DNA from: Desulfobulbaceae bacterium
Lineage (GTDB): Bacteria > Desulfobacterota > Desulfobulbia > Desulfobulbales > Desulfobulbaceae
NCBI GenBank assembly: GCA_012744275.1
Contig: JAAYIE010000042.1
Location: forward strand, 1-64,000
DNA: 64,000 nucleotides
Reading direction: 5' to 3'
The translations under genes and the position numbers were made by a program. Each line of letters starts with the position of its first letter. Positions within the stretch are counted from its first letter, which is position 1. Of this stretch, positions 1 to 64,000 are shown piece by piece. The notes beneath the pieces were generated by a model. That model ran no database searches. It saw only the letters and a list, made by a program, of their open reading frames with translations, and was not told the DNA's origin.

Positions 1-9
1 ACATCAATG

Positions 10-96
10 TGGTGCCGAAGAGAAGACTCGAACTTCCACTGGGGAACCCCAACTAGACCCTGAACCTAGCGCGTCTACCAATTCCGCCACTTCGGC
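10..96 (-). tRNA. tRNA-Leu (anticodon CAG)
   Basis: An 87-nt tRNA read on the minus strand. The acceptor stem pairs GCCGAAG with CTTCGGC, followed by discriminator A and an encoded CCA. The D-arm sequence TGGCGGAATTGGTAGACGC is typical of bacterial tRNA-Leu. The anticodon stem CTAGG/TCTAG encloses the loop TTCAGGG, giving anticodon CAG. A long variable arm and a T-arm with GTTCGAGTC complete a class II tRNA. It decodes CUG. The gene stands alone, about 100 bp downstream of a lipoprotein gene on the same strand, and has its own promoter. Confidence 0.95.
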
Positions 97-108
97 ACTG
101 AGAGCGGC

Positions 109-137
109 ATTATTCTTTATCTACGAGAAGATGTCAA
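109..137 (-). promoter_or_regulatory. sigma70-type promoter for tRNA-Leu
   Basis: On the minus strand a perfect -35 hexamer TTGACA (132-137) is followed after 17 nt by AATAAT (109-114), one base from the TATAAT consensus. The predicted start of transcription is about 102, only a few bases before the mature 5' end of tRNA-Leu at 96. Found by eye; not tested. Confidence 0.65.
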
Positions 138-198
138 CCTTTTCTTGCCTCTCTGAACTTTTCCTGTTGTCCATCAATAGAAACAGGATACCCCCTGA

Positions 199-1173
199 TC
201 AGGGCAACACCTGCAACTCGGGCTGTATACTCACCATGTTTGCCCTGGAGGCGCGCGGGGCTAACTCCTCCCCTGCCCGGATTCGGCCTGCTGAAAAAGC
301 GTACCGGTTATCCAGTACACGCACCTGTGGCGGAACACGGGTCAACTCAAACAGGGTGTAACCATGGAGCAAGTTGCGCCAGAACATGATGTGCGGTGAG
401 TGTGCGTGCCGTTGCAGGTTGGCCGGCGTCATGCGAAAGGGAAAAATGTGCACTTGAAAAGAGGGCTGGCCAGCATTAAGAGCCCGGTCAGCAATGGCGT
501 AAATCTCCTCGATAACAGGATCTGTCATGGCAAAGCAGCCAACAGAAAGCCGTTTGCCATGCACCATGATCATCCCTCCCGAGGCCTGGCGAGTTTGGTC
601 GTATAAATTAGGATAGCCGATATTGAAGGCCAGGTGGAAATTGCTCCACGGGTTCATGAGAGCGGGCAATACTTCGTAAAAACCCTCGGGCGCCTGCTGG
701 TCTCCTTCGTACTGTTTGGGGCCAAGCCGACCAGAAAAGTATGCAATAGGGTATTTTTTGAAGAGATAAAAACGCCCATCGCGCTGAACCCACAACTCAA
801 GTTCGCGGCTTTCCTTAAAAATGCGAATAAAGATCGGTGCGCCAAATGTTAATGCCGAGCGTTGAAACTCACCCTGCAAGCGTAACGCTTGGCCTTGGCT
901 GACAGCGAGCGAGAGTTCGCTCTGGGGGGTGACCATGCCCCACCCGGCCTGCTGGCGGGTTTTATTGGCAGAACCACTGGGGAGGCGTGAATACAATGAA
1001 GAGAGCGAGCCCTCTGTTGACTTGCTGCCGGTGGCAACTGCACCTCGATCACGTCCGGCGCAACCGCCGAGCAGGAGCGCGACGAGCACCATGGAAACCA
1101 TTAACCATGGACAAGAACTCCACAATCGGGAAAGGCCGGAACAGTTAACTGATAACAGTGGGACAGGCAGCAT
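199..1173 (-). CDS. YafK/YkuD-type L,D-transpeptidase-fold lipoprotein
   Basis: A 324-residue envelope protein. The hydrophobic N-terminus ends in a lipobox, LLGGC with Cys at about residue 38, so it is probably a lipoprotein. Residues about 100-260 form the catalytic YkuD fold as found in YafK/DpaA. These include a beta-rich segment (LWVQRDGRFYLFKKYPI), the GMIMVHGK histidine motif and the SVGCFAM catalytic cysteine motif. Family members act on meso-DAP in peptidoglycan: some make 3-3 crosslinks, while E. coli DpaA releases Braun lipoprotein. Which activity applies here cannot be told. The start is uncertain: no Shine-Dalgarno is seen before 1173, and an internal Met at 1101 would leave a very short signal. 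Confidence 0.8.
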   Translation of the reverse strand: MLPVPLLSVNCSGLSRLWSSCPWLMVSMVLVALLLGGCAGRDRGAVATGSKSTEGSLSSLYSRLPSGSANKTRQQAGWGMVTPQSELSLAVSQGQALRLQGEFQRSALTFGAPIFIRIFKESRELELWVQRDGRFYLFKKYPIAYFSGRLGPKQYEGDQQAPEGFYEVLPALMNPWSNFHLAFNIGYPNLYDQTRQASGGMIMVHGKRLSVGCFAMTDPVIEEIYAIADRALNAGQPSFQVHIFPFRMTPANLQRHAHSPHIMFWRNLLHGYTLFELTRVPPQVRVLDNRYAFSAGRIRAGEELAPRASRANMVSIQPELQVLP

Positions 1174-1306
1174 AGGGGGGCTTCAGGTAAAGTTACAATA
1201 TTAATAAGTAATCCATAGAATATACGTATAAAATATGCACTACCTTAGCTGAAACTGTCCAGCAAAAAATGTGTTTTTCGGCGGTTGGTTACATTTTCAT
1301 GAACAC

Positions 1307-3250
1307 TCAAACCTGCCCGAAGCAGGTGTTTTTGCTTACCCTACCCTTTTCCAGAAAACTGATGGCGCTACCGGCAATCCCGTTTGCATCCAGCCCGGCC
1401 AGTTGCCACAATATCGACTGCGGCCCCTGTTCAACAAAAGCATCACCATATCCGAGCGTTTTGACAGGAACATGCACCCCATATTCCTGCAGAAGCTGCA
1501 TAACGGCACTGCCAAAACCACCAAGGGCGCAACCGTCTTCAACTGTAAGTACGACCCCGGTCTGGCTTGCCCAAGAACAAATCAGGGAGGCATCCAACGG
1601 TTTGAGAAAACGCGGGTTGATGACCGCTACACTTACACCCTTTTCGGCTAAAAGCTCTGCTGCTCGCAGGGCAGGATAAACCCGATTGCCAGCCGGCAAA
1701 AGGAGCAGATCCGTCCCTTCGCGCAACAACTCTCCCTCACCGCTGGGCAACATACGTAAATCACTGTCCAACAGCACCCCCTCACCGCTGCCACGCGGGT
1801 AGCGCAGTACCGCCGGACTGCCCAAATTCAGGGCCGTATACAGCATATGCTGCAGTTCGTTTTCGTCCTTGGGCATCATCACAGTCAGATTGGGAATAAA
1901 CCGTAGATAGGCAAGATCAAAAACACCGTGGTGGGTGGGTCCATCCGCACCGACTACCCCGCTTCGGTCGAGGGCAATGGTCACCGGCAGGTTAGGCAGG
2001 CAGACATCGTGGATAAGTTGATCGAGCGCTCGTTGCATGAAAGAAGAGTAGACCGCGAAGCAGGGTCGCATGCCATCGAGTGCAAGCCCAGCAGCAAAGG
2101 TCAGACCATGCTGCTCTGCAATGCCCACATCAAAAAAACGCTCACAATGTGAGGTGCAAAAGGAAGACAATCCTGTGCCGTCCGGCATGGCAGCTGTAAT
2201 CCCAACCACACGCGAATCTTCACTGGCTATACGGCACAGGGTTTCTCCAAAAACCTTGGTATATGATGGCGGCGCTGACAGTGACGGCTTGGGTTTGCCG
2301 CTGACAATGTCAAAGGGACCGACTCCATGGTAACTGCCGGGATTTTCTTCTGCGTGCGGATACCCCTTTCCCTTGGTGGTGATAACGTGCACCAGCACTG
2401 GCCCATGGTTATGATCTCGCACGTTGGTCAGGGTGACGATGAGGTCTTCGAGCTCGTGTCCGGAAATCGGTCCGACATACTTAAACTTGAAGGCCTCAAA
2501 CAGCATGCCTGGCGTAAAAAATGCCTTCATGCTCTCTTCACTTTTCCTGAGTAGGTTGAGAATGTTTTCGCCCACCGTGGAAAGCGCCAGCAAACGCTCC
2601 TCCACATGGTCACGGAGGCGGCGAATGGTTTTGCCGGTGAGCTTCCTGCTCATGAAACTGGAAAGCGCACCCACATTTTCGGAAATAGACATCTCATTAT
2701 CGTTTAAGATAACAATGAGATTTTCGTCCAGATCACCGGCATGGTTAAGGCCTTCAAAAGCCATACCAGCCGTCATTGAACCATCGCCAATGACCGCCAC
2801 CACCTTGCCTTGCTTTTTCTGGATGCGCCTGGCTGTTGCCAAACCCAGACCAAAAGAAAGCGAAGTCGAGCTGTGTCCGGTTTCAATGGTGTCAAATTCG
2901 CTTTCAGAGCGTTTGGGAAAGCCACTTAAACCACCGTGCTGCCTGAGGGTACAAAATTGTTCCCGGCGCCCGGTAAGGAGTTTGTGGGCATAGGCCTGGT
3001 GACCGACATCCCAAATCAGCTTGTCATTAGGTGTATCAAAAACATAGTGTAGAGCCAAAGTGAGTTCCACCACCCCCAGGCTCGGGGCCAAGTGCCCGCC
3101 AGTATCGGCGATTGTGGTAATAATGGTTTCACGCAGCTCAGCAGCCAAATCTTCTAAATCGGGAAGCTCCAAGCCACGCAGATCATGGGGCGAACGGATG
3201 GTCTGCAGTAAATTTTTGCGCAGCAGTGGCTCCTTGTCAACAAGCAGCAT
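1307..3250 (-). CDS. dxs: 1-deoxy-D-xylulose-5-phosphate synthase
   Basis: A 647-residue thiamine-diphosphate enzyme, full length for DXS. It condenses pyruvate and glyceraldehyde-3-phosphate, the first step of the MEP isoprenoid pathway. The N-terminal half has the ThDP/Mg motif GDGSMTAGMAFEGLNHAG and then LNDNEMSIS. The middle has the transketolase pyrimidine-binding segment (MPDGTGL, DVGIAEQH). The C-terminus has the RYPRGSGEG and VEDGCALGGFGSAV segments of the transketolase C-domain. It starts 2 bp after the ispA stop, so xseB, ispA and dxs form an operon supplying farnesyl diphosphate, probably for quinones and undecaprenyl phosphate. Confidence 0.97.
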   Translation of the reverse strand: MLLVDKEPLLRKNLLQTIRSPHDLRGLELPDLEDLAAELRETIITTIADTGGHLAPSLGVVELTLALHYVFDTPNDKLIWDVGHQAYAHKLLTGRREQFCTLRQHGGLSGFPKRSESEFDTIETGHSSTSLSFGLGLATARRIQKKQGKVVAVIGDGSMTAGMAFEGLNHAGDLDENLIVILNDNEMSISENVGALSSFMSRKLTGKTIRRLRDHVEERLLALSTVGENILNLLRKSEESMKAFFTPGMLFEAFKFKYVGPISGHELEDLIVTLTNVRDHNHGPVLVHVITTKGKGYPHAEENPGSYHGVGPFDIVSGKPKPSLSAPPSYTKVFGETLCRIASEDSRVVGITAAMPDGTGLSSFCTSHCERFFDVGIAEQHGLTFAAGLALDGMRPCFAVYSSFMQRALDQLIHDVCLPNLPVTIALDRSGVVGADGPTHHGVFDLAYLRFIPNLTVMMPKDENELQHMLYTALNLGSPAVLRYPRGSGEGVLLDSDLRMLPSGEGELLREGTDLLLLPAGNRVYPALRAAELLAEKGVSVAVINPRFLKPLDASLICSWASQTGVVLTVEDGCALGGFGSAVMQLLQEYGVHVPVKTLGYGDAFVEQGPQSILWQLAGLDANGIAGSAISFLEKGRVSKNTCFGQV

Positions 3251-3252
3251 GA

Positions 3253-4152
3253 CTATTTTTTTCGCTCCACGATATAGCGGGCCAAAAGGCGGAGAGGGTC
3301 TGCCTTGGCATCAAAATCCTGCAGCGCCTCCAGGGCCGCCACAATAGCGTCCTGCGCCATAACCCGTGATGTTTCCACACCAAAAAGTGCGGGAAATGTC
3401 AATTTACGTGCCCCAACATCCTTGCCAACTGCCTTGCCTAATTCTTCGATAGTGGATTCTAGATCAAGCAGGTCGTCAATAATCTGAAAAGCCAATCCCA
3501 CCTGCTCACCGTAACTGCGCAGGGCCGTAACCTGTACCTCATCTGCCGCAGCAGCAAGGGCACCGGCCTCGATGGAGGCGGTGATTAGTGCTCCGGTCTT
3601 GCTCTGGTGGATGGTGTGCAGCACCTCATAACCAGCCTCTTTGCCTTCATAAATCATGTCGAGCGCTTGACCGCCAACCATACCCTGAGAGCCTGCGGCC
3701 CTGGCAACAATCTGGATAATACGGATGCGGACATGATCGCTCAGCGCCGAGGTAGAAGCGCTGCTGAGCAGGTCAAAGGCGTAGGTAAGCAGGCCATCCC
3801 CAGCCAGGATGGCCGCAGCTTCGCCGTATACCGTGTGATTTGTCGCTTTTCCCCGGCGCAGATCATCGTCATCCATGGCAGGAAGATCATCATGGATGAG
3901 CGAATAGGTATGGATACATTCCAGTGCACAGGCAACAGGCAGGGCGGCGCGACGGGAGTCTTCACTGCCACTGACTGCGCCGGCCGCTGCCAGACAGAGG
4001 ATTGGCCGCAGTCGTTTCCCTCCCGAAAAAAGACTGTAGCGCATGGCTTCAATATGGCGAGCAAAAGGCCCGGCGGCAGACAACATCAGCCCGACAAGGG
4101 CTTGTTCAACCAGTTCCCGCTGTTCATTCAGATAGGTCTTGATTTCCATCAT
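3253..4152 (-). CDS. ispA: Polyprenyl (farnesyl) diphosphate synthase
   Basis: About 299 residues, the usual IspA length. It chains IPP onto DMAPP/GPP to give farnesyl diphosphate. The first aspartate-rich motif is HDDLPAMDDDDLRRGK and the second is FQIIDDLLDLE. GGKRLRP near residue 45 is the conserved IPP-binding Lys/Arg region. The open frame extends upstream to 4269, but the sequence GGAGAGG lies directly before two consecutive ATG codons (4152 and 4149). I take one of these as the start, the second giving the better ribosome-site spacing. It overlaps the 3' end of xseB by about 25-30 bp, which implies translational coupling. Confidence 0.95.
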   Translation of the reverse strand: MMEIKTYLNEQRELVEQALVGLMLSAAGPFARHIEAMRYSLFSGGKRLRPILCLAAAGAVSGSEDSRRAALPVACALECIHTYSLIHDDLPAMDDDDLRRGKATNHTVYGEAAAILAGDGLLTYAFDLLSSASTSALSDHVRIRIIQIVARAAGSQGMVGGQALDMIYEGKEAGYEVLHTIHQSKTGALITASIEAGALAAAADEVQVTALRSYGEQVGLAFQIIDDLLDLESTIEELGKAVGKDVGARKLTFPALFGVETSRVMAQDAIVAALEALQDFDAKADPLRLLARYIVERKK

Positions 4153-4372
4153 CCTCTCCGGCAAAGGGAGTGGCCACAAGTGAGCCGTTGGCACCCAGAA
4201 GCAGCTCAACGCGCCCACGTGCATCCTCAAGAGTGGCGTTACAAAACCTGGCCAGCTCAATCCCTTCACTGAATTTAGCCAAGCTCTTTTCTAGAGTGAG
4301 GTCACCCGCTTCCAGTTCTTCGGTTATCTGCTCCAGCCGGGTCAGGGCGTTTTCAAAAGACTTTTTGGCCAT
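4124..4372 (-). CDS. xseB: Exodeoxyribonuclease VII small subunit
   Basis: An 82-residue helical protein with the XseB signature: FENALTRLEQITEELEAGDLTLEKSLAKFSEG-type heptads, then ARFCNATLEDARGRVE. With XseA it makes exonuclease VII, which degrades single-stranded DNA. The ATG at 4372 is preceded by AGGTGG at good spacing; upstream codons in the frame lack this. The C-terminus overlaps the ispA start. xseB-ispA-dxs is a widely conserved gene order, and no xseA is in this window. Confidence 0.93.
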   Translation of the reverse strand: MAKKSFENALTRLEQITEELEAGDLTLEKSLAKFSEGIELARFCNATLEDARGRVELLLGANGSLVATPFAGEDDGNQDLSE

Positions 4373-4592
4373 TATCCACCTGCATCTATTGGCTATCTCC
4401 ACATCTATTTACAGTGCAGGGTCATCATGCCCGCGCGCACAATATAAATTGTAAAAATAAACATTTGTGTACACTCTTTCAACAATTCTTTCCCGCCGGA
4501 CAGCTGCCTGTCCGGTTCTCAAGTTAAAGGGAGCACCACAAAAGGCCGAAGCTGGATGCAGAACCATCCAAGATTGAGGCTAGCACAAACAC

Positions 4593-5228
4593 TCAGTTCA
4601 CAGGATCATTTATCTTGCTAAGTTGCTTCCGTTTCCAGCGTGTGGCAAAAAACCACGCGAGTACCGCCACACAGAGCACAACAATCAGGATATCCAACTG
4701 ATGGGAATAGTGCTGCACCAAGGCCCATCTACTCCGCAGCAGCATGCCACAGTAGAGCAAAAAGCTGTTCCACATGGTTGCACCAATGGTGGATACCAAC
4801 AAAAAAGGCAGTAGCGGCATTTTGCCGATGCCCGCAGGAATGGAGATGAGATGGCGCACCACCGGAATAAAACGGGCGATAAATACGGTTGCCAAACCTT
4901 GTTTACGGTTAAAATACCGCTCTGTTCTTTCCAGATCCCGCTGATTGAGAAGGAAGTACTTGCCCACCTTCAAAACAAAGGGCTTGCCGCCATAGTAGCC
5001 CATCCAGTAGGACAGCAGCGAACCGCACAAAGAACCGAGGCTGGTGGCGAAAATCGCCAGGCCGAGACTCCAGCGACCATCGGCAACCAAAAAGCCAACA
5101 AAGGGCATGACTGCTTCACTGGGCACAGGCGCAATCATGCTTTCCAGCATCATCAAAAAAAAAGCACCGAAATAAGTAGTCTTCTCAAGGATGTAAATGG
5201 CGATTTGACTGATGTGTTCGGTTATCAT
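4593..5228 (-). CDS. DedA-family membrane protein (VTT domain)
   Basis: A 211-residue polytopic inner-membrane protein. The N-terminal segment has the DedA motif APVPSEAVMPFVGFL. The central segment FIARFIPVVRHLISIPAG matches the family Arg/Pro motif (R-x3-P-x2-R). Several hydrophobic helices and a basic C-terminal tail follow. DedA proteins are implicated in flipping undecaprenyl phosphate or phospholipids across the membrane. Its ATG overlaps the uppP stop as ATGA, so the two are co-translated. This pairing with the enzyme that makes undecaprenyl phosphate fits a role in recycling the lipid carrier (inference). An 8-bp hairpin at 4496-4515 lies downstream but has no T-run. Confidence 0.88.
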   Translation of the reverse strand: MITEHISQIAIYILEKTTYFGAFFLMMLESMIAPVPSEAVMPFVGFLVADGRWSLGLAIFATSLGSLCGSLLSYWMGYYGGKPFVLKVGKYFLLNQRDLERTERYFNRKQGLATVFIARFIPVVRHLISIPAGIGKMPLLPFLLVSTIGATMWNSFLLYCGMLLRSRWALVQHYSHQLDILIVVLCVAVLAWFFATRWKRKQLSKINDPVN

Positions 5229-6037
5229 GATTGGGCAGTAAGGATAAAGTAACAGAGAACAACTAAGCCAAAGACAATTCTGTAGTGGGCAAAATAACGA
5301 AAATCATGGTGGGCTACATACCACAAGAGCCCGCGTATCGCCACAAGCGCGCTGATAAAAGCAACCACAAAACCAAGCACAAAGAACGAAAGGTCATCGC
5401 TGGACAGTGACTGCCAGGAACTGAGCAAATCATATCCGGTTGCCAGAAACATGGTGGGTATTGCCAGGAAAAAAGAAAACTCAGTGGCCGCTTGTCGTGA
5501 CAGACCAAACACCAAGCCGCCGATAATGGTTGCCCCCGAGCGAGAGACACCGGGGAACAATGAAATAGCTTGGGCAAAGCCCAACTTGAGCGCATCCCGC
5601 CAAGACATTTCTTCCACGGAAACAATGCGGGCCGTGCGCTTCTTGCGTTCCACTAGCAGGATAATAAACCCACCCACAATCAACGCCACCGCAACCGTGA
5701 TGGGACTGAACAAATAGGCCTTGATATATTTGTGCAGAGCAAGCCCGAGTAAGGCAGAGGGAAAGATAGCGATAATCAGATTACAGACAAAGCGCTGACT
5801 GGGGCGGTCATGCAACAAACCGCGCAGGGTGGTCAAGAGACGCGCCCGATAATGCCAGCAGACCGCCAGAATAGCGCCCAGCTGGATAACAATTAAAAAA
5901 GTTTTAGCCTGATCGCCGGTATAACCGAGCATGTCGCCGGCTATAATAAGATGTCCAGTGCTGGAGATGGGTAAAAATTCGGTCAGCCCCTCCACCAAGC
6001 CAAGCATGATAGATTGAAAAATTTCAAACGCACTCAT
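5225..6037 (-). CDS. uppP: Undecaprenyl-diphosphatase
   Basis: A 270-residue integral membrane protein of the BacA/UppP family. It dephosphorylates undecaprenyl diphosphate to regenerate the carrier lipid for peptidoglycan and polysaccharide export. The first signature EGLTEFLPISSTGHLI is near residue 17. The second, FPGVSRSGATIIGGL, is near residue 160 and carries the catalytic Ser/Arg region. Length and hydrophobic pattern are typical. It is the first gene of a two-gene unit with the DedA-family gene, overlapping by 4 bp. Confidence 0.96.
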   Translation of the reverse strand: MSAFEIFQSIMLGLVEGLTEFLPISSTGHLIIAGDMLGYTGDQAKTFLIVIQLGAILAVCWHYRARLLTTLRGLLHDRPSQRFVCNLIIAIFPSALLGLALHKYIKAYLFSPITVAVALIVGGFIILLVERKKRTARIVSVEEMSWRDALKLGFAQAISLFPGVSRSGATIIGGLVFGLSRQAATEFSFFLAIPTMFLATGYDLLSSWQSLSSDDLSFFVLGFVVAFISALVAIRGLLWYVAHHDFRYFAHYRIVFGLVVLCYFILTAQS

Positions 6038-6171
6038 ATTTTCAAGATTTTTGCTCTGTCAGGTTTCGTTGCAATACCTAGCATCAGGCCGCAACAGTAC
6101 AGGATTACCCCATCCCTCATCAAGGACCTTATTTATGCCGGCGTCTTTAATTTGGAACTTGAAGAAGAATG

Positions 6172-6206
6172 CGAAAAAAAAGGGATACCTCCCAGGAGGT
6201 ATCCCC
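6172..6206 (-). terminator. Intrinsic terminator after the MFS transporter gene
   Basis: A perfect 11-bp inverted repeat, GGGATACCTCC at 6182-6192 and its complement at 6195-6205, leaves only CA between the arms. On the minus strand it is followed by a run of T (complement of the A-run ending at 6181). It lies 23 bp beyond the transporter stop, where a rho-independent terminator is expected. Confidence 0.88.
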
Positions 6207-6228
6207 AAGAAATGGGTTGGAACACAAA

Positions 6229-7563
6229 TCAGGCTGATTTCTGTTCCGGTGCTTTCAAAGTAGCGATAATAACAACTGCGAGCGCCAACAGTACGGCTGA
6301 TACGATGAAAGGCACGAAGAATGAGGCCGTCATGGCTTGCAATTTTCCGCCCAAGTACGGGCCGAAGAAACCAGCCACGCCCCATGCAGTAAACAGCAGA
6401 CCGTAGTTTGAACCCTGTGCACTGGGGCCATAATACTGCAGCAGGGTTGCCGGGAACAGGGTAAACATGGCACCGTAGTTCCAGCCGATCAGACCGGCAA
6501 CAGCAGCCAGCAAGGCGGCAGTCTTACCAGCCGGGAAGAGTACCAGCATGGCAATAACCTGGAGGGAAAAGAGCACGATAAAAATCTTTTTCGTGCCGAT
6601 CTTGTCTGCCAGGGGGCCAATCATGATACGCACCAGCGCATTGAATATCGCCAGCGTGGCAGGCGCGCCAGCGGCGGCCATGGCAATCTGATCAGCGCTG
6701 GCCTTGGGTATGACTGCAGCGGCATCCAGTCCTTCCTTGGCCCTGTATGCAATAGTCATAGCATCAATACCATGCTTGGCGATCAAACCGATAACCATCA
6801 GACCGGCAAAGGAACCGCAGAAATAGGCCACCCACAGCAGCCAGAATTGCGGAGTCTTTTTGGCTTCCTCGTAGGTGTAATCGCGTGTGGCTTTAGCACC
6901 AGCTGCGGGAGCCGGAGGCGACCAGCCCGCAGGTTTGTAACCCGCTGGCGGGAGCTTCAGGCAGAGCGCTGCAATCACACCCATGATGCCCATGGCAATA
7001 CCAACATACTTGAACACCGGCAGAGCTGAGCCGTAGTAAGCAATCATCTTGGTTGCCAAGGGCGCCATGATAAAGGAACCAAGGCCCAAACCTACAACCG
7101 TAAAACCGGTTGCCAAGCCGCGGCGGTCAGGCCACCATTTGGGTGCCGTAGAAATGGGCGGCAAATACACCATGCCACCACCCAAACCGCAGATCACACC
7201 ATAGTAGAGATATAGAAGATAGAGTTGGGATTTGTTGTTACCAGCGGCAAGCGCTTCGGGTGTAGGCGGCGCAATGGTGGAAACCATAAAGAAGCCGAAG
7301 GCCATGAGCAAGCTACCGATCAAAACGATGACCTTGGGACCATACTTGTCGCTCATGCGGCCGGCCGGGAAGGTCACCAGGCCGAAGATGAGGCAGATCA
7401 GGGCATAGGCCATGGCGACCTCTGGAACGGTCCAGCCAAATTGAGCCTGAAGAGGTTTGATGAAAACACTGAACGCGTACAGTAGTAAACCGCAAGTGGT
7501 GCTGCCTAAGAGTCCGCCAAGTAGTGGAATCCAGCGTGGATAGGTCGTTCCCGTTTGAGCCAT
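6229..7563 (-). CDS. MFS transporter, oxalate/formate antiporter (OFA) family
   Basis: A 444-residue major facilitator protein with about 12 hydrophobic helices. The N-terminal [17 protein letters not shown] segment and the loop [16 protein letters not shown] (MFS motif A) are typical of OFA permeases. The middle has an extended cytoplasmic segment ([15 protein letters not shown]) and a partner motif A-like loop, [13 protein letters not shown]. The family exchanges monocarboxylates or dicarboxylates such as oxalate, formate or lactate; the substrate cannot be read from sequence. ATG at 7563 is chosen over GTG at 7569 because GGGGGAG lies 5 nt before it. It is monocistronic, with a strong terminator. 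Confidence 0.9.
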
Positions 7564-7889
7564 GTACACTCCCCCTTAAGTACGTTGAGTTGAACTGCTT
7601 GCAGATCATATCCTACGTAAGCCTAAATGATTTCATCCACCTCCCTCAAATATGTATGTGCGCGCCAGAGCGGCGCAAGTGACGCGAAAACCCAAAATTG
7701 TGCGTGAGTATAAAGGAGATAAAAATCGCTGTCAATGCACAAAAAAGCTTCCGGTTTCCGCTTTTTACAGTATTTTTTCACCTCTTAGTATCCCATATTC
7801 GGCCTTGAGTGGAAACGCTACAAATTTCCGCAAAAGAATATCCAGAAAAAAGGCTAAGAATAACCCTGTATTTTTTGCGAAATCTTACC
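7564..7889. other. Intergenic region upstream of the MFS transporter gene
   Basis: About 325 bp between the 3' end of nhaA and the start of the OFA-type transporter, both on the minus strand. It must hold the transporter promoter. I see AT-rich stretches but no clear hexamer pair, no RNA gene and no credible coding frame. No good terminator hairpin follows nhaA. Confidence 0.5.
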
Positions 7890-9194
7890 TTAACATTCGG
7901 GCTTTTTTTCGGGTAAAACCCAGTTCAAAATTATGCTCCCCAAGACAGCTGCACTTATTGATGCAGCAAATATGGACAGCTTCGCCTCGCTAATCAGCTG
8001 CGGGTCAGTAAAGGCTAGTTCAGCAATGAAGATAGACATGGTAAAACCAATACCCGCCAACACCGAGCAACCGAACAGCATCGGCCAGGTAATACCCTTG
8101 CCCAGCTTCGCCATCCCGCTTCTCACCAGTACCGCGCTGGTCAGCATAATACCGATGGGTTTGCCAAACACCAATCCTGAAAAGACACCCATGCTGACAG
8201 GATCTGGCAGGCTACTCACTACGGAATTGTCTACAACTACACCTGCGGAAGAAAGCGCGAACAGCGGCAGGATGAGGTAGGCCTGAATGCTGTGCAGGTT
8301 CTCCTCCATGGCAATACCCGACGGAATCATGTCCTGTGTTGTCAGATAAATTTGGTTCATGGCACGTAACTGCTTTTTATCGTCAATCATACTGTTACGG
8401 GTAAGTCGGGACTCCTCCAGCTGGTTAATTCGGGTTTTTATGGTGTCGAAAAACACCTCCGGTTTTATGGAGGATTGAACCGGGTAGATCATGGCAATGA
8501 GTACGCCAGCAATAGTGGCATGGATGCCAGACAGCAGGATACAGAGCCAGATACCAATAAGAATCGGCAGATGGATGCCCGGTGAATGCATCCTCCGCCT
8601 GACTACCCAGGAGAGCAGTGCAAGCAGCAGGGCGGCGATAATAAGGACAGTGAAGTTGATATTGCTTGTGTAAAAAAAGGCGATCACCAGAATGGCCAAA
8701 AGGTCGTCGACGATGGCCAAAGCAGTAAGAAAAACCTTGAGACCAAGCGGTACCCGCGTACCAAACAAGGCCAAGACTCCCAGGGCAAAGGCGATATCCG
8801 TGGCCATGGGGATACCCCAACCACGCGCTGCTTCTCCACCTGACAGGTTAAAGATGGCGTAAAAAATTGCAGGAACGACAGCACCGCCACAGGCAGCGGC
8901 AATGGGCAGCAGAGCCTTGCGTGGATCGGACAATTCGCCCACCAGGACCTCCCGCTTGATTTCTAATCCGACCACGAAAAAAAAGATGACCATAAGCCCA
9001 TCTTTGATCCAGTCACCAAAGGTAAGCAGGTATGCGTCGTCGCCAATATAAAAGCCGATTTGTTGCTGATTGATGGCGAAGTAGGAGCCCGACCAGGTAG
9101 AATTGGCCCAGAAGAGCGCAGAGGCTGCGGCAACAAGCAGAACAATGGCGCCAGTGGTTTGGGAATGAAGAAAACGATCCAGTAAGTATTTCAT
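7890..9194 (-). CDS. nhaA: Na+/H+ antiporter NhaA
   Basis: A 434-residue inner-membrane antiporter, slightly longer than E. coli NhaA (388). It exports Na+ or Li+ in exchange for H+. Clear landmarks are the N-terminal LFWANSTWSGSYF segment, FFFVVGLEIKREVLVGEL, the GWGIPMATDIAFALG motif and TALAIVDDLLAILVIA, which holds the paired aspartates of the ion site. A central hydrophilic insertion (about residues 240-300, rich in charged residues, TRINQLEESRLTRNSMIDDKK) accounts for the extra length and occurs in many NhaA homologues. The ATG has only a weak upstream ribosome site. Confidence 0.95.
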   Translation of the reverse strand: MKYLLDRFLHSQTTGAIVLLVAAASALFWANSTWSGSYFAINQQQIGFYIGDDAYLLTFGDWIKDGLMVIFFFVVGLEIKREVLVGELSDPRKALLPIAAACGGAVVPAIFYAIFNLSGGEAARGWGIPMATDIAFALGVLALFGTRVPLGLKVFLTALAIVDDLLAILVIAFFYTSNINFTVLIIAALLLALLSWVVRRRMHSPGIHLPILIGIWLCILLSGIHATIAGVLIAMIYPVQSSIKPEVFFDTIKTRINQLEESRLTRNSMIDDKKQLRAMNQIYLTTQDMIPSGIAMEENLHSIQAYLILPLFALSSAGVVVDNSVVSSLPDPVSMGVFSGLVFGKPIGIMLTSAVLVRSGMAKLGKGITWPMLFGCSVLAGIGFTMSIFIAELAFTDPQLISEAKLSIFAASISAAVLGSIILNWVLPEKKPEC

Positions 9195-10153
9195 GATTCA
9201 ATAAAAACATTCGTCATGGAGCCGGACAAAACACCTGTCACCTGTACAAAGAGAAAATATCCGGCAGAAAAAGTGGCAGCGAACTGGGCACATCCCAGCG
9301 GCTATCGCCACTTGGTTGATCAAGTTAGATGCAACAAACTAAGCAACTGGACATGGCGGTTGGTTTATCAAAGCGATGTGGACGAAGATCAGCATATTTA
9401 TGTCGCTTAAATACAAGATGAACATGCTGCCATTGCTACAGCGCGCTCATCTGGAATTAAGGCATCTGGCCGAATTTGATCCGTGGCGGGAGCGCGAAAT
9501 CGAGATACAAGAGATGCGCCAATCTGAACAAACCAGCAGCGCTATTGTCTGTACAATCTGGAACTACTAACAGGTGTATCTGAAGATGCGTGGCAAGGCA
9601 GTAATAATTAATTCCGGCAATATATAGAAAATAGGCTTGGAGGCAAGAAAAATCGGGAATTGAGGGCTATTTTTTTATCAGTGCAGCGCCAGAGAGGACA
9701 GACTGGTGGTATTTCCAGAAGAAAAATTGACCTGGCAATTAATGGCGATGAAATAAGGCAGCGACAATCAACCACCACCAATTTTTGCGGTAAAGCCACG
9801 CTGCTACAGCACGGTTTGCACGAACAAGCGGTAGCCACCCTGAGTTTTTATGGTGCTATCCTGCACCGTGCTCCCGCTGACGTGCATCTTTTTCAACACG
9901 CCAGCACGTTTCTACAACTCTCCCCCTCTACGGTCAAAACGGTAACCACAGGAGCAGCGCACACTTCACGCCCCTTGCTTTTGCTGTTAATACGCGCGGG
10001 ACCATCGTGCCGCCCCGCCTTGGGTCGGATCAGCTCATGACTGCGGCAGATGTAGGCTGTTTTGACCCGCCCGCAATCTTGGCAATCGGTCCTGTTCCAT
10101 GCTATAAACCAAGGTAGATGTGGGGGCGTTCCGTGTTACTTATCCAACCCTGT
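9195..10153. other. Gene-poor region between nhaA and pyrC
   Basis: About 960 bp with no gene I can support. Plus-strand frames of 60-126 residues exist (9216-9410, 9376-9570, 9660-10040). They have no recognisable motif, no convincing ribosome site and overlapping shadows on the other strand. The longest, 9660-10040, would encode a 126-residue protein ending in a Leu-rich stretch; I do not recognise it. The nhaA promoter should lie just above 9194. The region may hold decayed coding sequence or an undetected small RNA. Confidence 0.4.
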
Positions 10154-11152
10154 TTAATTGTCTTGATCAGCAAAACTCCATTGCAGCTCCTGTCCGGCCA
10201 GAAAGGGCCGAACCGTGCCATACACCTCCGGCACCCGCCAGCTCTTCTGCCGCAATTGGACCATTTTTTCTGGTGGCTTAATCCTGTAGAAGCGAACTGC
10301 GTTTCCCGTAACAAAGGTCTGCAACGCCTCCAGGCAGCCGGCCCCGTCAAAGAGCTGCACCAGCATGGGCAGGGCTACAGGCGCAGAAAAGATACCAGCC
10401 GCACAGCCGCAGCATTCCTTGGCATGGCGGGGATGGGGTGCTGAATCCGAACCGAACATCAGCTGGGGGTGGCCCTGCAGAACTGCCTGGCGCAGCGCGT
10501 CACGGTCGCGTGGTGTTTTTGCAATCGGTTTACAGAACAGGTGCGGCTGCAGCAATCCACCGGCAACATCATCAAGGGTCAAAAGCAGGTGATGTAGGGT
10601 AACGGTGGCGGCCACATTGTTATACCGCTCCAAAAATTCAAGAGATGCGGCGGTACTGATATGCTCCATGACCACACGGAGTTTTGGGAAATTACCTGCC
10701 AATTTAGCATAGACCTGCAAAAATTCCGTTTCCCGATCCATAACAAAACCACTGCTTTCACCATGCACCAAAAGCGGGATATCCAGCTCTTCAAGCAGGG
10801 ATACAGTAGCGGCAATACTATCAAAATCTCGCACTCCGGCATCGCTTTGGGTCGTAATTCCGGCCGGATACAGCTTTATTCCGATAATATCCTGCCGGAC
10901 GGCCAAGAGTTCTTCCCGGGTATATTCACGAAAAAACAAGGTCATGTAGGGAATAAAGGTATCTGTCCCACAGGCGGAAACAATTGCACGCCGATAGCTG
11001 ACAAGCCGGTCCCGGCTGTTTACGGGTTGCACCAGATTCGGCATGATGACCGCGCCCGCAAAGGACCGCGCGCTCAACGGAGCAACGAGTTGCAGCATCT
11101 CCTGCTCACGCAGGTGCAGATGCATATCAAGGGGAGATTGGAGGGCCAGCAT
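10154..11152 (-). CDS. pyrC: Dihydroorotase (PyrC type)
   Basis: A 332-residue amidohydrolase that cyclises carbamoyl-aspartate to dihydroorotate, the third step of pyrimidine synthesis. The metal ligand motif MHLHLRE is at residues 10-16. The carboxylated lysine is in GIKLYPAG near residue 95. Further ligands are LVHGES and MEHIST, and the last aspartate is in FGSDSAPHPRH. It resembles the short E. coli-type PyrC (348 residues) rather than the PyrB-associated long form. It stands between the liv operon and a gene-poor region, with a 60-bp gap to livF. No Shine-Dalgarno is obvious before the ATG. Confidence 0.93.
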   Translation of the reverse strand: MLALQSPLDMHLHLREQEMLQLVAPLSARSFAGAVIMPNLVQPVNSRDRLVSYRRAIVSACGTDTFIPYMTLFFREYTREELLAVRQDIIGIKLYPAGITTQSDAGVRDFDSIAATVSLLEELDIPLLVHGESSGFVMDRETEFLQVYAKLAGNFPKLRVVMEHISTAASLEFLERYNNVAATVTLHHLLLTLDDVAGGLLQPHLFCKPIAKTPRDRDALRQAVLQGHPQLMFGSDSAPHPRHAKECCGCAAGIFSAPVALPMLVQLFDGAGCLEALQTFVTGNAVRFYRIKPPEKMVQLRQKSWRVPEVYGTVRPFLAGQELQWSFADQDN

Positions 11153-11212
11153 GGAGAATAGGAGGTTATTTCAACTTGAGATCAAAGATGTTTGTACAGA
11201 AATGGAGCAAAC

Positions 11213-11923
11213 TCAGGAGCCGCCCAAATAAGCATCGAGCACTTCGGGATTGGTGAGGAGATCATCAGCCTGGCCGGAAAGAATAATGTTGCCCACCTCA
11301 AGCACGTAACCCCGGTGCGCGAGGCGCAATGCCGCCTTGGCATTTTGTTCCACCAACACCACGGTTACCCCGCTGGCGTTGATCTCCTGAATGGTTTGGA
11401 AAATGGCTTTGACCAAAAGCGGCGCCAAGCCCAGACTGGGTTCATCCAAAAGCAGTATCTTGGGGTCGCTCATCAGGGCGCGGCCAATGGCCAGCATTTG
11501 CTGTTCGCCACCACTCAAAGTGCCGGCCAGCTGATGTTTGCGCTCATCCAGGCGGGGAAAAAGTTCGTAAATCCATTTGCGGGTGCGGGCTATTTGCTCT
11601 TTATCCGTAATGGTATAGGCCCCCAGGTTAATATTTTCCTGCACAGTTAATGTACCGAAAACACGGCGGCCTTCGGGCGACTGGCTAATGCGTGCCTTCA
11701 CCACCTGATGTGCGGGCAGTTTGTGCAGAGGTCGACCTTCAAAAAGGATTTCGCCCTGTGAGGCCTTGACCAAACCGCTGATGGCAAGAAGTGTAGTAGA
11801 CTTGCCGGCTCCGTTTGCGCCTAGGATGGTGACAATCTCCCCTTCCCCCACCTCCAGGTTGATACCGTGGAGGACTTCCACATTGCCGTACTTGACGTGC
11901 AGATCTTTTATTTCAAGCAGCAT
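11213..11923 (-). CDS. livF: Branched-chain amino-acid ABC transporter ATP-binding protein LivF
   Basis: A 236-residue ABC ATPase of the HAAT family. The Walker A is GANGAGKST, the signature is TLSGGEQQMLAIGRAL and the Walker B is ILLLDEPSLGLAP, followed by the His-loop-equivalent region VVLVEQN. The short C-terminus without extension is typical of LivF. It is the last gene of livKHMGF, and its start codon overlaps the livG stop by one base. With LivG it powers import of Leu/Ile/Val or related amino acids through LivH-LivM. Confidence 0.95.
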   Translation of the reverse strand: MLLEIKDLHVKYGNVEVLHGINLEVGEGEIVTILGANGAGKSTTLLAISGLVKASQGEILFEGRPLHKLPAHQVVKARISQSPEGRRVFGTLTVQENINLGAYTITDKEQIARTRKWIYELFPRLDERKHQLAGTLSGGEQQMLAIGRALMSDPKILLLDEPSLGLAPLLVKAIFQTIQEINASGVTVVLVEQNAKAALRLAHRGYVLEVGNIILSGQADDLLTNPEVLDAYLGGS

Positions 11924-12696
11924 CAGATACCGTCGTCGTTGTCTGCGCCAAGGTAGGCTTCGATCACTTTAGGATTGGTCTGAATCTCTACTGGCGTGCC
12001 TTCGGCAATCTTACGGCCGTATTCAATCACCACCAGATAGTCGCAGGCCATCATCACCAGCTTCATGTCATGCTCAATCAATAGAATACTCAGGCCCTGC
12101 TGCCCCATTTTTGCGATCAGGCCGATGAGTTCCTGGGTCTCCTGCTCATTCATGCCACCGGCAGGCTCATCCAAAATCAATAGACGGGGCTGGGTGGCCA
12201 GAGCGCGCGCGATTTCAAGTAGCCGCTGATTGCCGTAGGATAAGTTCTTGGCCAGTTGATCCGCACTGGACTCAAGGCCAACAAAGGCGAGTGCATCCAT
12301 GGATTGACGCAGGGCCTGCTGCTCCTCCAGCCTTTGCCCCAGGGTATGGAAGAGGGAGCCGAACAGGCCGGTGCGCATGCGACAGTGGCAACCGGCCAGC
12401 ACGTTTTCCAGCACCGTCATGTTCTGAAAAAGGCGGATGGTCTGGAAGGTACGCGCTATGCCAAGGGCAACAATCTGGTGGGTTGGCTTTGCACGAATGG
12501 ACTGTCCTTGAAAAAAGACATCCCCGCCATCCGGCTGGTAATTACCGGTGATCAGGTTAAAGACCGTGGTTTTACCGGCACCGTTGGGTCCGATCAGACC
12601 GACCACGCTACCCTCCTCCATGGAGAAACTCACCCGGTCAACGGCAACCAGCCCGCCGAAACGCTTGTTCAGATGATCCAGGCGAAGAATACTCAC
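11923..12696 (-). CDS. livG: Branched-chain amino-acid ABC transporter ATP-binding protein LivG
   Basis: A 257-residue ABC ATPase. The Walker A is GPNGAGKTT, the signature is NLSYGNQRLLEIARAL (LSYGxQR is characteristic of LivG), the Walker B is LLILDEPAGGMN, and the H-loop is LLIEHDMKLVM. The C-terminal tail GTPVEIQTNPKVIEAYLG is the family extension. Its start overlaps the livM stop by 4 bp, so the transporter genes are tightly coupled. Confidence 0.95.
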   Translation of the reverse strand: MSILRLDHLNKRFGGLVAVDRVSFSMEEGSVVGLIGPNGAGKTTVFNLITGNYQPDGGDVFFQGQSIRAKPTHQIVALGIARTFQTIRLFQNMTVLENVLAGCHCRMRTGLFGSLFHTLGQRLEEQQALRQSMDALAFVGLESSADQLAKNLSYGNQRLLEIARALATQPRLLILDEPAGGMNEQETQELIGLIAKMGQQGLSILLIEHDMKLVMMACDYLVVIEYGRKIAEGTPVEIQTNPKVIEAYLGADNDDGI

Positions 12697-13643
12697 GACA
12701 GTTCCCGTATGGAATCAAGATTATACTTGCGTGGCCTGGCTGGCAAAAGACCTTGGGGGCGAACAATCATCATCACCATCAGGGCCAGACCAAAAATCAG
12801 CAGACGGGCATTGGCGAAATCACGGAAGAGTTCGGGTAAACCCATAACGAGAAAGGCGCCGAGGATAACACCTGGGATGCTCCCGGATCCACCAAGAATA
12901 ACAATCATGAAAAGCTGCACCGATTCCCAGAAGTTAAAAGATTCTGGTGAAATAATGGTCATCTTGGTGGCAAAAAGGGTGCCGCACATGCCAGCCCAGC
13001 CGGCGCCCAGAACAAAGGCGGCCAGTTTGTAGCGGGCGGTGTGAATACCGCTGCCCTCGGCCGCCACCTCGTCCTCTTTTAGGTATTTCAGGGCACGGCC
13101 AAAGCGGGAATTTTCCAGGAGCGAAAAGAGCAGCACAGTCAGCGCGGCAAAAAACCAGATCAGGTAGAAAAAATGAATGGGTTGGGTGATTCTGAATCCG
13201 AAAATTTCTGGCCTGGAAATACCGAAAATCCCATTGGCACCACCTGTCATCCCAAAAACATCGTTAATGAGGGCGATGCGCACAATCTCAACCATACCAA
13301 TGGTGACAATGAGCAGGTAATCACCCCGCAGGTGGATAATTGGCCGGGCCACTATCAGCGCAAAAAGCGAGGCGGCTATACCGCTGGCTGGAAGCGCCCA
13401 TAGAACAGGGATGCCGTAGCGGGTGTTGATGATAGCGGTAGTATACGCACCAATAGCGTAAAATGCCGCGTGTCCCATGTGAAACATGCCGGCATACCCG
13501 AGAATGATATTCAGACTCAGGGCAAGTATGAGATACAAACCGACACTGTTGAGTACATCCACCCAGTATCGATCAAGCAGTAGGGGAGTTGCAGCAAGCA
13601 GGGCAAAAAAGACTATGTAACCAAGCCAATTCGCATTTTTCAT
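12693..13643 (-). CDS. livM: Branched-chain amino-acid ABC transporter permease LivM
   Basis: A 316-residue hydrophobic permease with about 10 helices. LNIILGYAGMFHMGHAAFYAIGAY is the conserved N-terminal LivM segment (Leu-rich helix, then G-Y-x-G). The EAA-like cytoplasmic loop is GRALKYLKEDEVAAEGSGI. The family C-terminus GGSGSIPGVILGAF precedes a short charged tail. It overlaps livH by 4 bp (ATGA). It forms the membrane pore with LivH. Confidence 0.95.
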   Translation of the reverse strand: MKNANWLGYIVFFALLAATPLLLDRYWVDVLNSVGLYLILALSLNIILGYAGMFHMGHAAFYAIGAYTTAIINTRYGIPVLWALPASGIAASLFALIVARPIIHLRGDYLLIVTIGMVEIVRIALINDVFGMTGGANGIFGISRPEIFGFRITQPIHFFYLIWFFAALTVLLFSLLENSRFGRALKYLKEDEVAAEGSGIHTARYKLAAFVLGAGWAGMCGTLFATKMTIISPESFNFWESVQLFMIVILGGSGSIPGVILGAFLVMGLPELFRDFANARLLIFGLALMVMMIVRPQGLLPARPRKYNLDSIRELS

Positions 13644-14545
13644 ATTTTTTCAGCCACCCGCTCCCCCAAAAGCCCGGTGGGCCGCACGATCAAGATGAGA
13701 ATCAACACAAAAAAAGCAATCGCGTCTTTCCAGGCAATGGAAATGTAGGCAGCGCCCAGGGCCTCAATCACTCCTAAAAGTAAGCCACCAACCATGGCTC
13801 CGGGAATATTGCCGATTCCACCAAGGATAGCGGCGGTAAAGGCTTTGAGCCCGTAGATCCAGCCCATGGTAAAGTTGATCTGTCCGTAGTAGACACCGAC
13901 CATCAGTCCGGCTGCTCCGCCTAAAGCAGGACCAATGAAAAACACGATCATGATGACAAAGTTAACATCTATACCCATCAGGCGAGCGGCCCCCTGGTCA
14001 ATAGCAGCAGCGCGTATGGCGGTACCGATCTTTGTCTTCTGCACGAAAAGGTAGAGGGCTATCATCATCACGACCGAAGCCAAGAGGATGATGATACGCA
14101 TCAAGGGGATGGACAGGCCGAAAATATTGATCGGTACCACGGGCAGCAGATCCTGGGGATACACATAAAATTTTGCCCCATAGATCAACATGATCGCGTT
14201 TTGAAAGAAGATGGAGGCACCCAGGGCAGAGACCACCGCGGAAAGCCGGGGAGATTGTCGTAAAGGACGGTAGGCGGTACGCTCAAGCAGAATGCCAATG
14301 ATCCCCACCAGGCCCATAACCATGACTGCTAAAATAAAGAGACCAAGAAAGCCACCCACATAATCGTTGAGTGCAAGCGAGGTCAGGAGGGTAAGGCCGA
14401 GATAGGCTCCAATCGTAAAAAGATCGCCATGGGCAAAGTTAATGAGCTTTAAAACTCCGTAGACCATGGTGTAGCCGAGTGCGATCAGCGCATAAATGCC
14501 GCCGACCGCAAGACCATTGGTCAACTGCTGAAAAAACTGTTCCAT
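13640..14545 (-). CDS. livH: Branched-chain amino-acid ABC transporter permease LivH
   Basis: A 301-residue permease. Landmarks are FFQQLTNGLAVGGIYALIALGYTMVYG at the N-terminus, LINFAHGDLFTIGAYLGL, the EAA-like loop IDQGAARLMGIDVN and the C-terminal GGIGNIPGAMVGGLLLG. An upstream in-frame ATG exists at 14563. I prefer 14545, because GGAG lies 4 nt before it and the upstream ATG abuts a strong stem-loop. It is the first permease gene after the binding-protein gene. Confidence 0.95.
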   Translation of the reverse strand: MEQFFQQLTNGLAVGGIYALIALGYTMVYGVLKLINFAHGDLFTIGAYLGLTLLTSLALNDYVGGFLGLFILAVMVMGLVGIIGILLERTAYRPLRQSPRLSAVVSALGASIFFQNAIMLIYGAKFYVYPQDLLPVVPINIFGLSIPLMRIIILLASVVMMIALYLFVQKTKIGTAIRAAAIDQGAARLMGIDVNFVIMIVFFIGPALGGAAGLMVGVYYGQINFTMGWIYGLKAFTAAILGGIGNIPGAMVGGLLLGVIEALGAAYISIAWKDAIAFFVLILILIVRPTGLLGERVAEKI

Positions 14546-14563
14546 AAGGCTCCATAGGCCCAT

Positions 14564-14591
14564 AGGGCTGCTGGGATATCCCAGCTGCCCT
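14564..14591 (-). promoter_or_regulatory. Intercistronic stem-loop between livK and livH
   Basis: An almost perfect 28-nt inverted repeat: AGGGC-T-GCTGGGAT pairs with ATCCCAGC-T-GCCCT, 5 + 8 bp with one mismatch and essentially no loop in the DNA form. It lies 21 bp beyond the livK stop and just before livH on the transcribed strand. No T-run follows it. The placement suits an mRNA-processing or 3'-protecting element that keeps the binding-protein message more abundant than the permease message (inference). Confidence 0.6.
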
Positions 14592-14611
14592 GAAAATTAC
14601 ACCATAATGGT

Positions 14612-15733
14612 TTACGGCTCCAGTACGAATTGTCCCTGGCTGTCCACCTTGTAGACGCGGTAGACTTCACCAACGCGGTCACCCTTGTCGTCAAAGGCGA
14701 GGGTGCCGGTCAGACCAGGGTAGCCTTTCAGGGAAGACTTCAGGTATGCGGAGAGCTTCTCTGCCTCAACCGACTCTGTTTTCTTGATGGCCTCTACAAT
14801 CACCCGAAAACCGTCACCGGCAAGCACAGGATAGATAGATTTGGGCACATTGCCATACTTCTTGGTGAAGGCGTCGACAAAGGATTTGGCCTCGGCCGTA
14901 TCCAAGTCTTTGGGCAGAGGCGGGCTGAGGAAATAAAAACCTTCAGCCGCAGCTGCGCCGGCGGTTTCAACCAGGGCGGGATTATTCACCGCATCACCAC
15001 CCATGAAGGGGATGTCCCAGCCCATTTCCTTTTTCTGGCGCAGCAAAAGACCGGCTTCCGGATAGTAACCGGTAAAGAAAACGAAATCCGGATTTGCAGC
15101 CTTCAGCTTAGTGAGAATGGCGTTGTAGTCCCGCTCGCCAGGGGTAAGGGCATCGAAAAAGACCACGTCAACATTGGCGGCCTTCAAATTGGCTCGGCTT
15201 TCCTCGGCAAGGCCCTTGGCGTATGAGGTATTGTCATGCAGGATGGCAATCTTTTTCATCCCCAGTTTCTGGATGGTGGCGGTGGCAACTTTGCCCTGCT
15301 CATCATCGCGGGGACAGGTCCTGAAAAAATTCTTCAGTCCCTTTTCAGACAGTCTGATTGCGGTGGAGCCGTTGGCAATCTGCACAATAGCGGCTTCGTC
15401 ATAAATGTTTTGCGACGCTTCGGTAATGGAGGAGCCATAGGTGCCGATAACGGCGATGATACCCCGGGTAGCCAGGCGGTTGGCTGCAAGGGATGCTGTG
15501 CGCGGATCTCCGCCATCATCTTCGGTCAGTATTTCGATCTTCCTGCCCAACACACCGCCCTGCTGATTATACTGATCAGCCAGCAGATCCACAACCTGCT
15601 TCATTTCCTGCCCTTCACTGGCCCAGGATCCGGTCATCGGGCCCATAAGACCGATTTTCACCGTGTCGGCGGCAAATAATCCGGGCGCCAGCAGAAGACA
15701 TAATGCCGCAGTCCAACCCACGATTTTTTTCAT
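14612..15733 (-). CDS. livK: Branched-chain amino-acid ABC transporter substrate-binding protein
   Basis: A 373-residue periplasmic binding protein (type 1 periplasmic fold). A signal peptide MKKIVGWTAALCLLLAPGLFA is cleaved around residue 21. The mature protein starts with DTVKIGLMGPMTGSWASEGQ, the usual start of LivJ/LivK-type domains. It continues with the GVIGTYGS-like ligand segment (IIAVIGTYGSSI) and GERDYNAILTKLK. A good ribosome site (AAGGAGG) precedes the ATG. As the first gene it probably sets operon expression. The ligand could be any hydrophobic or small amino acid, since paralogues in this family vary. Confidence 0.93.
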   Translation of the reverse strand: MKKIVGWTAALCLLLAPGLFAADTVKIGLMGPMTGSWASEGQEMKQVVDLLADQYNQQGGVLGRKIEILTEDDGGDPRTASLAANRLATRGIIAVIGTYGSSITEASQNIYDEAAIVQIANGSTAIRLSEKGLKNFFRTCPRDDEQGKVATATIQKLGMKKIAILHDNTSYAKGLAEESRANLKAANVDVVFFDALTPGERDYNAILTKLKAANPDFVFFTGYYPEAGLLLRQKKEMGWDIPFMGGDAVNNPALVETAGAAAAEGFYFLSPPLPKDLDTAEAKSFVDAFTKKYGNVPKSIYPVLAGDGFRVIVEAIKKTESVEAEKLSAYLKSSLKGYPGLTGTLAFDDKGDRVGEVYRVYKVDSQGQFVLEP

Positions 15734-15816
15734 GGCTTCCTCCTTGGGGAAAAGTCTGATTAAGGGAAATCATTTGACCATCAAGACCTGGCCATTACGA
15801 TCTTGCCAGAATAATT

Positions 15817-15845
15817 TTCCTAACAATAAATGCCTTGGATGTCAA
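15817..15845 (-). promoter_or_regulatory. Candidate sigma70 promoter for the liv operon
   Basis: On the minus strand TTGACA (15840-15845) is followed after 17 nt by TAGGAA (15817-15822). The -35 matches the consensus perfectly; the -10 is only a fair match. It lies about 85 bp before the livK start. Confidence 0.45.
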
Positions 15846-15900
15846 TTTCCATTCACGCTGATGTTTGCAGGCGGCCCTCTTTTTAAGCGCTATAATCTCT

Positions 15901-15928
15901 TTGCAAATTAAAGTGAACATGTCATAAT
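15901..15928 (+). promoter_or_regulatory. Candidate sigma70 promoter for bamA
   Basis: TTGCAA (15901-15906), a 16-nt spacer, then CATAAT (15923-15928). This predicts a leader of about 110 nt before the bamA ATG at 16047. Confidence 0.5.
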
Positions 15929-16046
15929 GCCGAACTGAAGAATAGTACTGAACCTCCTGAAAAAGCATAATTTCATCAGGCTGCTTTTCCAGTAGTGCAC
16001 AGCAATCGAACCTACTGGCTGATAGATCTAGGAAAAGGAATAGACC

Positions 16047-18728
16047 ATGCTACAACATCGCTCTGCTATCCGGTTCATCACCACCCAACTACCTCTGTTG
16101 GCTTTTGCCCTGTCGTTCGGCCTTCTTTACCAGGCACAGTTTGCACAGGCGCTGGAGGGTAACACGGTTTTTCTACCTTTCAAAATCAATGCCGGCGAAC
16201 AGAGCCAACTGGCTGACGCTGCAGACAAGGCATTGGAATTGGAAGCCAGGGCAAAAGGCATGAACATGCTGTCCCGCACTGAAGCTCAGCGGCACATTAA
16301 CTATGCGGGGACTTGGCCGCCTCCACGGGCAGCGCTTGAAGCAGTGGCGCAAGCTACGGGCGCTGATTATGTGGGTGTGGGCAGCATCACCCAGTTGGGC
16401 AGACGAATCAGTGTGGATGCCGCTATCTTCGACGCGGTGAGCTCCAAGCCGCCTCACTCAGCATACCGGGTGGGAGAAAGTGCGCAGGAACTGCAGAAGC
16501 TGACCGGCGAAATAATGGGTGACCTGCTTACCTACTCCAACAAAACCTTTACCATTGCCTCTATCTCCGCCACGGGCAACTCCCGCATCGATACCGGCGC
16601 GATTTTACAAAAAATAACCACCAAACCGGGCGACCTGTACGATCCGGTTGTCCTGCGGGAAGATATTAAATCTGTCTTTTCGATGGGTTACTTTGACAAT
16701 GTCGAAGTTGAGGTGCAGGACGAAAGCAACGGCAAGGCCATTCTTTTCAGGGTCGTGGAAAAACCGCTGATCAACGAGGTGGTGATTACTGGTGCAGCCG
16801 CAGTGAAAGAAGCAGATATTCGTGAGGCTGCTGGCATTACCGCCAACACCATCATCAATCCTGCCAAAGTAAACGAGGCCACTGAAAAGATTCTCGAGCT
16901 GTACAAGTCCAAGGGATATTATACCACAAAGGTACAGAGCAGCATTGAAAGCACGGACGACGGTGCATCCATTGTGCGATTTGATATCCAGGAACAGGAC
17001 AAGGTTGTTATCCGTCAGGTCGGATTCAGCGGTAACGAGAATTTTTCCGACAGCGACCTGCGCGATGCGATCCAGACTTCTAAACGCTCATGGTGGATTT
17101 CTTGGCTTACGGGCTCCGGCATTTTACGCATGGATGTTCTGCAACAGGATATGGAACGCGTTGCGGCCTTCTACCACAACCACGGCTATCTTGATGCCAG
17201 GGTAGGCGAGCCGACGGTTGCGCACGAAGACGACGGTTTGCATATTACTTTCCCGGTAGAAGAAGGACCCCGCTACCGTTTGGGCACGGTAGACCTGCGC
17301 GGAGACCTTATCAAGGATAAAACTGAAATGCTCCGCACGCTCAAAATTCGCGATGAGGAATTTTTAAATCGCCAGACCATGCGTGAAGACATCGTCCGTT
17401 TAACCGATCTCTATGCTGAACAGGGTTATGCCTACGCTGAAATTAGCCCTAGAATCAACAAAGCCCCCACTGGCAACCGGATTGATCTCGCCTTCGACAT
17501 TAGTCAGGGCCCGGTTGTCTATGTCAACCGTGTTGAAATTCAAGGCAATACCCGCACAAGGGACAATGTCATTCGGCGCGACATAGCATTGGAAGAAGGC
17601 AGCAAATTTGACTCCAAGGCGCTGCGCACCTCCACACAAAAGCTCAACCGCCTGGATTACTTTGAGAGCGTCAACATTACCCCCAAACCCACCATGCGGG
17701 AAGACCTGCTTGATGTGGTTGTTGATGTTAAGGAAAAACCGACGGGGCAGTTTGCCATTGGCGCCGGCTATTCATCTTCCGATAACTTGCTCTTCATGGG
17801 TGAAATTTCAGAGAAAAATCTCTTCGGTACCGGCAACCGTCTGGCCCTGCAGGCCAATATTAGCGGTAAGAGTACCCGCTACAACCTGCGTTTCACCAAC
17901 CCCCGTATCTATGACTCCCAGGTCTCCGGTTCAGTGCAAGGCTATAACTGGAAAAGGGAATATGATGACTACACACGTGATACCCTTGGCGCTGGTTTAA
18001 ATATCGGGCACCCTCTCTTTGAAGAATGGCGCATTTACTACGGGTACAGCATCTCAGATACGGATTTGACCGATATCAAACCCAATGCATCTGCTGTCAT
18101 CCTCCGTTCCAAGGATATCCATCTTATCAGCGAGGGTGAAATTTCACTGGTGCGCGATACCCGTGACAAGTTTTTCTCACCCACTAAAGGCTCCCGCAAC
18201 AGCGTGACCGTGGCCTATGCCGGTGGCCCTTTGGGTGGCGACGCCGAATACACCAAACTTGAAGGTTCTTCATCCTGGTATTTCCCCATGGTTTGGCAGA
18301 CTGTTTTCCATGTGAAGGGTGCTGCAGGTCAGGCCTTTGAAAACAAAGACAACAAGCTCCCGGTTTACGAGCATTTCTATCTGGGCGGTATGAACTCCAT
18401 CCGTGGTTTCGAATCTGCCAAGATCAGCCCTCGCGACCCTGTCACTGGTGAGCGTATCGGTGGAGACAAAATGTGGTACGTTAACCTGGGCATCCTCTTC
18501 CCCCTGGTGAAAGACATGGGCCTTGATGGGGAGTTGTTCACTGACTTTGGTAATGTGTACGATGTGGACGATGACTGGGATTTAAGTGACTACAAAAAAG
18601 CTGCCGGCTTCGGTATAAACTGGGCCTCACCGCTTGGTCCCCTGCGCATGGCCCTTGGTTTTAACCTGGACAAAAAGGAAGGCGAAGACAGCTCTACCTG
18701 GGACTTCAGTATAGGTGGCAGCTTCTGA
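16047..18728 (+). CDS. bamA: Outer-membrane protein assembly factor BamA with an extra N-terminal domain
   Basis: An 893-residue Omp85 protein. A signal peptide ends around residue 35 (AQA). An additional domain of about 130 residues follows, with the pattern FLPFKINAG...KALELEARAKG...ALEAVAQATGADYVGVGSITQLGRR, resembling the N-terminal domain of TolB/LpoB-like periplasmic proteins. Five POTRA repeats follow (from about residue 166; each ends in a VxEKP- or EGP-like strand), then a 16-strand barrel from about residue 570. The barrel includes the lid motif NSIRGFESAK and the terminal aromatic FSIGGSF. It inserts beta-barrel proteins into the outer membrane. It sits 44 bp upstream of mfd on the same strand. 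E. coli BamA is 810 residues, so the extra domain explains the length. Confidence 0.95.
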   Translation: MLQHRSAIRFITTQLPLLAFALSFGLLYQAQFAQALEGNTVFLPFKINAGEQSQLADAADKALELEARAKGMNMLSRTEAQRHINYAGTWPPPRAALEAVAQATGADYVGVGSITQLGRRISVDAAIFDAVSSKPPHSAYRVGESAQELQKLTGEIMGDLLTYSNKTFTIASISATGNSRIDTGAILQKITTKPGDLYDPVVLREDIKSVFSMGYFDNVEVEVQDESNGKAILFRVVEKPLINEVVITGAAAVKEADIREAAGITANTIINPAKVNEATEKILELYKSKGYYTTKVQSSIESTDDGASIVRFDIQEQDKVVIRQVGFSGNENFSDSDLRDAIQTSKRSWWISWLTGSGILRMDVLQQDMERVAAFYHNHGYLDARVGEPTVAHEDDGLHITFPVEEGPRYRLGTVDLRGDLIKDKTEMLRTLKIRDEEFLNRQTMREDIVRLTDLYAEQGYAYAEISPRINKAPTGNRIDLAFDISQGPVVYVNRVEIQGNTRTRDNVIRRDIALEEGSKFDSKALRTSTQKLNRLDYFESVNITPKPTMREDLLDVVVDVKEKPTGQFAIGAGYSSSDNLLFMGEISEKNLFGTGNRLALQANISGKSTRYNLRFTNPRIYDSQVSGSVQGYNWKREYDDYTRDTLGAGLNIGHPLFEEWRIYYGYSISDTDLTDIKPNASAVILRSKDIHLISEGEISLVRDTRDKFFSPTKGSRNSVTVAYAGGPLGGDAEYTKLEGSSSWYFPMVWQTVFHVKGAAGQAFENKDNKLPVYEHFYLGGMNSIRGFESAKISPRDPVTGERIGGDKMWYVNLGILFPLVKDMGLDGELFTDFGNVYDVDDDWDLSDYKKAAGFGINWASPLGPLRMALGFNLDKKEGEDSSTWDFSIGGSF

Positions 18729-18772
18729 TAGCTGCAGTTTAGTCATTCATTTGCATTCTCCCACAGCCATTC

Positions 18773-21700
18773 ATGCAGACCATTCTTGCCCGGCTGCAGG
18801 AAGGCATATCTACTCCTGAAATAACCGGTTGCTCCCCTGCCTCTGCAGCCTTGCTCCTGGCAAGGCTGCTTGGGGCGGAAAAGCGTAGTATTTGCTGCAT
18901 CCTTCCCACAGAAGAAGATATACAACTGCTTGCCCAAGATTTTTCTTTTTTTTCCACTTCCCCGGTTCTTCAGTTTCCTGATCTTGATATCCCTCCCTAC
19001 ACGGTAGTCAAACCCGAAGCAGGGGCGGTGAGTGCGCGTGTTTCCGCTCTTTATCAGCTACAGGAGCTCCAAGAACCTGCTTTGATTCTGTGCACGGCCG
19101 AGGCCATTTGCCGACGTCTGCCATCGCCACAGCGTTTGAACGAGCACTGTGAATTACTTATCGCGGGCGAAGAAACCGATCGGGAAGCTCTCATCTCTAC
19201 AGCCATACACTCTGGCTATCGCCTCTGTGAACTGGTACGCCAGGAGGGAGACATTGCCCTGCGCGGCGGCATCATCGATATTTTTCCTCCTGCCTGGCAG
19301 GGAGAATCACCAGGTCCCCTGCGTCTGGATTTTTTTGGTGACACTGTCGAAACCATTCGCCCTTTTGACCCTGTAAGCCAGCGCTCGTACGGCGAATTAG
19401 CTGAACTCGTACTCCTGCCTGCATCAGAGTTTTTGTTTCCACGTGGAGAAACAGAACAGGATGTCATGTTTGCCGCCTTTGAGGCCTCGCTTGAAGCCTT
19501 GGATTGGTCAACTGAGCATGCCAGAAGTATCCGCGAACAACTCAAGCTCCAGCAACTTGCCATAGGCATGGACGCTCTCGCCCCTGTGCTTGCCGGCGGC
19601 GTGGATCGCATGCAATCTTTTTTTGAATATTTGCCGCCCGGTTGCACACGGGTGCTGGTTGACCCTGGTGCCTGCAAGCGACGTCTGCAGCATTTGTACG
19701 AACGCATCGCTGCTAATTACAGCGTGGTCCAGAAGGAAGGCCGCGCTGCCTCCTTGCCACACGAAATATTCTTGACCGAGGGACAGCTCCAGGAAGCTTT
19801 AAAAACCAACGTATTAGCCACCTTTTCGCGCCTGCCCGATCCTGAATCGCCTGGTAACTCCCTGTCTTTACCAGCGAAGGACCATCTCTTGCTTGCCCAG
19901 GAAATGGCACTCTCCAGGCAGAAGCAAGGCATGCTTGCTCCACTCTCTGCCCGGATTGCAGCATGGCAAAGGCATGGAGACACCACCATTTTGGCTTGTC
20001 GTTCAATGCGTCAGGCTGAACATCTGCAAGCAATGCTTTCGCAATATCAGTTGGAGATCCAGCGTCCGACAACAGTTTTTGCGCAGACTCCTCTCCTGAA
20101 GAACGGTGAAATCCTCTGTTTTCCCCAACCGCTGTCACAGGGCTTCGATCTACCAGGGGAGCGGTTACATTTTCTTTCCACCTCTGAGCTTTTTGGTGAC
20201 AAACGGCTTTCCCACCGACGGCGCGCAAAAAAAACCGAGGCCGACATCCCGCTGGTTCGCATGGATCAGTTGCAGAGTGGTGATGTGGTTGTCCACTGTG
20301 ATCACGGCATAGCCCTTTTTCAGGGCCTGGTGAACCTTGAATTTGCCGGCAGCCGTGGTGATTTCCTGCTCCTGTTGTTCCGTAATGACGACAAGTTGTA
20401 TGTTCCGGTGGACAAGCTGCACAAGGTAGGTAAGTACCAGGGCTTAAGTGAACAGGAGCCCAGGCTTGATGCACTAGGCTCGCAACGTTGGCTGTACACT
20501 AAGCAAAAGGTCAGCGAAGCAGTATGGAAGGTAGCCCAGGAACTGCTGGAGATTTACGCCAAACGCGCACTGCGTCAAGGGCACAGCTTTTCCCCGCCTG
20601 GCGAGCTCTACCGCGAACTGGAAGAATCCTTCCCCTATGACGAAACCAGCGGCCAACTCAAGGCTATACAAGACGTTCTGGACGATTTAACCAAAGGGCA
20701 ACCCATGGATCGCCTGATCTGCGGCGACGTGGGTTATGGCAAAACAGAGGTTGCAGCCCGTGCTGCCTTCAAAACCATTGAAGATGGATTCCAAGTCGCA
20801 ATCCTCGTGCCGACCACCGTCCTTGCTGAACAGCACGTCGCCACTTTTCAGGAACGCTTCGCCACCTTCCCTGTGCGCATCGCCTGCCTGAATCGCTTCC
20901 GTTCCCGTGCAGAGCAGAAACAGATTGTAGCCGATCTGGCAGCAGGGAAAGTGGACATCATCATTGGCACTCATCGGCTTTTATCCAAGGATATTGTCTA
21001 TAATCGGCTGGGCCTTTTGGTTGTCGACGAAGAACACCGGTTTGGTGTCGCCCATAAGGAAAAGATTAAGAAAATAAAGGCCAGCGTAGACGTGCTTACC
21101 CTCACGGCAACACCCATTCCGCGCACGCTGCAGATGTCGCTTTTAGGCATTCGTGATCTTTCCATCATATCCACACCGCCAAAACAAAGGCGCGCTGTCA
21201 AAACCCTGCTCGCCAAGCGTGATGCCTTACTCATTAAGGAAGCTTGCCAGCGTGAACTTGATCGCGGCGGCCAAATTTTTTATATCCACAACCGGGTACA
21301 ATCTATCATGCAGGCGGCCGCGAAACTTGCCGACCTTGTACCCCAGGCGCGCATCGGCGTGGCCCATGGCCAGATGCCTGCAACAGAGTTGGAAGAGGTT
21401 ATGGTACGCTTCATCCGCCATGAGCTCGATATGCTGGTATGCACCACTATCGTTGAATCGGGCCTGGATATCAGCAATGCGAATACTATGCTCATTGACA
21501 GGGCCGACCGGCTTGGTTTGGCAGATTTGTACCAGCTACGCGGTCGAGTTGGCCGTGGCAACCGTCAGGCCTATGCCTATTTGCTGGTACCATCGCTTGA
21601 ACACATGACCAGCGACGCTGAACGCAGGCTACAGGCTCTACTTGACCATTCCGATCTTGGTGACGGCTTTCAAGTGGCCATGAACGATCTGCAGATTCGC

Positions 21701-22327
21701 GGTGGCGGTAACCTGCTTGGAATCTCCCAGTCAGGCCACATTGCGGCTGTAGGCTATGACTTGTACCTGCAACTCCTGCAGGAGACTGTGGCAGATTTGC
21801 AGGCACACCAAGCTGAGGGTGAAATACGCACTGAATTCTCCTTTGAGCCGGAAATCAAGCTGCATGGCGTTGCCTTTCTTCCAGAGGATTACATTAGCGA
21901 CACTGGACTGCGCTACCAGGCGTATCGCAAACTCTCCTACGCCGGTACTGGCAGCCCTGAAGATTTAGCTGCGCTCGCTGAAGAACTGGCAGACCGCTAC
22001 GGCCCTTTACCAGAAGAAGCCCAGACACTCATCGCTACCATCGCGGTGAAACAGCGGCTACAGCAGTTGCGTATCAAACGGCTTGAGCAGGGGCCTCAAA
22101 CGTTACTCTTCTGCTTCGATGAAAGCACGCCCCTCAACCCGCAGCAAGTGCTCGCATTTGTGCAACACGAAAATGTCCGCAAAAAAAAGGGCCCCCAGTG
22201 CCGTTTCTCACCGGATGCCCATCTCATCGTTCCTCTGCCCAGTAAAGTCGACATTTTCACAGAGATTGACAGAATCCTGTCGTATCTTGCCCCCTTCTCC
22301 CCTGCCGCTGACACACCGGCAACGTGA
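18773..22327 (+). CDS. mfd: Transcription-repair coupling factor Mfd
   Basis: An 1184-residue superfamily 2 translocase, normal length. The N-terminal UvrB-like domains (about 1-380) include ALRGGIIDIFPP. The RNA polymerase-interacting domain (about 490-560) has GDVVVHCDHGIALFQGL. The helicase core has Walker A GDVGYGKTEVAARAAF, motif II VVDEEHRFGV, TLTATPIPRTL and the TRG-type motif VATTIVESGLDI-like segment (CTTIVESGLDIS). The C-terminal domain (from about 1020) is also present. It removes RNA polymerase stalled at DNA lesions and recruits UvrA. Probably co-transcribed with bamA. Confidence 0.97.
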   Translation: MQTILARLQEGISTPEITGCSPASAALLLARLLGAEKRSICCILPTEEDIQLLAQDFSFFSTSPVLQFPDLDIPPYTVVKPEAGAVSARVSALYQLQELQEPALILCTAEAICRRLPSPQRLNEHCELLIAGEETDREALISTAIHSGYRLCELVRQEGDIALRGGIIDIFPPAWQGESPGPLRLDFFGDTVETIRPFDPVSQRSYGELAELVLLPASEFLFPRGETEQDVMFAAFEASLEALDWSTEHARSIREQLKLQQLAIGMDALAPVLAGGVDRMQSFFEYLPPGCTRVLVDPGACKRRLQHLYERIAANYSVVQKEGRAASLPHEIFLTEGQLQEALKTNVLATFSRLPDPESPGNSLSLPAKDHLLLAQEMALSRQKQGMLAPLSARIAAWQRHGDTTILACRSMRQAEHLQAMLSQYQLEIQRPTTVFAQTPLLKNGEILCFPQPLSQGFDLPGERLHFLSTSELFGDKRLSHRRRAKKTEADIPLVRMDQLQSGDVVVHCDHGIALFQGLVNLEFAGSRGDFLLLLFRNDDKLYVPVDKLHKVGKYQGLSEQEPRLDALGSQRWLYTKQKVSEAVWKVAQELLEIYAKRALRQGHSFSPPGELYRELEESFPYDETSGQLKAIQDVLDDLTKGQPMDRLICGDVGYGKTEVAARAAFKTIEDGFQVAILVPTTVLAEQHVATFQERFATFPVRIACLNRFRSRAEQKQIVADLAAGKVDIIIGTHRLLSKDIVYNRLGLLVVDEEHRFGVAHKEKIKKIKASVDVLTLTATPIPRTLQMSLLGIRDLSIISTPPKQRRAVKTLLAKRDALLIKEACQRELDRGGQIFYIHNRVQSIMQAAAKLADLVPQARIGVAHGQMPATELEEVMVRFIRHELDMLVCTTIVESGLDISNANTMLIDRADRLGLADLYQLRGRVGRGNRQAYAYLLVPSLEHMTSDAERRLQALLDHSDLGDGFQVAMNDLQIRGGGNLLGISQSGHIAAVGYDLYLQLLQETVADLQAHQAEGEIRTEFSFEPEIKLHGVAFLPEDYISDTGLRYQAYRKLSYAGTGSPEDLAALAEELADRYGPLPEEAQTLIATIAVKQRLQQLRIKRLEQGPQTLLFCFDESTPLNPQQVLAFVQHENVRKKKGPQCRFSPDAHLIVPLPSKVDIFTEIDRILSYLAPFSPAADTPAT

Positions 22328-22399
22328 GCTTTCGACAAAGAACCCTGACAAGTTGGATTCTACGACCGCGCATTCACTGGAGGAACTAGTGGAAAAGCA

Positions 22400-22436
22400 T
22401 TATAAAAGCCGTACCAGCAATATACTGATACGGCTT
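22400..22436 (-). terminator. Terminator for the minus-strand membrane protein gene
   Basis: AAGCCGTA (22406-22413) pairs with TACGGCTT (22429-22436), with a further CAG/CTG pairing inside the loop. On the minus strand it is followed by TTTTATAATGCTTTT. It lies 28 bp beyond the stop at 22464 and also faces the end of mfd, so it separates the convergent genes. Confidence 0.6.
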
Positions 22437-22463
22437 GATAACGCTCTGCTCGGCACTGTGCTG

Positions 22464-23411
22464 TTATGACTGCTGAGCAGGCGGCTTCTTCCGCGACCTT
22501 CCTTTTGCCGGGCTTGGCTTTGGCTTCAAGGCGTCTACCTGCTTCTGCAGCTCTTCCCGCAATGCTGTTATCTGCTGTGGAATCTCGGCATATTTGCTAT
22601 TGACTTCTTCATGCAACCCACTGATTTTTTGCGGCAAATCAGTAAACTTCTTCGCTTGCTCTTCAAGCACGGTAATGCGGTGTACAATATCGCCAAGAAT
22701 TTTACTTGCAGCCTCGAACTCTTCTCCCTGCCTGCCAATGTGCTCCAAACGATCCTGCACAGGAACCAGCCTTGCATCAAGCGCTGTCTGGCTGCGTTCT
22801 TCAACAGACTGCAGGTTAATGCTCAGTTCGTCAAATTGGGTAGTACGGGCAAATTGTGCATTATCTGCCTCAATTGCCTGGACTGAACGTTCAATGTCAG
22901 CCAAGCGCTGCTCTACCTGTTTCAAGACATCCAGCATCTGATCTGACTCTGCAACTGGAGTTGTCACGGTGCTTTGCGGCTGTGCCGGCTGTGGTGTCGC
23001 AGGGGCACCATAGTTGGCTGAATCCAAGGGTTTTGACACATCAGGCACAGCACCATAGGCTGTTGCATGCGCAAGTGTGCCAAATTTATTGGGGGCAAAA
23101 ACTTCAAGTGCAGACCAAAGTTGCGTGCGGACAGCCAGATACGTGCTGTTTGCAATCTTTTTACCGAGTTGGCTATTCATCATATATGCTGCAGCGACAT
23201 AGATGCACAGCATGACACCAATACACAAGGCAACCCCTATTGCCAAACCTATAACAAAAAACACAAGTTTGAAAAGCGACACGATGAGGATGCCAATTGA
23301 ACTGAAAAAGCCGCCGTCTGGGCGAGATAAAGTCAGATACACCAACAAAATAAGAAACAAAAGAATCCCACCCGCATAAGCCACTGAAGTCAGTGTCGCC
23401 TTGTTTTTCAT
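22464..23411 (-). CDS. Membrane-anchored coiled-coil protein with a basic C-terminal tail (unknown function)
   Basis: I do not recognise a family. The protein is 315 residues from the ATG at 23411, which has AGGTGAG upstream; the frame could start earlier, at 23465. Residues about 10-30 and 38-78 are strongly hydrophobic (two to three membrane helices). A Pro/Gln/Thr-rich linker (about 130-155, APATPQPAQPQSTVTTP) follows. Then comes a long amphipathic coiled-coil region (about 158-290, with repeated LEHIGRQGEEFEA- and ITALREELQK-like heptads). The tail is PKPSPAKGRSRKKPPAQQS. It sits convergent to mfd and upstream of phaJ on the other strand. The tail resembles the Lys/Ala/Pro-rich ends of PhaF-type proteins only superficially; no function is claimed. 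Confidence 0.75.
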   Translation of the reverse strand: MKNKATLTSVAYAGGILLFLILLVYLTLSRPDGGFFSSIGILIVSLFKLVFFVIGLAIGVALCIGVMLCIYVAAAYMMNSQLGKKIANSTYLAVRTQLWSALEVFAPNKFGTLAHATAYGAVPDVSKPLDSANYGAPATPQPAQPQSTVTTPVAESDQMLDVLKQVEQRLADIERSVQAIEADNAQFARTTQFDELSINLQSVEERSQTALDARLVPVQDRLEHIGRQGEEFEAASKILGDIVHRITVLEEQAKKFTDLPQKISGLHEEVNSKYAEIPQQITALREELQKQVDALKPKPSPAKGRSRKKPPAQQS

Positions 23412-23957
23412 CCCACTCACCTGTTTACTTTGAATTTTCTGAATACGAGTTAAACGTTTTCTCAAAAACTCGCAGCTGTCTCTCAGTTATTTAAAACATC
23501 GTACATTATGATAAGAATCATCACTAACAATGAAAAATACTCTTTTACCAAAAATTCCGCAACAATGACAGCAACAAAACAGGGGAGACCTTTGGTCACC
23601 CCTGCCTGAAATGCAGTAGTTACGACTTGATCTGACAGTTACCAGCTTTTTCTGATGTCTGTCAGGTCAGATTTGGTTCAGGGCTTTGTCCTGTCAAAAT
23701 TGTTTTCCATCTTATGAAAATGCCATTACACCTCACATGGAAATTTTTCCAACGGGCTGACAAATCGAGGCTCACCTTGCTGGGGAGGCTTGGCATTTTG
23801 GAAGGCCAGGCTTGCGAAATTGGATGGCTCTAGACGGGCATAGAGTATATGCTAGGCGTTGAGACCCGATTGATTCACAACAGGTAGCGGCTTGGAAGAC
23901 ACTGTCACTCTTCTGCGCTCGTGCCAAAACTCAACTTGAAGGCGGGAGACAACGACT
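23412..23957. other. Intergenic region between the membrane protein gene and phaJ
   Basis: About 545 bp between divergently oriented genes, so it should hold promoters for both. No hexamer pair stands out. It contains one strong hairpin (23580-23604, listed separately). No coding frame above background is seen. Confidence 0.45.
23580..23604 (-). terminator. Terminator-like hairpin with no coding gene upstream
   Basis: CAGGGG-A-GACC and GGTC-A-CCCCTG form a 10-bp stem with one mismatch and a 3-nt loop. Read on the minus strand it is followed by TTTTGTTG, as in an intrinsic terminator. No minus-strand coding gene lies between it and the divergent phaJ start at 23958, so it could end a small RNA or be a leader structure of the 22464-23411 gene. 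Confidence 0.4.
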
Positions 23958-24383
23958 ATGAAACCAGGAAAATCCATTGACCAACTCCATGTTGGTGACA
24001 CAGCAGAATTTGCCAAGACGGTTACAGAGACTGATATTTACCTTTATGCCGGTATCAGTGGTGATTTTAACCCAGCCCATGTGAATGAGGTATATGCCAG
24101 CGACACCTTTTTTAAATCTCGCATTGCGCATGGAATGCTGGTGGCGGGCTTTATTTCGGCCACCTTGGCCAATCAACTCCCAGGGCCGGGCACCATTTAC
24201 CTTAAACAGGACTTATCTTTTCGCGCACCGGTACGCATTGGCGACACCATCACAGCGCAGGTGGAAGTCCTGGAATTGAATTTAGAAAAAAATCGTGCCC
24301 GCATGAAAACGACCTGCACCAATCAAGAAGGCACTGTGGTCCTTGCTGGCGAAGCACTGGTCAGCCCTCCAAAAGCTGCGTGA
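23958..24383 (+). CDS. phaJ: (R)-specific enoyl-CoA hydratase (MaoC-like)
   Basis: A 141-residue hot-dog-fold protein. The segment YAGISGDFNPAHVNEVYA contains the catalytic Asp and His of (R)-hydratases (D-x4-H in GDFNPAH). AHGMLVAGFIS and PGPGTIYLKQDLSF follow as in PhaJ. It hydrates trans-2-enoyl-CoA to (R)-3-hydroxyacyl-CoA, the monomer for PHA synthase. phaC-phaE lie just downstream on the opposite strand, which supports this role over a general MaoC dehydratase. GGCGGGAG precedes the ATG by about 10 nt. Confidence 0.88.
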   Translation: MKPGKSIDQLHVGDTAEFAKTVTETDIYLYAGISGDFNPAHVNEVYASDTFFKSRIAHGMLVAGFISATLANQLPGPGTIYLKQDLSFRAPVRIGDTITAQVEVLELNLEKNRARMKTTCTNQEGTVVLAGEALVSPPKAA

Positions 24384-24714
24384 GTTTGATTAACCCTTAA
24401 CTGGATTCAGATGTAGAGGCGATAGAGGCGAGATGTAATCTGAGCGCGATAAAAAAATCGCGGTTGCTCTTCATTGCACGAAATCCTTCCTGCTGCTTGA
24501 GACAACGAGAAATGCGCTCTCACTGCACAATTGATTAGCCTGCATCTCATTCCAGCGGCAGACCGGTATGAAGGAATTCGAGGCGGGGTACACGTTATGA
24601 TACGCCCTGCCTTGTCTTTTTTGAAGCAAACAGAACGAGCGCTTCGATATGGAATGCACCAAGTGGCGTCAAAGGTTGTCCGCCTTTGACGCCACTTGAA
24701 CAAAAAACTTACTG
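24384..24714. other. Region between convergent phaJ and phaC
   Basis: About 330 bp between gene 3' ends. It includes a long hairpin at 24661-24697 (listed separately) and a small palindrome CGCGAT-AAAAAA-ATCGCG at 24445-24462. No coding frame is supported. Confidence 0.45.
24661..24697. repeat. Perfect 15-bp stem-loop at the 3' side of phaC
   Basis: AAGTGGCGTCAAAGG (24661-24675) and its exact reverse complement (24683-24697) flank a 7-nt loop. It lies 17 bp beyond the phaC stop. Neither side has a clear T-run, so it is either a rho-independent-like end with a weak tail or an RNA-stabilising hairpin for the phaEC message. Confidence 0.55.
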
Positions 24715-25785
24715 TTACTTTGATCTTTCCTGGAGCCAAGAACTCAGTTTAGGGGCGACTTCCTTTTGTGCCCTTGAGCTGACATACATGCCAATATGGC
24801 CGACTGGATATTCCATAAGTTCCTTGTCTTCGCTGCCGACAGCATCATTGAGCGGCCGGGTTGCAGAAGGAGGAACAAGGTGATCGTACAGGGCAAGCAT
24901 ATTTAACAACGGCATGGTGATATTTTTTAAATTCACTTTGCTATTACCAATTATCAATTCGCCTTTGATAAGTTTGTTCTCCTGGTAGCATTCCTTAAGG
25001 AATCGCCTGAAAGCCTCACCAGCCTGCGCAGGACTGTCAAATATCCATTTCTCCATCCGCAGAAAATTAGCCATGGAGTCGGGATCATCAAGCTTGTCTA
25101 TCACACCGATGTACTTGTCGATCATGAGCCCATATGGTTTCAAGAGGAGGAAACCATAGTTCATAAATGATCCTGGTACAACCCCATAGGTATCGACAAT
25201 GTTATCCACATTCATGGCCTTGCTCCACTTGATCAGCAGCCCGTCTTCAACACCAAAATCAACGGGTGTGACCATGGTTACCAGATTTTTAATTTTATCA
25301 GGATGCAAGGCAGCATAAATTGTTGAAAAAGTTCCCCCCTGGCATACGCCGATAAGGTTTACTTTTTCAAGCTTGTGCTCTTTCCTTATATAATCAATAG
25401 CGTTATCAATATAACCGTTAATATAATCTTCCAGGGTAAGATATCTGTCTTCAGCAGTTGGATAACCCCAATCAATAAGATAGAGATCCAATCCAGAGTC
25501 GAGTAATTTTTTAATGAAACTTTTCTCTTGGTCAATATCCATCATATAATGCCTGTTGACCAAGGCATAAACAATAAGTGCAGGTATTTTACACGGTTTC
25601 TTAACAGTAGCTTTGTAATGATAAAGCCGCATCTTGTCTTCCTGATAGACTAAAGACTTCTCGGTCTGGTCTGAGCCCTCGAAGTTTATATTCATCAGGA
25701 CTTCCGCACCTTTGATCATCTTTTCCTGCATCTGAGCCATTTCTTCCAGCATTGGCTCCAGACCCATATTCCATTTATTTTCCAT
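24715..25785 (-). CDS. phaC: Class III poly(3-hydroxyalkanoate) synthase subunit PhaC
   Basis: A 356-residue alpha/beta-hydrolase-fold enzyme, the size of class III PhaC. The lipase-like box GVCQGG places the catalytic cysteine at residue 148. Asp301 (LALYDHLVPP) and His330 (YPVGHIGMY) complete the triad, one position off the Allochromatium vinosum numbering (149/302/331) as I recall it. It polymerises (R)-3-hydroxyacyl-CoA into storage granules together with PhaE. It lies 33 bp after phaE and is transcribed with it. The ribosome site is weak, suggesting coupling to phaE. Confidence 0.96.
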   Translation of the reverse strand: MENKWNMGLEPMLEEMAQMQEKMIKGAEVLMNINFEGSDQTEKSLVYQEDKMRLYHYKATVKKPCKIPALIVYALVNRHYMMDIDQEKSFIKKLLDSGLDLYLIDWGYPTAEDRYLTLEDYINGYIDNAIDYIRKEHKLEKVNLIGVCQGGTFSTIYAALHPDKIKNLVTMVTPVDFGVEDGLLIKWSKAMNVDNIVDTYGVVPGSFMNYGFLLLKPYGLMIDKYIGVIDKLDDPDSMANFLRMEKWIFDSPAQAGEAFRRFLKECYQENKLIKGELIIGNSKVNLKNITMPLLNMLALYDHLVPPSATRPLNDAVGSEDKELMEYPVGHIGMYVSSRAQKEVAPKLSSWLQERSK

Positions 25786-25818
25786 GTCACATACCCATTA
25801 CGAAAGAGTTATCATCAA

Positions 25819-26913
25819 TCATTTTGCCTCCGGCTGGACACTTACACTGCGTTCATTCAATCTTTCCAGCTCTTTCTTAAGGACCTTGACTTCATTTTTA
25901 AGATTATAGATAGTCTTGTACAAACTATCCATATCAGATTTTTTAGGAAGTGGGAGTATTGAAAGGTATTCTTCCATCAACTTGTCAGATTCTTTCTTCA
26001 ACTCCATGGTAGAATCAACAACTGTACTCATCAATTTACTGAAATCGTCTGTTAAATAGACTTTATCAAACGATTTATCAATTTCTTTTGCCCAATATTT
26101 GTGGAATTCTTCCATTGTCTTCGGCTGATTACCTGATTTCATCATTTCAGCATAATCAGTAATTACCTTTTGCATGGTTTCTTGACTGACCTTGAAGACC
26201 TGTCCAAAAAATTCTATGTATGTTGTGATAAAGGTAATAGTTTTATCGATGGCATCGTACTGCCTTTCAAAAAGCTCTCTATTAATCCCTATGGAAGGCA
26301 TGTTTAATATTTTCTTATAGCTCTTATCATAATTTTCTTTCCACAACTTGACAATGGCAATGAAAGAGTCAAAATTTGCCATATACGTCATCTTGAATGC
26401 CAATTCATTAAGCTGATCTGTATTTCCTGTCCATGGTGTAAAAAAATTTGACATCATATTTTGATATGATTCAGTCATTTCAGAAAATTGCTTATATGCT
26501 TTTTGCATGGGATCAGGAAGGTGAGCTATATAATTAGCTTCAATAAATTTCCAATACTGAGATGACCATTCCTCGAGTATTTTTTGGATGTTTTCAGTGT
26601 TAGGAACAAAAGTTTTCGGGTTCAAATTCTCCCATACTTTATATACATTGTTGTACATCTCCATACTCTGATTCATTTTTTGCAAAATTTCAGCAGGGCT
26701 GCCTGTAAAATCATTAAACACATTGCTGTAAAAATCAGTAATATTCTTAAAATTTTTCATCGCATTCTCTTGAAATGACGAAAAATCCATAAAATCAGGG
26801 CCTGCTTTATCCTCTGCCTTGGCAGTGCCTGTCTTCGCTGTAAACGTATTTTGCCAGGCCTCAAACATGTTTTTCTGCGCGTTGAAAAATTGATTCAAGT
26901 AATCAGTTGCCAT
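25819..26913 (-). CDS. phaE: Class III PHA synthase subunit PhaE
   Basis: A 364-residue, mostly helical, Phe/Met/Asn-rich protein. The family pattern is visible in WQNTFTAK near residue 20 and NPMxWLxxYW-like aromatic segments (EEWSSQYWKFIEANY). The C-terminal coiled coil (about 325-355, YKTIYNLKNEVKVLKKELERL) is also typical. Class III PHA synthase needs PhaE to activate PhaC. GAGGTGA precedes the ATG by 7 nt. Codon use looks more AT-rich than the neighbours, in line with its Lys/Asn/Ile-rich composition. Confidence 0.9.
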   Translation of the reverse strand: MATDYLNQFFNAQKNMFEAWQNTFTAKTGTAKAEDKAGPDFMDFSSFQENAMKNFKNITDFYSNVFNDFTGSPAEILQKMNQSMEMYNNVYKVWENLNPKTFVPNTENIQKILEEWSSQYWKFIEANYIAHLPDPMQKAYKQFSEMTESYQNMMSNFFTPWTGNTDQLNELAFKMTYMANFDSFIAIVKLWKENYDKSYKKILNMPSIGINRELFERQYDAIDKTITFITTYIEFFGQVFKVSQETMQKVITDYAEMMKSGNQPKTMEEFHKYWAKEIDKSFDKVYLTDDFSKLMSTVVDSTMELKKESDKLMEEYLSILPLPKKSDMDSLYKTIYNLKNEVKVLKKELERLNERSVSVQPEAK

Positions 26914-27340
26914 AACCGTTCACCTCGGATTGGATAATTTTGGTAGGGGCCACCCTAAGTTAAAATTCTTGTATGTCGAATAATGAAAGAGTAAAATGCT
27001 CGGATTTCTTTTTCTGTTGTGCAGACCAATTCAAGTCCAAGACAAACCATGATCGGAACACAGAAGCCTGCGGGACCATTGTCTAGCTTGTTCATAATTC
27101 GCACAATTAGATCATAGGCGATGAACAACCATCTTTCAAGCACCTATAGTATGAACAAGATCGCAATATGCGATGAGGCGCCCAAAATGCGCAGCATTGT
27201 TGTAGACTTATCAGGAAGGTTTTTTGAATCGGCAGCCTGGGAATGCACCTGCATCGATTGCATATACCGCTGGCACAGTCGCTGTAGAAAGCAGCAGAAT
27301 GTTTAAAAACTGGGAGCACACGCCATGTTGCCATGTTTTT
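26914..27340. other. Region upstream of phaE
   Basis: About 425 bp between the ATPase gene 3' end and the phaE start, both on the minus strand. It should hold the phaEC promoter. No clear hexamer pair, repeat, RNA gene or supported coding frame was found. Confidence 0.4.
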
Positions 27341-30046
27341 TCAGACTTTTCGGCGCATCAGTTTAAACAGCTCCATGACCATCAAAATAACCAGGGCCAT
27401 GGTCAGCAGTAATAACCAGTCATTCAGCTTAACTGGCTCGATTCCCAGAAGATTGCGCATGAAGGGTACGTGCATGCTCAACACATGAATAGCCTGCGCG
27501 CCTATCACCCCTGCCAGCAGAACAACGTTGCGGCGGATGGGGATCTTGAAGGCAGACACCGATTCTGAGCGGCAGTTGAAGACATGCACATTCTGCGACA
27601 AGACCATAAAGAGCAGGACAAAGTTGCGGGCTGAATCCTCTTCAAGGCCTTGAATGGCCACCAGCCAGTACCACAGGCCAAAGGCCATGCCGCCGATGGT
27701 CAGTCCTGACACAACAACCTGCCAAATCATCTGGGAGTTAAAAATACTTTCCTCCGGCCTGCGCGGCTTGCGCTTCATCGCGCCGGGTTCTCCGCCTTCA
27801 AATGCCAGCGCTACATCCTGAATGCCATTGGTCACCAGATTGAGCCAGAGCAACTGTACCGCCAGCAGGGGAATGGGCATGCCGGAAAAAATCGCTGCCA
27901 TGAACATCAGCACTTCCGCTGCGCCTGTGGAAATAAGCAGATAAACTACCTTGCGCACGTTGTCATAGGCAAAACGTCCCTCTTCCACCCCGGTCACTAT
28001 GGAGGTGAAATTGTCATCGGTGACGATCATTGAACCCACTTCCTTGGCAACATCGGTTCCCGAGCCCATGGCAGCACCGATATTTGCCCGCCGCAGGGCG
28101 GGCGCATCGTTCACTCCATCTCCAGTGACAGCCACAAATTCTCCACCCCGGATCAGAGTATCAACGATTTCAAGTTTCTGGGTCGGCGACACCCGGGCAA
28201 ACACATGACTGGATGCAACCAGTTTTTCAAATTCCGGACTGCCTAAAGTACCAGCCTCGCTCAACTGCGCACCGGTAACCACTGGCTCACTCCCGTCAGA
28301 CAAGCCCAGTTCCGCAGCAATTGCACCGGCAGTGGCAGGATGATCGCCGGTTATCATCAAAACCTGGATGCCGGCGAGCTTACATTTTTTCACCGATTCG
28401 ATCGCTTCTGGTCTTAGGGGATCAATAAAGCCGACCAGTCCGTAAAAAATCAGACCTGAAGGCAGGGTATCTTCTTCAGACGGAGCGCTATCAGCCTCGC
28501 CACCAGCCACGGCCAGCACGCGCAGCCCTTTTGCAGCCATGTCCTGCACCTGCTGCATGATGCCTTCCCGGTCCAATGCAACCGATGCGCCATCGACAAA
28601 GGCGCGATCACAAAAATCCAGGATGGTTTCCGCAGCGCCCTTGGCCGCCACCTGGCTGGCGCCATCCTCTTCAAAATAGAGGGCCGAATACTTGAGTTCG
28701 GATTCATAGGGGATCTCTTGCCTTATGCTGACCTGCTCCCTTACTTCCTGCGGCTGCAAACCCAGTTTATAGCCCATGGCCAGGAAGGCCACATCAATGG
28801 CGTCGCCGCGGTGCTTCCAGGTAGCGCCTTCCTGCTCCAGGAAACCTTCATTGGCCAGAATCGCCAGTTCCGCCAAACGTTTGAGCTGTTCATCATTGGC
28901 TGGTGAGTTTTCTGTGCCTAGGGCAGCGCTCACTTCACCTTCACCGTTGTACCCTTGCCCGGAAAAATCAAAGGCCCGTCCATCTGGTAATAGCACAAAA
29001 CGGGCAGTCTGCTGATTAACAGTGAGGGTACCGGTTTTGTCGCTGGCAATCACCGTGCAGCTGCCCAGACTTTCCACGGCTGTGAGTTGGCGCACAATGA
29101 CGTTTCGCTCTGACATACGTTTACTGGCAATGGAAAGCGCCACAGTCACGGCAACGGGCAGCCCTTCCGGGATGATGGAAACCGTCAGAGCAACGACTAA
29201 AAAGAAAATGGACGGTAAATCATATCCCTGACGCCACAGGATCAGGGCCAGGACTAGGCTGATCAGCAGGGCCAGGATGCCGATATGTTTAACAAAGCTG
29301 TCCATGCGTAGAATAAGGGGAGGTTTGCCGCTTTCCGATTCGGCCACAGTGCGGGCAATGATGCCCACTTGGGTGTTGCTGCCCGTGCCAACCACGACCC
29401 CGCGTCCCCTGCCGGAAGTGATAATCGATCCGGCAAAGCTCATGTTATTGCGGTCACTTACTGCCGTGTCTTCCGGGAGAAGATCTATACTTTTTTCAGC
29501 GGCAATGGATTCGCCAGTTAAAAAACTCTCATCCGCAGTCAATCCTTTCACCGCTGCCAGGCGTAGATCAGCTGGCACCTTATCGCCCGATTCCAGAATT
29601 ACGATATCACCGAGAACTACCTCTTCGGCGGAAATATCCATTTCCATGCCGTCCCGGCGCACCCGGGTGGTGATTTTGAGCAGCTGCTGCAGACCAGCCG
29701 CGCTCTTTTCCGCCTGATATTCCTGGTAGGCGCCCAGACTGGTATTCAGGACGATGACCAGCAGAATGAACAGCGCATCGACGAATTCTCCAATAAGGAG
29801 CGAGGCCAGAGCAGCTGCGGCCAGGATGAAAATCAGCGGGTGGAGCAGCTGTTGCAACAAAACGCCCCAGATCGTGGGCGGCTTTTTGGCGGGCAAGGCA
29901 TTGGTTCCATAATCGGCCAGCCTGCGTTTGGCTTCCTCAGAGCTCAGGCCGCCGGGATCGGATTGCAGTTTTTCGTGCACATCCTCTATCTCCATGCTGT
30001 GCCAAAGTTTTTCACTGAACTGGTGTGCGTGTTTTCTGCCAGGCAT
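27341..30046 (-). CDS. Cation-transporting P-type ATPase (P2A, Ca2+ type)
   Basis: A 901-residue P-type ATPase. The N-terminal cation-ATPase domain (about 10-80) has GLSSEEAKRRLADYGTN. The actuator domain has LTGESIAAEKS. The phosphorylation motif is SDKTGTLTVN at about residue 340. The nucleotide domain has KGAAE, and the hinge has TGDGVNDAPALRRANIGAAMG. Six C-terminal helices follow (MPIPLLAVQLLWLNLVTNG). It resembles SERCA/PMR1-like and bacterial Ca2+ or Na+ pumps; the transported ion is inferred, not proven. GGGAGAAAA precedes the ATG. It stands alone. Confidence 0.92.
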   Translation of the reverse strand: MPGRKHAHQFSEKLWHSMEIEDVHEKLQSDPGGLSSEEAKRRLADYGTNALPAKKPPTIWGVLLQQLLHPLIFILAAAALASLLIGEFVDALFILLVIVLNTSLGAYQEYQAEKSAAGLQQLLKITTRVRRDGMEMDISAEEVVLGDIVILESGDKVPADLRLAAVKGLTADESFLTGESIAAEKSIDLLPEDTAVSDRNNMSFAGSIITSGRGRGVVVGTGSNTQVGIIARTVAESESGKPPLILRMDSFVKHIGILALLISLVLALILWRQGYDLPSIFFLVVALTVSIIPEGLPVAVTVALSIASKRMSERNVIVRQLTAVESLGSCTVIASDKTGTLTVNQQTARFVLLPDGRAFDFSGQGYNGEGEVSAALGTENSPANDEQLKRLAELAILANEGFLEQEGATWKHRGDAIDVAFLAMGYKLGLQPQEVREQVSIRQEIPYESELKYSALYFEEDGASQVAAKGAAETILDFCDRAFVDGASVALDREGIMQQVQDMAAKGLRVLAVAGGEADSAPSEEDTLPSGLIFYGLVGFIDPLRPEAIESVKKCKLAGIQVLMITGDHPATAGAIAAELGLSDGSEPVVTGAQLSEAGTLGSPEFEKLVASSHVFARVSPTQKLEIVDTLIRGGEFVAVTGDGVNDAPALRRANIGAAMGSGTDVAKEVGSMIVTDDNFTSIVTGVEEGRFAYDNVRKVVYLLISTGAAEVLMFMAAIFSGMPIPLLAVQLLWLNLVTNGIQDVALAFEGGEPGAMKRKPRRPEESIFNSQMIWQVVVSGLTIGGMAFGLWYWLVAIQGLEEDSARNFVLLFMVLSQNVHVFNCRSESVSAFKIPIRRNVVLLAGVIGAQAIHVLSMHVPFMRNLLGIEPVKLNDWLLLLTMALVILMVMELFKLMRRKV

Positions 30047-30656
30047 ATATTTTCTCCCTCATGGTTCGAGTTGTTGAACGGATCAGGATGGGGATGCTGC
30101 CGTGCGCATGTCAATCCCACAGAAAAGCATTTTTACGAAATTATTCCGTCGCAATATGAGGTTATTGGATAAATTAATACGGATGGATTTTTTAAAAAAA
30201 CACACCACTATCCTTTACTTTGCTCAAATACTGGAAAAAATAGACGGCTTATATCAAAGAGGCTGCGATGCTGCAGATAATTGCTGCCGAATAAAAGTTG
30301 CTGAATCAAACAGAAAACTACAGAAGCAGTGCAGGGAAAAAATAAAGACAATTGGGCGGCCTGTCCAGGTCAATGCAAGCTAAGAAATACAAATACAATT
30401 TTTCTCTACACAAAGATCTTGGCCAAATCGTGCACAGACAGTTGGCAACGACACGTGTAATCCTGGCCAGCAACCGGCCGTTACCGGTATGCGTCCGCTA
30501 TCCTACCGGCAGTGGTATCACAGCTCTGGAACCTTCAGCGTTTGTCTCGAGGGCAGGAAAAGACAGGTGAGGAAACTGATGAAAAGACACTCATATCTTC
30601 GCCAGTGGCCGTCCGGTACTCACCATCTGGCTTTGGCAGGTGTTGCTATTTCGCAC
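30047..30656. other. Intergenic region between the P-type ATPase and the NtrC-type regulator
   Basis: About 610 bp. Short plus-strand frames (30102-30383, 30352-30570, 30489-30770) have no recognisable motif and overlap one another, so I do not call them. The ATPase promoter should lie directly above 30046. No terminator hairpin was found at the 3' end of the regulator gene. Confidence 0.4.
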
Positions 30657-32030
30657 TTATTTCACGCTAATGCCCAGCATCTTCAGCTTGCGGTGCAAAT
30701 GGCTTCGTTCTACCCCGATTTGCTCGGCGGTTTTGGTGACGTTGCCTTCATTTTCCTGCAGTTTCGCTAAAAGATAATCGCTTTCGAAAAGCTGGCGCGC
30801 CTCCTTGAAGGGGAAGTGAACATAATCCTGCAATCGGGCGCTATCGGCCAGGGAGGGTTGGGCGCGGACCGGTTGTCTGCCAAGGAACAGAGCTACATCT
30901 TCTTCAACAACCTCATCACCAGCGCTCATGATCATAAGGCGTTCCACCAGATTGCGCAGTTCGCGCACGTTGCCCGGCCAGTTGTGCTGCTGCATCAGGC
31001 CCAGAGCACTTGGAGCAAACTCCTTGCCCGGCACACCCTTGAGCCGGAATTGTTCGGCAAAATCAGCCACCAGTAATGGGATATCCTCGCAACGCTCCGC
31101 CAGACTGGGCACCACAATTGGTACGACATTCAGACGGTAGTACAGGTCGGCGCGGAAGCTGCCACGCTCGATTTCCTCGTCCAGGTGCTTATTGGTCGCA
31201 GCCAAAATACGCACATCCACTTCAATGGTCTTGGTGCCACCCACCCGTTCAAAGCGGTGCTCTTGCAAAATACGCAGCACCTTGGCCTGGCTTTTTAGGC
31301 TCATGTCGCCAATTTCATCCAAAAGAAGCGAGGAGCCATTGGCCTGGTCGAATTTGCCCTTCCTGGCCTCGACTGCGCCGGTGAAGGCCCCCTTTACATG
31401 GCCGAACAGTTCAGATTCAATGAGCTCTTCGGGAATGGCCGCGCAGTTGACCTCGACCATGGGATGATTGCCCCGGGGCGACAGGCGGTGGATGGTCTGG
31501 GCAACCAACTCCTTGCCAGTGCCATGCTCACCCAAAATCAGCACCGAGGCGTCGGTGGGCGCAACCCGGTGAATCTGCTCGCGCAGACTGGCAATAATGG
31601 AGCTTTCACCGGTAATGCGGTTAATGCCCTGCCCCTTCTCACGCAGGATCCGGTTTTCCCTGGTGAGGCGGTCAAACTGGAGCCCCTTGTTAATGGCATG
31701 GATGACCTTGTCGTAGGACAGAGGCTTTTCGATGAAATCATAGGCGCCGTTGCGGGTGGCCTCCACCGCAGTTTCGATGGTGCCGTGGCCGGAAATCATG
31801 ATTATAGGCAGGTCATAGCGGCGACGAATCAGCTTGAGTGCCTCGAGTCCATCCATGCCTGGCATCCAGATATCCAAAAGGACAAGGTCAATATCTTTTT
31901 CGTCCAGAATATGCAGCCCCTCCTCTGCGCTGGCAGCGGTCAGGGGAGCAAAACCTTCATCCTCCAGGATGCCGGCAAGGGACGAGCGGATGGCGGCTTC
32001 ATCATCAACAACAAGAATAGTGCTGGCCAT
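30657..32030 (-). CDS. Sigma54-dependent response regulator (NtrC/NtrX type)
   Basis: A 457-residue three-domain regulator from the ATG at 32030 (the frame opens at 32063, but MASTILVVDDE is the usual receiver start). The receiver domain (1-120) has phospho-acceptor Asp53 in LLDIWMPG. The AAA+ domain (about 140-380) has Walker A GEHGTGKE, the sigma54-contact loop GAFTGA, and the Walker B and arginine-finger regions (LLLDEIGDMS, FRADLYYRL). The C-terminal Fis-type helix-turn-helix is VTKTAEQIGVERSHLHRKLKMLG. It activates sigma54 promoters when phosphorylated. No histidine kinase gene adjoins, so it is an orphan here. NtrX is the closest type by eye. Confidence 0.93.
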   Translation of the reverse strand: MASTILVVDDEAAIRSSLAGILEDEGFAPLTAASAEEGLHILDEKDIDLVLLDIWMPGMDGLEALKLIRRRYDLPIIMISGHGTIETAVEATRNGAYDFIEKPLSYDKVIHAINKGLQFDRLTRENRILREKGQGINRITGESSIIASLREQIHRVAPTDASVLILGEHGTGKELVAQTIHRLSPRGNHPMVEVNCAAIPEELIESELFGHVKGAFTGAVEARKGKFDQANGSSLLLDEIGDMSLKSQAKVLRILQEHRFERVGGTKTIEVDVRILAATNKHLDEEIERGSFRADLYYRLNVVPIVVPSLAERCEDIPLLVADFAEQFRLKGVPGKEFAPSALGLMQQHNWPGNVRELRNLVERLMIMSAGDEVVEEDVALFLGRQPVRAQPSLADSARLQDYVHFPFKEARQLFESDYLLAKLQENEGNVTKTAEQIGVERSHLHRKLKMLGISVK

Positions 32031-32244
32031 AAGAAGTAGTCCGTAAAACCGGGCCACTAGCAACCCGGATCAAACAATGTTTCATTTCTGTTAACAAAGA
32101 TATTACCTGCCATGCCGTCGGAAGGGCAAGCAGGAAAAGAAACTTCCTTAAGCCTGCACTGGAGCAGCCTCTATTATTCCTGCCGGGCAGCAGTATGAAT
32201 ATTTCAAAGACGAAGGGCTGTGCGGACGGCAGCACGACTTCTGC

Positions 32245-32273
32245 TTGACAGGCCCGGGTCCTACGCATATAGA
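32245..32273 (+). promoter_or_regulatory. Strong sigma70-type promoter for ilvBH
   Basis: TTGACA (32245-32250), exactly 17 nt, then TATAGA (32268-32273). The -35 is perfect and the -10 differs from consensus at one position. Transcription should start near 32280, giving an 80-nt leader that contains a terminator-like hairpin. Confidence 0.75.
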
Positions 32274-32304
32274 AATATATTTGTAGCTCTTTATACAGTT
32301 CACT

Positions 32305-32332
32305 GGAGTTGTTCCGGCAACTCCTTTTCCTT
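32305..32332 (+). terminator. Terminator-like hairpin in the ilvB leader (candidate attenuator)
   Basis: GGAGTTG (32305-32311) pairs with CAACTCC (32318-32324) around a TTCCGG loop, directly followed by TTTTCCTT. It is only about 25 nt after the predicted transcription start and 30 nt before the ilvB ATG. There is no room for a leader peptide rich in Ile/Val/Leu codons, so classical ribosome-mediated attenuation is unlikely. Confidence 0.5.
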
Positions 32333-32361
32333 GGCATATATTCCGACGACCAGGACGCATC

Positions 32362-34062
32362 ATGAGTAAAATCACAGGAGCACAGGCAACTATCAAATGT
32401 CTGCAGGAAGAGGGCGTTGACCTCATTTTTGGCTACCCCGGCGGCGCAGTAATCGAGCTGTACGATGAGCTGCTGAAAAGCCCGATTCGCCATATCCTGG
32501 TTCGGCATGAACAGGGGGCAGTACACGCCGCCGATGGCTATGCCCGCGCCAGCGGCAAGGTGGGCGTGGCACTGCTCACATCTGGCCCAGGTGCAACCAA
32601 CGGTGTTACCGCCATAGCCACCGCCTACTGTGATTCTATTCCACTGGTGGTGCTGACCGGACAGGTGCCCAGGGCGCTCATTGGCAACGACGCCTTTCAG
32701 GAGGTAGATATCGTCGGCATTACCCGCCCCTGCACCAAGCACAACTATCTGGTCGACGAACCTGAGGATTTGGTGCCCACCCTGCGAGAGGCTTTTTACC
32801 TGGCTGCTGCCGGACGCCCGGGCCCGGTGCTGGTAGATCTGCCAAAGGATATTATTGCTGCTGCCATTGATTATCCTGAAAAAACGCCGATCAGAATGCC
32901 GACCTACCAGCCCAATATCACTCCGCATCTGCGCCAGGTGGAAAAGGCCTGCCGTGCCATTTTGAAGGCAAAAAAACCGGTACTCTACGTGGGTGGTGGG
33001 GTCATCCTTTCCGACAGCAATGAGGAACTCACCAGGCTGGCACGTCGCTTGAGCATTCCGGTCACCATGACTCTCATGGGTTTGGGCGGTTTCCCAGGCA
33101 CGGATCCGCTTTCCCTGGGTATGCTGGGCATGCACGGCACCTATGCCGCCAATATGTCGGTGGCCAAGAGCGATCTGCTTATTGCCGTGGGCTCCCGCTT
33201 TGACGACCGGGTTACTGGCCGCCTGGATGCCTTTGCCCCGGAGGCAAAAATCATCCATATTGACATTGATCCCTCGTCGATCAGCAAGAATGTCAGCGTC
33301 GACATTCCCATCGTGGCCGACTGCAAACTGGCACTGACAGCCATGAACCGCTGGTTTGATGCCATGACCGATTTCAACGAACAGGCTATGCGTAACCAAT
33401 TCGCTCCCTGGCTGGAGCAGCTGGAAATCTGGAAAAAAACGCATCCGCTCAGCTATGTGGATGACCCTGAAATTATCAAGCCGCAGTATGTAATCGAGAA
33501 ACTCCAGGAGCTGACCGGTGGCGACGCCATTATCACCACCGAGGTGGGGCAGAACCAGATGTGGGCCGCCCAGTTTTATCGTTTCGACCATCCCCGGCGT
33601 CTGCTCACCTCCGGCGGTTTAGGCACCATGGGCTATGGTCTGCCAGCGGCCATTGGTGCACAGTTGGCCTTCCCCGACAAGACCGTTATCGATGTGGCTG
33701 GCGACGGGTCCATCCAGATGAACATTCAGGAACTGGCAACCGCTAAGGAATGCGGCGCACCGGTAAAGGTGGCCATCCTGAACAACAGCTTTCTCGGCAT
33801 GGTGCGACAGTGGCAGGAACTGTTCTACAAACGCCACTACGCCGCCACCACCATGGAGTTTGCCCCGGATTTCGTTACCCTTGCTGCCGCCTACAAAGCG
33901 GTGGGGCTGCGGGCCAAAACCAAGGATGAGGTGGTGCCGGTTATCAAGGAGGCGCTGGCAACCGACAACGTGGTTATCATGGACTTTGTCATCAGTCGGG
34001 AAGAGGGTGTGTTTCCCATGGTACCGGCTGGCAAGGCCACCACCGAGATGCTGCTGGTGTAA
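32362..34062 (+). CDS. ilvB: Acetolactate synthase large (catalytic) subunit
   Basis: A 566-residue ThDP enzyme that makes acetolactate or acetohydroxybutyrate, the first common step of Val/Leu/Ile synthesis. GYPGGAVIELYDEL and VRHEQGAVHAADGYARASG (with the ThDP-activating Glu) are at the N-terminus. The central FAD-type domain contains VTMTLMGLGGFP. The C-terminal ThDP-Mg motif is GDGSIQMNIQELATA then LNNSFLGMVRQWQELFY. AGGA precedes the ATG by 7 nt. It leads ilvB-ilvH-psd-pssA on the plus strand. Confidence 0.97.
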   Translation: MSKITGAQATIKCLQEEGVDLIFGYPGGAVIELYDELLKSPIRHILVRHEQGAVHAADGYARASGKVGVALLTSGPGATNGVTAIATAYCDSIPLVVLTGQVPRALIGNDAFQEVDIVGITRPCTKHNYLVDEPEDLVPTLREAFYLAAAGRPGPVLVDLPKDIIAAAIDYPEKTPIRMPTYQPNITPHLRQVEKACRAILKAKKPVLYVGGGVILSDSNEELTRLARRLSIPVTMTLMGLGGFPGTDPLSLGMLGMHGTYAANMSVAKSDLLIAVGSRFDDRVTGRLDAFAPEAKIIHIDIDPSSISKNVSVDIPIVADCKLALTAMNRWFDAMTDFNEQAMRNQFAPWLEQLEIWKKTHPLSYVDDPEIIKPQYVIEKLQELTGGDAIITTEVGQNQMWAAQFYRFDHPRRLLTSGGLGTMGYGLPAAIGAQLAFPDKTVIDVAGDGSIQMNIQELATAKECGAPVKVAILNNSFLGMVRQWQELFYKRHYAATTMEFAPDFVTLAAAYKAVGLRAKTKDEVVPVIKEALATDNVVIMDFVISREEGVFPMVPAGKATTEMLLV

Positions 34063-34138
34063 GGTACAGGCAGGCAAGCCCCGGCAAACACGAATTTTTC
34101 GACGGCCTTGCCGTCAGCACTGATAAAGGAAGCAAGCA

Positions 34139-34621
34139 ATGAAACATACCCTTTCCATCCTCATGCGCAACAAACCAGGCGCGCTTTCCCGGGTGACCGG
34201 CCTGTTTAGCGGCCGCAGCTTCAACATCGAAAGCCTCAGTGTGGCCGAGACCCTGGATCCGGATTTTTCCTGCCTCACCCTGGTGACCAAGGGAGACGCG
34301 GCCATTATTGAGCAGATCACCAAACAGTTGCACAAGCTCATTGATGTAGTCACTTTAAGCAACATCAGCCAAGGCGAATATGTGGAGCGGGAAATGGTAC
34401 TCATCCGGATGAAGGCGGATGGCCACACTCGAGCTGAAGTGCTTAGGATAGTTGATATTTTCCGCGGCAAGGTCGTAGATGTGAGCCCCAACTCCTATGT
34501 CCTGGAAATCACGGGCTCTGAATCAAAGATCAATGCCGTGCTGGATATTCTTCGCCCCATTGGCATCAAGGAAATTGTCCGCACTGGAAAAATCGCCATG
34601 AAGCGGGCGGCAAAAAAATAA
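34139..34621 (+). CDS. ilvH: Acetolactate synthase small (regulatory) subunit
   Basis: A 160-residue protein with an N-terminal ACT domain (HTLSILMRNKPGALSRVTGLFSGR) that binds valine for feedback control. The C-terminal ALS_ss domain (about 80-160) includes MVLIRMKAD and EITGSESKINAVLDILRPIGIKEIVRTG. This is the full bacterial IlvH/IlvN length. It sits 76 bp after ilvB with an AAGGA ribosome site. It stabilises and regulates IlvB. Confidence 0.96.
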   Translation: MKHTLSILMRNKPGALSRVTGLFSGRSFNIESLSVAETLDPDFSCLTLVTKGDAAIIEQITKQLHKLIDVVTLSNISQGEYVEREMVLIRMKADGHTRAEVLRIVDIFRGKVVDVSPNSYVLEITGSESKINAVLDILRPIGIKEIVRTGKIAMKRAAKK

Positions 34622-34657
34622 ACTTGATAATTTAATCAAACTTTACTGGTTGGTGGC

Positions 34658-35314
34658 ATGCAAAATATCCAGATCCCCGTGGCCCTGGAAGGCGCACCCT
34701 TTTTGCTTTTCAGCGCTCTGTGCTCACTTATTTTCGCCCTGCTGGGCCTTATCTATCCTGCTCTGTTTTTTTTGGCCCTGACAGGCTTTGTTCTCTACTT
34801 CTTTCGCGATCCAGTTCGAGTTTTACCCACTGAGGCGAATGCGATTATCAGCCCTGCAGACGGCAAGGTGATTATAGTGCAAGAAGTTGAAGACACACGC
34901 TTTCTCGAAGAGCGGGTGCAGAAAGTCTCTATTTTTATGAATGTATTTAACGTGCATGTCAACCGTGCCCCCTTCAGCGGCACGGTTGAGCAGGTGCGTA
35001 TGCAGCCGGGGCGCTTTTACGCCGCAGATAAGGAAAAGGCGGAACTGCACAATGAATACTGTGCTCTCACCATCACCACTGCCGAAGGCATACGCTACGC
35101 CGTGGTACAGGTGGCCGGCCTGATTGCCCGACGCATTGTCTGCCGGGCGGAAGTCGGCGACAAACTCCGCACGGGTGAACGATACGGCCTCATCCGCTTT
35201 GGCTCACGGGTCGATTTGTACCTGCCTCTGCAGACCAAAATCACGGTGCGGGTCGGAGATAAAGTCAAGTCCGGCGAAAGCCTACTTGGCTACCTGCAAA
35301 AAACTACACAGTAA
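34658..35314 (+). CDS. psd: Phosphatidylserine decarboxylase (short form)
   Basis: A 218-residue protein of the short PSD type found outside enterics. Two N-terminal membrane segments (about 18-48) are followed by DPVRVLPTEANAIISPADGKV. FMNVFNVHVNRAPFSG is the family core. The Gly-Ser self-cleavage site that creates the pyruvoyl group lies in LIRFGSRVDLYLP. It decarboxylates phosphatidylserine to phosphatidylethanolamine in the inner membrane. It stands immediately before pssA, which makes its substrate. Confidence 0.95.
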   Translation: MQNIQIPVALEGAPFLLFSALCSLIFALLGLIYPALFFLALTGFVLYFFRDPVRVLPTEANAIISPADGKVIIVQEVEDTRFLEERVQKVSIFMNVFNVHVNRAPFSGTVEQVRMQPGRFYAADKEKAELHNEYCALTITTAEGIRYAVVQVAGLIARRIVCRAEVGDKLRTGERYGLIRFGSRVDLYLPLQTKITVRVGDKVKSGESLLGYLQKTTQ

Positions 35315-35348
35315 CAACAGCCTTTATTTTATTGCACGGAACTTGCTG

Positions 35349-36131
35349 ATGGAAACTCCAAGCCAGCCAACCACCCGTTTGTATCTTGTACCCTGCATGC
35401 TGACCATCAGCAGCCTGTTCAGCGGTTTTTACTCGATGATCGCCGCCATTAATGGTCATTTCCAAGCCGCGGCCATCGCCATCCTGGTAGCCGGAGTTTT
35501 TGACGCGCTGGACGGGCGAGTTGCCAGAATGACTGGCTCTACCTCCACCTTCGGTATGGAGCTTGACTCCCTTTGCGATATTGTTTCCTTCGGGGTTGCA
35601 CCGGGGCTCCTGGCCTATCTCTGGGCACTGACTCCATACGGCCGCTACGGCTGGCTGGCGGGTTTTCTGTACGTGGCCACTACTGCGCTACGCCTGGCCC
35701 GCTTCAACGTGCAAACCAGCAGCGAAGAATCGGATGGTAATTTCACCGGGTTGCCCTGCCCTGCCGCGGCCTGTATGATTGCCACAGCTGTACTTTTCAG
35801 TACGGTGGTGCTTAACAAAAGTGATCCTGTGCGACACATCTCGCTGTTGCTCCTAGTTTACCTGCTCTCCTATCTGATGATCTCTACCCACCGTTACCCC
35901 AGTTTCAAACACTTCGACATTCCCAAGGAAAAACGCTTTCATGCCTTTGCAGTCATGATTCTTCTGCTGGTCCTGCTCGCCAGCGAGCCCCACATTACCT
36001 TGGGTGTGGTTGCGCTCCTGTACGTTCTTTCCGGCCCGTCCATGGATATCTACAAACTCGTCCGTGGCAAAAGCAAAAAGCCCTGGAAATTTCGGAGGAC
36101 CACTCCTTCTGATCCAGACAACTCCGACTAA
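35349..36131 (+). CDS. pssA: CDP-diacylglycerol-serine O-phosphatidyltransferase
   Basis: A 260-residue membrane enzyme of the CDP-alcohol phosphotransferase family. The catalytic motif is seen as DALDGRVARMTGSTSTFG followed by ELDSLCDIVSFGVAP, matching D-G-x2-A-R-x8-G-x3-D-x3-D. Six or more hydrophobic helices surround it. It makes phosphatidylserine from CDP-diacylglycerol and serine. The open frame extends upstream to 35124 inside psd; the ATG at 35349 is chosen because METPSQPTTRLYLVPCMLT is the usual family N-terminus. Confidence 0.94.
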   Translation: METPSQPTTRLYLVPCMLTISSLFSGFYSMIAAINGHFQAAAIAILVAGVFDALDGRVARMTGSTSTFGMELDSLCDIVSFGVAPGLLAYLWALTPYGRYGWLAGFLYVATTALRLARFNVQTSSEESDGNFTGLPCPAAACMIATAVLFSTVVLNKSDPVRHISLLLLVYLLSYLMISTHRYPSFKHFDIPKEKRFHAFAVMILLLVLLASEPHITLGVVALLYVLSGPSMDIYKLVRGKSKKPWKFRRTTPSDPDNSD

Positions 36132-36141
36132 TAGAACACCC

Positions 36142-36732
36142 ATGCGCATTACCGGAGGACAAGCCAGGGGAAGGCGACTGCTTGGCCCCAAGGATGAACA
36201 ACGCTTTCTCCGCCCCACTTGTGACCGGGTGCGTGAAGCGCTGTTCAATATCCTGGGCCAACGCGTAAACGAAGCCATGGTACTGGATCTCTTTGCCGGC
36301 ACAGGCACTTGGGGTATCGAGGCACTCAGCCGGGGTGCTGCTGCAGTTGTATTCGTTGATGAATCCCCTGTGTCGGGTCGGCTCATAACCGCAAATGTGC
36401 GCGCTTGTCTGCCCCAGGCCCAGGCCGGCTTTGTCCGCATGCAGCTGAACGCCAGCAGCCATCTCGGGTTTCTGGGCAGGAAAATATCGGCGCCACACCT
36501 TTTTGACCTTGTCTTTCTAGACCCCCCCTACCAAAAAAACCTGGCACACCAGCTGCTGAAGGTGGTAGAAGAGGCCCACATCCTGGCTCCAGGCGCGTTG
36601 GTGGTTGCCGAGGAGCATCACAGCACCACCTTGCCTGTCCGTATTGGCTCCCTGCAGTCACTGGACAGGAGGCTGTACGGGGAAAGCGCCTTGTGGCTTT
36701 ACACCGTAAACAGCCAGTCAACCGGAACATGA
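36142..36732 (+). CDS. rsmD: 16S rRNA (guanine(966)-N2)-methyltransferase RsmD
   Basis: A 196-residue Rossmann methyltransferase. It starts MRITGGQARGRRL, the standard RsmD N-terminus, followed by RPTCDRVREALFNIL. The SAM motif is LDLFAGTGTWGIEALSRGA and the catalytic motif is FLDPPY. It methylates G966 of 16S rRNA. It lies 10 bp after pssA and 6 bp before coaD. rsmD-coaD is a widely conserved pair. The frame opens upstream at 36004, but that extension lies within pssA. Confidence 0.93.
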   Translation: MRITGGQARGRRLLGPKDEQRFLRPTCDRVREALFNILGQRVNEAMVLDLFAGTGTWGIEALSRGAAAVVFVDESPVSGRLITANVRACLPQAQAGFVRMQLNASSHLGFLGRKISAPHLFDLVFLDPPYQKNLAHQLLKVVEEAHILAPGALVVAEEHHSTTLPVRIGSLQSLDRRLYGESALWLYTVNSQSTGT

Positions 36733-36738
36733 CCGATC

Positions 36739-37263
36739 ATGGACGAATTCGACCTGCCCCTACCAGATTTAGCTCCCGGCGTAACACGCAGCGCCCTCTA
36801 TCCAGGCACCTTTGACCCGATTACTAACGGTCATTTGGAAATTATCCACCGAGGGCTCAGCCTGTTCGACAAAATCACAGTTATTGTAGCTCTGAACGTG
36901 AGCAAGACTCCACTCTTCAACCTGGAGGAGCGCTGCGAACTCCTGCAGGAATGCTTTAAGAATTTTAACGGCCGGGTCGCGGTCGATTATACCAGTGGTC
37001 TGATTGTGGATTACGCGGTGCAGAACAACATCTCCGCAATCATCCGTGGCCTACGCGCCATCTCCGACTTTGACTATGAATTCCAGCTGGCTCTGATGAA
37101 CCGAAGACTTGCGCCCTCGGTGGAAACTGTCTTTCTGATGACCGGTTTCAAATGGATCTATATCAGTTCAAGCGGTATCAAAAACGCGGCGCGCTTCCAG
37201 GGCAATATTTCAGGCTTGGTGCCGCCCCATGTCGAGGCCGCCCTGAAACGTAAATATAGCTGA
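36739..37263 (+). CDS. coaD: Phosphopantetheine adenylyltransferase
   Basis: A 174-residue nucleotidyltransferase, with about 15 residues extra at the N-terminus compared with most CoaD. ALYPGTFDPITNGHLEIIHRG holds the T/HxGH nucleotide-binding motif, and the C-terminal IYISSSGIKNAARF corresponds to the ISSTxVRE segment. It adenylates 4'-phosphopantetheine in CoA synthesis. Its TGA shares a base with the ATG of the Rieske gene, linking it translationally to the electron-transport pair. Confidence 0.94.
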   Translation: MDEFDLPLPDLAPGVTRSALYPGTFDPITNGHLEIIHRGLSLFDKITVIVALNVSKTPLFNLEERCELLQECFKNFNGRVAVDYTSGLIVDYAVQNNISAIIRGLRAISDFDYEFQLALMNRRLAPSVETVFLMTGFKWIYISSSGIKNAARFQGNISGLVPPHVEAALKRKYS

Positions 37264-37733
37264 TGGCCAATGGTGCTGTTCCGAAACATCAATGCAGCAA
37301 GCATACTGCACCGACTGTGAATACCAGTCGGCGGAACCTACTGCGCAGTTGGGCAAAATGGGCAGTCGCTATAGGTTCCACTTTTTTTCTCTATCCCCTC
37401 GTCCGCTTTACCTCCTTTCAGGTGCCGCGCAAACCGTTGCTGGTGGAAGTACCCGCCCCCCTGCCGCTGAGCGGCGTGCATGCCGGTCAGGATTTTCTGC
37501 TCTTTGTCAGGGGCAGCGACGCCTGGGCGGTTTCACGCACCTGCACCCACTTGGGTTGCCGCATCAACTACCTGGAAGATAAAGAACTGATTGAATGCCC
37601 CTGCCACCAGAGCCGTTTTACCCGGGAAGGGCGACTGATCACCGGGCCAGCCGACAAGGATTTGCCCAGATTCCCTGTTAGCCTGAAAACAGGCGCAGAC
37701 GGAGCCGTTAACGCATATATCGTGGAGATGTAA
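37263..37733 (+). CDS. Rieske [2Fe-2S] protein, Tat-targeted
   Basis: A 156-residue Rieske subunit. The N-terminus carries a twin-arginine signal/anchor, TSRRNLLRSWAKWAVAIGSTFFL. The cluster boxes are CTHLGC (94-99) and CPCHQS (112-117). Ligands by family rule are Cys94, His96, Cys112 and His115, with Cys99-Cys114 as the disulfide. It would pass electrons from quinol to a c-type cytochrome outside the inner membrane. Cytochrome b follows 2 bp downstream, so the two make a minimal bc/b6f-type complex. No cytochrome c1 gene adjoins it, so the electron acceptor is unknown. Confidence 0.93.
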   Translation: MANGAVPKHQCSKHTAPTVNTSRRNLLRSWAKWAVAIGSTFFLYPLVRFTSFQVPRKPLLVEVPAPLPLSGVHAGQDFLLFVRGSDAWAVSRTCTHLGCRINYLEDKELIECPCHQSRFTREGRLITGPADKDLPRFPVSLKTGADGAVNAYIVEM

Positions 37734-37735
37734 GA

Positions 37736-38602
37736 ATGCTTCACGCCATACGCACACACAGTTTGCGTTGTGTTGCTCTGGTGCGCGATCACCGCTGGGG
37801 CGGAGCAGCACTGATCAGCCTGTATCTGTCGATTGTCTCGGGCATAGTCGTGGCTCTTCACTATGAGCACAGCGAGGCGTTCTACTCGCTGACCACCATT
37901 GAGTTGGTTGTACCCTACGGAGCGTTCTGGCGATCATTACACTACTACTCCAGCCAGCTTTTCTTTCTGCTGCTCCTCCTCCACCTGGTCACAGTACTGT
38001 GGAAAAAAACAGTGGATATGGATCGGAGCGCGTGGATCCGCCTCTGCCTCAGTCTGCCCAGTACAGTATTGCTTCTGTTTACCGGCTATGTGCTCAGGGG
38101 AGACGCCACCGGCGAGGCCGCAGGCATGATCGCCGAGCATATTTGTCTCTCGATCCCCCAGCTGGGCAGTGCGATCAATGCCCTTCTCTTTGACCTTGCC
38201 GCAAGCGGCATACGCAAGGTGTATGTGCACCATGTGATTGGCCTGGTGGTGCTCGGCGGTATCACAACGTGGCCGCATCTGCGCAAGTACCGGGCTGCCT
38301 GGCGTAACCACTTGATGCTTATCCTGATCACCCTGCTGTTGTCGGCAGCCCTCCATGCACCCATCGAGGCCAGCCGTTTTGGCCTGCTTTTTATCGCTGG
38401 CCCCTGGTTTTTTCTGGGTTTGCAGGAATTACTCCGCTTTCTGCCCACCTTTGTTGCCGGTATCCTCATCCCGCTGATACCGATCGTGCTGCTATGCTCT
38501 CTGCCTCAACAGGACAAATGGAGAAAGCTGTTTTTTATTCTCCTTCTGCTTTGGCTCGGGGCCTACGCCTGGTTCAGTTGGATGTGCCTACAGCGCATCT
38601 GA
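37736..38602 (+). CDS. Cytochrome b subunit of a Rieske/cytochrome b complex
   Basis: A 288-residue membrane protein. Two histidine pairs fit two b hemes: His69/His83 (14 apart) and His166/His181 (15 apart). The 14/15 spacing is that of cytochrome b6 rather than mitochondrial-type cytochrome b (14/14). FTGYVLRGD and a Pro-containing helix lie between the pairs. The remaining roughly 100 residues carry three to four hydrophobic helices, perhaps standing in for subunit IV, but I see no clear PEWY motif. With the Rieske protein it should oxidise menaquinol. Confidence 0.85.
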   Translation: MLHAIRTHSLRCVALVRDHRWGGAALISLYLSIVSGIVVALHYEHSEAFYSLTTIELVVPYGAFWRSLHYYSSQLFFLLLLLHLVTVLWKKTVDMDRSAWIRLCLSLPSTVLLLFTGYVLRGDATGEAAGMIAEHICLSIPQLGSAINALLFDLAASGIRKVYVHHVIGLVVLGGITTWPHLRKYRAAWRNHLMLILITLLLSAALHAPIEASRFGLLFIAGPWFFLGLQELLRFLPTFVAGILIPLIPIVLLCSLPQQDKWRKLFFILLLLWLGAYAWFSWMCLQRI

Positions 38603-39058
38603 GCATGCGTCGTTTATTCTGTACACTATGTCTCGCACACACTGTGCTGTGATGGTGTGGTGAAATTCCTCCTGGGTAATGCACTATCAGAGCAGAAAAT
38701 CTTGAGGAAGTTACGAGAGGTTGCACAGCTACGTCTACAGGACGCTTAGGAACCTACGACCGGACCCAATAAAACAGCCCTTTGATATGGTCGTGGATTC
38801 AGGTATAGTCCAAGCCTGTCCGATCAGGATGGACCTTTCTGTCGACCCTATTCAAGGCGCCGTGTGCAGATTTTTTAAACCACTCCTGCTCCCAGATCAC
38901 AATGATACTGGAAGAAGACTCAGGTGCAGTTCGGGTTGCATGCAGCAGGACATGCTGGCATGCCCTGCGTGTGCTTACCAATACCAGCAGCGTTAGTGCT
39001 TTGCAGGTTGGATTGGGTAACATGCACTCGGCGCTGGGAACTGAAACAACTCTAGTCC
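38603..39058. other. Intergenic region after the cytochrome b gene
   Basis: About 455 bp. A 91-residue plus-strand frame (38721-38996) shows no motif and no ribosome site. I find no terminator hairpin, tRNA or repeat. It should hold the promoter for the VanZ-domain gene. Confidence 0.4.
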
Positions 39059-40006
39059 ATGACTGTACGACGTATTCTTGCCTGCTGGCCAATTCTTCTG
39101 CTCATTGGCCTGCCTTTCTTTTTCATGGGGGGGCCGGGTTTTCACTCCGCCCGCTCCTTTGTCCACTTGTGGAATCTGGGCCACATTCTTTACTTCGCCC
39201 TGTTTGCCCTCTGGCTACTGCGCCTGGCACCGCTACAACATGCACATCTAACTACAGGTTATCGACTTATAATCCTTTTTTTCTGTCCCTTGCTCATTGG
39301 GGCAGCCATAGAGTATTTGCAGTATCTGACCAACGGACGCTCCCCTAGTCTGGGAGATATACTCCGCAATCAGCTCGGCGTGAGTCTCGCGCTGCTTTTT
39401 CAAAAATGGTCGCAATACCAGGGTGGCCTGCAGCGCTTACTCCTCTTGCTGCTGCGGGGGCTAGTTTTGCTGCTGGCATGTGTAGCGCTGCTTCCTCTGC
39501 TCATCGCCCTATGGGATGAACACCAGGCAAGGCGTCAGTTTCCTCTTCTGGCCGACTTTGAATCGCCCCATGAGCTGAGCCGCTGGCTGTATCCCCGACA
39601 ATTACGACAAGAAGGTCAAATCGTGCGTCATGGCCGAAAGGCTGCCAGGGTGCAGCTTTCGACCGCCAAATATTCAGGCATTGCTCTCTTTCATTTTCCC
39701 AAGGACTGGCGGGGATACCGTCAACTTCATTTCAGTGTGTATAATCCACTGCAGGTGCCGCTTGAACTCAACTGTCGCATTCATGACATGGCGCATCAAC
39801 GTCGTTACGGTCCTTATGAAGATCGTTTCAATATGCTATTCTTATTGCGCCCGGGCTGGAATGATCTAAGCGTCTCCCTGCAGCAGGTTGCTGCTGCCCC
39901 AAGGGGGCGAGCCATGGACATGGCCAACATTACAGGATTCGGCTTATTCGTTGTGGAGCAAAAAGAGGCCATTGCCATATTTTTAGATCATGTCTACCTG
40001 AGATAA
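39059..40006 (+). CDS. VanZ-domain membrane protein with C-terminal beta-sandwich domain
   Basis: 315 residues. The N-terminal VanZ-like domain (1-120) has four hydrophobic helices, with NLGHILYFALFALWLL and GAAIEYLQYLTNGRSPSLGDILRNQLG containing the family E-x-Q and D-x3-N residues. A fifth helix (about 127-150) leads to an outside domain (about 165-315). This domain has the look of a CIA30/carbohydrate-binding beta-sandwich (ADFESPHELSRWL at its start, GWNDLSVSLQQV, ANITGFGLFVV, FLDHVYLR at its end). VanZ is linked to teicoplanin tolerance in enterococci, but the function of most VanZ-like proteins is unknown. Confidence 0.8.
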   Translation: MTVRRILACWPILLLIGLPFFFMGGPGFHSARSFVHLWNLGHILYFALFALWLLRLAPLQHAHLTTGYRLIILFFCPLLIGAAIEYLQYLTNGRSPSLGDILRNQLGVSLALLFQKWSQYQGGLQRLLLLLLRGLVLLLACVALLPLLIALWDEHQARRQFPLLADFESPHELSRWLYPRQLRQEGQIVRHGRKAARVQLSTAKYSGIALFHFPKDWRGYRQLHFSVYNPLQVPLELNCRIHDMAHQRRYGPYEDRFNMLFLLRPGWNDLSVSLQQVAAAPRGRAMDMANITGFGLFVVEQKEAIAIFLDHVYLR

Positions 40007-40168
40007 CCACGATGTTTCAGTGTATTAATCCATTTTATCCTTTTCGGTAAACAGACAGGTGTGCCGATGATAATGCCACTGAATACGTTGCTTTTTTCCA
40101 CGCTACCTCTTATGATAATTCGATTATGGTCTTTCTTTTTCGCTTAAACACTGTAACTGGAGGTTCCA

Positions 40169-40348
40169 ATGGCACAGAAGAAAAGTAGCACATGTCCGAC
40201 CTGCATGGGAAAGGGAGTCATTGAAGGCGTATGTGAAACCAGCCCCGAATGGGACGGTGCCGCCAATGAACAAAGTGACGGCGGTAGAATTTGTACCCCG
40301 GACGATAAATGTCCGACCTGCAAGGGCACCGGCAAGGTTGAAGGATAA
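40169..40348 (+). CDS. 59-residue protein with two DnaJ-type CxxCxGxG zinc motifs
   Basis: A short gene with an excellent ribosome site (GGAGG, 5 nt before the ATG). The product is 59 residues. CPTCMGKGVIEG (9-20) and CPTCKGTGKVEG (48-59) are paired CxxCxGxG repeats like those of the DnaJ central domain and should bind one zinc. Two further cysteines (22 and 42) flank a hydrophilic linker. There is no J-domain. A strong terminator 250 bp downstream would end its transcript. Its function is unknown; a small chaperone-like or RNA-binding role is speculation. Confidence 0.8.
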   Translation: MAQKKSSTCPTCMGKGVIEGVCETSPEWDGAANEQSDGGRICTPDDKCPTCKGTGKVEG

Positions 40349-40769
40349 TTCCAGCTCCAGATCAAAGCAGCCATCAGGGAGGCAAAAAATACGCCCCAAG
40401 TGTATCAAGTCGTTCGGAGAACGATTACCAAGCCAGCGCCTAAGAGCACTTATACACAATATGGAATTGGAATAAGACGGCCTGCGCATGCCAGGCACGC
40501 GTAGCCTGATTGCGAGAACAACAAGCCCTTCTCGCTCCTCTTTCACCAAGAGTCGCACACAGCAAGCCTGTAGAGTCGGGGCGTTACACAAAAATGGCAT
40601 CTTTACCCGCAGCCGATATGGCGATACGGGTAAAGATGCCGTTTTTTTATGGAACAATGCCATCCAGCGGCTTATCAGTTTCAGATCACATCAATACCGA
40701 GAAGGCAAAACTAATGCGGCACAGCCATGCATACAAGTACTTGGAGAAATATCCACGCATAGCCACAGA
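40349..40769. other. Region between the zinc-motif gene and gap
   Basis: About 420 bp between gene 3' ends. It contains the bidirectional terminator at 40590-40650. Overlapping frames of about 100 residues are present but look non-coding: no motif, and both strands are equally open. Confidence 0.5.
40590..40650. terminator. Strong bidirectional terminator
   Basis: A perfect 14-bp stem: GGCATCTTTACCCG (40596-40609) pairs with its complement at 40627-40640. An inner GCC/GGC pairing lies in the loop. On the plus strand GTTTTTTTAT follows; on the minus strand ATTTTTG follows. It separates the plus-strand zinc-motif gene from minus-strand gap. Confidence 0.9.
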
Positions 40770-41774
40770 TTATAGCAGCTTGTTGGCATCCATGTGCAAC
40801 ACCAGATCAAGCATACGGTTCGAGTAGCCCCACTCATTGTCATACCAGCTCATCACCTTCACAGAAGTACCCAGAACACGCGTGCAGGACCCGTCCACCA
40901 CGGAAGAATGCGCATCACCCTGAAAGTCGATCGACACTAAGGGCTCGTCCGTGTAACCCAGATAGCGGTTACTGGCCGCAGCAAGCACCTTGTTCACCTC
41001 ATCCACGCTGGTTTCCCTTTCTACCTCAATGACCACGTCCACCAAGGACACATTCGGTGTAGGCACCCGTACCGCCAGTCCGTCGAACTTATTCTTCAAA
41101 TCAGGCAATACCAGAGATACAGCTGCTGCTGCTCCAGTCTTGGTCGGAATCATGGAAAGTGCAGCGGCACGTGCCCGGCGTAAATCCGAATGGGGGGCAT
41201 CTATCAGTCGCTGATCACCGGTGTAGGAGTGGATAGTGGTCATCAGACCCCGTTTGATGCCGAAGTTATTCAGAATAACCTGGGCCACTGGCGCCAGACA
41301 GTTAGTGGTGCAGGAGGCGTTGGACACTACATGATGTTCCGTGGGGCTATACTCATCCTCATTGACCCCCATGACAATAGTTTTAACCCCGCCCTTGGCC
41401 GGAGCAGAAATGATGACTTTGGCAGCCCCGGCATCAATGTGTGCTTTTGCTTTCTCATGATCAGTGAATAGCCCTGTACATTCAAGCACATATTCAGCAC
41501 CAAAATTCGACCATGGAATTTCCAGCGGGTTTCGGTGGCTGGTAATGGGAATTTCTCTCCCATCCACCACCAGACCGTTTGCTCCAGCTTTAATGTCTTG
41601 GGCAGCACGGCCCATAACGGAATCATACTTCAAGAGCTGGGCGATGGTCTTGACATCGGTCAGATCATTGATGCCAACCACTTCAACATCAGCAAAGGCG
41701 GGATCGCAACTGAGTGCACGGAAAATATTCCTGCCAATACGACCAAAGCCGTTAATACCAATTTTAACAGACAT
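40770..41774 (-). CDS. gap: Glyceraldehyde-3-phosphate dehydrogenase, type I
   Basis: 334 residues, normal length. The NAD site is IGINGFGRIGRNIFRA at the N-terminus. The catalytic cysteine motif is SNASCTTNCLAPV near residue 153. GDQRLIDAPHSDLRRARAAALSMIPTKTGAA and WYDNEWGYSNRMLDL complete the family. It interconverts glyceraldehyde-3-phosphate and 1,3-bisphosphoglycerate. AAGGAG precedes the ATG by about 10 nt. It is monocistronic, bounded by the bidirectional terminator. Confidence 0.97.
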   Translation of the reverse strand: MSVKIGINGFGRIGRNIFRALSCDPAFADVEVVGINDLTDVKTIAQLLKYDSVMGRAAQDIKAGANGLVVDGREIPITSHRNPLEIPWSNFGAEYVLECTGLFTDHEKAKAHIDAGAAKVIISAPAKGGVKTIVMGVNEDEYSPTEHHVVSNASCTTNCLAPVAQVILNNFGIKRGLMTTIHSYTGDQRLIDAPHSDLRRARAAALSMIPTKTGAAAAVSLVLPDLKNKFDGLAVRVPTPNVSLVDVVIEVERETSVDEVNKVLAAASNRYLGYTDEPLVSIDFQGDAHSSVVDGSCTRVLGTSVKVMSWYDNEWGYSNRMLDLVLHMDANKLL

Positions 41775-41884
41775 GACACAATGCTCCTTTAGGATAAAAA
41801 TCGTATGAAGTGCTCACTGGCACCAATGTATACAAACTGATGTACATGTGCAGATTACACAACACAAGTAGAGTTGGTTAGAAT

Positions 41885-43528
41885 TCAAGAAGGTTGCCAG
41901 CGCTGCCTGGCCTGGCGATACAAATCCATATACGCATCCATCACAACCTGCCAGGTGTGCTGGCGGTCAATGCGATCCACCGCCGCCACCTGCATGCGTT
42001 CAATCGCCCCTTTGCTGCGACGGTATACCACCATTGCACGTTGCATAGTCTCGGCCAAAGCACCAGCTGAGTTGCCTACATAGGAGAAACCGGTTTCTCC
42101 GTCAATCACCTTGACCAGCCCACCAACGCGATGCACGATGGGTAAATTTCCCAGCAATTGGGCAATGTAGTCGGTCAGGCCACAGGGTTCGTATCGAGAA
42201 GGGATTAGAAAAAAATCACCGGACGCGTAAATTTGATTGGCCAAGACTGGATCAAAACCTTTTAAAAAACAAATTTTGCCCCAGCCCTGTTCCGATTCGG
42301 CCAGCAGTTCCATCTGCCGCTCCAGCTCAATCGCGCCGGAACCGAACAACAGCATGTGCAAGTTTTCCCCCTGCTGCAGAAGCCTAAGCAGCGCCTCCAG
42401 AACAATATCGACCCCTTTTTGCGAGGTCAGTCGACCAACAAAGGTAAAAAGTGGCAAATCAATCGCCCCAGAGAGCACCCCGTACTGTCGCACCGAATCC
42501 CATACCTTCACATTGCCAAGTTGGGCCAGCATAAATTTTTTGCAGGAGCGCTTCCCCTCCAGCTCTTGGGTACGGATATTGAAACCGTGCGGCAGGCCCA
42601 AGGCCTGTGGAGCACTTGGTTCAAAGGATTGCGGATCAATACCATTGGTTATGCCGGCCAGTTCGATACCCCGGGCAAGCAAAGTATGACCAAGCCAGCC
42701 CGTACGGCTGTCTTCCGGGGTCTGCTGCAACTCCAATGCGTAATTCTCGCTGACTGTGTTGAGCACCGCATACCCCGAGGCGGCCAGAAAAGGATCAAAA
42801 CCGTTGCCAATGACGCTGTCGTCAATGACACGACGGGGCAGGCCGGTAATGGCATGGGCAAACTCCAGGTCTTCCACCTCCTGGTGGTAACCGAGTCCGG
42901 CATTATGGATGGTAACCACTGCGCCGGTGCGACTAAAATAGGGCCGATAGCCGCTGCTCTCCTTCATTATCGCCGGCAGGATGGCGGCATGTCCATCATG
43001 GCAGTGGATGACATCGGGGCGTTCTCCCAGAAACATCATCAAATCGAGAGCGGTCTTCTGCAGGAGCACATTCATGGCAAAGTAATCAAAATGGCCCCGC
43101 CCTCTGTGCTGCCAGAGCACCTCCTGCTCGTCTTCTTCGGTGTAGGTGTATACTCCCCGTTTACTGGCATAGCGGTCGGCCTCGATCAGGTAGATCTGCA
43201 CCCCGCCCAGCTGTCCTTCCCAGATGGCAACCGGCTCGCGTCGTTCCTCGCCCCGGTAATCCATATCCACCTCAAACAAATGCGGATAGCGGCGCGCACC
43301 GATACGACCAGCCATGGTGCCGATACTACTGAGCTGAAAACCCAGCTGGAGGGCATCCATGAAGCCGTAGCGGGGCAGCACCACACTAACCCTGCAACCG
43401 GCATGCCTCACCAGCGCTTCCGCCAGCTGACGGCATACGTCTTTCACGCCACCGGCCCCGGCAATTCCTTCATATTCGCGGGTAACCATCCAGATGGATT
43501 TTGGTGTTTGTGAGACTGTTACTGTCAT
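41885..43528 (-). CDS. GT5-family glycogen/starch synthase-like glycosyltransferase
   Basis: 547 residues from the ATG at 43528. The N-terminal GT5 domain begins SIWMVTREYEGIAGAGGVKDVCRQLAEAL. HCHDGHAAILPAIM and NAGLGYHQEVE are family segments. The C-terminal GT-B domain has FVGRLTSQKGVDIVLEAL and LIPSRYEPCGLTDYIAQLLG, with the nucleotide-sugar Glu in YEPCG. Such enzymes extend alpha-1,4-glucan from ADP- or UDP-glucose. The usual KTGGL donor motif is replaced by GAGGV, so the lysine is missing and donor or activity may differ. No glgB, glgC or glgP is nearby. The frame opens upstream at 43627, but those residues do not resemble the family. Confidence 0.82.
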   Translation of the reverse strand: MTVTVSQTPKSIWMVTREYEGIAGAGGVKDVCRQLAEALVRHAGCRVSVVLPRYGFMDALQLGFQLSSIGTMAGRIGARRYPHLFEVDMDYRGEERREPVAIWEGQLGGVQIYLIEADRYASKRGVYTYTEEDEQEVLWQHRGRGHFDYFAMNVLLQKTALDLMMFLGERPDVIHCHDGHAAILPAIMKESSGYRPYFSRTGAVVTIHNAGLGYHQEVEDLEFAHAITGLPRRVIDDSVIGNGFDPFLAASGYAVLNTVSENYALELQQTPEDSRTGWLGHTLLARGIELAGITNGIDPQSFEPSAPQALGLPHGFNIRTQELEGKRSCKKFMLAQLGNVKVWDSVRQYGVLSGAIDLPLFTFVGRLTSQKGVDIVLEALLRLLQQGENLHMLLFGSGAIELERQMELLAESEQGWGKICFLKGFDPVLANQIYASGDFFLIPSRYEPCGLTDYIAQLLGNLPIVHRVGGLVKVIDGETGFSYVGNSAGALAETMQRAMVVYRRSKGAIERMQVAAVDRIDRQHTWQVVMDAYMDLYRQARQRWQPS

Positions 43529-43775
43529 ATCTGGTCGGTCCTGAAAAGCGGAAAACATCTTAAAAAAACTGCTTTGACACTGTCGACACAAAATGTCCTC
43601 ATGCCAGAGACGATATATAAGGCACAACTACATCCTGCTAATAAACCCTTAGCAGCATAAAGGAAAACGAGCATGCAACACAAGTGGAAAACCGGATTTC
43701 ATCTTTTCCCCTTTTCATTTGTAGGACTTGTTCTTACAGTGTCAAGATTAATATTATACCCTTTTGACCTGTGCC

Positions 43776-44717
43776 ATGGAATATAAAGACTACTATCAAA
43801 TACTTGGTATCGAACGTGATGCCAGTGCCGATGCCATTAAACAGGCCTATCGTAAGCTGGCTCGAAAATACCATCCTGATGTAAATAAGGAAAAGGACGC
43901 TGAAGAGCGCTTCAAGGACATCGGTGAAGCCTATGAAGTGCTCAAGGATCCCGAAAAACGCTCGGCCTACGACCGTTTTGGTGCCAATTGGCAAAGCGGT
44001 GAGCAATTTCGGCCGCCACCAGACTGGAACATGGGAGGTTACGAATTTCATGGCAGCAGCGGCGACACCCAGGGTTTCAGCGATTTTTTCGAGGCACTCT
44101 TTGGTCAGGCCCGTGGCCGCAGTAGTCGGCCTAGGCAAGAGTTTCGTATGCAGGGGGAAGATCAGCAGGCCGCCATCAGCATTTCACTTGAAGACGCTTT
44201 CCATGGCGCCAAACAGACCTTGAACCTGAATCGGCCGACACTGGACGAACAGGGTCGCGTAACTATGCGGCCCCAGCAGCTCAACATGGTCATCCCAAAG
44301 GGGATCATCGCCGGGCAGCGCATCCGCCTGGAAGGCCAGGGCATGCCCGGCCATGGCGGTGGCGCACCGGGTGATCTTTATCTGGAAATCAGCTTTGCTC
44401 CACATCCTTTTTTTAAGGCGGAGAAGCGGGATATCCACCTGCAGCTGCCAGTCACTCCGTGGGAAGCAGCCTTGGGCGCAACCCTGACCGTGCCCACCTT
44501 GGATGGTAAGGTTCAACTCAAAATCCCGGCCAACTCCCAGAATGGCCGCAAATTGCGCCTGAAAGGCAAGGGCCTTTCCACCTCAAAAACACAGGGCGAT
44601 CAGATTGTCACCCTGCAGGTCGTGCTGCCGGAGGCCCAAACCGAGGCGCAGCAAGGCGTGTACAAAAGCATGGCTGAAAAAATGGCCTTTAATCCACGCA
44701 CTGATTTAGGGGTTTGA
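43776..44717 (+). CDS. cbpA: DnaJ-type co-chaperone CbpA
   Basis: 313 residues. The J-domain (1-70) has the HPD motif in KYHPDVNKEK. A Gly/Phe-rich linker follows (GDTQGFSDFFEALFG), then two C-terminal substrate domains (about 135-300) with PKGIIAGQRIRLEGQGMPG and GDLYLEISFAPHPFF. The zinc-finger domain of true DnaJ is absent, as in CbpA. It works with DnaK and binds curved DNA in E. coli. cbpM follows 1 bp after the stop. The ATG at 43776 (MEYKDYYQILGI) is the natural J-domain start; an upstream TTG at 43764 is also in frame. Confidence 0.93.
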   Translation: MEYKDYYQILGIERDASADAIKQAYRKLARKYHPDVNKEKDAEERFKDIGEAYEVLKDPEKRSAYDRFGANWQSGEQFRPPPDWNMGGYEFHGSSGDTQGFSDFFEALFGQARGRSSRPRQEFRMQGEDQQAAISISLEDAFHGAKQTLNLNRPTLDEQGRVTMRPQQLNMVIPKGIIAGQRIRLEGQGMPGHGGGAPGDLYLEISFAPHPFFKAEKRDIHLQLPVTPWEAALGATLTVPTLDGKVQLKIPANSQNGRKLRLKGKGLSTSKTQGDQIVTLQVVLPEAQTEAQQGVYKSMAEKMAFNPRTDLGV

Positions 44718-44718
44718 C

Positions 44719-45027
44719 ATGAGCGAACACTCCACCACCTATCTCCAGGGCATTGTTTTGGATGAGGAAAGCTACTGTTCCTTTGGTGAGTTGTGCCGAC
44801 TCTGTGGCGCAAGTGCGGAACAGGTTGAGGAAATGATCGCAGAGGGCATCATCTCCCCGGAAGGGGCCGACCAGTCGGAATGGCGGTTTACCATGGTTTC
44901 CATCCACCGGGTACAAACGGTGGTACGGCTCCATCGTGACCTGCGGGTCAACCTGCCCGGATGCGCCCTGGTACTTGAACTGCTCGATGAGCTGGCTGCC
45001 CTCCGCGCCATGGCATCACGGCGCTGA
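44719..45027 (+). CDS. cbpM: Chaperone modulator CbpM
   Basis: A 102-residue helical protein with the CbpM/MerR-like layout. An N-terminal helix-turn-helix-like part (SFGELCRLCGASAEQVEEMIAEG, then SPEG...WRF) is followed by a helix (VQTVVRLHRDLRVNLPGCALVLELLDEL). CbpM binds the CbpA J-domain and inhibits it. The tight position after cbpA supports the call. Confidence 0.88.
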   Translation: MSEHSTTYLQGIVLDEESYCSFGELCRLCGASAEQVEEMIAEGIISPEGADQSEWRFTMVSIHRVQTVVRLHRDLRVNLPGCALVLELLDELAALRAMASRR

Positions 45028-45032
45028 GGCTG

Positions 45033-46403
45033 TTGTATCTCTACACTAATCCTTTGCCCCCCTTCAAAGCTCTCAACCAACTAGGCGCACAACTGGATCC
45101 GGGCTCGCTTGTATTGGGCTTTGCCTGCGGCCTGCTCATCTGCGTCTTTCTTTTTCTTCTGGTTCGCCAGCAGAGTCAGCGAAAATTCATCTTGCTCAAC
45201 CTGCGTCTTGAACGGCTGCAAGATTGCTGCCAGCATCAGGAAGAGGAATTGGAACGCCTAAACGAGGAGTGCCGCGCCCTTAACCGTGAGTGCCGCGACC
45301 TCGATGTGGACAATGCCGCTCTGCAAAGCGCCTGTACCGGCATGCGGCAACAACTTGAAGAACGTGAAGCTGTGCTCATGGAAAATCGGCGGCAGATTGA
45401 GCAACATTTTCAGGCAGCTGCCGACCGGATCCTGCACCAGCAGGGCGACACCCTCAGTAGTCGGCACCAATCCTCACTCAATATGCTACTGAGACCTCTG
45501 CACGACCAACTCGGTGATTTCCGCCAGCGCCTGGAAAAATTGCATACTCTGGACAGTCGGGATCGTCTCACCCTGCAGCAGGAAATAGAGCAATTGCGCC
45601 GTCTCAACCAGCAGCTGAGCAGTGACGCCATCAATCTCACCGAGGCCCTGCGCGGCAAAAACAAGTTTCAGGGCCAATGGGGTGAGCTTGTGTTAACCCG
45701 GGTGCTTGAGGCTTCTGGATTGCGGCCGGGGCGGGAATTCGAACTGCAGGTGCTCCTGAAAGACGATGCTGGTAACGCCTTTCACCCCGATGCCGTTGTG
45801 CATCTGCCGGATAACCGCGACATTCTCATTGACGCCAAGGTTTCCCTTAAGGATTTTACCGATGCCATCGGTGCGGACTCCACCGAGATGGAGGAGGCCG
45901 CTATTCAGCGCCATCTGGCCTCGGTGAGGCGACAAAGCAATCTGCTCGCTGCCAAACAATACCATACCCTTGCCGGACTTGGCGCCCTCGACTTTGTTCT
46001 GTTGTTCATCCCGGTGGAAGGCGCCTTTCAGTTGGTAATGGAAGAGGATCCCGACCTCTTGGTGCAGGCCATGCGACAGAAGGTTATCCTCAGTAGCCCA
46101 TCCACCCTGCTGGCCATACTGCGCACGATCCACCACGTCTGGCGGGTGGATGAGCAGCACAAAAACAGTTTGGCCATTGCCAAACAGGCGGCGAGCATTT
46201 ATGATAAAATGGTTGGCTTTGTGGAGGCCTTTGATGCCATTGGTCTGCGGCTCAACCAAACTCAGCAGGCATGGCATACAGCAAAAAGTCGTTTGAGCAG
46301 CGGTCATGGCAACCTGATCGCCAAAACAGAGGCGTTCAGGGATTTAGGCGTGCAGCCCAATAAAAAGTTGCCCGCCTCCGTCAACAAGCAGTCTGTACAG
46401 TAA
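45033..46403 (+). CDS. rmuC: DNA recombination protein RmuC
   Basis: 456 residues. A single N-terminal membrane helix (about 27-43, LGFACGLLICVFLFLLV) is followed by a coiled coil (about 50-200). The RmuC nuclease-like domain (about 205-420) has GQWGELVLTRVLEASGL, DILIDAKVSLKDF and VLLFIPVEGAFQLVMEEDPDL. RmuC limits recombination between inverted repeats in E. coli. No ATG precedes the membrane helix. TTG at 45033 with GAGG 3 nt upstream is the probable start, an unusual choice. It follows cbpM by 5 bp. Confidence 0.9.
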   Translation: MYLYTNPLPPFKALNQLGAQLDPGSLVLGFACGLLICVFLFLLVRQQSQRKFILLNLRLERLQDCCQHQEEELERLNEECRALNRECRDLDVDNAALQSACTGMRQQLEEREAVLMENRRQIEQHFQAAADRILHQQGDTLSSRHQSSLNMLLRPLHDQLGDFRQRLEKLHTLDSRDRLTLQQEIEQLRRLNQQLSSDAINLTEALRGKNKFQGQWGELVLTRVLEASGLRPGREFELQVLLKDDAGNAFHPDAVVHLPDNRDILIDAKVSLKDFTDAIGADSTEMEEAAIQRHLASVRRQSNLLAAKQYHTLAGLGALDFVLLFIPVEGAFQLVMEEDPDLLVQAMRQKVILSSPSTLLAILRTIHHVWRVDEQHKNSLAIAKQAASIYDKMVGFVEAFDAIGLRLNQTQQAWHTAKSRLSSGHGNLIAKTEAFRDLGVQPNKKLPASVNKQSVQ

Positions 46404-46416
46404 GGAGATTATTACT

Positions 46417-46656
46417 ATGAAATACCTCAGTACCTTAGCATTAGTTTCTCTGGTTGCGCTCTCGTCCTGTGCTACCCACGCCCAAAGCGGAGCAGCAGCA
46501 GGAGGTGCAGCAGGGGCAGTGGCCGGTCAACTCCTTGGTAAAGACACCGAAAGCACCCTCATAGGGACAGCGGTCGGTACAGCGGCAGGATACATGATCG
46601 GCAATGAAGTGGACAAATCAGATCAAAACCAGGTGCGCCAAAAAACACGGCGCTAA
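46417..46656 (+). CDS. Small glycine-zipper lipoprotein
   Basis: 79 residues. A signal peptide MKYLSTLALVSLVALSSC carries a lipobox (LSSC). A glycine zipper (about 24-63) follows, with repeated G-x3-G (GAAAGGAAGAVAG, then IGTAVGTAAGYMIGNEVDK), and a short polar end. AAGGAG precedes the ATG. Proteins of this kind (OsmB, glycine-zipper 2TM) sit in the outer membrane, often induced by envelope stress. It is a shorter paralogue of the next gene. Confidence 0.85.
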   Translation: MKYLSTLALVSLVALSSCATHAQSGAAAGGAAGAVAGQLLGKDTESTLIGTAVGTAAGYMIGNEVDKSDQNQVRQKTRR

Positions 46657-46769
46657 ACAGCCTAAAGGACCTTTTGGGAAACACTGTTCCCATGGTCCTG
46701 TCCCATGAGGAGAGCGTTCAGTCTATCTGCTCCGCTCTTTCTAATTTTGACACAAGGAGTGTGAACACC

Positions 46770-47210
46770 ATGAAGTATCTGAACATCCTGGCCCTTATCG
46801 CCTTGCTTGCGCTTAGTTCCTGCGCCACTAGAGGTCAGAGCGGCGCTACCATCGGCGGCGTGGTCGGTGCTATAGCCGGCCAGGCCATTGGCCACAATAC
46901 GGAAGGCACGCTTATCGGCGCTGGTGTCGGTACTCTTATCGGCTATCTGGTCGGTAACGAAATGGACAAGTACGACCGGCAACAGCTGGATCACATGTAT
47001 GAGCGCGGTGTTTCCAACCAGACTTCCTCCTGGGTAAACCCGGACAGCGGCAACCGCTACGCAGTCACTCCACAGCCGGCTTATCAGCAACCCGGCAGCA
47101 ACCGCTGGTGCCGCAAGGCCGAGGTTGATGCCTGGGTCGACGGCCGCAAGGAGACCGTTTTGACTACCGCCTGCCGCAACGCTAACGGGCAGTGGGAAAT
47201 CCAGCGTTAA
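46770..47210 (+). CDS. Glycine-zipper lipoprotein with 17-kDa surface-antigen-like C-terminus
   Basis: 146 residues from the ATG at 46770 with AGGAG upstream. The lipoprotein signal MKYLNILALIALLALSSC nearly repeats that of the preceding gene. The glycine zipper (about 24-68) includes GGVVGAIAGQAIGHN and IGAGVGTLIGYLVGNEMDK. The C-terminal part (about 110-146, RWCRKAEVDAWVDGRKET, then TACRNANGQWEIQ) has the Cys-spaced pattern of the rickettsial 17-kDa antigen family. It is probably in the outer membrane. It arose with its neighbour by tandem duplication (inference). Confidence 0.85.
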   Translation: MKYLNILALIALLALSSCATRGQSGATIGGVVGAIAGQAIGHNTEGTLIGAGVGTLIGYLVGNEMDKYDRQQLDHMYERGVSNQTSSWVNPDSGNRYAVTPQPAYQQPGSNRWCRKAEVDAWVDGRKETVLTTACRNANGQWEIQR

Positions 47211-47231
47211 GCAACTGTTCAACGCAGGTCC

Positions 47232-47637
47232 ATGCCTCAAGGGCATTTTGAAGTACACAGCACCGGCCGGAGGGAATTTATTGATCTCTCCGGCCGTATG
47301 CGTACTATAGTGCGGGAAAGCGGCATACAAAACGGTTTGCTGCTGCTGTACAATCCGCATACCACCGCCGGTCTCACCATCAACGAAGGCGCTGATCCGG
47401 ATGTGCAACAAGACATCCTGGATACTCTTGCCCGTTTAGTTCCCGATGCAAACCACTATCGCCATTTAGAATGGCAACTCTCCGGCACATGTGATGGCAA
47501 GTTTGGTTGGCTCAAGTGTCTCGATCATCGTCCACCAGGGCCAAATGCAACTTGGCACTTGGCAACGGATCTTTTTCTGCGAATTTGACGGCCCACGCTG
47601 GCGCACGCTGCGCTGGCTACTTCTGGCTGACCACTAG
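47232..47637 (+). pseudogene. yjbQ: YjbQ (UPF0047) family gene with a +1 frameshift
   Basis: The first 80 codons read as a YjbQ protein (MPQGHFEVHSTGRREFIDLS, NPHTTAGLTINEGADPDV). After the codons for HLE at 47463-47471 one extra T (47472) shifts the frame. Skipping it restores GNSPAHVMASLVGSS and then LGTWQRIFFCEFDGPR up to TAG at 47635-47637, giving 134 residues, the normal family length. As written, translation ends early at 47588. The family is annotated as secondary thiamine-phosphate synthase. This is either a real mutation, a sequencing error or, less likely, programmed frameshifting. It follows the lipoprotein gene by 21 bp. Confidence 0.88.
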
Positions 47638-47857
47638 CCCTGGACTGAAGTATAATTTATTATGTGATCGTGGATTTGATATTCAGTGTGGCACAAAATC
47701 GATCATCAGTTTCAAACTGACTGGTGATGAAAGCGCCAGTTGCGCCTGCGCCGCATTATCGTCCGCCCCGTGTTACCATCAGATGCCGCTATTTCAACGA
47801 TAATTACTATTCTTTCCTCCCCATACATTGGAGGAAAATAAACACCACATAGAGCAC

Positions 47858-49621
47858 ATGCAAAAACTGCGTACGTTACGTGACTTTCTTGAGCTGTTGC
47901 GCACAAAAAAAGAGCTGCAGGTCATTGAAACAGAGGTTGATCCGTACCTTGAAATAGCAGAAATCCATCGGCGCGTCATTACCCGTCAAGGCCCTGCCTT
48001 GCTCTTTACCAAGGTAAAAGGCTCAACCTTCCCAGTGGTCACCAACCTGTTCGGCACGCAGAACCGTCTGGAACTCGCCTTTGGAGCCAGGCCACGCAAT
48101 TTTGTCAGACAACTGGTGGACTTGGTGGAAGAATCCATGCCACCAAAACTCTCCGCCCTGTGGCAGGCCCGTTCTCTAATCAGCCAGGGCCTGCGTGTGG
48201 GCCTCAAACAGGTAAAAAACGGACCTATCCTGGAATGTATCCAGGAGCCCTGCCGGCTCAGCACCCTGCCCATGCTCACCTCCTGGCATTCGGATGGCGG
48301 GCCCTTTATCACCCTACCCTTGGTATACACAGAACATCCCGATGGGCTCGGACATAATCTGGGGATGTATCGAGCCCAGCGTTATGACGACACGACCACC
48401 GGTATGCACTGGCAGATCCACAAGGGCGGCGGTAACCATTATTTTGTGGCAGAACAGCAGAATAAATCCTTGCCTCTGACTCTGTTCATAGGCGGGCCGC
48501 CTGCTCTAATACTGGCCGCCATTGCTCCCCTGCCGGAAAACCTTCCCGAGCTGATGCTTACCTCCCTGTTGCAAGGCGGCAAGCTGCACCTGGTGGCGGA
48601 CCCCAAAGGCGGGCATCCGCTCATTGCTGAGGCGGATTTCGCTATCAAGGGTTTTGTTCCGCCGCATGAACGACGCCCAGAGGGCCCCTTTGGGGATCAT
48701 TACGGCTACAACTCTCTGATGCATGACTACCCGGTCTTCCATACCAGCCACCTCTATCACCGTAAAGACGCCATCTATCCGGCTACCGTAGTGGGCCGTC
48801 CCAAGCAGGAAGACTACTTTATCGGCGACTTTCTCCAGGATCTTCTTTCCCCGCTTTTTCCGCTGGTGATGAAGGGAGTTGTTCAGCTGAAAACCTTTGG
48901 TGAAGCAGGATTTCACTGTCTGGCCGCAGCCAAAGTAAGTGAGCGCTACCCACGTGAAGCCTTTGCAGCTGGTTTACGCATCTTGGGCGAGGGGCAACTC
49001 TCCCTCACCAAATTCCTGCTCCTCACGGATGGCAGCCTGGATGTCTCTGATTTTCCGAAACTGTGGCAGCACATTTTGGAGCGCATCCAGTGGGACCAGG
49101 ATCTGTTTATTTTTGCCAATGTCTCCCAGGACACCCTTGATTACACCGGTCCTGCGGTGAACAAAGGCTCAAAAGCCATAATGTTGGGCTTGGGACGCGA
49201 AAAACGACGGGAATTGCCCCTGGAATTCCACAGCAATCTCCCGCTCGAGTGCAGCCATCCCAAGGTCTATCTCCCCGGCACTCTTGTGGTGCAAGGAGCA
49301 GACTATGCAGGCCACCCCGAACTCGCCCGGGAACTAGCCACTTGGGAGGGCTTGGGATCTTGGCCGGTTGTCGTTCTGGTGGATAACACTGAGGCCGCCA
49401 CCCTTTCCCTGCAGGAATTTTTATGGACCATGTTCACCCGCTTTGAACCTGCTGCCGACATCCATGGTTCAAGGCAGCATGTTCACCGCTTCCACGTAGG
49501 TCTGGAGATGCCGATTGTCTTCGATTGCCGCATGAAACCCTGGTACACTGAAGTTCTTGAGGTTGATCACCCCACCAGAGAGCGCGTTGATGCGCTCAAG
49601 GGTCTGATTCCTGGCCTGTAA
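47858..49621 (+). CDS. UbiD-family decarboxylase (probable menaquinone-pathway enzyme)
   Basis: 587 residues, longer than E. coli UbiD (497) and like the large UbiD homologues of menaquinone-using anaerobes. It starts QKLRTLRDFLELL, the family N-terminus. MHWQIHKGGGNHY, LFIGGPPALILAA, EGPFGDHYGY and the Arg/Glu-rich metal-prenylated-flavin site segments are visible. The C-terminus has DIHGSRQHVHRF and IVFDCRMKPWY. UbiD enzymes use prenylated FMN to decarboxylate aromatic acids. In this background a role in futalosine- or chorismate-derived quinone synthesis is the best guess. No ubiX is in view. An in-frame TTG at 47828 is an alternative start. Confidence 0.85.
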   Translation: MQKLRTLRDFLELLRTKKELQVIETEVDPYLEIAEIHRRVITRQGPALLFTKVKGSTFPVVTNLFGTQNRLELAFGARPRNFVRQLVDLVEESMPPKLSALWQARSLISQGLRVGLKQVKNGPILECIQEPCRLSTLPMLTSWHSDGGPFITLPLVYTEHPDGLGHNLGMYRAQRYDDTTTGMHWQIHKGGGNHYFVAEQQNKSLPLTLFIGGPPALILAAIAPLPENLPELMLTSLLQGGKLHLVADPKGGHPLIAEADFAIKGFVPPHERRPEGPFGDHYGYNSLMHDYPVFHTSHLYHRKDAIYPATVVGRPKQEDYFIGDFLQDLLSPLFPLVMKGVVQLKTFGEAGFHCLAAAKVSERYPREAFAAGLRILGEGQLSLTKFLLLTDGSLDVSDFPKLWQHILERIQWDQDLFIFANVSQDTLDYTGPAVNKGSKAIMLGLGREKRRELPLEFHSNLPLECSHPKVYLPGTLVVQGADYAGHPELARELATWEGLGSWPVVVLVDNTEAATLSLQEFLWTMFTRFEPAADIHGSRQHVHRFHVGLEMPIVFDCRMKPWYTEVLEVDHPTRERVDALKGLIPGL

Positions 49622-49656
49622 AAGAGCGTTAGCTTGCTACTGTTCTGATTATTATA

Positions 49657-50364
49657 ATGGAAGAACGACTGCAGAAAATACTTGCCCGGGCGGGAGTCTC
49701 CTCCCGCCGTGCCGCTGAGCAGTTGATTCTTACTGGTCGCGTGCAGGTGGATGGGCAGATTATTACGCAACTGGGCTGCAAGGTAAATGCAAGCAATGCG
49801 CGTATCCTTGTGGATGGCAAGGCAATCGGCTCGGAAAAAAAAATCTATCTCTTATTGAACAAACCGGCCGGCTACATTACCACCCTGTCCGACCCGCAAG
49901 GCCGGAAACTGGTGACCGATCTGGTGCGCGATATCCCCGAACGTGTTTTTCCCGTCGGCCGGCTTGATCTGGACACCGAAGGCGCCCTCATTTTGACCAA
50001 TGACGGCGCCTTTGCCCATAGTATCCTCCACCCTAGCCACGAAATCAACCGCACCTATGAGGCTCTGGTCAGGGGCCAGCCGAGTCACAACGTTATCAGA
50101 CGGCTCAGCAGCGGTATCGAACTTGACGGCGCCCTCACCTTTCCCGCTAAACTTCGCATCCTGCGCCAAGAAAGCCATAGAAGCCTCGTTGAAATCATCA
50201 TTCACGAAGGCAGAAAGCGTCAGGTACGACGCATGTTTCAGGCCGTTGGCCACCGTGTTCTCCACCTGCGTCGCACTGCTTACGGCAATCTCCGTCTCAA
50301 CAATTTGCCACTTGGTCACTATCGTGAGCTCAGCCAAGTAGATATTGAGCAGATATTTTCATAA
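49657..50364 (+). CDS. rluB: Ribosomal large-subunit pseudouridine synthase, RluB/RsuA family
   Basis: 235 residues. An N-terminal S4 RNA-binding domain (1-60: MEERLQKILARAGVSSRRAAE, VQVDGQII) is followed by the RsuA/RluB catalytic domain. The active-site aspartate is in PVGRLDLDTEGALILTNDG. INRTYEALVRG and HEGRKRQVRRMFQAVGH are also diagnostic. It converts specific uridines in 23S rRNA (RluB, position 2605 in E. coli) or 16S rRNA (RsuA) to pseudouridine. The long C-terminal part and S4 domain favour RluB. No Shine-Dalgarno is clear before the ATG. Confidence 0.9.
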   Translation: MEERLQKILARAGVSSRRAAEQLILTGRVQVDGQIITQLGCKVNASNARILVDGKAIGSEKKIYLLLNKPAGYITTLSDPQGRKLVTDLVRDIPERVFPVGRLDLDTEGALILTNDGAFAHSILHPSHEINRTYEALVRGQPSHNVIRRLSSGIELDGALTFPAKLRILRQESHRSLVEIIIHEGRKRQVRRMFQAVGHRVLHLRRTAYGNLRLNNLPLGHYRELSQVDIEQIFS

Positions 50365-50520
50365 AAGTTCTTTACTTTCAAAAAATTTCCTGCTTAAAAT
50401 CACATAGATGCTCATTTTTCTGCAGCAGGCGTACCATGTTTAGCCAAAGATCAGGCCAATATAGCGCTGCAAAAGGACAGGCTTTGTCCGTCGAGTTTGT
50501 TCGAAGCAGGGAGGGAAAAA

Positions 50521-50808
50521 ATGAACAAATCGGAGTTGACACAACAGATTGCTGAATCAATGCATCTGTCTGTACGCGAAGCGGCCTCAATCGTGAACAC
50601 GATTATAGACACCATGACTGAAACCCTGGCCAGGGGTGAGTCCATTGAAATTCGCGGTTTTGGCAGCTTTGTTGTGAAAAGTTACGATACCTATACGGGC
50701 AGAAATCCGAAAACCGGAGAACAAATCACTGTACAACCAAAAAAGCTGCCTTTTTTCAAAGTCGGCAAAGACTTGCGCGAACAGGTTAACAGGCAAAAAA
50801 AGGATTAG
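50521..50808 (+). CDS. HU/IHF-family DNA-binding protein
   Basis: 95 residues from the ATG at 50521, which has GGGAGGG 5 nt upstream. It has the HU/IHF fold: helices NKSELTQQIAESMHLSVREAASIVNTI, then the beta-arm IEIRGFGSFVV and the DNA-intercalating proline region GRNPKTGEQITV, then FKVGKDLRE. It bends and packages DNA. The MNKSELTQQIA start and the RGFGSF arm suggest an IHF subunit more than HU, but this cannot be settled by eye. It converges with rimO; the two stop codons overlap by 4 bp. Confidence 0.92.
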   Translation: MNKSELTQQIAESMHLSVREAASIVNTIIDTMTETLARGESIEIRGFGSFVVKSYDTYTGRNPKTGEQITVQPKKLPFFKVGKDLREQVNRQKKD

Positions 50809-52151
50809 ATGCTGCCGGCCTCCTGCTCTAGCACCTCACCCACCAAATCGTACACATGCGCCTCAGTGACGCGCAAGGACACGATATCCCCCGCATTGGC
50901 TTGGCCTGCACTGATATACACGCATCCATCGATATCCGGGGCCTGGAAACGTGTTCTCCCCTCTAGGAGCAAATCGCTTTCCCGACTATAGCCTTCCACT
51001 AAAACCGGCTGGACTGAGCCGATATATTTACGCATGATCTTCGTGCTTACCTCTGCCTGCGCTGCCATCACCTGCTCAACCCGCTCCTCTTTCTCCGTCT
51101 CACTGATCTTTTCTGCCAGTTTGGCAGCGGCACATTCCGCTTCGTCCTGATAGGCAAACACGCCAACATGATCAAGTTGCCAGGCCTGTAGTGCTTCAAC
51201 AAGCTCTTGCACATTGCCTGCAGTCTCGCCGGGGAAACCAACCATAAAGGTGCTGCGCAGAGCACAATGGGGCAGAGCCCCACGGATACGCCCAAGCAAC
51301 TCGTCAAGTTGACGGCGTTGATAACGGCGACCCATGGCGCGCAGCACCGGGTCACTGACGTGCTGCATGGGGATATCCATGTATGGAAGAATGCGTGGCT
51401 GTTCTTGCATGAGTTGCATCAAGGTGTTGCTGATTCCGGTTGGGTACAGATACAAGAGTCGGAGCCAAGGGATTGAGGTGTGCGCAAGCAAGGCTTTCAG
51501 TAGTGTCACCAGCCCATCCTGCATGCCCGCATCCTGTCCGTAGGCGCATAAATCCTGGGCGATCAAAGAAAGCTCCTGCACGCCACTTGCTTCCAGACGC
51601 TGCGCCTCTTGCACGAGATCCGCAACGCGGCGGCTGCGCAAACGCCCCCGAATAGAAGGAATCATACAGTAGTTGCAACAGTTGTTGCACCCTTCTGTAA
51701 TTTTTAGATACGAGCGGAAAAAAGGAGTAGCCAGGCGGCGGGGTACGCTACTGTCCATCAAATAAGTGGCACTGCCAGCTTTGACCGCAATCAAGGTTTC
51801 CTTTCCGTTAAGGATGGAGGCAATATTGGGAAAATCATCCAACCCGATAAAGAGATCTACCTCGGGCAGGGTGGTGACCAAGTCCTTGCCATAGCGCTGC
51901 ACCAGACAGCCGGTGACCACCAACTGTTTACCAGGATCTTCTTCTTTGTACGCAGCTAATTCCAGGATGACATCAACAGCCTCCTCTGCAGCACTCTGGA
52001 TAAAGCCGCAGGTATTAACTAGAAGCACATGTGCCTCTTGGGGATTTTCCACAACCTGATAGCCGTCTGCTTCAAGGGCAGCCAGCATCACCTCGGTATC
52101 CACCAGATTTTTCGGACAGCCCAAGCTCACCAGGTAAAGGCTTTTGTTCAT
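50805..52151 (-). CDS. rimO: Ribosomal protein S12 (Asp89) methylthiotransferase RimO
   Basis: 448 residues. The N-terminal UPF0004 domain starts YLVSLGCPKNLVDTEVML and has VNTCGFI and VVTGCLVQRYG, whose cysteines bind the auxiliary 4Fe-4S cluster. The radical-SAM motif is EGCNNCCNYCMIPSIRGRLRSR (C-x3-C-x2-C). A C-terminal TRAM domain (about 385-445) follows. The PSIRG sequence distinguishes RimO from MiaB. It adds a methylthio group to Asp89 of ribosomal protein S12. The start at 52151 overlaps the stop of the upstream phosphorylase gene by 4 bp (ATGA). Confidence 0.95.
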   Translation of the reverse strand: MNKSLYLVSLGCPKNLVDTEVMLAALEADGYQVVENPQEAHVLLVNTCGFIQSAAEEAVDVILELAAYKEEDPGKQLVVTGCLVQRYGKDLVTTLPEVDLFIGLDDFPNIASILNGKETLIAVKAGSATYLMDSSVPRRLATPFFRSYLKITEGCNNCCNYCMIPSIRGRLRSRRVADLVQEAQRLEASGVQELSLIAQDLCAYGQDAGMQDGLVTLLKALLAHTSIPWLRLLYLYPTGISNTLMQLMQEQPRILPYMDIPMQHVSDPVLRAMGRRYQRRQLDELLGRIRGALPHCALRSTFMVGFPGETAGNVQELVEALQAWQLDHVGVFAYQDEAECAAAKLAEKISETEKEERVEQVMAAQAEVSTKIMRKYIGSVQPVLVEGYSRESDLLLEGRTRFQAPDIDGCVYISAGQANAGDIVSLRVTEAHVYDLVGEVLEQEAGSI

Positions 52152-52858
52152 GGCTGCTGTTCTCCAAAAAAAGTGCACAGACGCTGCAAGCGCTCCTGTG
52201 AACGACGACGAAACTCCTGCGAAGTAAAGGCCGGACGCCAGGTATTATGGAAGAGTTCATCCGACACCGTAAAAAGAGCAGCGAGTTCTACCTGGCGAAA
52301 GGCTGCCACCGCCCGCAGCGCAGCATATTCCATATCAACGGCCCAGACTCCAGTTTCGGCATAGCCACTTATTTTCTCGCGGGTTTCTCGAAAGGGCGCA
52401 TCCGTGCTCCACAAAGGACCTTTTTGGGCTTCATGCCCCTGCCGGACAAGCCAAGACTGCAGCGTCTTTTCGAGAAAACAGCCCCTGTTTTCTTCCTGAT
52501 AGGGATAGTGCTTGCTTGTGCCCTCCTCACTGACCGCAGAAGTCGGCATAAAGAAAGCGCCAGTTTGTAGTAGCGGCTGCAGGGAGCCGCACCAGCTATA
52601 CAAAATGATATACTTGGTGCCTAGGGCAATAAGAGATTCCAGACACAATGCCGCCATAGGCGCGCCCACTGCCGGTCCGGCCACAAAAAAATCCGGGCCA
52701 GTAAAGAGCTGCGAATTAAACAAGAAGCGCCTTTTCAAGCCATAGTAGCGGGCCAAGTCAGGAAAACAGTGTACATCAGAGGGATTTACCGCCAGCATCC
52801 CGCGCGGTGCAATGGGATTGTGCTTTTGGGCCGATATCGCTTGAACAAGTGAGTCCAT
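52148..52858 (-). CDS. Nucleoside phosphorylase-family protein
   Basis: 236 residues of the PNP/UDP phosphorylase superfamily. GPAVGAPMAALCLESLIALGTKYII is the core glycine-rich/helix segment. YSWCGSLQP precedes the base site. STDAPFRET and VDMEYAALRAVA hold the ribose-binding Glu in the M-E motif. It would split a purine or pyrimidine nucleoside, or methylthioadenosine-like compound, with phosphate or water; the substrate is not clear. It starts just after the atpE terminator and overlaps rimO, so the two form a small unit of their own. Confidence 0.82.
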   Translation of the reverse strand: MDSLVQAISAQKHNPIAPRGMLAVNPSDVHCFPDLARYYGLKRRFLFNSQLFTGPDFFVAGPAVGAPMAALCLESLIALGTKYIILYSWCGSLQPLLQTGAFFMPTSAVSEEGTSKHYPYQEENRGCFLEKTLQSWLVRQGHEAQKGPLWSTDAPFRETREKISGYAETGVWAVDMEYAALRAVAAFRQVELAALFTVSDELFHNTWRPAFTSQEFRRRSQERLQRLCTFFGEQQP

Positions 52859-52864
52859 GTTGGC

Positions 52865-52901
52865 ATGAAAAAAGGGTCGTGGCCAACAGCCACAACCCTT
52901 T
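52865..52901 (-). terminator. Intrinsic terminator after atpE
   Basis: AAAGGGT-C-GTGGC (52871-52883) pairs with GCCAC-A-ACCCTTT (52889-52901), 12 bp with one mismatch and a 5-nt loop. On the minus strand it is followed by a T-run (complement of the A-run at 52868-52873). It lies 25 bp beyond the atpE stop and just before the nucleoside phosphorylase start. Confidence 0.85.
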
Positions 52902-52926
52902 GGTATACATCTGTTACCCTGTCTGA

Positions 52927-53187
52927 TTACAGACCAAGGGCCGCCTTAAAGGGATTTGCATAGAGCAGGATAAAGGCGATAACCAAACCGTAAATGGCGA
53001 TGGACTCGCAGAGTGCCATACCAATGATCATGGTAGTGGTGATGGTACCCTTGGCTTCCGGGTTACGTGCAACGCCTTCACAGGCACCGCGCAAACCATT
53101 ACCCATACCGATACCAGCACCAAAGCCTGCCAGACCGATGCTCAGGGCAGCGCCAATACAGATAAGGGCAAGACTCAATGTGTTCAT
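52927..53187 (-). CDS. atpE: F0F1 ATP synthase subunit c
   Basis: An 86-residue hairpin of two membrane helices. Helix 1 is ALICIGAALSIGLAGFGAGIG, the loop is VARNPEAKG, and helix 2 is IIGMALCESIAIYGLVIAF with the ion-carrying Glu in CES. By position, the Gln of the Na+ motif (Gln32 in Ilyobacter tartaricus) is Met here and the Thr after ES is Ile, so proton coupling is more probable (inference). It is the last gene of the F0 set. The other ATP synthase genes (F1 and b subunits) are not in this window. Confidence 0.96.
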   Translation of the reverse strand: MNTLSLALICIGAALSIGLAGFGAGIGMGNGLRGACEGVARNPEAKGTITTTMIIGMALCESIAIYGLVIAFILLYANPFKAALGL

Positions 53188-53268
53188 TCCTTCGTTCCTC
53201 CGTTAGATGGTTGTATAAGATGGCCTTCTTCTCCGCTGAACGGACGTTCAACCTGATAATCTGAGATA

Positions 53269-53991
53269 TTAGTGGGCATGCTCCATGGCGCCAGCACAGT
53301 ACAAGACAGACAGCAGAACAAAGACCACTGCCTGGATAACCGACACCAGCACACCGAGCATGAGTATAGGCAGGGGTGCAAAATAGGCTCCAGCCAGCAT
53401 AAAGAGTACAGTGAGCAGGACTTCTTTGGCGAAGATGTTGCCGAAAAGACGCATGGAGAGTGAAATCAGGCGGGCAAAGTTACTGATCATCTCCAGCAGA
53501 AACATAAAGGGCGCCAGCCACTTGCTTGGCCCCATGAAATGCTTGTAATAATTCAGGCCGTGAAACTTGAAACCCAGGAAATGATGGGTAAGCCACACGA
53601 TAAGGGTCATGCCCAAGGTAATGTTGAGGTTGGCAGTCGGCGAGGTAAAGCCCGGAATGAGGCCGATCATGTTGGAGACGAGAATATAAAGAAAAAAGGT
53701 GGCCATCATGGGAAAGAGCATCTTTGCGCCCTTTTCGCCCAAGTTTTCCACGCACATATCCATGAGGCCGCCGACCACCACTTCCCAGAAATTCTGACCG
53801 CTGCCAGGCACCAGCTCCATCTTGCCTAAGGTCATGCGAGGTACCACAATAAGAAAGGCCATGACAAACCAAGTGTACGTCATGTACGGGGTGCAGAGCT
53901 GCTCTATAAAGGTATGGCCAACGATCGTGTGGGGAACCGGCAAGCCCAGTCCTTGTAAAATCAAAGAAATAAACAGAATTGGATGTTCCAT
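53269..53991 (-). CDS. atpB: F0F1 ATP synthase subunit a
   Basis: 240 residues with five to six membrane helices. The helix holding the essential arginine reads NFARLISLSMRLFGNIFAKEVLL. PTANLNITLGMTLIVWLTHHFLG is the conserved middle part. It forms the proton half-channels next to the c-ring. It lies 81 bp before atpE and 13 bp after the AtpI-like gene. Confidence 0.96.
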   Translation of the reverse strand: MEHPILFISLILQGLGLPVPHTIVGHTFIEQLCTPYMTYTWFVMAFLIVVPRMTLGKMELVPGSGQNFWEVVVGGLMDMCVENLGEKGAKMLFPMMATFFLYILVSNMIGLIPGFTSPTANLNITLGMTLIVWLTHHFLGFKFHGLNYYKHFMGPSKWLAPFMFLLEMISNFARLISLSMRLFGNIFAKEVLLTVLFMLAGAYFAPLPILMLGVLVSVIQAVVFVLLSVLYCAGAMEHAH

Positions 53992-54004
53992 GATCTCTCC
54001 TTTG

Positions 54005-54418
54005 TCAGGGAAGGCCGGTCAGCCTTTTTTTTCTTACTGCTACGCTAACTAGTACCACACTCAGCATGATTGTAGCCAGCCCTAAAACGAGCCCGACTGG
54101 TTGCACAGTCATTTGGCCAGCAACAGCAAAAAGCAGGAGTGCGAGCACAGCGAAGCGGCCCAGTGATTTTATCATAAAGCGGGCCTTTTCCATGCCACTG
54201 ATCGCGCCCGCTGCCCCGCTGTCTGCAGCCAAACGGTCCATCAGTTGTCTTATATCCCGCTGCAGCAGATAAAAACTGCCACAAGCCAACGCCGCGCCCA
54301 ACAGCACAGAAATGACAAATTGACCGCCTACAAAAAACCAGCCCAGTCCAGCCATGCCCAGTGCCAAGAGAACCGCCACGGTCAAAATTCGGCGGACCAG
54401 TTGTTCGCTCTCACTCAT
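54005..54418 (-). CDS. atpI: ATP synthase I-like protein (AtpI family)
   Basis: 137 residues from the ATG at 54418 (MSESEQLVRRILTVAVLL). It has four hydrophobic helices (about 8-30, 33-52, 84-104, 106-127) and a charged loop between the second and third. Size and position between atpZ and atpB fit AtpI, which helps assemble the c-ring or import Mg2+. Sequence in this family is poorly conserved, so context carries much of the call. It overlaps atpZ by 8 bp. An upstream frame to 54517 exists but lies within atpZ. Confidence 0.78.
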   Translation of the reverse strand: MSESEQLVRRILTVAVLLALGMAGLGWFFVGGQFVISVLLGAALACGSFYLLQRDIRQLMDRLAADSGAAGAISGMEKARFMIKSLGRFAVLALLLFAVAGQMTVQPVGLVLGLATIMLSVVLVSVAVRKKRLTGLP

Positions 54419-54638
54419 CCCGCACCATTTTGGTGAGAGCCCAGAGGCTTCTAAAGCCGGCGATAATGCCCAAAGCAAAAAAAATAAAAGTAAACCATGG
54501 CGCTGTTTTTCCGGCAAACAACTTGTTATCCAGCGCCCAGCCTATGCCAAAACCGATGAGCACCGAGAACACAAAGGTCATACCTGCATTGCTGAATACT
54601 GCCAGCTGCCTTATGATTTCCCTGCGTTGCTCAGCCAC
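54411..54638 (-). CDS. atpZ: AtpZ/AtpQ-like F0F1 ATPase-associated protein
   Basis: 75 residues from a GTG start at 54638 with AGGG 6 nt upstream. Two membrane helices (about 17-37 and 47-67) carry GIGWALDNKLF and PWFTFIFFALGIIAGF, typical of the ATPase gene 1/AtpZ family that precedes atpI-atpB in many anaerobes. With AtpI it may form a Ca2+/Mg2+ channel or assembly factor. The frame extends upstream with an ATG at 54686, but that part does not look like the family. Confidence 0.8.
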   Translation of the reverse strand: MAEQRREIIRQLAVFSNAGMTFVFSVLIGFGIGWALDNKLFAGKTAPWFTFIFFALGIIAGFRSLWALTKMVRDE

Positions 54639-54717
54639 AAAGCACCCTAATGATTCATCCGCATTTAATCTTGATAGAGTTAGCATGCGTACAGATCAAA
54701 CGCAATATTTTTCTGAA

Positions 54718-56007
54718 TTAATTCATCAATTGATTAAATGACACTTCAGTGGCTTCCAGAATCGCGTCGAGGTGCGTGCGCTCATGCGCCGCAGATAGAA
54801 AAAAGGCTTCAAATTGCGATGGCGCGAGCCACACCCCCTGCGCCAGCATGTTGCGGTAATGGCCAGCATAACGCTGGGTATCAGCACTCATCGCAGAGTC
54901 GTAGTCCCGCACCTTTTGGTCAGTGAAAAAGCAGGTCATCATGGTGCCAACACGGTTCAGACAGGTTGGCACACCCGCCTTTTGTGCCAGATTCAGCAAT
55001 TCTTTGGCAAACCACTCGCTTTTCTCTTCCAGATTTGTATAAAAACCGGGCCGATTCAAGATTTTCAGCATGGCGATACCAGCTGCCATCGCTAAAGGGT
55101 TACCGGAAAGGGTGCCGGCCTGATATACGGGTCCTTCGGGTGCGACCTTGCCCATCAGTTCATTGCTGCCACCGTAGGCCCCTACGGGCAGCCCGCCACC
55201 GATAATTTTTCCCAGGCAGGTGAGGTCCGGTCGAATACCAAAACGCTCCTGCGCCCCACCCAGTGCCAGCCTGAAACCGGTAATCACCTCGTCAAAGATT
55301 AACACAATACCGTGGGCGCTAGTCTCGGCGCGCAATGTTTCCAAAAAATCGGGATCGGGCGGCACCACGCCCATGTTGCCCGCGACCGGCTCCACGATCA
55401 CACAGGCAATGGCGTTGCCGCGCTCCCGGATGGTCTCTTTGAAACGCTCAATATCGTTATATGGAATAGAAATGGTGTTCTTAACGATATCCTCAGGCAC
55501 ACCTGGACTGCCGGGAATGCCCAGGGTAATCAGACCAGAACCAGCCTTGACCAGAAAGGAATCGGCATGGCCATGGTAGCAGCCGTCGAACTTGACCACC
55601 ACATCCCGACCAGTATGGGCGCGGGCGAGACGAATGGCGCTCATGGTGGCCTCGGTACCGGAGTTGACGAAGCGTACTTTTTCAAGCGAGGGTACGGCAG
55701 TGCAAACCAGTTGCGCCAGTTCCACCTCAAGTGGCGATGGCGCGCCAAAGCTGGTGCCCAGCGCTGCAGTTGTGTTTATGGCTTCCACTACCTCGGGGTG
55801 GGCATGGCCAAGGATCATCGGCCCCCAGGAGCTGACCAGATCAATAAAGGTGTTGCCGTCCACATCGGTAATCAAGCAACCCTGCGCCTTCTCCACAAAA
55901 AGGGGATCTCGGCCCACTGCCCGACAGGCCCGCACCGGCGAGTTGACCCCACCTGGAATCAGTTGACGTGCCTGGGCAAAGAGTTGGGTTGAGCGGACGG
56001 TATTCAT
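54718..56007 (-). CDS. hemL: Glutamate-1-semialdehyde 2,1-aminomutase
   Basis: 429 residues from the ATG at 56007, which has GGAGG 5 nt upstream. It is a class III aminotransferase fold. PGGVNSPVRA is the family N-terminus. NSGTEATMSAIRLARA binds phosphate, IFDEVITGFR holds the cofactor Asp, and CLGKIIGGGLPVGAYGG carries the PLP lysine. It converts glutamate-1-semialdehyde to 5-aminolevulinate, the C5 route to heme. It is the first gene before atpZ-atpI-atpB-atpE, with an 80-bp gap. Confidence 0.96.
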   Translation of the reverse strand: MNTVRSTQLFAQARQLIPGGVNSPVRACRAVGRDPLFVEKAQGCLITDVDGNTFIDLVSSWGPMILGHAHPEVVEAINTTAALGTSFGAPSPLEVELAQLVCTAVPSLEKVRFVNSGTEATMSAIRLARAHTGRDVVVKFDGCYHGHADSFLVKAGSGLITLGIPGSPGVPEDIVKNTISIPYNDIERFKETIRERGNAIACVIVEPVAGNMGVVPPDPDFLETLRAETSAHGIVLIFDEVITGFRLALGGAQERFGIRPDLTCLGKIIGGGLPVGAYGGSNELMGKVAPEGPVYQAGTLSGNPLAMAAGIAMLKILNRPGFYTNLEEKSEWFAKELLNLAQKAGVPTCLNRVGTMMTCFFTDQKVRDYDSAMSADTQRYAGHYRNMLAQGVWLAPSQFEAFFLSAAHERTHLDAILEATEVSFNQLMN

Positions 56008-56241
56008 AGCATCCTCCAAAAAGAACAGATCCAAATAGAACAGTTTCGGCATCTATACCTGCTACCCTTGCAGGTGTCAAATTTTCTCGGCCCGGAGAAG
56101 AGCAATTGCCCTGATCAGACAATACAGGTAGAATACGGGTTTGCGTGCATTACGCCAGGAACAGACACGATGTATACGGATTCCCCGATACGATTGCTGT
56201 TCCCGACTTGCTTTACCTTTAATTAACAGGAATAGATTCCC

Positions 56242-57927
56242 ATGGCTACTGATCCGAACAAGGTCATCTACTCGATGATCAAAGTCAGCAAGAAATATAA
56301 CCAGAAATATGTGCTGAAGGACATCTCCCTCTCCTACTTCTACGGTGCAAAAATTGGAGTACTCGGCCTGAACGGCTCGGGTAAAAGTACTCTTTTACGT
56401 ATCCTTGCGGGGATTGATCAAGAGCATGAGGGCAGGACCATTTTATCAGAGGGCTTTACCATTGACTACCTGCCCCAGGAGCCGGAGCTCGATGGTGAAA
56501 AAACCGTGCGCCAGGTGGTGGAAGAAGGAGCGCAGGAGACTGTCGATCTGCTGGCAGAATTCAATGCCATCAACGAACAGTTTGCTGAACCCATGGACGA
56601 CAAGGCCATGGATGCCCTGTTGGAGCGACAAGCCAAGGTGCAGGACAAACTCGATACACTGGACGCCTGGAATTTGGATTCCCGCTTGGAGATGGCCATG
56701 GACGCCCTGCGCTGCCCTCCTGCGGACAGTACCTGCGACCACTTATCCGGAGGTGAGAAGCGCCGGGTGGCCCTGTGCCGGATTCTCCTGAAAAATCCTG
56801 ACATCCTGCTTCTGGACGAACCAACCAACCACCTTGATGCCGAATCAGTCTCCTGGCTGGAGCATCACCTGCAGCAATATGCAGGCACAGTCATTGCCGT
56901 CACCCATGACCGGTATTTTCTCGACAATGTGGCCGGCTGGATTCTGGAGCTGGATCGCGGCCACGGCATACCCTGGAAGGGTAACTACTCCTCCTGGCTG
57001 GAGCAGAAACAAAAACGGCTGGCCCAGGAAGAAAAAAAGGAAAGCGAGCGGCAGCGAACCCTGCAGCGCGAGCTGGAATGGATCCGTATGAGCCCCAAGG
57101 GCAGGCGAACAAAATCCAAGGCCCGTATCAGCGCCTATGAAAGTCTGCTGGGTCAGCAGGGAGAAAAGGCGGCAAGTGATCTGGAAATTTACATTCCACC
57201 CGGCCCCCGCCTCGGCAAGCTGGTCATCGAGGCGGAGCAGCTCAGCAAGGCCTATGACGGCCGGATCTTGATGGACAAAATCAGCTTCTCCCTGCCACCG
57301 GGTGGTATTGTAGGTATCATTGGCCCCAACGGTGCAGGGAAAAGCACCCTGTTTCGTATGATTACCGGGCAGGAGCAGGCCGATAGCGGCACTATCCGCA
57401 TCGGTGAAACCGTGAAACTTGCCTACGTGGATCAATCACGGGATGTACTCAACCCAGATGACAGCATTTGGCAGGCTATCTCGGAAGGACAAGAGAGCAT
57501 CTGGCTTGGCACCCGCGAGGTCAATTCGCGGGCCTACGTGGGCCGCTTTAACTTCACTGGCAGTGATCAGCAGCAGAAGGTAGGCACCCTTTCCGGCGGG
57601 CAACGCAACCGGGTACACCTGGCTCGCATACTCAAGGAGGGGGCCAATGTACTGCTTTTAGACGAACCCACCAATGACTTAGACGTCAATACCATGCGGG
57701 CGCTGGAAGAAGCCCTAGAAAACTTTGCGGGCTGTGCCGTGGTGATCAGCCATGACCGCTGGTTCCTCGACCGGATTGCCACCCATATCATGGCCTTTGA
57801 GGGCAACTCCGAGGTGGTGTGGTTTGAGGGCAACTACTCCGACTATGAAGAGGACTACAAACGTCGCAAGGGGGCGGATGCGGATCAACCGCACCGCATC
57901 CGCTACCGGCAATTGACCAGGGATTAA
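56242..57927 (+). CDS. ettA: Energy-dependent translational throttle EttA (ABC-F)
   Basis: 561 residues with two ABC domains and no membrane part. The first Walker A is GLNGSGKST, with signature LSGGEKRRVALCR and Walker B ILLLDEPTNHLD. A linker arm (about 245-300, rich in Lys/Glu, KRLAQEEKKESERQRTL) follows. The second Walker A is GPNGAGKST, with signature LSGGQRNRVHLAR and LLLDEPTNDLD. The MATDPNKVIYSMIKVSK start and the length match EttA. It gates early elongation on the ribosome in response to ATP/ADP. It is divergent from hemL and closed by a bidirectional terminator. Confidence 0.95.
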   Translation: MATDPNKVIYSMIKVSKKYNQKYVLKDISLSYFYGAKIGVLGLNGSGKSTLLRILAGIDQEHEGRTILSEGFTIDYLPQEPELDGEKTVRQVVEEGAQETVDLLAEFNAINEQFAEPMDDKAMDALLERQAKVQDKLDTLDAWNLDSRLEMAMDALRCPPADSTCDHLSGGEKRRVALCRILLKNPDILLLDEPTNHLDAESVSWLEHHLQQYAGTVIAVTHDRYFLDNVAGWILELDRGHGIPWKGNYSSWLEQKQKRLAQEEKKESERQRTLQRELEWIRMSPKGRRTKSKARISAYESLLGQQGEKAASDLEIYIPPGPRLGKLVIEAEQLSKAYDGRILMDKISFSLPPGGIVGIIGPNGAGKSTLFRMITGQEQADSGTIRIGETVKLAYVDQSRDVLNPDDSIWQAISEGQESIWLGTREVNSRAYVGRFNFTGSDQQQKVGTLSGGQRNRVHLARILKEGANVLLLDEPTNDLDVNTMRALEEALENFAGCAVVISHDRWFLDRIATHIMAFEGNSEVVWFEGNYSDYEEDYKRRKGADADQPHRIRYRQLTRD

Positions 57928-58118
57928 TCAGGCAGACGCATTCCCATTCCATACCATACTAGTGTAAGATGCTCCTTTATGTTGGCCTCACAAAATACTT
58001 ACAGGGCGTGGAGGTGCTATTAAGCTAGCCACGCGATATGCGCCTGACGCCTGTGTCGCGCTCTCCTTTCCGCCTTTGCATCTTTTAATCTGGAACTGGA
58101 ATCGTACCTGCCCAGACA

Positions 58119-58165
58119 CAAAAAACCCGGCCACCACGAATACTGGGGCCGGGTTTCGTTTATTT
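58119..58165. terminator. Bidirectional terminator between ettA and rubrerythrin
   Basis: AAACCCGGCC (58123-58132) pairs with GGCCGGGTTT (58147-58156) around a 14-nt loop. Plus-strand tail TTTCGTTTATTTT follows it; on the minus strand the A-run at 58119-58125 gives T's. It sits between the ends of convergent genes. Confidence 0.88.
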
Positions 58166-58184
58166 TAAATTCATGTTCTGAAGA

Positions 58185-58685
58185 TCAGGCAACAAGCTCA
58201 AAAACAGCCTTCTTAGCGCCGCACACCGGACACTTGTCCGGAGCCTGCCCCAGCTCAATATACCCACAGACCGGACAAAGATAGAAGTCGCTCACATCAA
58301 GATCAACGCCTTTCTTCACAGCCTCAAGTGCTTGCTGGTAAATTTTAGCATGTACCTCTTCTGCATCAACTGCAAACTTGAACATGGTCTTTGCCTTGTG
58401 GCCATCAGCAGTGGCCAAATCCAGCATGGGCGGATACATTTCCGTAAACTCATAGGTCTCGCCGTCAATAGCAGCCTGCAGATTGTCGGCAGTGGAAGCG
58501 ATCATATCCAGTGCCTTGAGATGCCCCTCGGCATGAATACGCTCAGCCTCGGCGGTGGTACGGAACAGTTTGGCGATATTCTTGAAGCCATCCTTCTCCG
58601 CCTTCTTGGCAAAGGCGCGGTATTTCTGGTTGGCTTGGCTCTCTCCAGCAAAAGCTTCCTTCAGGTTGTCTACTGTCGTGGTCAT
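58185..58685 (-). CDS. Rubrerythrin
   Basis: 166 residues. The N-terminal ferritin-like four-helix domain (1-130) has the di-iron ligands in LKEAFAGESQANQKYRAFA, AEAERIHAEGHL and AVDAEEVHAKIYQ (E-x6-Y and E-x2-H patterns). The C-terminal rubredoxin-like domain has YLCPVCGYIELG and PDKCPVCGAKK, four cysteines for one Fe. It reduces hydrogen peroxide in anaerobes. GGAG precedes the ATG. It lies downstream of the rubredoxin-DUF2231 gene on the same strand but has its own promoter candidate. Confidence 0.95.
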   Translation of the reverse strand: MTTTVDNLKEAFAGESQANQKYRAFAKKAEKDGFKNIAKLFRTTAEAERIHAEGHLKALDMIASTADNLQAAIDGETYEFTEMYPPMLDLATADGHKAKTMFKFAVDAEEVHAKIYQQALEAVKKGVDLDVSDFYLCPVCGYIELGQAPDKCPVCGAKKAVFELVA

Positions 58686-58765
58686 TCTATACTCCTTTAA
58701 AAGATTACTGTTTGCTCACCGCACAATGGCGGCAAGTATGTTGTTGCCTTTACAAAACGTTTAAT

Positions 58766-58793
58766 ACTATAGGTCGGTTTTTCGGACTGGCAA
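58766..58793 (-). promoter_or_regulatory. Candidate sigma70 promoter for rubrerythrin
   Basis: On the minus strand TTGCCA (58788-58793), 16 nt, then TATAGT (58766-58771). This would give a leader of about 75 nt before the ATG at 58685. No PerR-like or other operator was recognised. Confidence 0.55.
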
Positions 58794-58862
58794 GCTTTAT
58801 GCGAAAAAAACTACATAATAATAATTACCAGATGCTCACAGGTGTAAGGCTCACCCTGCAAC

Positions 58863-59507
58863 TTAATGTTTCCTTCCAGAAAACACCAGCTTACCGCCCA
58901 AGTGGCCGGCAATACCAACCGCAGCAAGAACGATCAAAGAAAAAAATAAAAACACACCCCGGCCGGAGGCATTTGACTGCCACAAGGAGGGCTGGCCAAA
59001 ACCCCACAGGACAAGCGTGGCCAGCAGTACAGTGGCAACGAGTGAGGCGGCAATCTTGATCTTAAACACGCTGGTTAACGCACCCCGGTAGCGGGTCTTC
59101 CACATGGTATAGCCGGTAAAAAGTACAATCGGCATAGAGAGTAGGACAAAGGTGTAGCTGTAAAGTGCGGCCTTCCCCAGGGTTGGAGAGCCGAACAGCA
59201 CTAGCATCACAATAAAGAATACCGCCATGGGAATGATACCGTTGGGCATGTGCACGGTAATCGGGTGCAGGTGGTGCTTGTCAATCAGGGCCTGAATACC
59301 TTGCAGTGGTACGGGCGCAGGCTTGGCCCCCTGAGCGGCAGCAACTGAGGAGAGCGGTTCTACTTCCGCCTGTGGTGCTGCTGCGGCAGCTGCTTCCTCT
59401 TTCACTTCCACAAACTGGCTTGCATCCGCTCCGCAGAGAGGGCACTCATCAGGCGGCTGGTCGCCTTCATGGATATAGCCGCAGATAGTACATTCCCATT
59501 TTTTCAT
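58863..59507 (-). CDS. Rubredoxin-like domain fused to a DUF2231-like membrane domain
   Basis: 214 residues. The N-terminal rubredoxin-like knuckle pair (WECTICGYIHEGDQPP, then CPLCG) gives Cys6, Cys9, Cys22 and Cys25, as in the rubrerythrin C-terminal domain. An Ala/Glu/Pro-rich linker (35-68) leads to a membrane domain with four helices (about 91-107, 113-133, 148-170, 184-205). The first helix is preceded by HHLHPITVHMPNG, the histidine motif of DUF2231 proteins. AGGAG precedes the ATG. Position before rubrerythrin suggests membrane-linked electron supply to peroxide or oxygen reduction; this is inference. Confidence 0.82.
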   Translation of the reverse strand: MKKWECTICGYIHEGDQPPDECPLCGADASQFVEVKEEAAAAAAPQAEVEPLSSVAAAQGAKPAPVPLQGIQALIDKHHLHPITVHMPNGIIPMAVFFIVMLVLFGSPTLGKAALYSYTFVLLSMPIVLFTGYTMWKTRYRGALTSVFKIKIAASLVATVLLATLVLWGFGQPSLWQSNASGRGVFLFFSLIVLAAVGIAGHLGGKLVFSGRKH

Positions 59508-59974
59508 ACTTTTTCTCCTATTGTATTGATAGCTGCAGTGGGTTTGACAAAAAATATCCTGTTCTCTTCCAGCTCAATGAACGTTCTTTTTATCAGTTCT
59601 TTTTTGTTAAAAGATTTGCATATGATTATATCGTATCGCCTCTTTTATTGCAAAAAAATATCAACTAGGCAGGAAAATAAAACGGAGACAAGGTACCAAA
59701 ACATCGTGCACAGTTTCAGTCAGTACAGTTCTGTCTTGTGGTCCTGCTAAGCTCCGTTTCCTTGGAAGGTCACATACATAAAAAATCCCCTTCACCTCAT
59801 TGAGGTGAAGGGGATTTCTAACCTTAGCACAAGTGGCTTTGGCTTATTGCAGATCCAGCGTAAAGAAGCTCTTCAGGAGGCCAGAGGTAAAGGCAACGCA
59901 GGCATACGTGAAGGTATGTCCTGCGAGCACTTGCCGAGCCGGCACAGGAGAGCCGCTTTAATGTGGAATTAGGA
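59508..59974. other. Region between groEL and the rubredoxin-like gene
   Basis: About 465 bp. It contains the groEL terminator (59779-59817) and should hold the rubredoxin-like gene's promoter just above 59507. The 160 bp between the groEL stop and the terminator carries no supported gene. Confidence 0.5.
59779..59817 (-). terminator. Intrinsic terminator of groESL
   Basis: A perfect 16-bp stem: arms 59783-59798 (AAATCCCCTTCACCTC) and 59802-59817, with a 3-nt loop. On the minus strand the adjoining A-run (59779-59785) gives the T-tail. It lies about 160 bp beyond the groEL stop. Confidence 0.9.
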
Positions 59975-61660
<1,686 letters not shown>

Positions 61661-61669
61661 CTAGTTCTC

Positions 61670-61960
61670 TTAAGCCTGCACTACGCCCAAGATGTCATCC
61701 TCACGCATGATGAGGTAATCCTCGCCGTCCAGCTTAACATCTGTTCCACCGTACTTGGAAAAAAGTACCCGGTCTCCCACGGCAACATTGGGTGCAATCC
61801 GCTGCCCTGCCTCGTTCAGCTTACCAGGACCAACCGCAACCACTTCTCCCTCGGCTGGCTTTTCCTTGGCGGAATCGGGGATGATAATGCCACCCGCAGT
61901 CTTTTCCTCGCCTTCCAGCCTTTTGACCAGTACACGGTCATTCAATGGACGAATCATCAT
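61670..61960 (-). CDS. groES: Co-chaperonin GroES
   Basis: 96 residues from the first of two adjacent ATG codons (61960/61957), with AAGGAG upstream. [19 protein letters not shown], the mobile loop [13 protein letters not shown] and [13 protein letters not shown] are diagnostic. It caps GroEL. The frame is open upstream to 62044, but that part reads through the leader. No CIRCE operator was found; the leader instead has a different inverted repeat. Confidence 0.97.
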
Positions 61961-62013
61961 GAATTTCTCCTTCAACGTGTTTGATGCGAATCCGAAAAAG
62001 TTTCGTAAAAATA

Positions 62014-62058
62014 GGCAAAAATCCGCGCAATCCGTGTTTCGCATCGCAGATTTTTGCC
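62014..62058 (-). promoter_or_regulatory. Long inverted repeat in the groES leader
   Basis: GGCAAAAATC-C-GCG (62014-62027) pairs with CGC-A-GATTTTTGCC (62045-62058), 13 of 14 positions, around 17 nt. It lies between the predicted promoter and the groES start. On the minus strand TATTTTTACG follows it. It could be an operator, a leader hairpin that senses temperature, or an attenuator. It is not CIRCE. Confidence 0.55.
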
Positions 62059-62082
62059 CGATTGCCGTTCAGACAGGGCTAA

Positions 62083-62110
62083 ATAGTAGGCTCACTTCTG
62101 CAAAAATCAA
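62083..62110 (-). promoter_or_regulatory. Candidate promoter for groESL
   Basis: On the minus strand TTGATT (62105-62110), 16 nt, then TACTAT (62083-62088). The sequence CCCCTTGATT overlapping the -35 also resembles a sigma32 -35 (CTTGA), but no CCCCAT-type -10 follows, so I favour the housekeeping factor. The predicted leader is about 115 nt. Confidence 0.55.
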
Positions 62111-62123
62111 GGGGAGGGGTCAT

Positions 62124-62145
62124 AAAAAAAACATGCTCCGAAGCA
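62124..62145 (-). terminator. Weak terminator after ilvE
   Basis: TGCT/AGCA (62134-62137 and 62142-62145) is only a 4-bp stem, but on the minus strand it is followed by eight T's (complement of 62124-62131). It lies about 65 bp past the ilvE stop and just before the groESL promoter candidate. Confidence 0.4.
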
Positions 62146-62211
62146 GAAAATTAACCCTGCCCAAAATATGCAAAAAGCAGACACCAAATAAAACTAAGCA
62201 ACTACAACGAA

Positions 62212-63294
62212 TTACACGATAACCCTCCAGCCAAAAGGATCATCTTGGCGCCCGAACTGAATAGCCTGCAGTTCGTCATACAAACGGCACGACATAGGCC
62301 CAGCTTCTCCTTTGTTTATTTGCACAGTCCGGCCCTTGTAGGTCAGTTCACCAATGGGCGAAATCACCGCAGCGGTGCCGGTGCCAAAGCACTCTTGCAG
62401 ACGACCATTTTCTGCGGCAGCCATGACTTCATCAATGCTCACCAACCGTTCGCTAACCTTGCCGCCCCAACTGCGGGCCAGTTGCAGCACAGAATCCCGG
62501 GTTATGCCCGGCAAAATAGAACCCTGCAGTGGCGGGGTAATCAACTCGTCATCTATGACCAGAAAAAAATTAGAGGTGCCAACCTCTTCAATATTGCGCC
62601 GCTCCACACCATCCAGCCAGAGTACTTCTGAAAACCCCTTGTCCTTGGCCTCCTTTTGCGCAAGCACGCTGGCGGCGTAGTTGGCAGCAGTCTTGGCTTC
62701 ACCGACCCCACCGGGCACAGCCCGGACGTATTTATCTTCCACATAGATTTTAGTGGGCCTAAAACCTTCCGGGTAGTACGCGCCTACCGGACACGCAATA
62801 ATGAAAAACAAATAATCCGTGGCAGCGCGCAGGCCAACATTGGGCTCAACCGCAATCATGACTGGGCGAATATACAGGGTTGCTCCCGCGGCCCGGGGCA
62901 CCCATTCCCGATCAAGGGAAACCAGCGTTCTCAAGCCTTCCAAGGCCAGCTCCTCCTGCAGGGCAGGCATACAGATACGCTCGGCAGAGCGGGTCATACG
63001 TGCGAAGTTGTCTTTAGGCCGGAAGAAGTAAATGCTTTCATCCGTACCACGATAAGCCTTCATGCCTTCGAAAATGGCCTGACCATAGTGAAAAACCAAG
63101 GTCGCGGGGGTCAGGGAAAAGGGACCATAAGGCTCTATTCGGGCATCATACCAGCCTTTGTCAATGTTCCAGCGCATGGTGAACATGTGGTTGGTAAAAT
63201 ACTGGCCAAAGCCCAGATTGTTTTCATCTGGCCTTTGCTTGCACTGCCCTGCCGCGCACTCGTGTACGGTGATTTCGAGGTTGTGATGTGACAT
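62212..63294 (-). CDS. ilvE: Branched-chain amino-acid aminotransferase
   Basis: 360 residues from the ATG at 63294 with AAAGGA upstream. It is the larger fold-type IV BCAT (as in mitochondria and many bacteria), not the 309-residue E. coli type. FGQYFTNHMFTMRW, HYGQAIFEGMKAYRG and the PLP lysine segment GEAKTAANYAASVLAQ are diagnostic. LQECFGTGTAAVISPIG is the C-terminal phosphate-binding part. It transaminates Leu, Ile and Val, completing the pathway begun by ilvBH elsewhere in the window. Confidence 0.95.
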   Translation of the reverse strand: MSHHNLEITVHECAAGQCKQRPDENNLGFGQYFTNHMFTMRWNIDKGWYDARIEPYGPFSLTPATLVFHYGQAIFEGMKAYRGTDESIYFFRPKDNFARMTRSAERICMPALQEELALEGLRTLVSLDREWVPRAAGATLYIRPVMIAVEPNVGLRAATDYLFFIIACPVGAYYPEGFRPTKIYVEDKYVRAVPGGVGEAKTAANYAASVLAQKEAKDKGFSEVLWLDGVERRNIEEVGTSNFFLVIDDELITPPLQGSILPGITRDSVLQLARSWGGKVSERLVSIDEVMAAAENGRLQECFGTGTAAVISPIGELTYKGRTVQINKGEAGPMSCRLYDELQAIQFGRQDDPFGWRVIV

Positions 63295-63461
63295 GCTACT
63301 TGTCCTTTCTCTCGTAGTTATTACAGGCAATGGCCCGGCATGACAGGAAAGGGCCACTGTTCATTGATGGGCTAAGAAGCGCAGTATTACCCCCCAAAGG
63401 TGGAATCTGTCCATAAATTTATCTAGAAGCAAGTCCTTCCACGTCCACAAAAACTGGGTAA

Positions 63462-63498
63462 CAAAAAACAGGCCGGCCAAGAGGAAGACTGGCCGGCC
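63462..63498 (-). terminator. Terminator after the TsdA-like cytochrome gene
   Basis: GGCCGGCCA (63471-63479) pairs with TGGCCGGCC (63490-63498) around a 10-nt loop. On the minus strand TGTTTTTTG follows. It lies 37 bp beyond the stop at 63535. Confidence 0.87.
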
Positions 63499-63534
63499 CG
63501 AGACACCTGAAGAACAGGTGCTGCTGTATTGTGC

Positions 63535-64000
63535 TTAGTTGCTGGTCTTGGCAGGCTCCTTACCAGTCGTCGCCTGCTGTTGCTGTTCTTTTTTCGCGCG
63601 CTCAATCGGCTGGAATGGCCCGTACTGATGCTGTTCCTGTGTAAAGGAATCCGTATAGGGTGGGTACGGACAATCCACAGGCTTCTTTTCCAGTTTAGGG
63701 TAGTCCTTTTCCAGACCGCTCATCTGCGGCCTTTCTTTGGAGGAGAGAAAACCCGCAATATCGTAGGCCTCATCAACCGTCAGCACAGGTACATCCCAAG
63801 GCGTACCCAAGGGCATATTGGCATGGATGAAGGGCGCATTGGTCAGGATGCGGTTCATACCGGCGCCATTGTTATAGCTGTTGTCTCCCCAGAGGGCGGG
63901 AATAACAAAATCTCCCTTGTCGCCTGCGGCTACCGACTGATAGCCATCTCCTTCAGCGCCATGGCAGGACAGGCAGAGCCGTTCATAAACCACAGCACCC
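63535..64000 (-). CDS. tsdA: TsdA-like thiosulfate dehydrogenase (c-type cytochrome), C-terminal part
   Basis: The gene runs off the right edge, so its 5' part is missing; about 155 residues are visible. CLSCHGAEGDG is a heme c site (CxxCH). IPALWGDNSYNNGAGMNRI, HANMPLG and LTVDEAYDIAGFL follow in the order seen in the second heme domain of TsdA. The tail has PPYTDSFTQEQHQYGPFQPI, which also fits that family. TsdA oxidises thiosulfate to tetrathionate, or the reverse, in the periplasm. The first heme domain and signal peptide should lie beyond the window. A generic diheme cytochrome is the alternative. Confidence 0.82.
   Translation of the reverse strand, partial: GAVVYERLCLSCHGAEGDGYQSVAAGDKGDFVIPALWGDNSYNNGAGMNRILTNAPFIHANMPLGTPWDVPVLTVDEAYDIAGFLSSKERPQMSGLEKDYPKLEKKPVDCPYPPYTDSFTQEQHQYGPFQPIERAKKEQQQQATTGKEPAKTSN

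Follow-up and report, generated by a model that had tools for sequence, protein, structure and literature searches.

To our knowledge, the in vivo reductant of rubrerythrins in anaerobes is often unknown, and the locus described here raises the question of whether such an enzyme could draw its electrons from the membrane. In the window, by which we mean the whole stretch of 64,000 nucleotides that was analysed from a Desulfobulbaceae genome, a gene joining a rubredoxin to a DUF2231 membrane domain is followed on the same strand by a rubrerythrin gene. The reading that we favour, to which we give a little short of an even chance, is that the fusion is a membrane-tethered rubredoxin loaded from the membrane, with menaquinol as the most likely donor, and that in the window's own clade it feeds rubrerythrin or another peroxidase. 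No established function of DUF2231, and no mention of COG4244, was found in the literature searched, which lay mostly outside subscription journals and preprints. A tethered rubredoxin in itself is a known kind of protein; what is new here is its tethering to a membrane domain that has no assigned role.

The fusion protein and the adjoining rubrerythrin

The open reading frame at 58863–59507 of the minus strand starts with ATG and encodes 214 aa. Its head, residues 4–32 (59412–59498, minus strand), is a rubrerythrin-type rubredoxin knuckle with Cys6, Cys9, Cys22 and Cys25, all four invariant in 23/23 sequences, and it matches the Pfam family RUBY_RBDX (PF21349) at E 5.3e-16, with 58.2 bits against a curated cut-off of 26.5. 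An Ala/Pro-rich linker (about residues 38–70; 59298–59396, minus strand), the least conserved stretch of the protein, leads to the DUF2231 domain (residues 78–211; 58875–59276, minus strand), which is matched by PF09990 at E 9.5e-10 and with 39.1 bits against a curated cut-off of 26.4. The preliminary description had proposed a rubredoxin-like knuckle and a DUF2231 membrane domain beside a rubrerythrin, with an Ala/Pro linker running into four helices, and this arrangement was borne out by Pfam (PF21349 and PF09990, with PF02915 in the neighbour), by the sequence and by an AlphaFold2 model. Since full-length relatives were found in 85/257 genomes of the order, the fusion is not a chance join. 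The protein begins with MKKWECTICG, which leaves no space for a signal sequence N-terminal to the knuckle.

The model, computed from an input of 8 sequences, is of middling confidence (mean pLDDT 69.2). It contains the four helices expected of DUF2231, at residues 80–105, 108–139, 146–171 and 183–209, and pLDDT falls below 50 at residues 39–67, within the linker, and at residues 79–87, where the model is weakest. With Foldseek, no PDB entry matched the model at E 0.001 or better, and VIA-align returned generic helical bundles at up to Z 14.2 as well as cytochrome oxidase subunits at Z about 11–12, a likeness that may reflect just a common helix arrangement. When PDB sequences were searched with a profile, the matches to 54 of them, some receptor–rubredoxin chimeras included, were confined to the rubredoxin head, and the closest solved relatives of the head were rubrerythrin tails and also rubredoxins; apart from the head matches, two chains of the NdhE type came up at E about 0.7.

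The rubrerythrin gene (58185–58685, minus strand; 166 aa) lies downstream of the fusion on the same strand, after a gap of 177 bp. Its product is matched by PF02915 at E 7.7e-25 and by PF21349 at E 1.4e-11, and it carries both the diiron motifs (ERIH at 48 and EEVH at 109) and a knuckle of its own (CPVC at 137 and 152). Its nearest relatives in the PDB are 3mps/1nnq (E 1.2e-46), which we take to be the rubrerythrin of Pyrococcus furiosus, as against E 1.7e-24 for 1b71/1ryt, presumably that of D. vulgaris. The P. furiosus enzyme is said, in the title of a paper, to be rubredoxin-dependent.

Conservation, orientation and partners of DUF2231

An alignment was made of 134 DUF2231 domains, of which 89 are fused to rubredoxin, 32 to cytochrome b5 and one to cytochrome c, and 12 have no recognised partner; it omits L151, L160 and L164, and L074 gave no match. 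H81, G132 and W136 occur in 134/134 of these domains, H86 in 133/134, K151 in 132/134 and Y140 in 123/134, in a set that was drawn with a fusion-family profile and so leans to H81 and H86, as members lacking either could escape it. His79, His81 and His86, for which the preliminary description had given the correct numbering, sit in KHHLHPITVHMPNG, and the motif HxHPxxxHxPNG occupies residues 79–90 (59238–59273, minus strand). H79 is present in 84/89 rubredoxin fusions, in 32/32 cytochrome b5 fusions and in 2/12 domains without a partner. The proposal made beforehand had depended on these histidines being conserved in homologues, which they are. A fourth histidine, His202, which the preliminary description had passed over along with the tandem knuckles and the other fusions of DUF2231, is on TM4 (codon at 58902–58904, minus strand) and is found in 74/89 rubredoxin fusions, 0/32 cytochrome b5 fusions and 9/12 domains without a partner. 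Since H202 is the sole conserved histidine on another helix and is absent from all the cytochrome b5 fusions, a heme bridged between two helices (TM1 and TM4) by histidine ligands appears less likely on alignment grounds. On the periplasmic side, no second conserved histidine was found among the tabulated alignment positions.

The charges of the loops give a signal of orientation. Lysine and arginine average 4.4 in loop 2 of the 89 rubredoxin fusions, compared with 0.3 in loop 1 and 0.9 in loop 3, and in 29 cytochrome b5 rows the corresponding means are 3.7 for loop 2 against 0.6 and 0.6. By the positive-inside rule, the charge of loop 2 thus places both termini in the cytoplasm. With this topology and the helix limits of the model, the residues H79–G90 (opening TM1), W136 and Y140 (closing TM2), K151 (opening TM3) and H202 (closing TM4) would all lie on the cytoplasmic side, and the rubredoxin head would share that side with the conserved end of DUF2231. 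We infer that H79, H81, H86, W136, Y140 and K151 may meet in space as one site.

The fusion is found in full or nearly full length in 25/73 genomes of the Desulfobulbaceae, the family of the analysed genome. In the phylum sample, at least 24/394 genomes have one match (E 1e-15 or better) that spans head and membrane domain, a count that leaves out G443, which has an internal stop, and fusions such as L157, L167 and L184, which matched there by a single domain. Named carriers are Desulfobulbus rhabdoformis (L004; Desulfobulbaceae, Desulfobulbales, Thermodesulfobacteriota) and Desulfogranum japonicum (L009). Six plasmid records and one viral contig also gave matches, each to the head only. By motif count, the 89 rubredoxin fusions carry one knuckle in 59 cases, two in 23 and three in 7.

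DUF2231 occurs with other carriers as well. In L161 a cytochrome b5-like domain lies N-terminal to it (PF00173, E 5e-7, above the cut-off); the cytochrome b5 class of 32 rows was otherwise assigned mostly by motif, Pfam bearing on two rows only, this one and L163, whose PF00173 match falls below the cut-off, and L179, L180 and L201 (the last a contig-edge fragment) were moved into it by hand from the class without a partner. In L188 (G346) a cytochrome c domain lies C-terminal to DUF2231. A cytochrome c would be expected in the periplasm, and this form may be inserted in the membrane the opposite way round, its loop charges leaving the matter undecided. In a tree of the membrane domain, which has many rows and few columns, the cytochrome b5 forms group together in a single clade (99/95), and rubredoxin was gained or lost at least three times, with a main clade of 84 rows (99/98) and five rows elsewhere. 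Since DUF2231 is joined to several one-electron carriers, it is most simply read as a redox module; the redox role that the preliminary description had given to the membrane domain is thus supported by its fusions to cytochrome b5 and cytochrome c elsewhere. The cytochrome b5 fusions resemble the rubredoxin fusions in having an N-terminal one-electron carrier on the same membrane domain, with the HxHP motif in 32/32, and differ in having a heme-type head instead of rubredoxin, no His202 and a separate place in the tree. Standalone DUF2231 proteins have the same four-helix domain, with H81 in 12/12, H86 in 11/12, W136 in 12/12 and K151 in 12/12, and are set apart by the lack of a recognised soluble carrier and by H79 in just two of the 12. 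The analysed genome itself encodes a second, standalone DUF2231 protein (G000:C21:92611-92982; L001, L159), HHPLHPAMTHLP, which has no histidine at 202; its gene adjoins a cation efflux-like gene, named by eye.

Peroxide-defence genes and their control

The window falls in a tree sub-clade of 25 rows (100/99), whose other members are 17 rows from the same family and 7 from genus g26, which belongs to another family. Peroxide-defence genes lie within 5 kb at 23/25 loci of this clade, counted without the window itself and with L074, included by kinship, compared with 3/67 other loci, a set in which five (L150, L151, L158, L160 and L164) are standalone forms or poorly read; Fisher's p is 2.5e-16, kinship being uncorrected, and short contigs restrict some of the neighbourhoods. 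The genes near the clade loci are for rubrerythrin in 20 cases, Fur-family regulators in 7, catalase in 3, KatG in 1 and peroxiredoxin in 1, and at the remaining two loci, L082 and L093, there are none within 5 kb. Gene order is, for example, regulator–rubrerythrin–fusion in L086, regulator–catalase–rubrerythrin–fusion in L100, and fusion–regulator–rubrerythrin–fusion–peroxiredoxin–KatG in L094. Outside the clade, all three loci owe their place to a rubrerythrin-type gene at this distance; L139, one of the three, itself served along with the clade loci to seed the neighbourhood search. At 3/67, rubrerythrin cannot be the general partner of the fusion, and a general link was rejected. The co-occurrence of fusion and rubrerythrin that had been predicted therefore holds within one clade and fails as a general rule: the link is real but clade-specific.

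Within the clade, two rubrerythrin subtypes, 34–39% identical, are found on opposite sides of the fusion, one downstream of it in the window's family and the other upstream of it in three g26 loci; 6/7 loci of g26 have at least one gene for rubrerythrin, a Fur-family regulator, catalase, KatG or peroxiredoxin. Among the 73 genomes of the family, the fusion occurs together with the window's rubrerythrin subtype (82% identity or more) in 22 and without it in 3, the subtype occurs without the fusion in 3, and 45 have neither. The two genes are adjacent on the same strand in 20/22 of these genomes, lie 40 kb apart in G023 and cannot be placed relative to each other in G026 owing to a contig edge. 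The gene upstream varies (GroEL in the window, GpsA/gyrase in L014, kinase-like in L009 and L028, all named by eye), and the pair stays together.

A promoter scan of 58000–60000 found 8 sites, compared with 1.8 expected by shuffling. One promoter-like site lies ahead of the fusion (59625–59654, minus strand) and another between fusion and rubrerythrin (58766–58793, minus strand), and no terminator-like site was detected by the scan in the 177-bp gap. The two genes may thus be transcribed together, separately or both, and the rubrerythrin gene perhaps has a promoter of its own. The nearby regulators are assigned to the Fur family by Pfam, and it is by neighbourhood only that they would be identified as PerR. 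In the passages seen of PMC545781, PerR–rubrerythrin operons of delta-proteobacteria are listed and no rubredoxin–DUF2231 fusion appears. A PerR-type matrix built from two sites printed there matched, at a mononucleotide-shuffle p of 0.05 or less, 8/15 upstream regions of rubrerythrin genes, 2/3 of regulator genes and 3/35 of fusion genes. In the window, a weak PerR-box-like 19-mer precedes the rubrerythrin gene (58811–58829, minus strand; shuffle p 0.01), and upstream of the fusion no convincing PerR site was found (shuffle p 0.8). No palindrome common to the upstream regions stood out. With matches in 3/35 fusion upstream regions, we do not claim direct control of the fusion by PerR.

Several other genes near the fusions deserve mention. 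A peroxiredoxin gene beside the fusion in L035 (721–1377, minus strand) has one in-frame TGA at the apparent peroxidatic position (FTFV-U-AT) and gives a full AhpC/TSA match when the TGA is read as selenocysteine, making the product a candidate selenoprotein; a peroxiredoxin gene that may be of the same kind adjoins the fusion in L094, where its C-terminal part lies at 9354–9752. In L139, which comes from a distant relative, positions 3967–4428, 1.6 kb from the fusion, encode a ferritin-like protein of 153 aa that belongs to the rubrerythrin family (PF02915) and has no knuckle of its own. Many fusions of family f6 (among L090–L136) adjoin genes for an ABC-F-like ATPase, a CBS-domain protein and an indolepyruvate oxidoreductase-like protein, named by eye, with no peroxide genes; the ABC-F-like ATPase cluster covers 26 loci, and 27/30 of its genes are from f6.

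Electron source and alternative readings

Taken together with the topology, these results suggest the following scheme. The conserved site of DUF2231 (His79, His81, His86, Trp136, Tyr140 and Lys151), lying where the membrane meets the cytoplasm, would be supplied with electrons by a donor in the membrane, menaquinol being the most likely one. It would pass them singly to the flexibly tethered rubredoxin head, which in the window's clade would hand them to the adjacent cytosolic rubrerythrin or to another peroxidase, resulting in the reduction of hydrogen peroxide. That the knuckle holds iron, that electrons flow in this direction, that they reach rubrerythrin and that they come from menaquinol is what we infer. 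The two or three knuckles of some relatives would, speculatively, suit a two-electron donor. Knuckles of the rubrerythrin type have potentials above +200 mV and menaquinone is at about −75 mV, so that menaquinol fits as donor, the knuckle potential being well above that of menaquinone. A wider reading, possible but doubtful, would make DUF2231 a minimal membrane oxidoreductase with exchangeable heads, that is, a four-helix socket that would tap menaquinol on the cytoplasmic side of the membrane and charge one-electron carriers (cytochrome b5, one to three knuckles of the rubrerythrin-type rubredoxin and perhaps cytochrome c), which in this clade would give the respiratory chain a route to cytosolic peroxide reduction bypassing NADH:rubredoxin oxidoreductase. 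If the scheme is true, DUF2231 gains a role and these sulfate reducers would have their oxygen tolerance coupled to the respiratory chain; as the membrane rubredoxin is conserved and lies beside rubrerythrin and Fur-family genes, the question of the rubrerythrin donor can be tested directly in cultured Desulfobulbales.

In the known chain from NADH:rubredoxin oxidoreductase through rubredoxin to rubrerythrin, rubredoxin likewise precedes rubrerythrin as its donor; the fusion differs in that its proposed donor is in the membrane and that PF18267, the C-terminal domain of the NADH:rubredoxin reductase, had no match in the analysed genome, which is scored 100% complete and 3% contaminated. All the controls (E. 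coli, B. subtilis, T. maritima and H. volcanii) were matched in the same search. Reductases of other kinds may be present. PF18267 was found in 0/26 genomes of the sub-clade, compared with 74/257 in the order, its absence being nested in three genera. At E 1e-12 or better it occurs in 44/257 genomes, 3 of which also have the fusion (p 1.5e-5 by genome), and depending on the cut-off 3 to 11 of the 257 genomes have both; at the level of genera, 23 have the fusion, 20 have PF18267 and 4 have both (p 0.17, not significant). The avoidance is thus strong by genome but not by genus, and we place little weight on it. In genus g14 of the window's family, PF18267 was seen in G066–G069 and the fusion in G072, none having both.

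The C-terminal rubredoxin domain of rubrerythrin (PF21349) has the same knuckle type and spacing as the fusion head; in the fusion, the knuckle is instead N-terminal, single or in tandem, and attached to a membrane domain and not to a diiron bundle. RubA consists of a rubredoxin and a single C-terminal membrane helix, with no other membrane domain. The fusion is of a different type, as DUF2231 follows its head, with four helices and conserved residues, and peroxide genes lie nearby. According to PMC3772215, RubA is a membrane-bound rubredoxin of oxygenic phototrophs, likewise tied to the membrane, and serves photosystem II.

This comparison invites the view that DUF2231 is a mere anchor, with a soluble reductase loading the rubredoxin and the conserved residues being structural, which we consider unlikely. 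A membrane-bound rubredoxin required for photosystem II is known (PMC3772215), the linker is long and unordered in the model, and the four other rubredoxins encoded in the genome mean that soluble donors exist; but an anchor has no need for H81, H86, G132 and W136 in 133–134 of 134 rows, nor any need to recur with cytochrome b5 and cytochrome c. It seems quite improbable that the histidine-rich site binds heme or another metal and acts as a cytochrome-like relay from a donor other than quinol, possibly on the periplasmic side. Histidine is the usual ligand of heme or metal, and H79, H81 and H86 are conserved in the carrier-fused forms, yet these histidines are on one helix end, H202 is missing from the cytochrome b5 fusions, the tabulated positions hold no further conserved periplasmic-side histidine and, as weak evidence, the fold comparison singled out no heme protein of known structure.

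The tethered-donor reading itself has to accommodate the facts that the rubrerythrin holds a rubredoxin domain of its own and that the genome has those four other rubredoxins. Four-Cys knuckles often hold zinc, in which case the head would have a docking or structural role and no redox function, but its closeness to rubrerythrin tails and rubredoxins makes this extremely improbable. Finally, the knuckle or the membrane site might read the state of peroxide or quinone and signal to a partner. Fur-family genes near 7/25 clade loci and a PAS domain after DUF2231 in one relative (L167) are in keeping with such a sensor, which is nevertheless very unlikely for the window protein, as it has no output domain and its nearest neighbours are electron-consuming enzymes. 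In L167, DUF2231 lies between the rubredoxin and the PAS domain, and the frame ends soon after the latter; the same rubredoxin–DUF2231–PAS make-up was seen in L210 (G595), and fusions of this kind may be membrane redox sensors.
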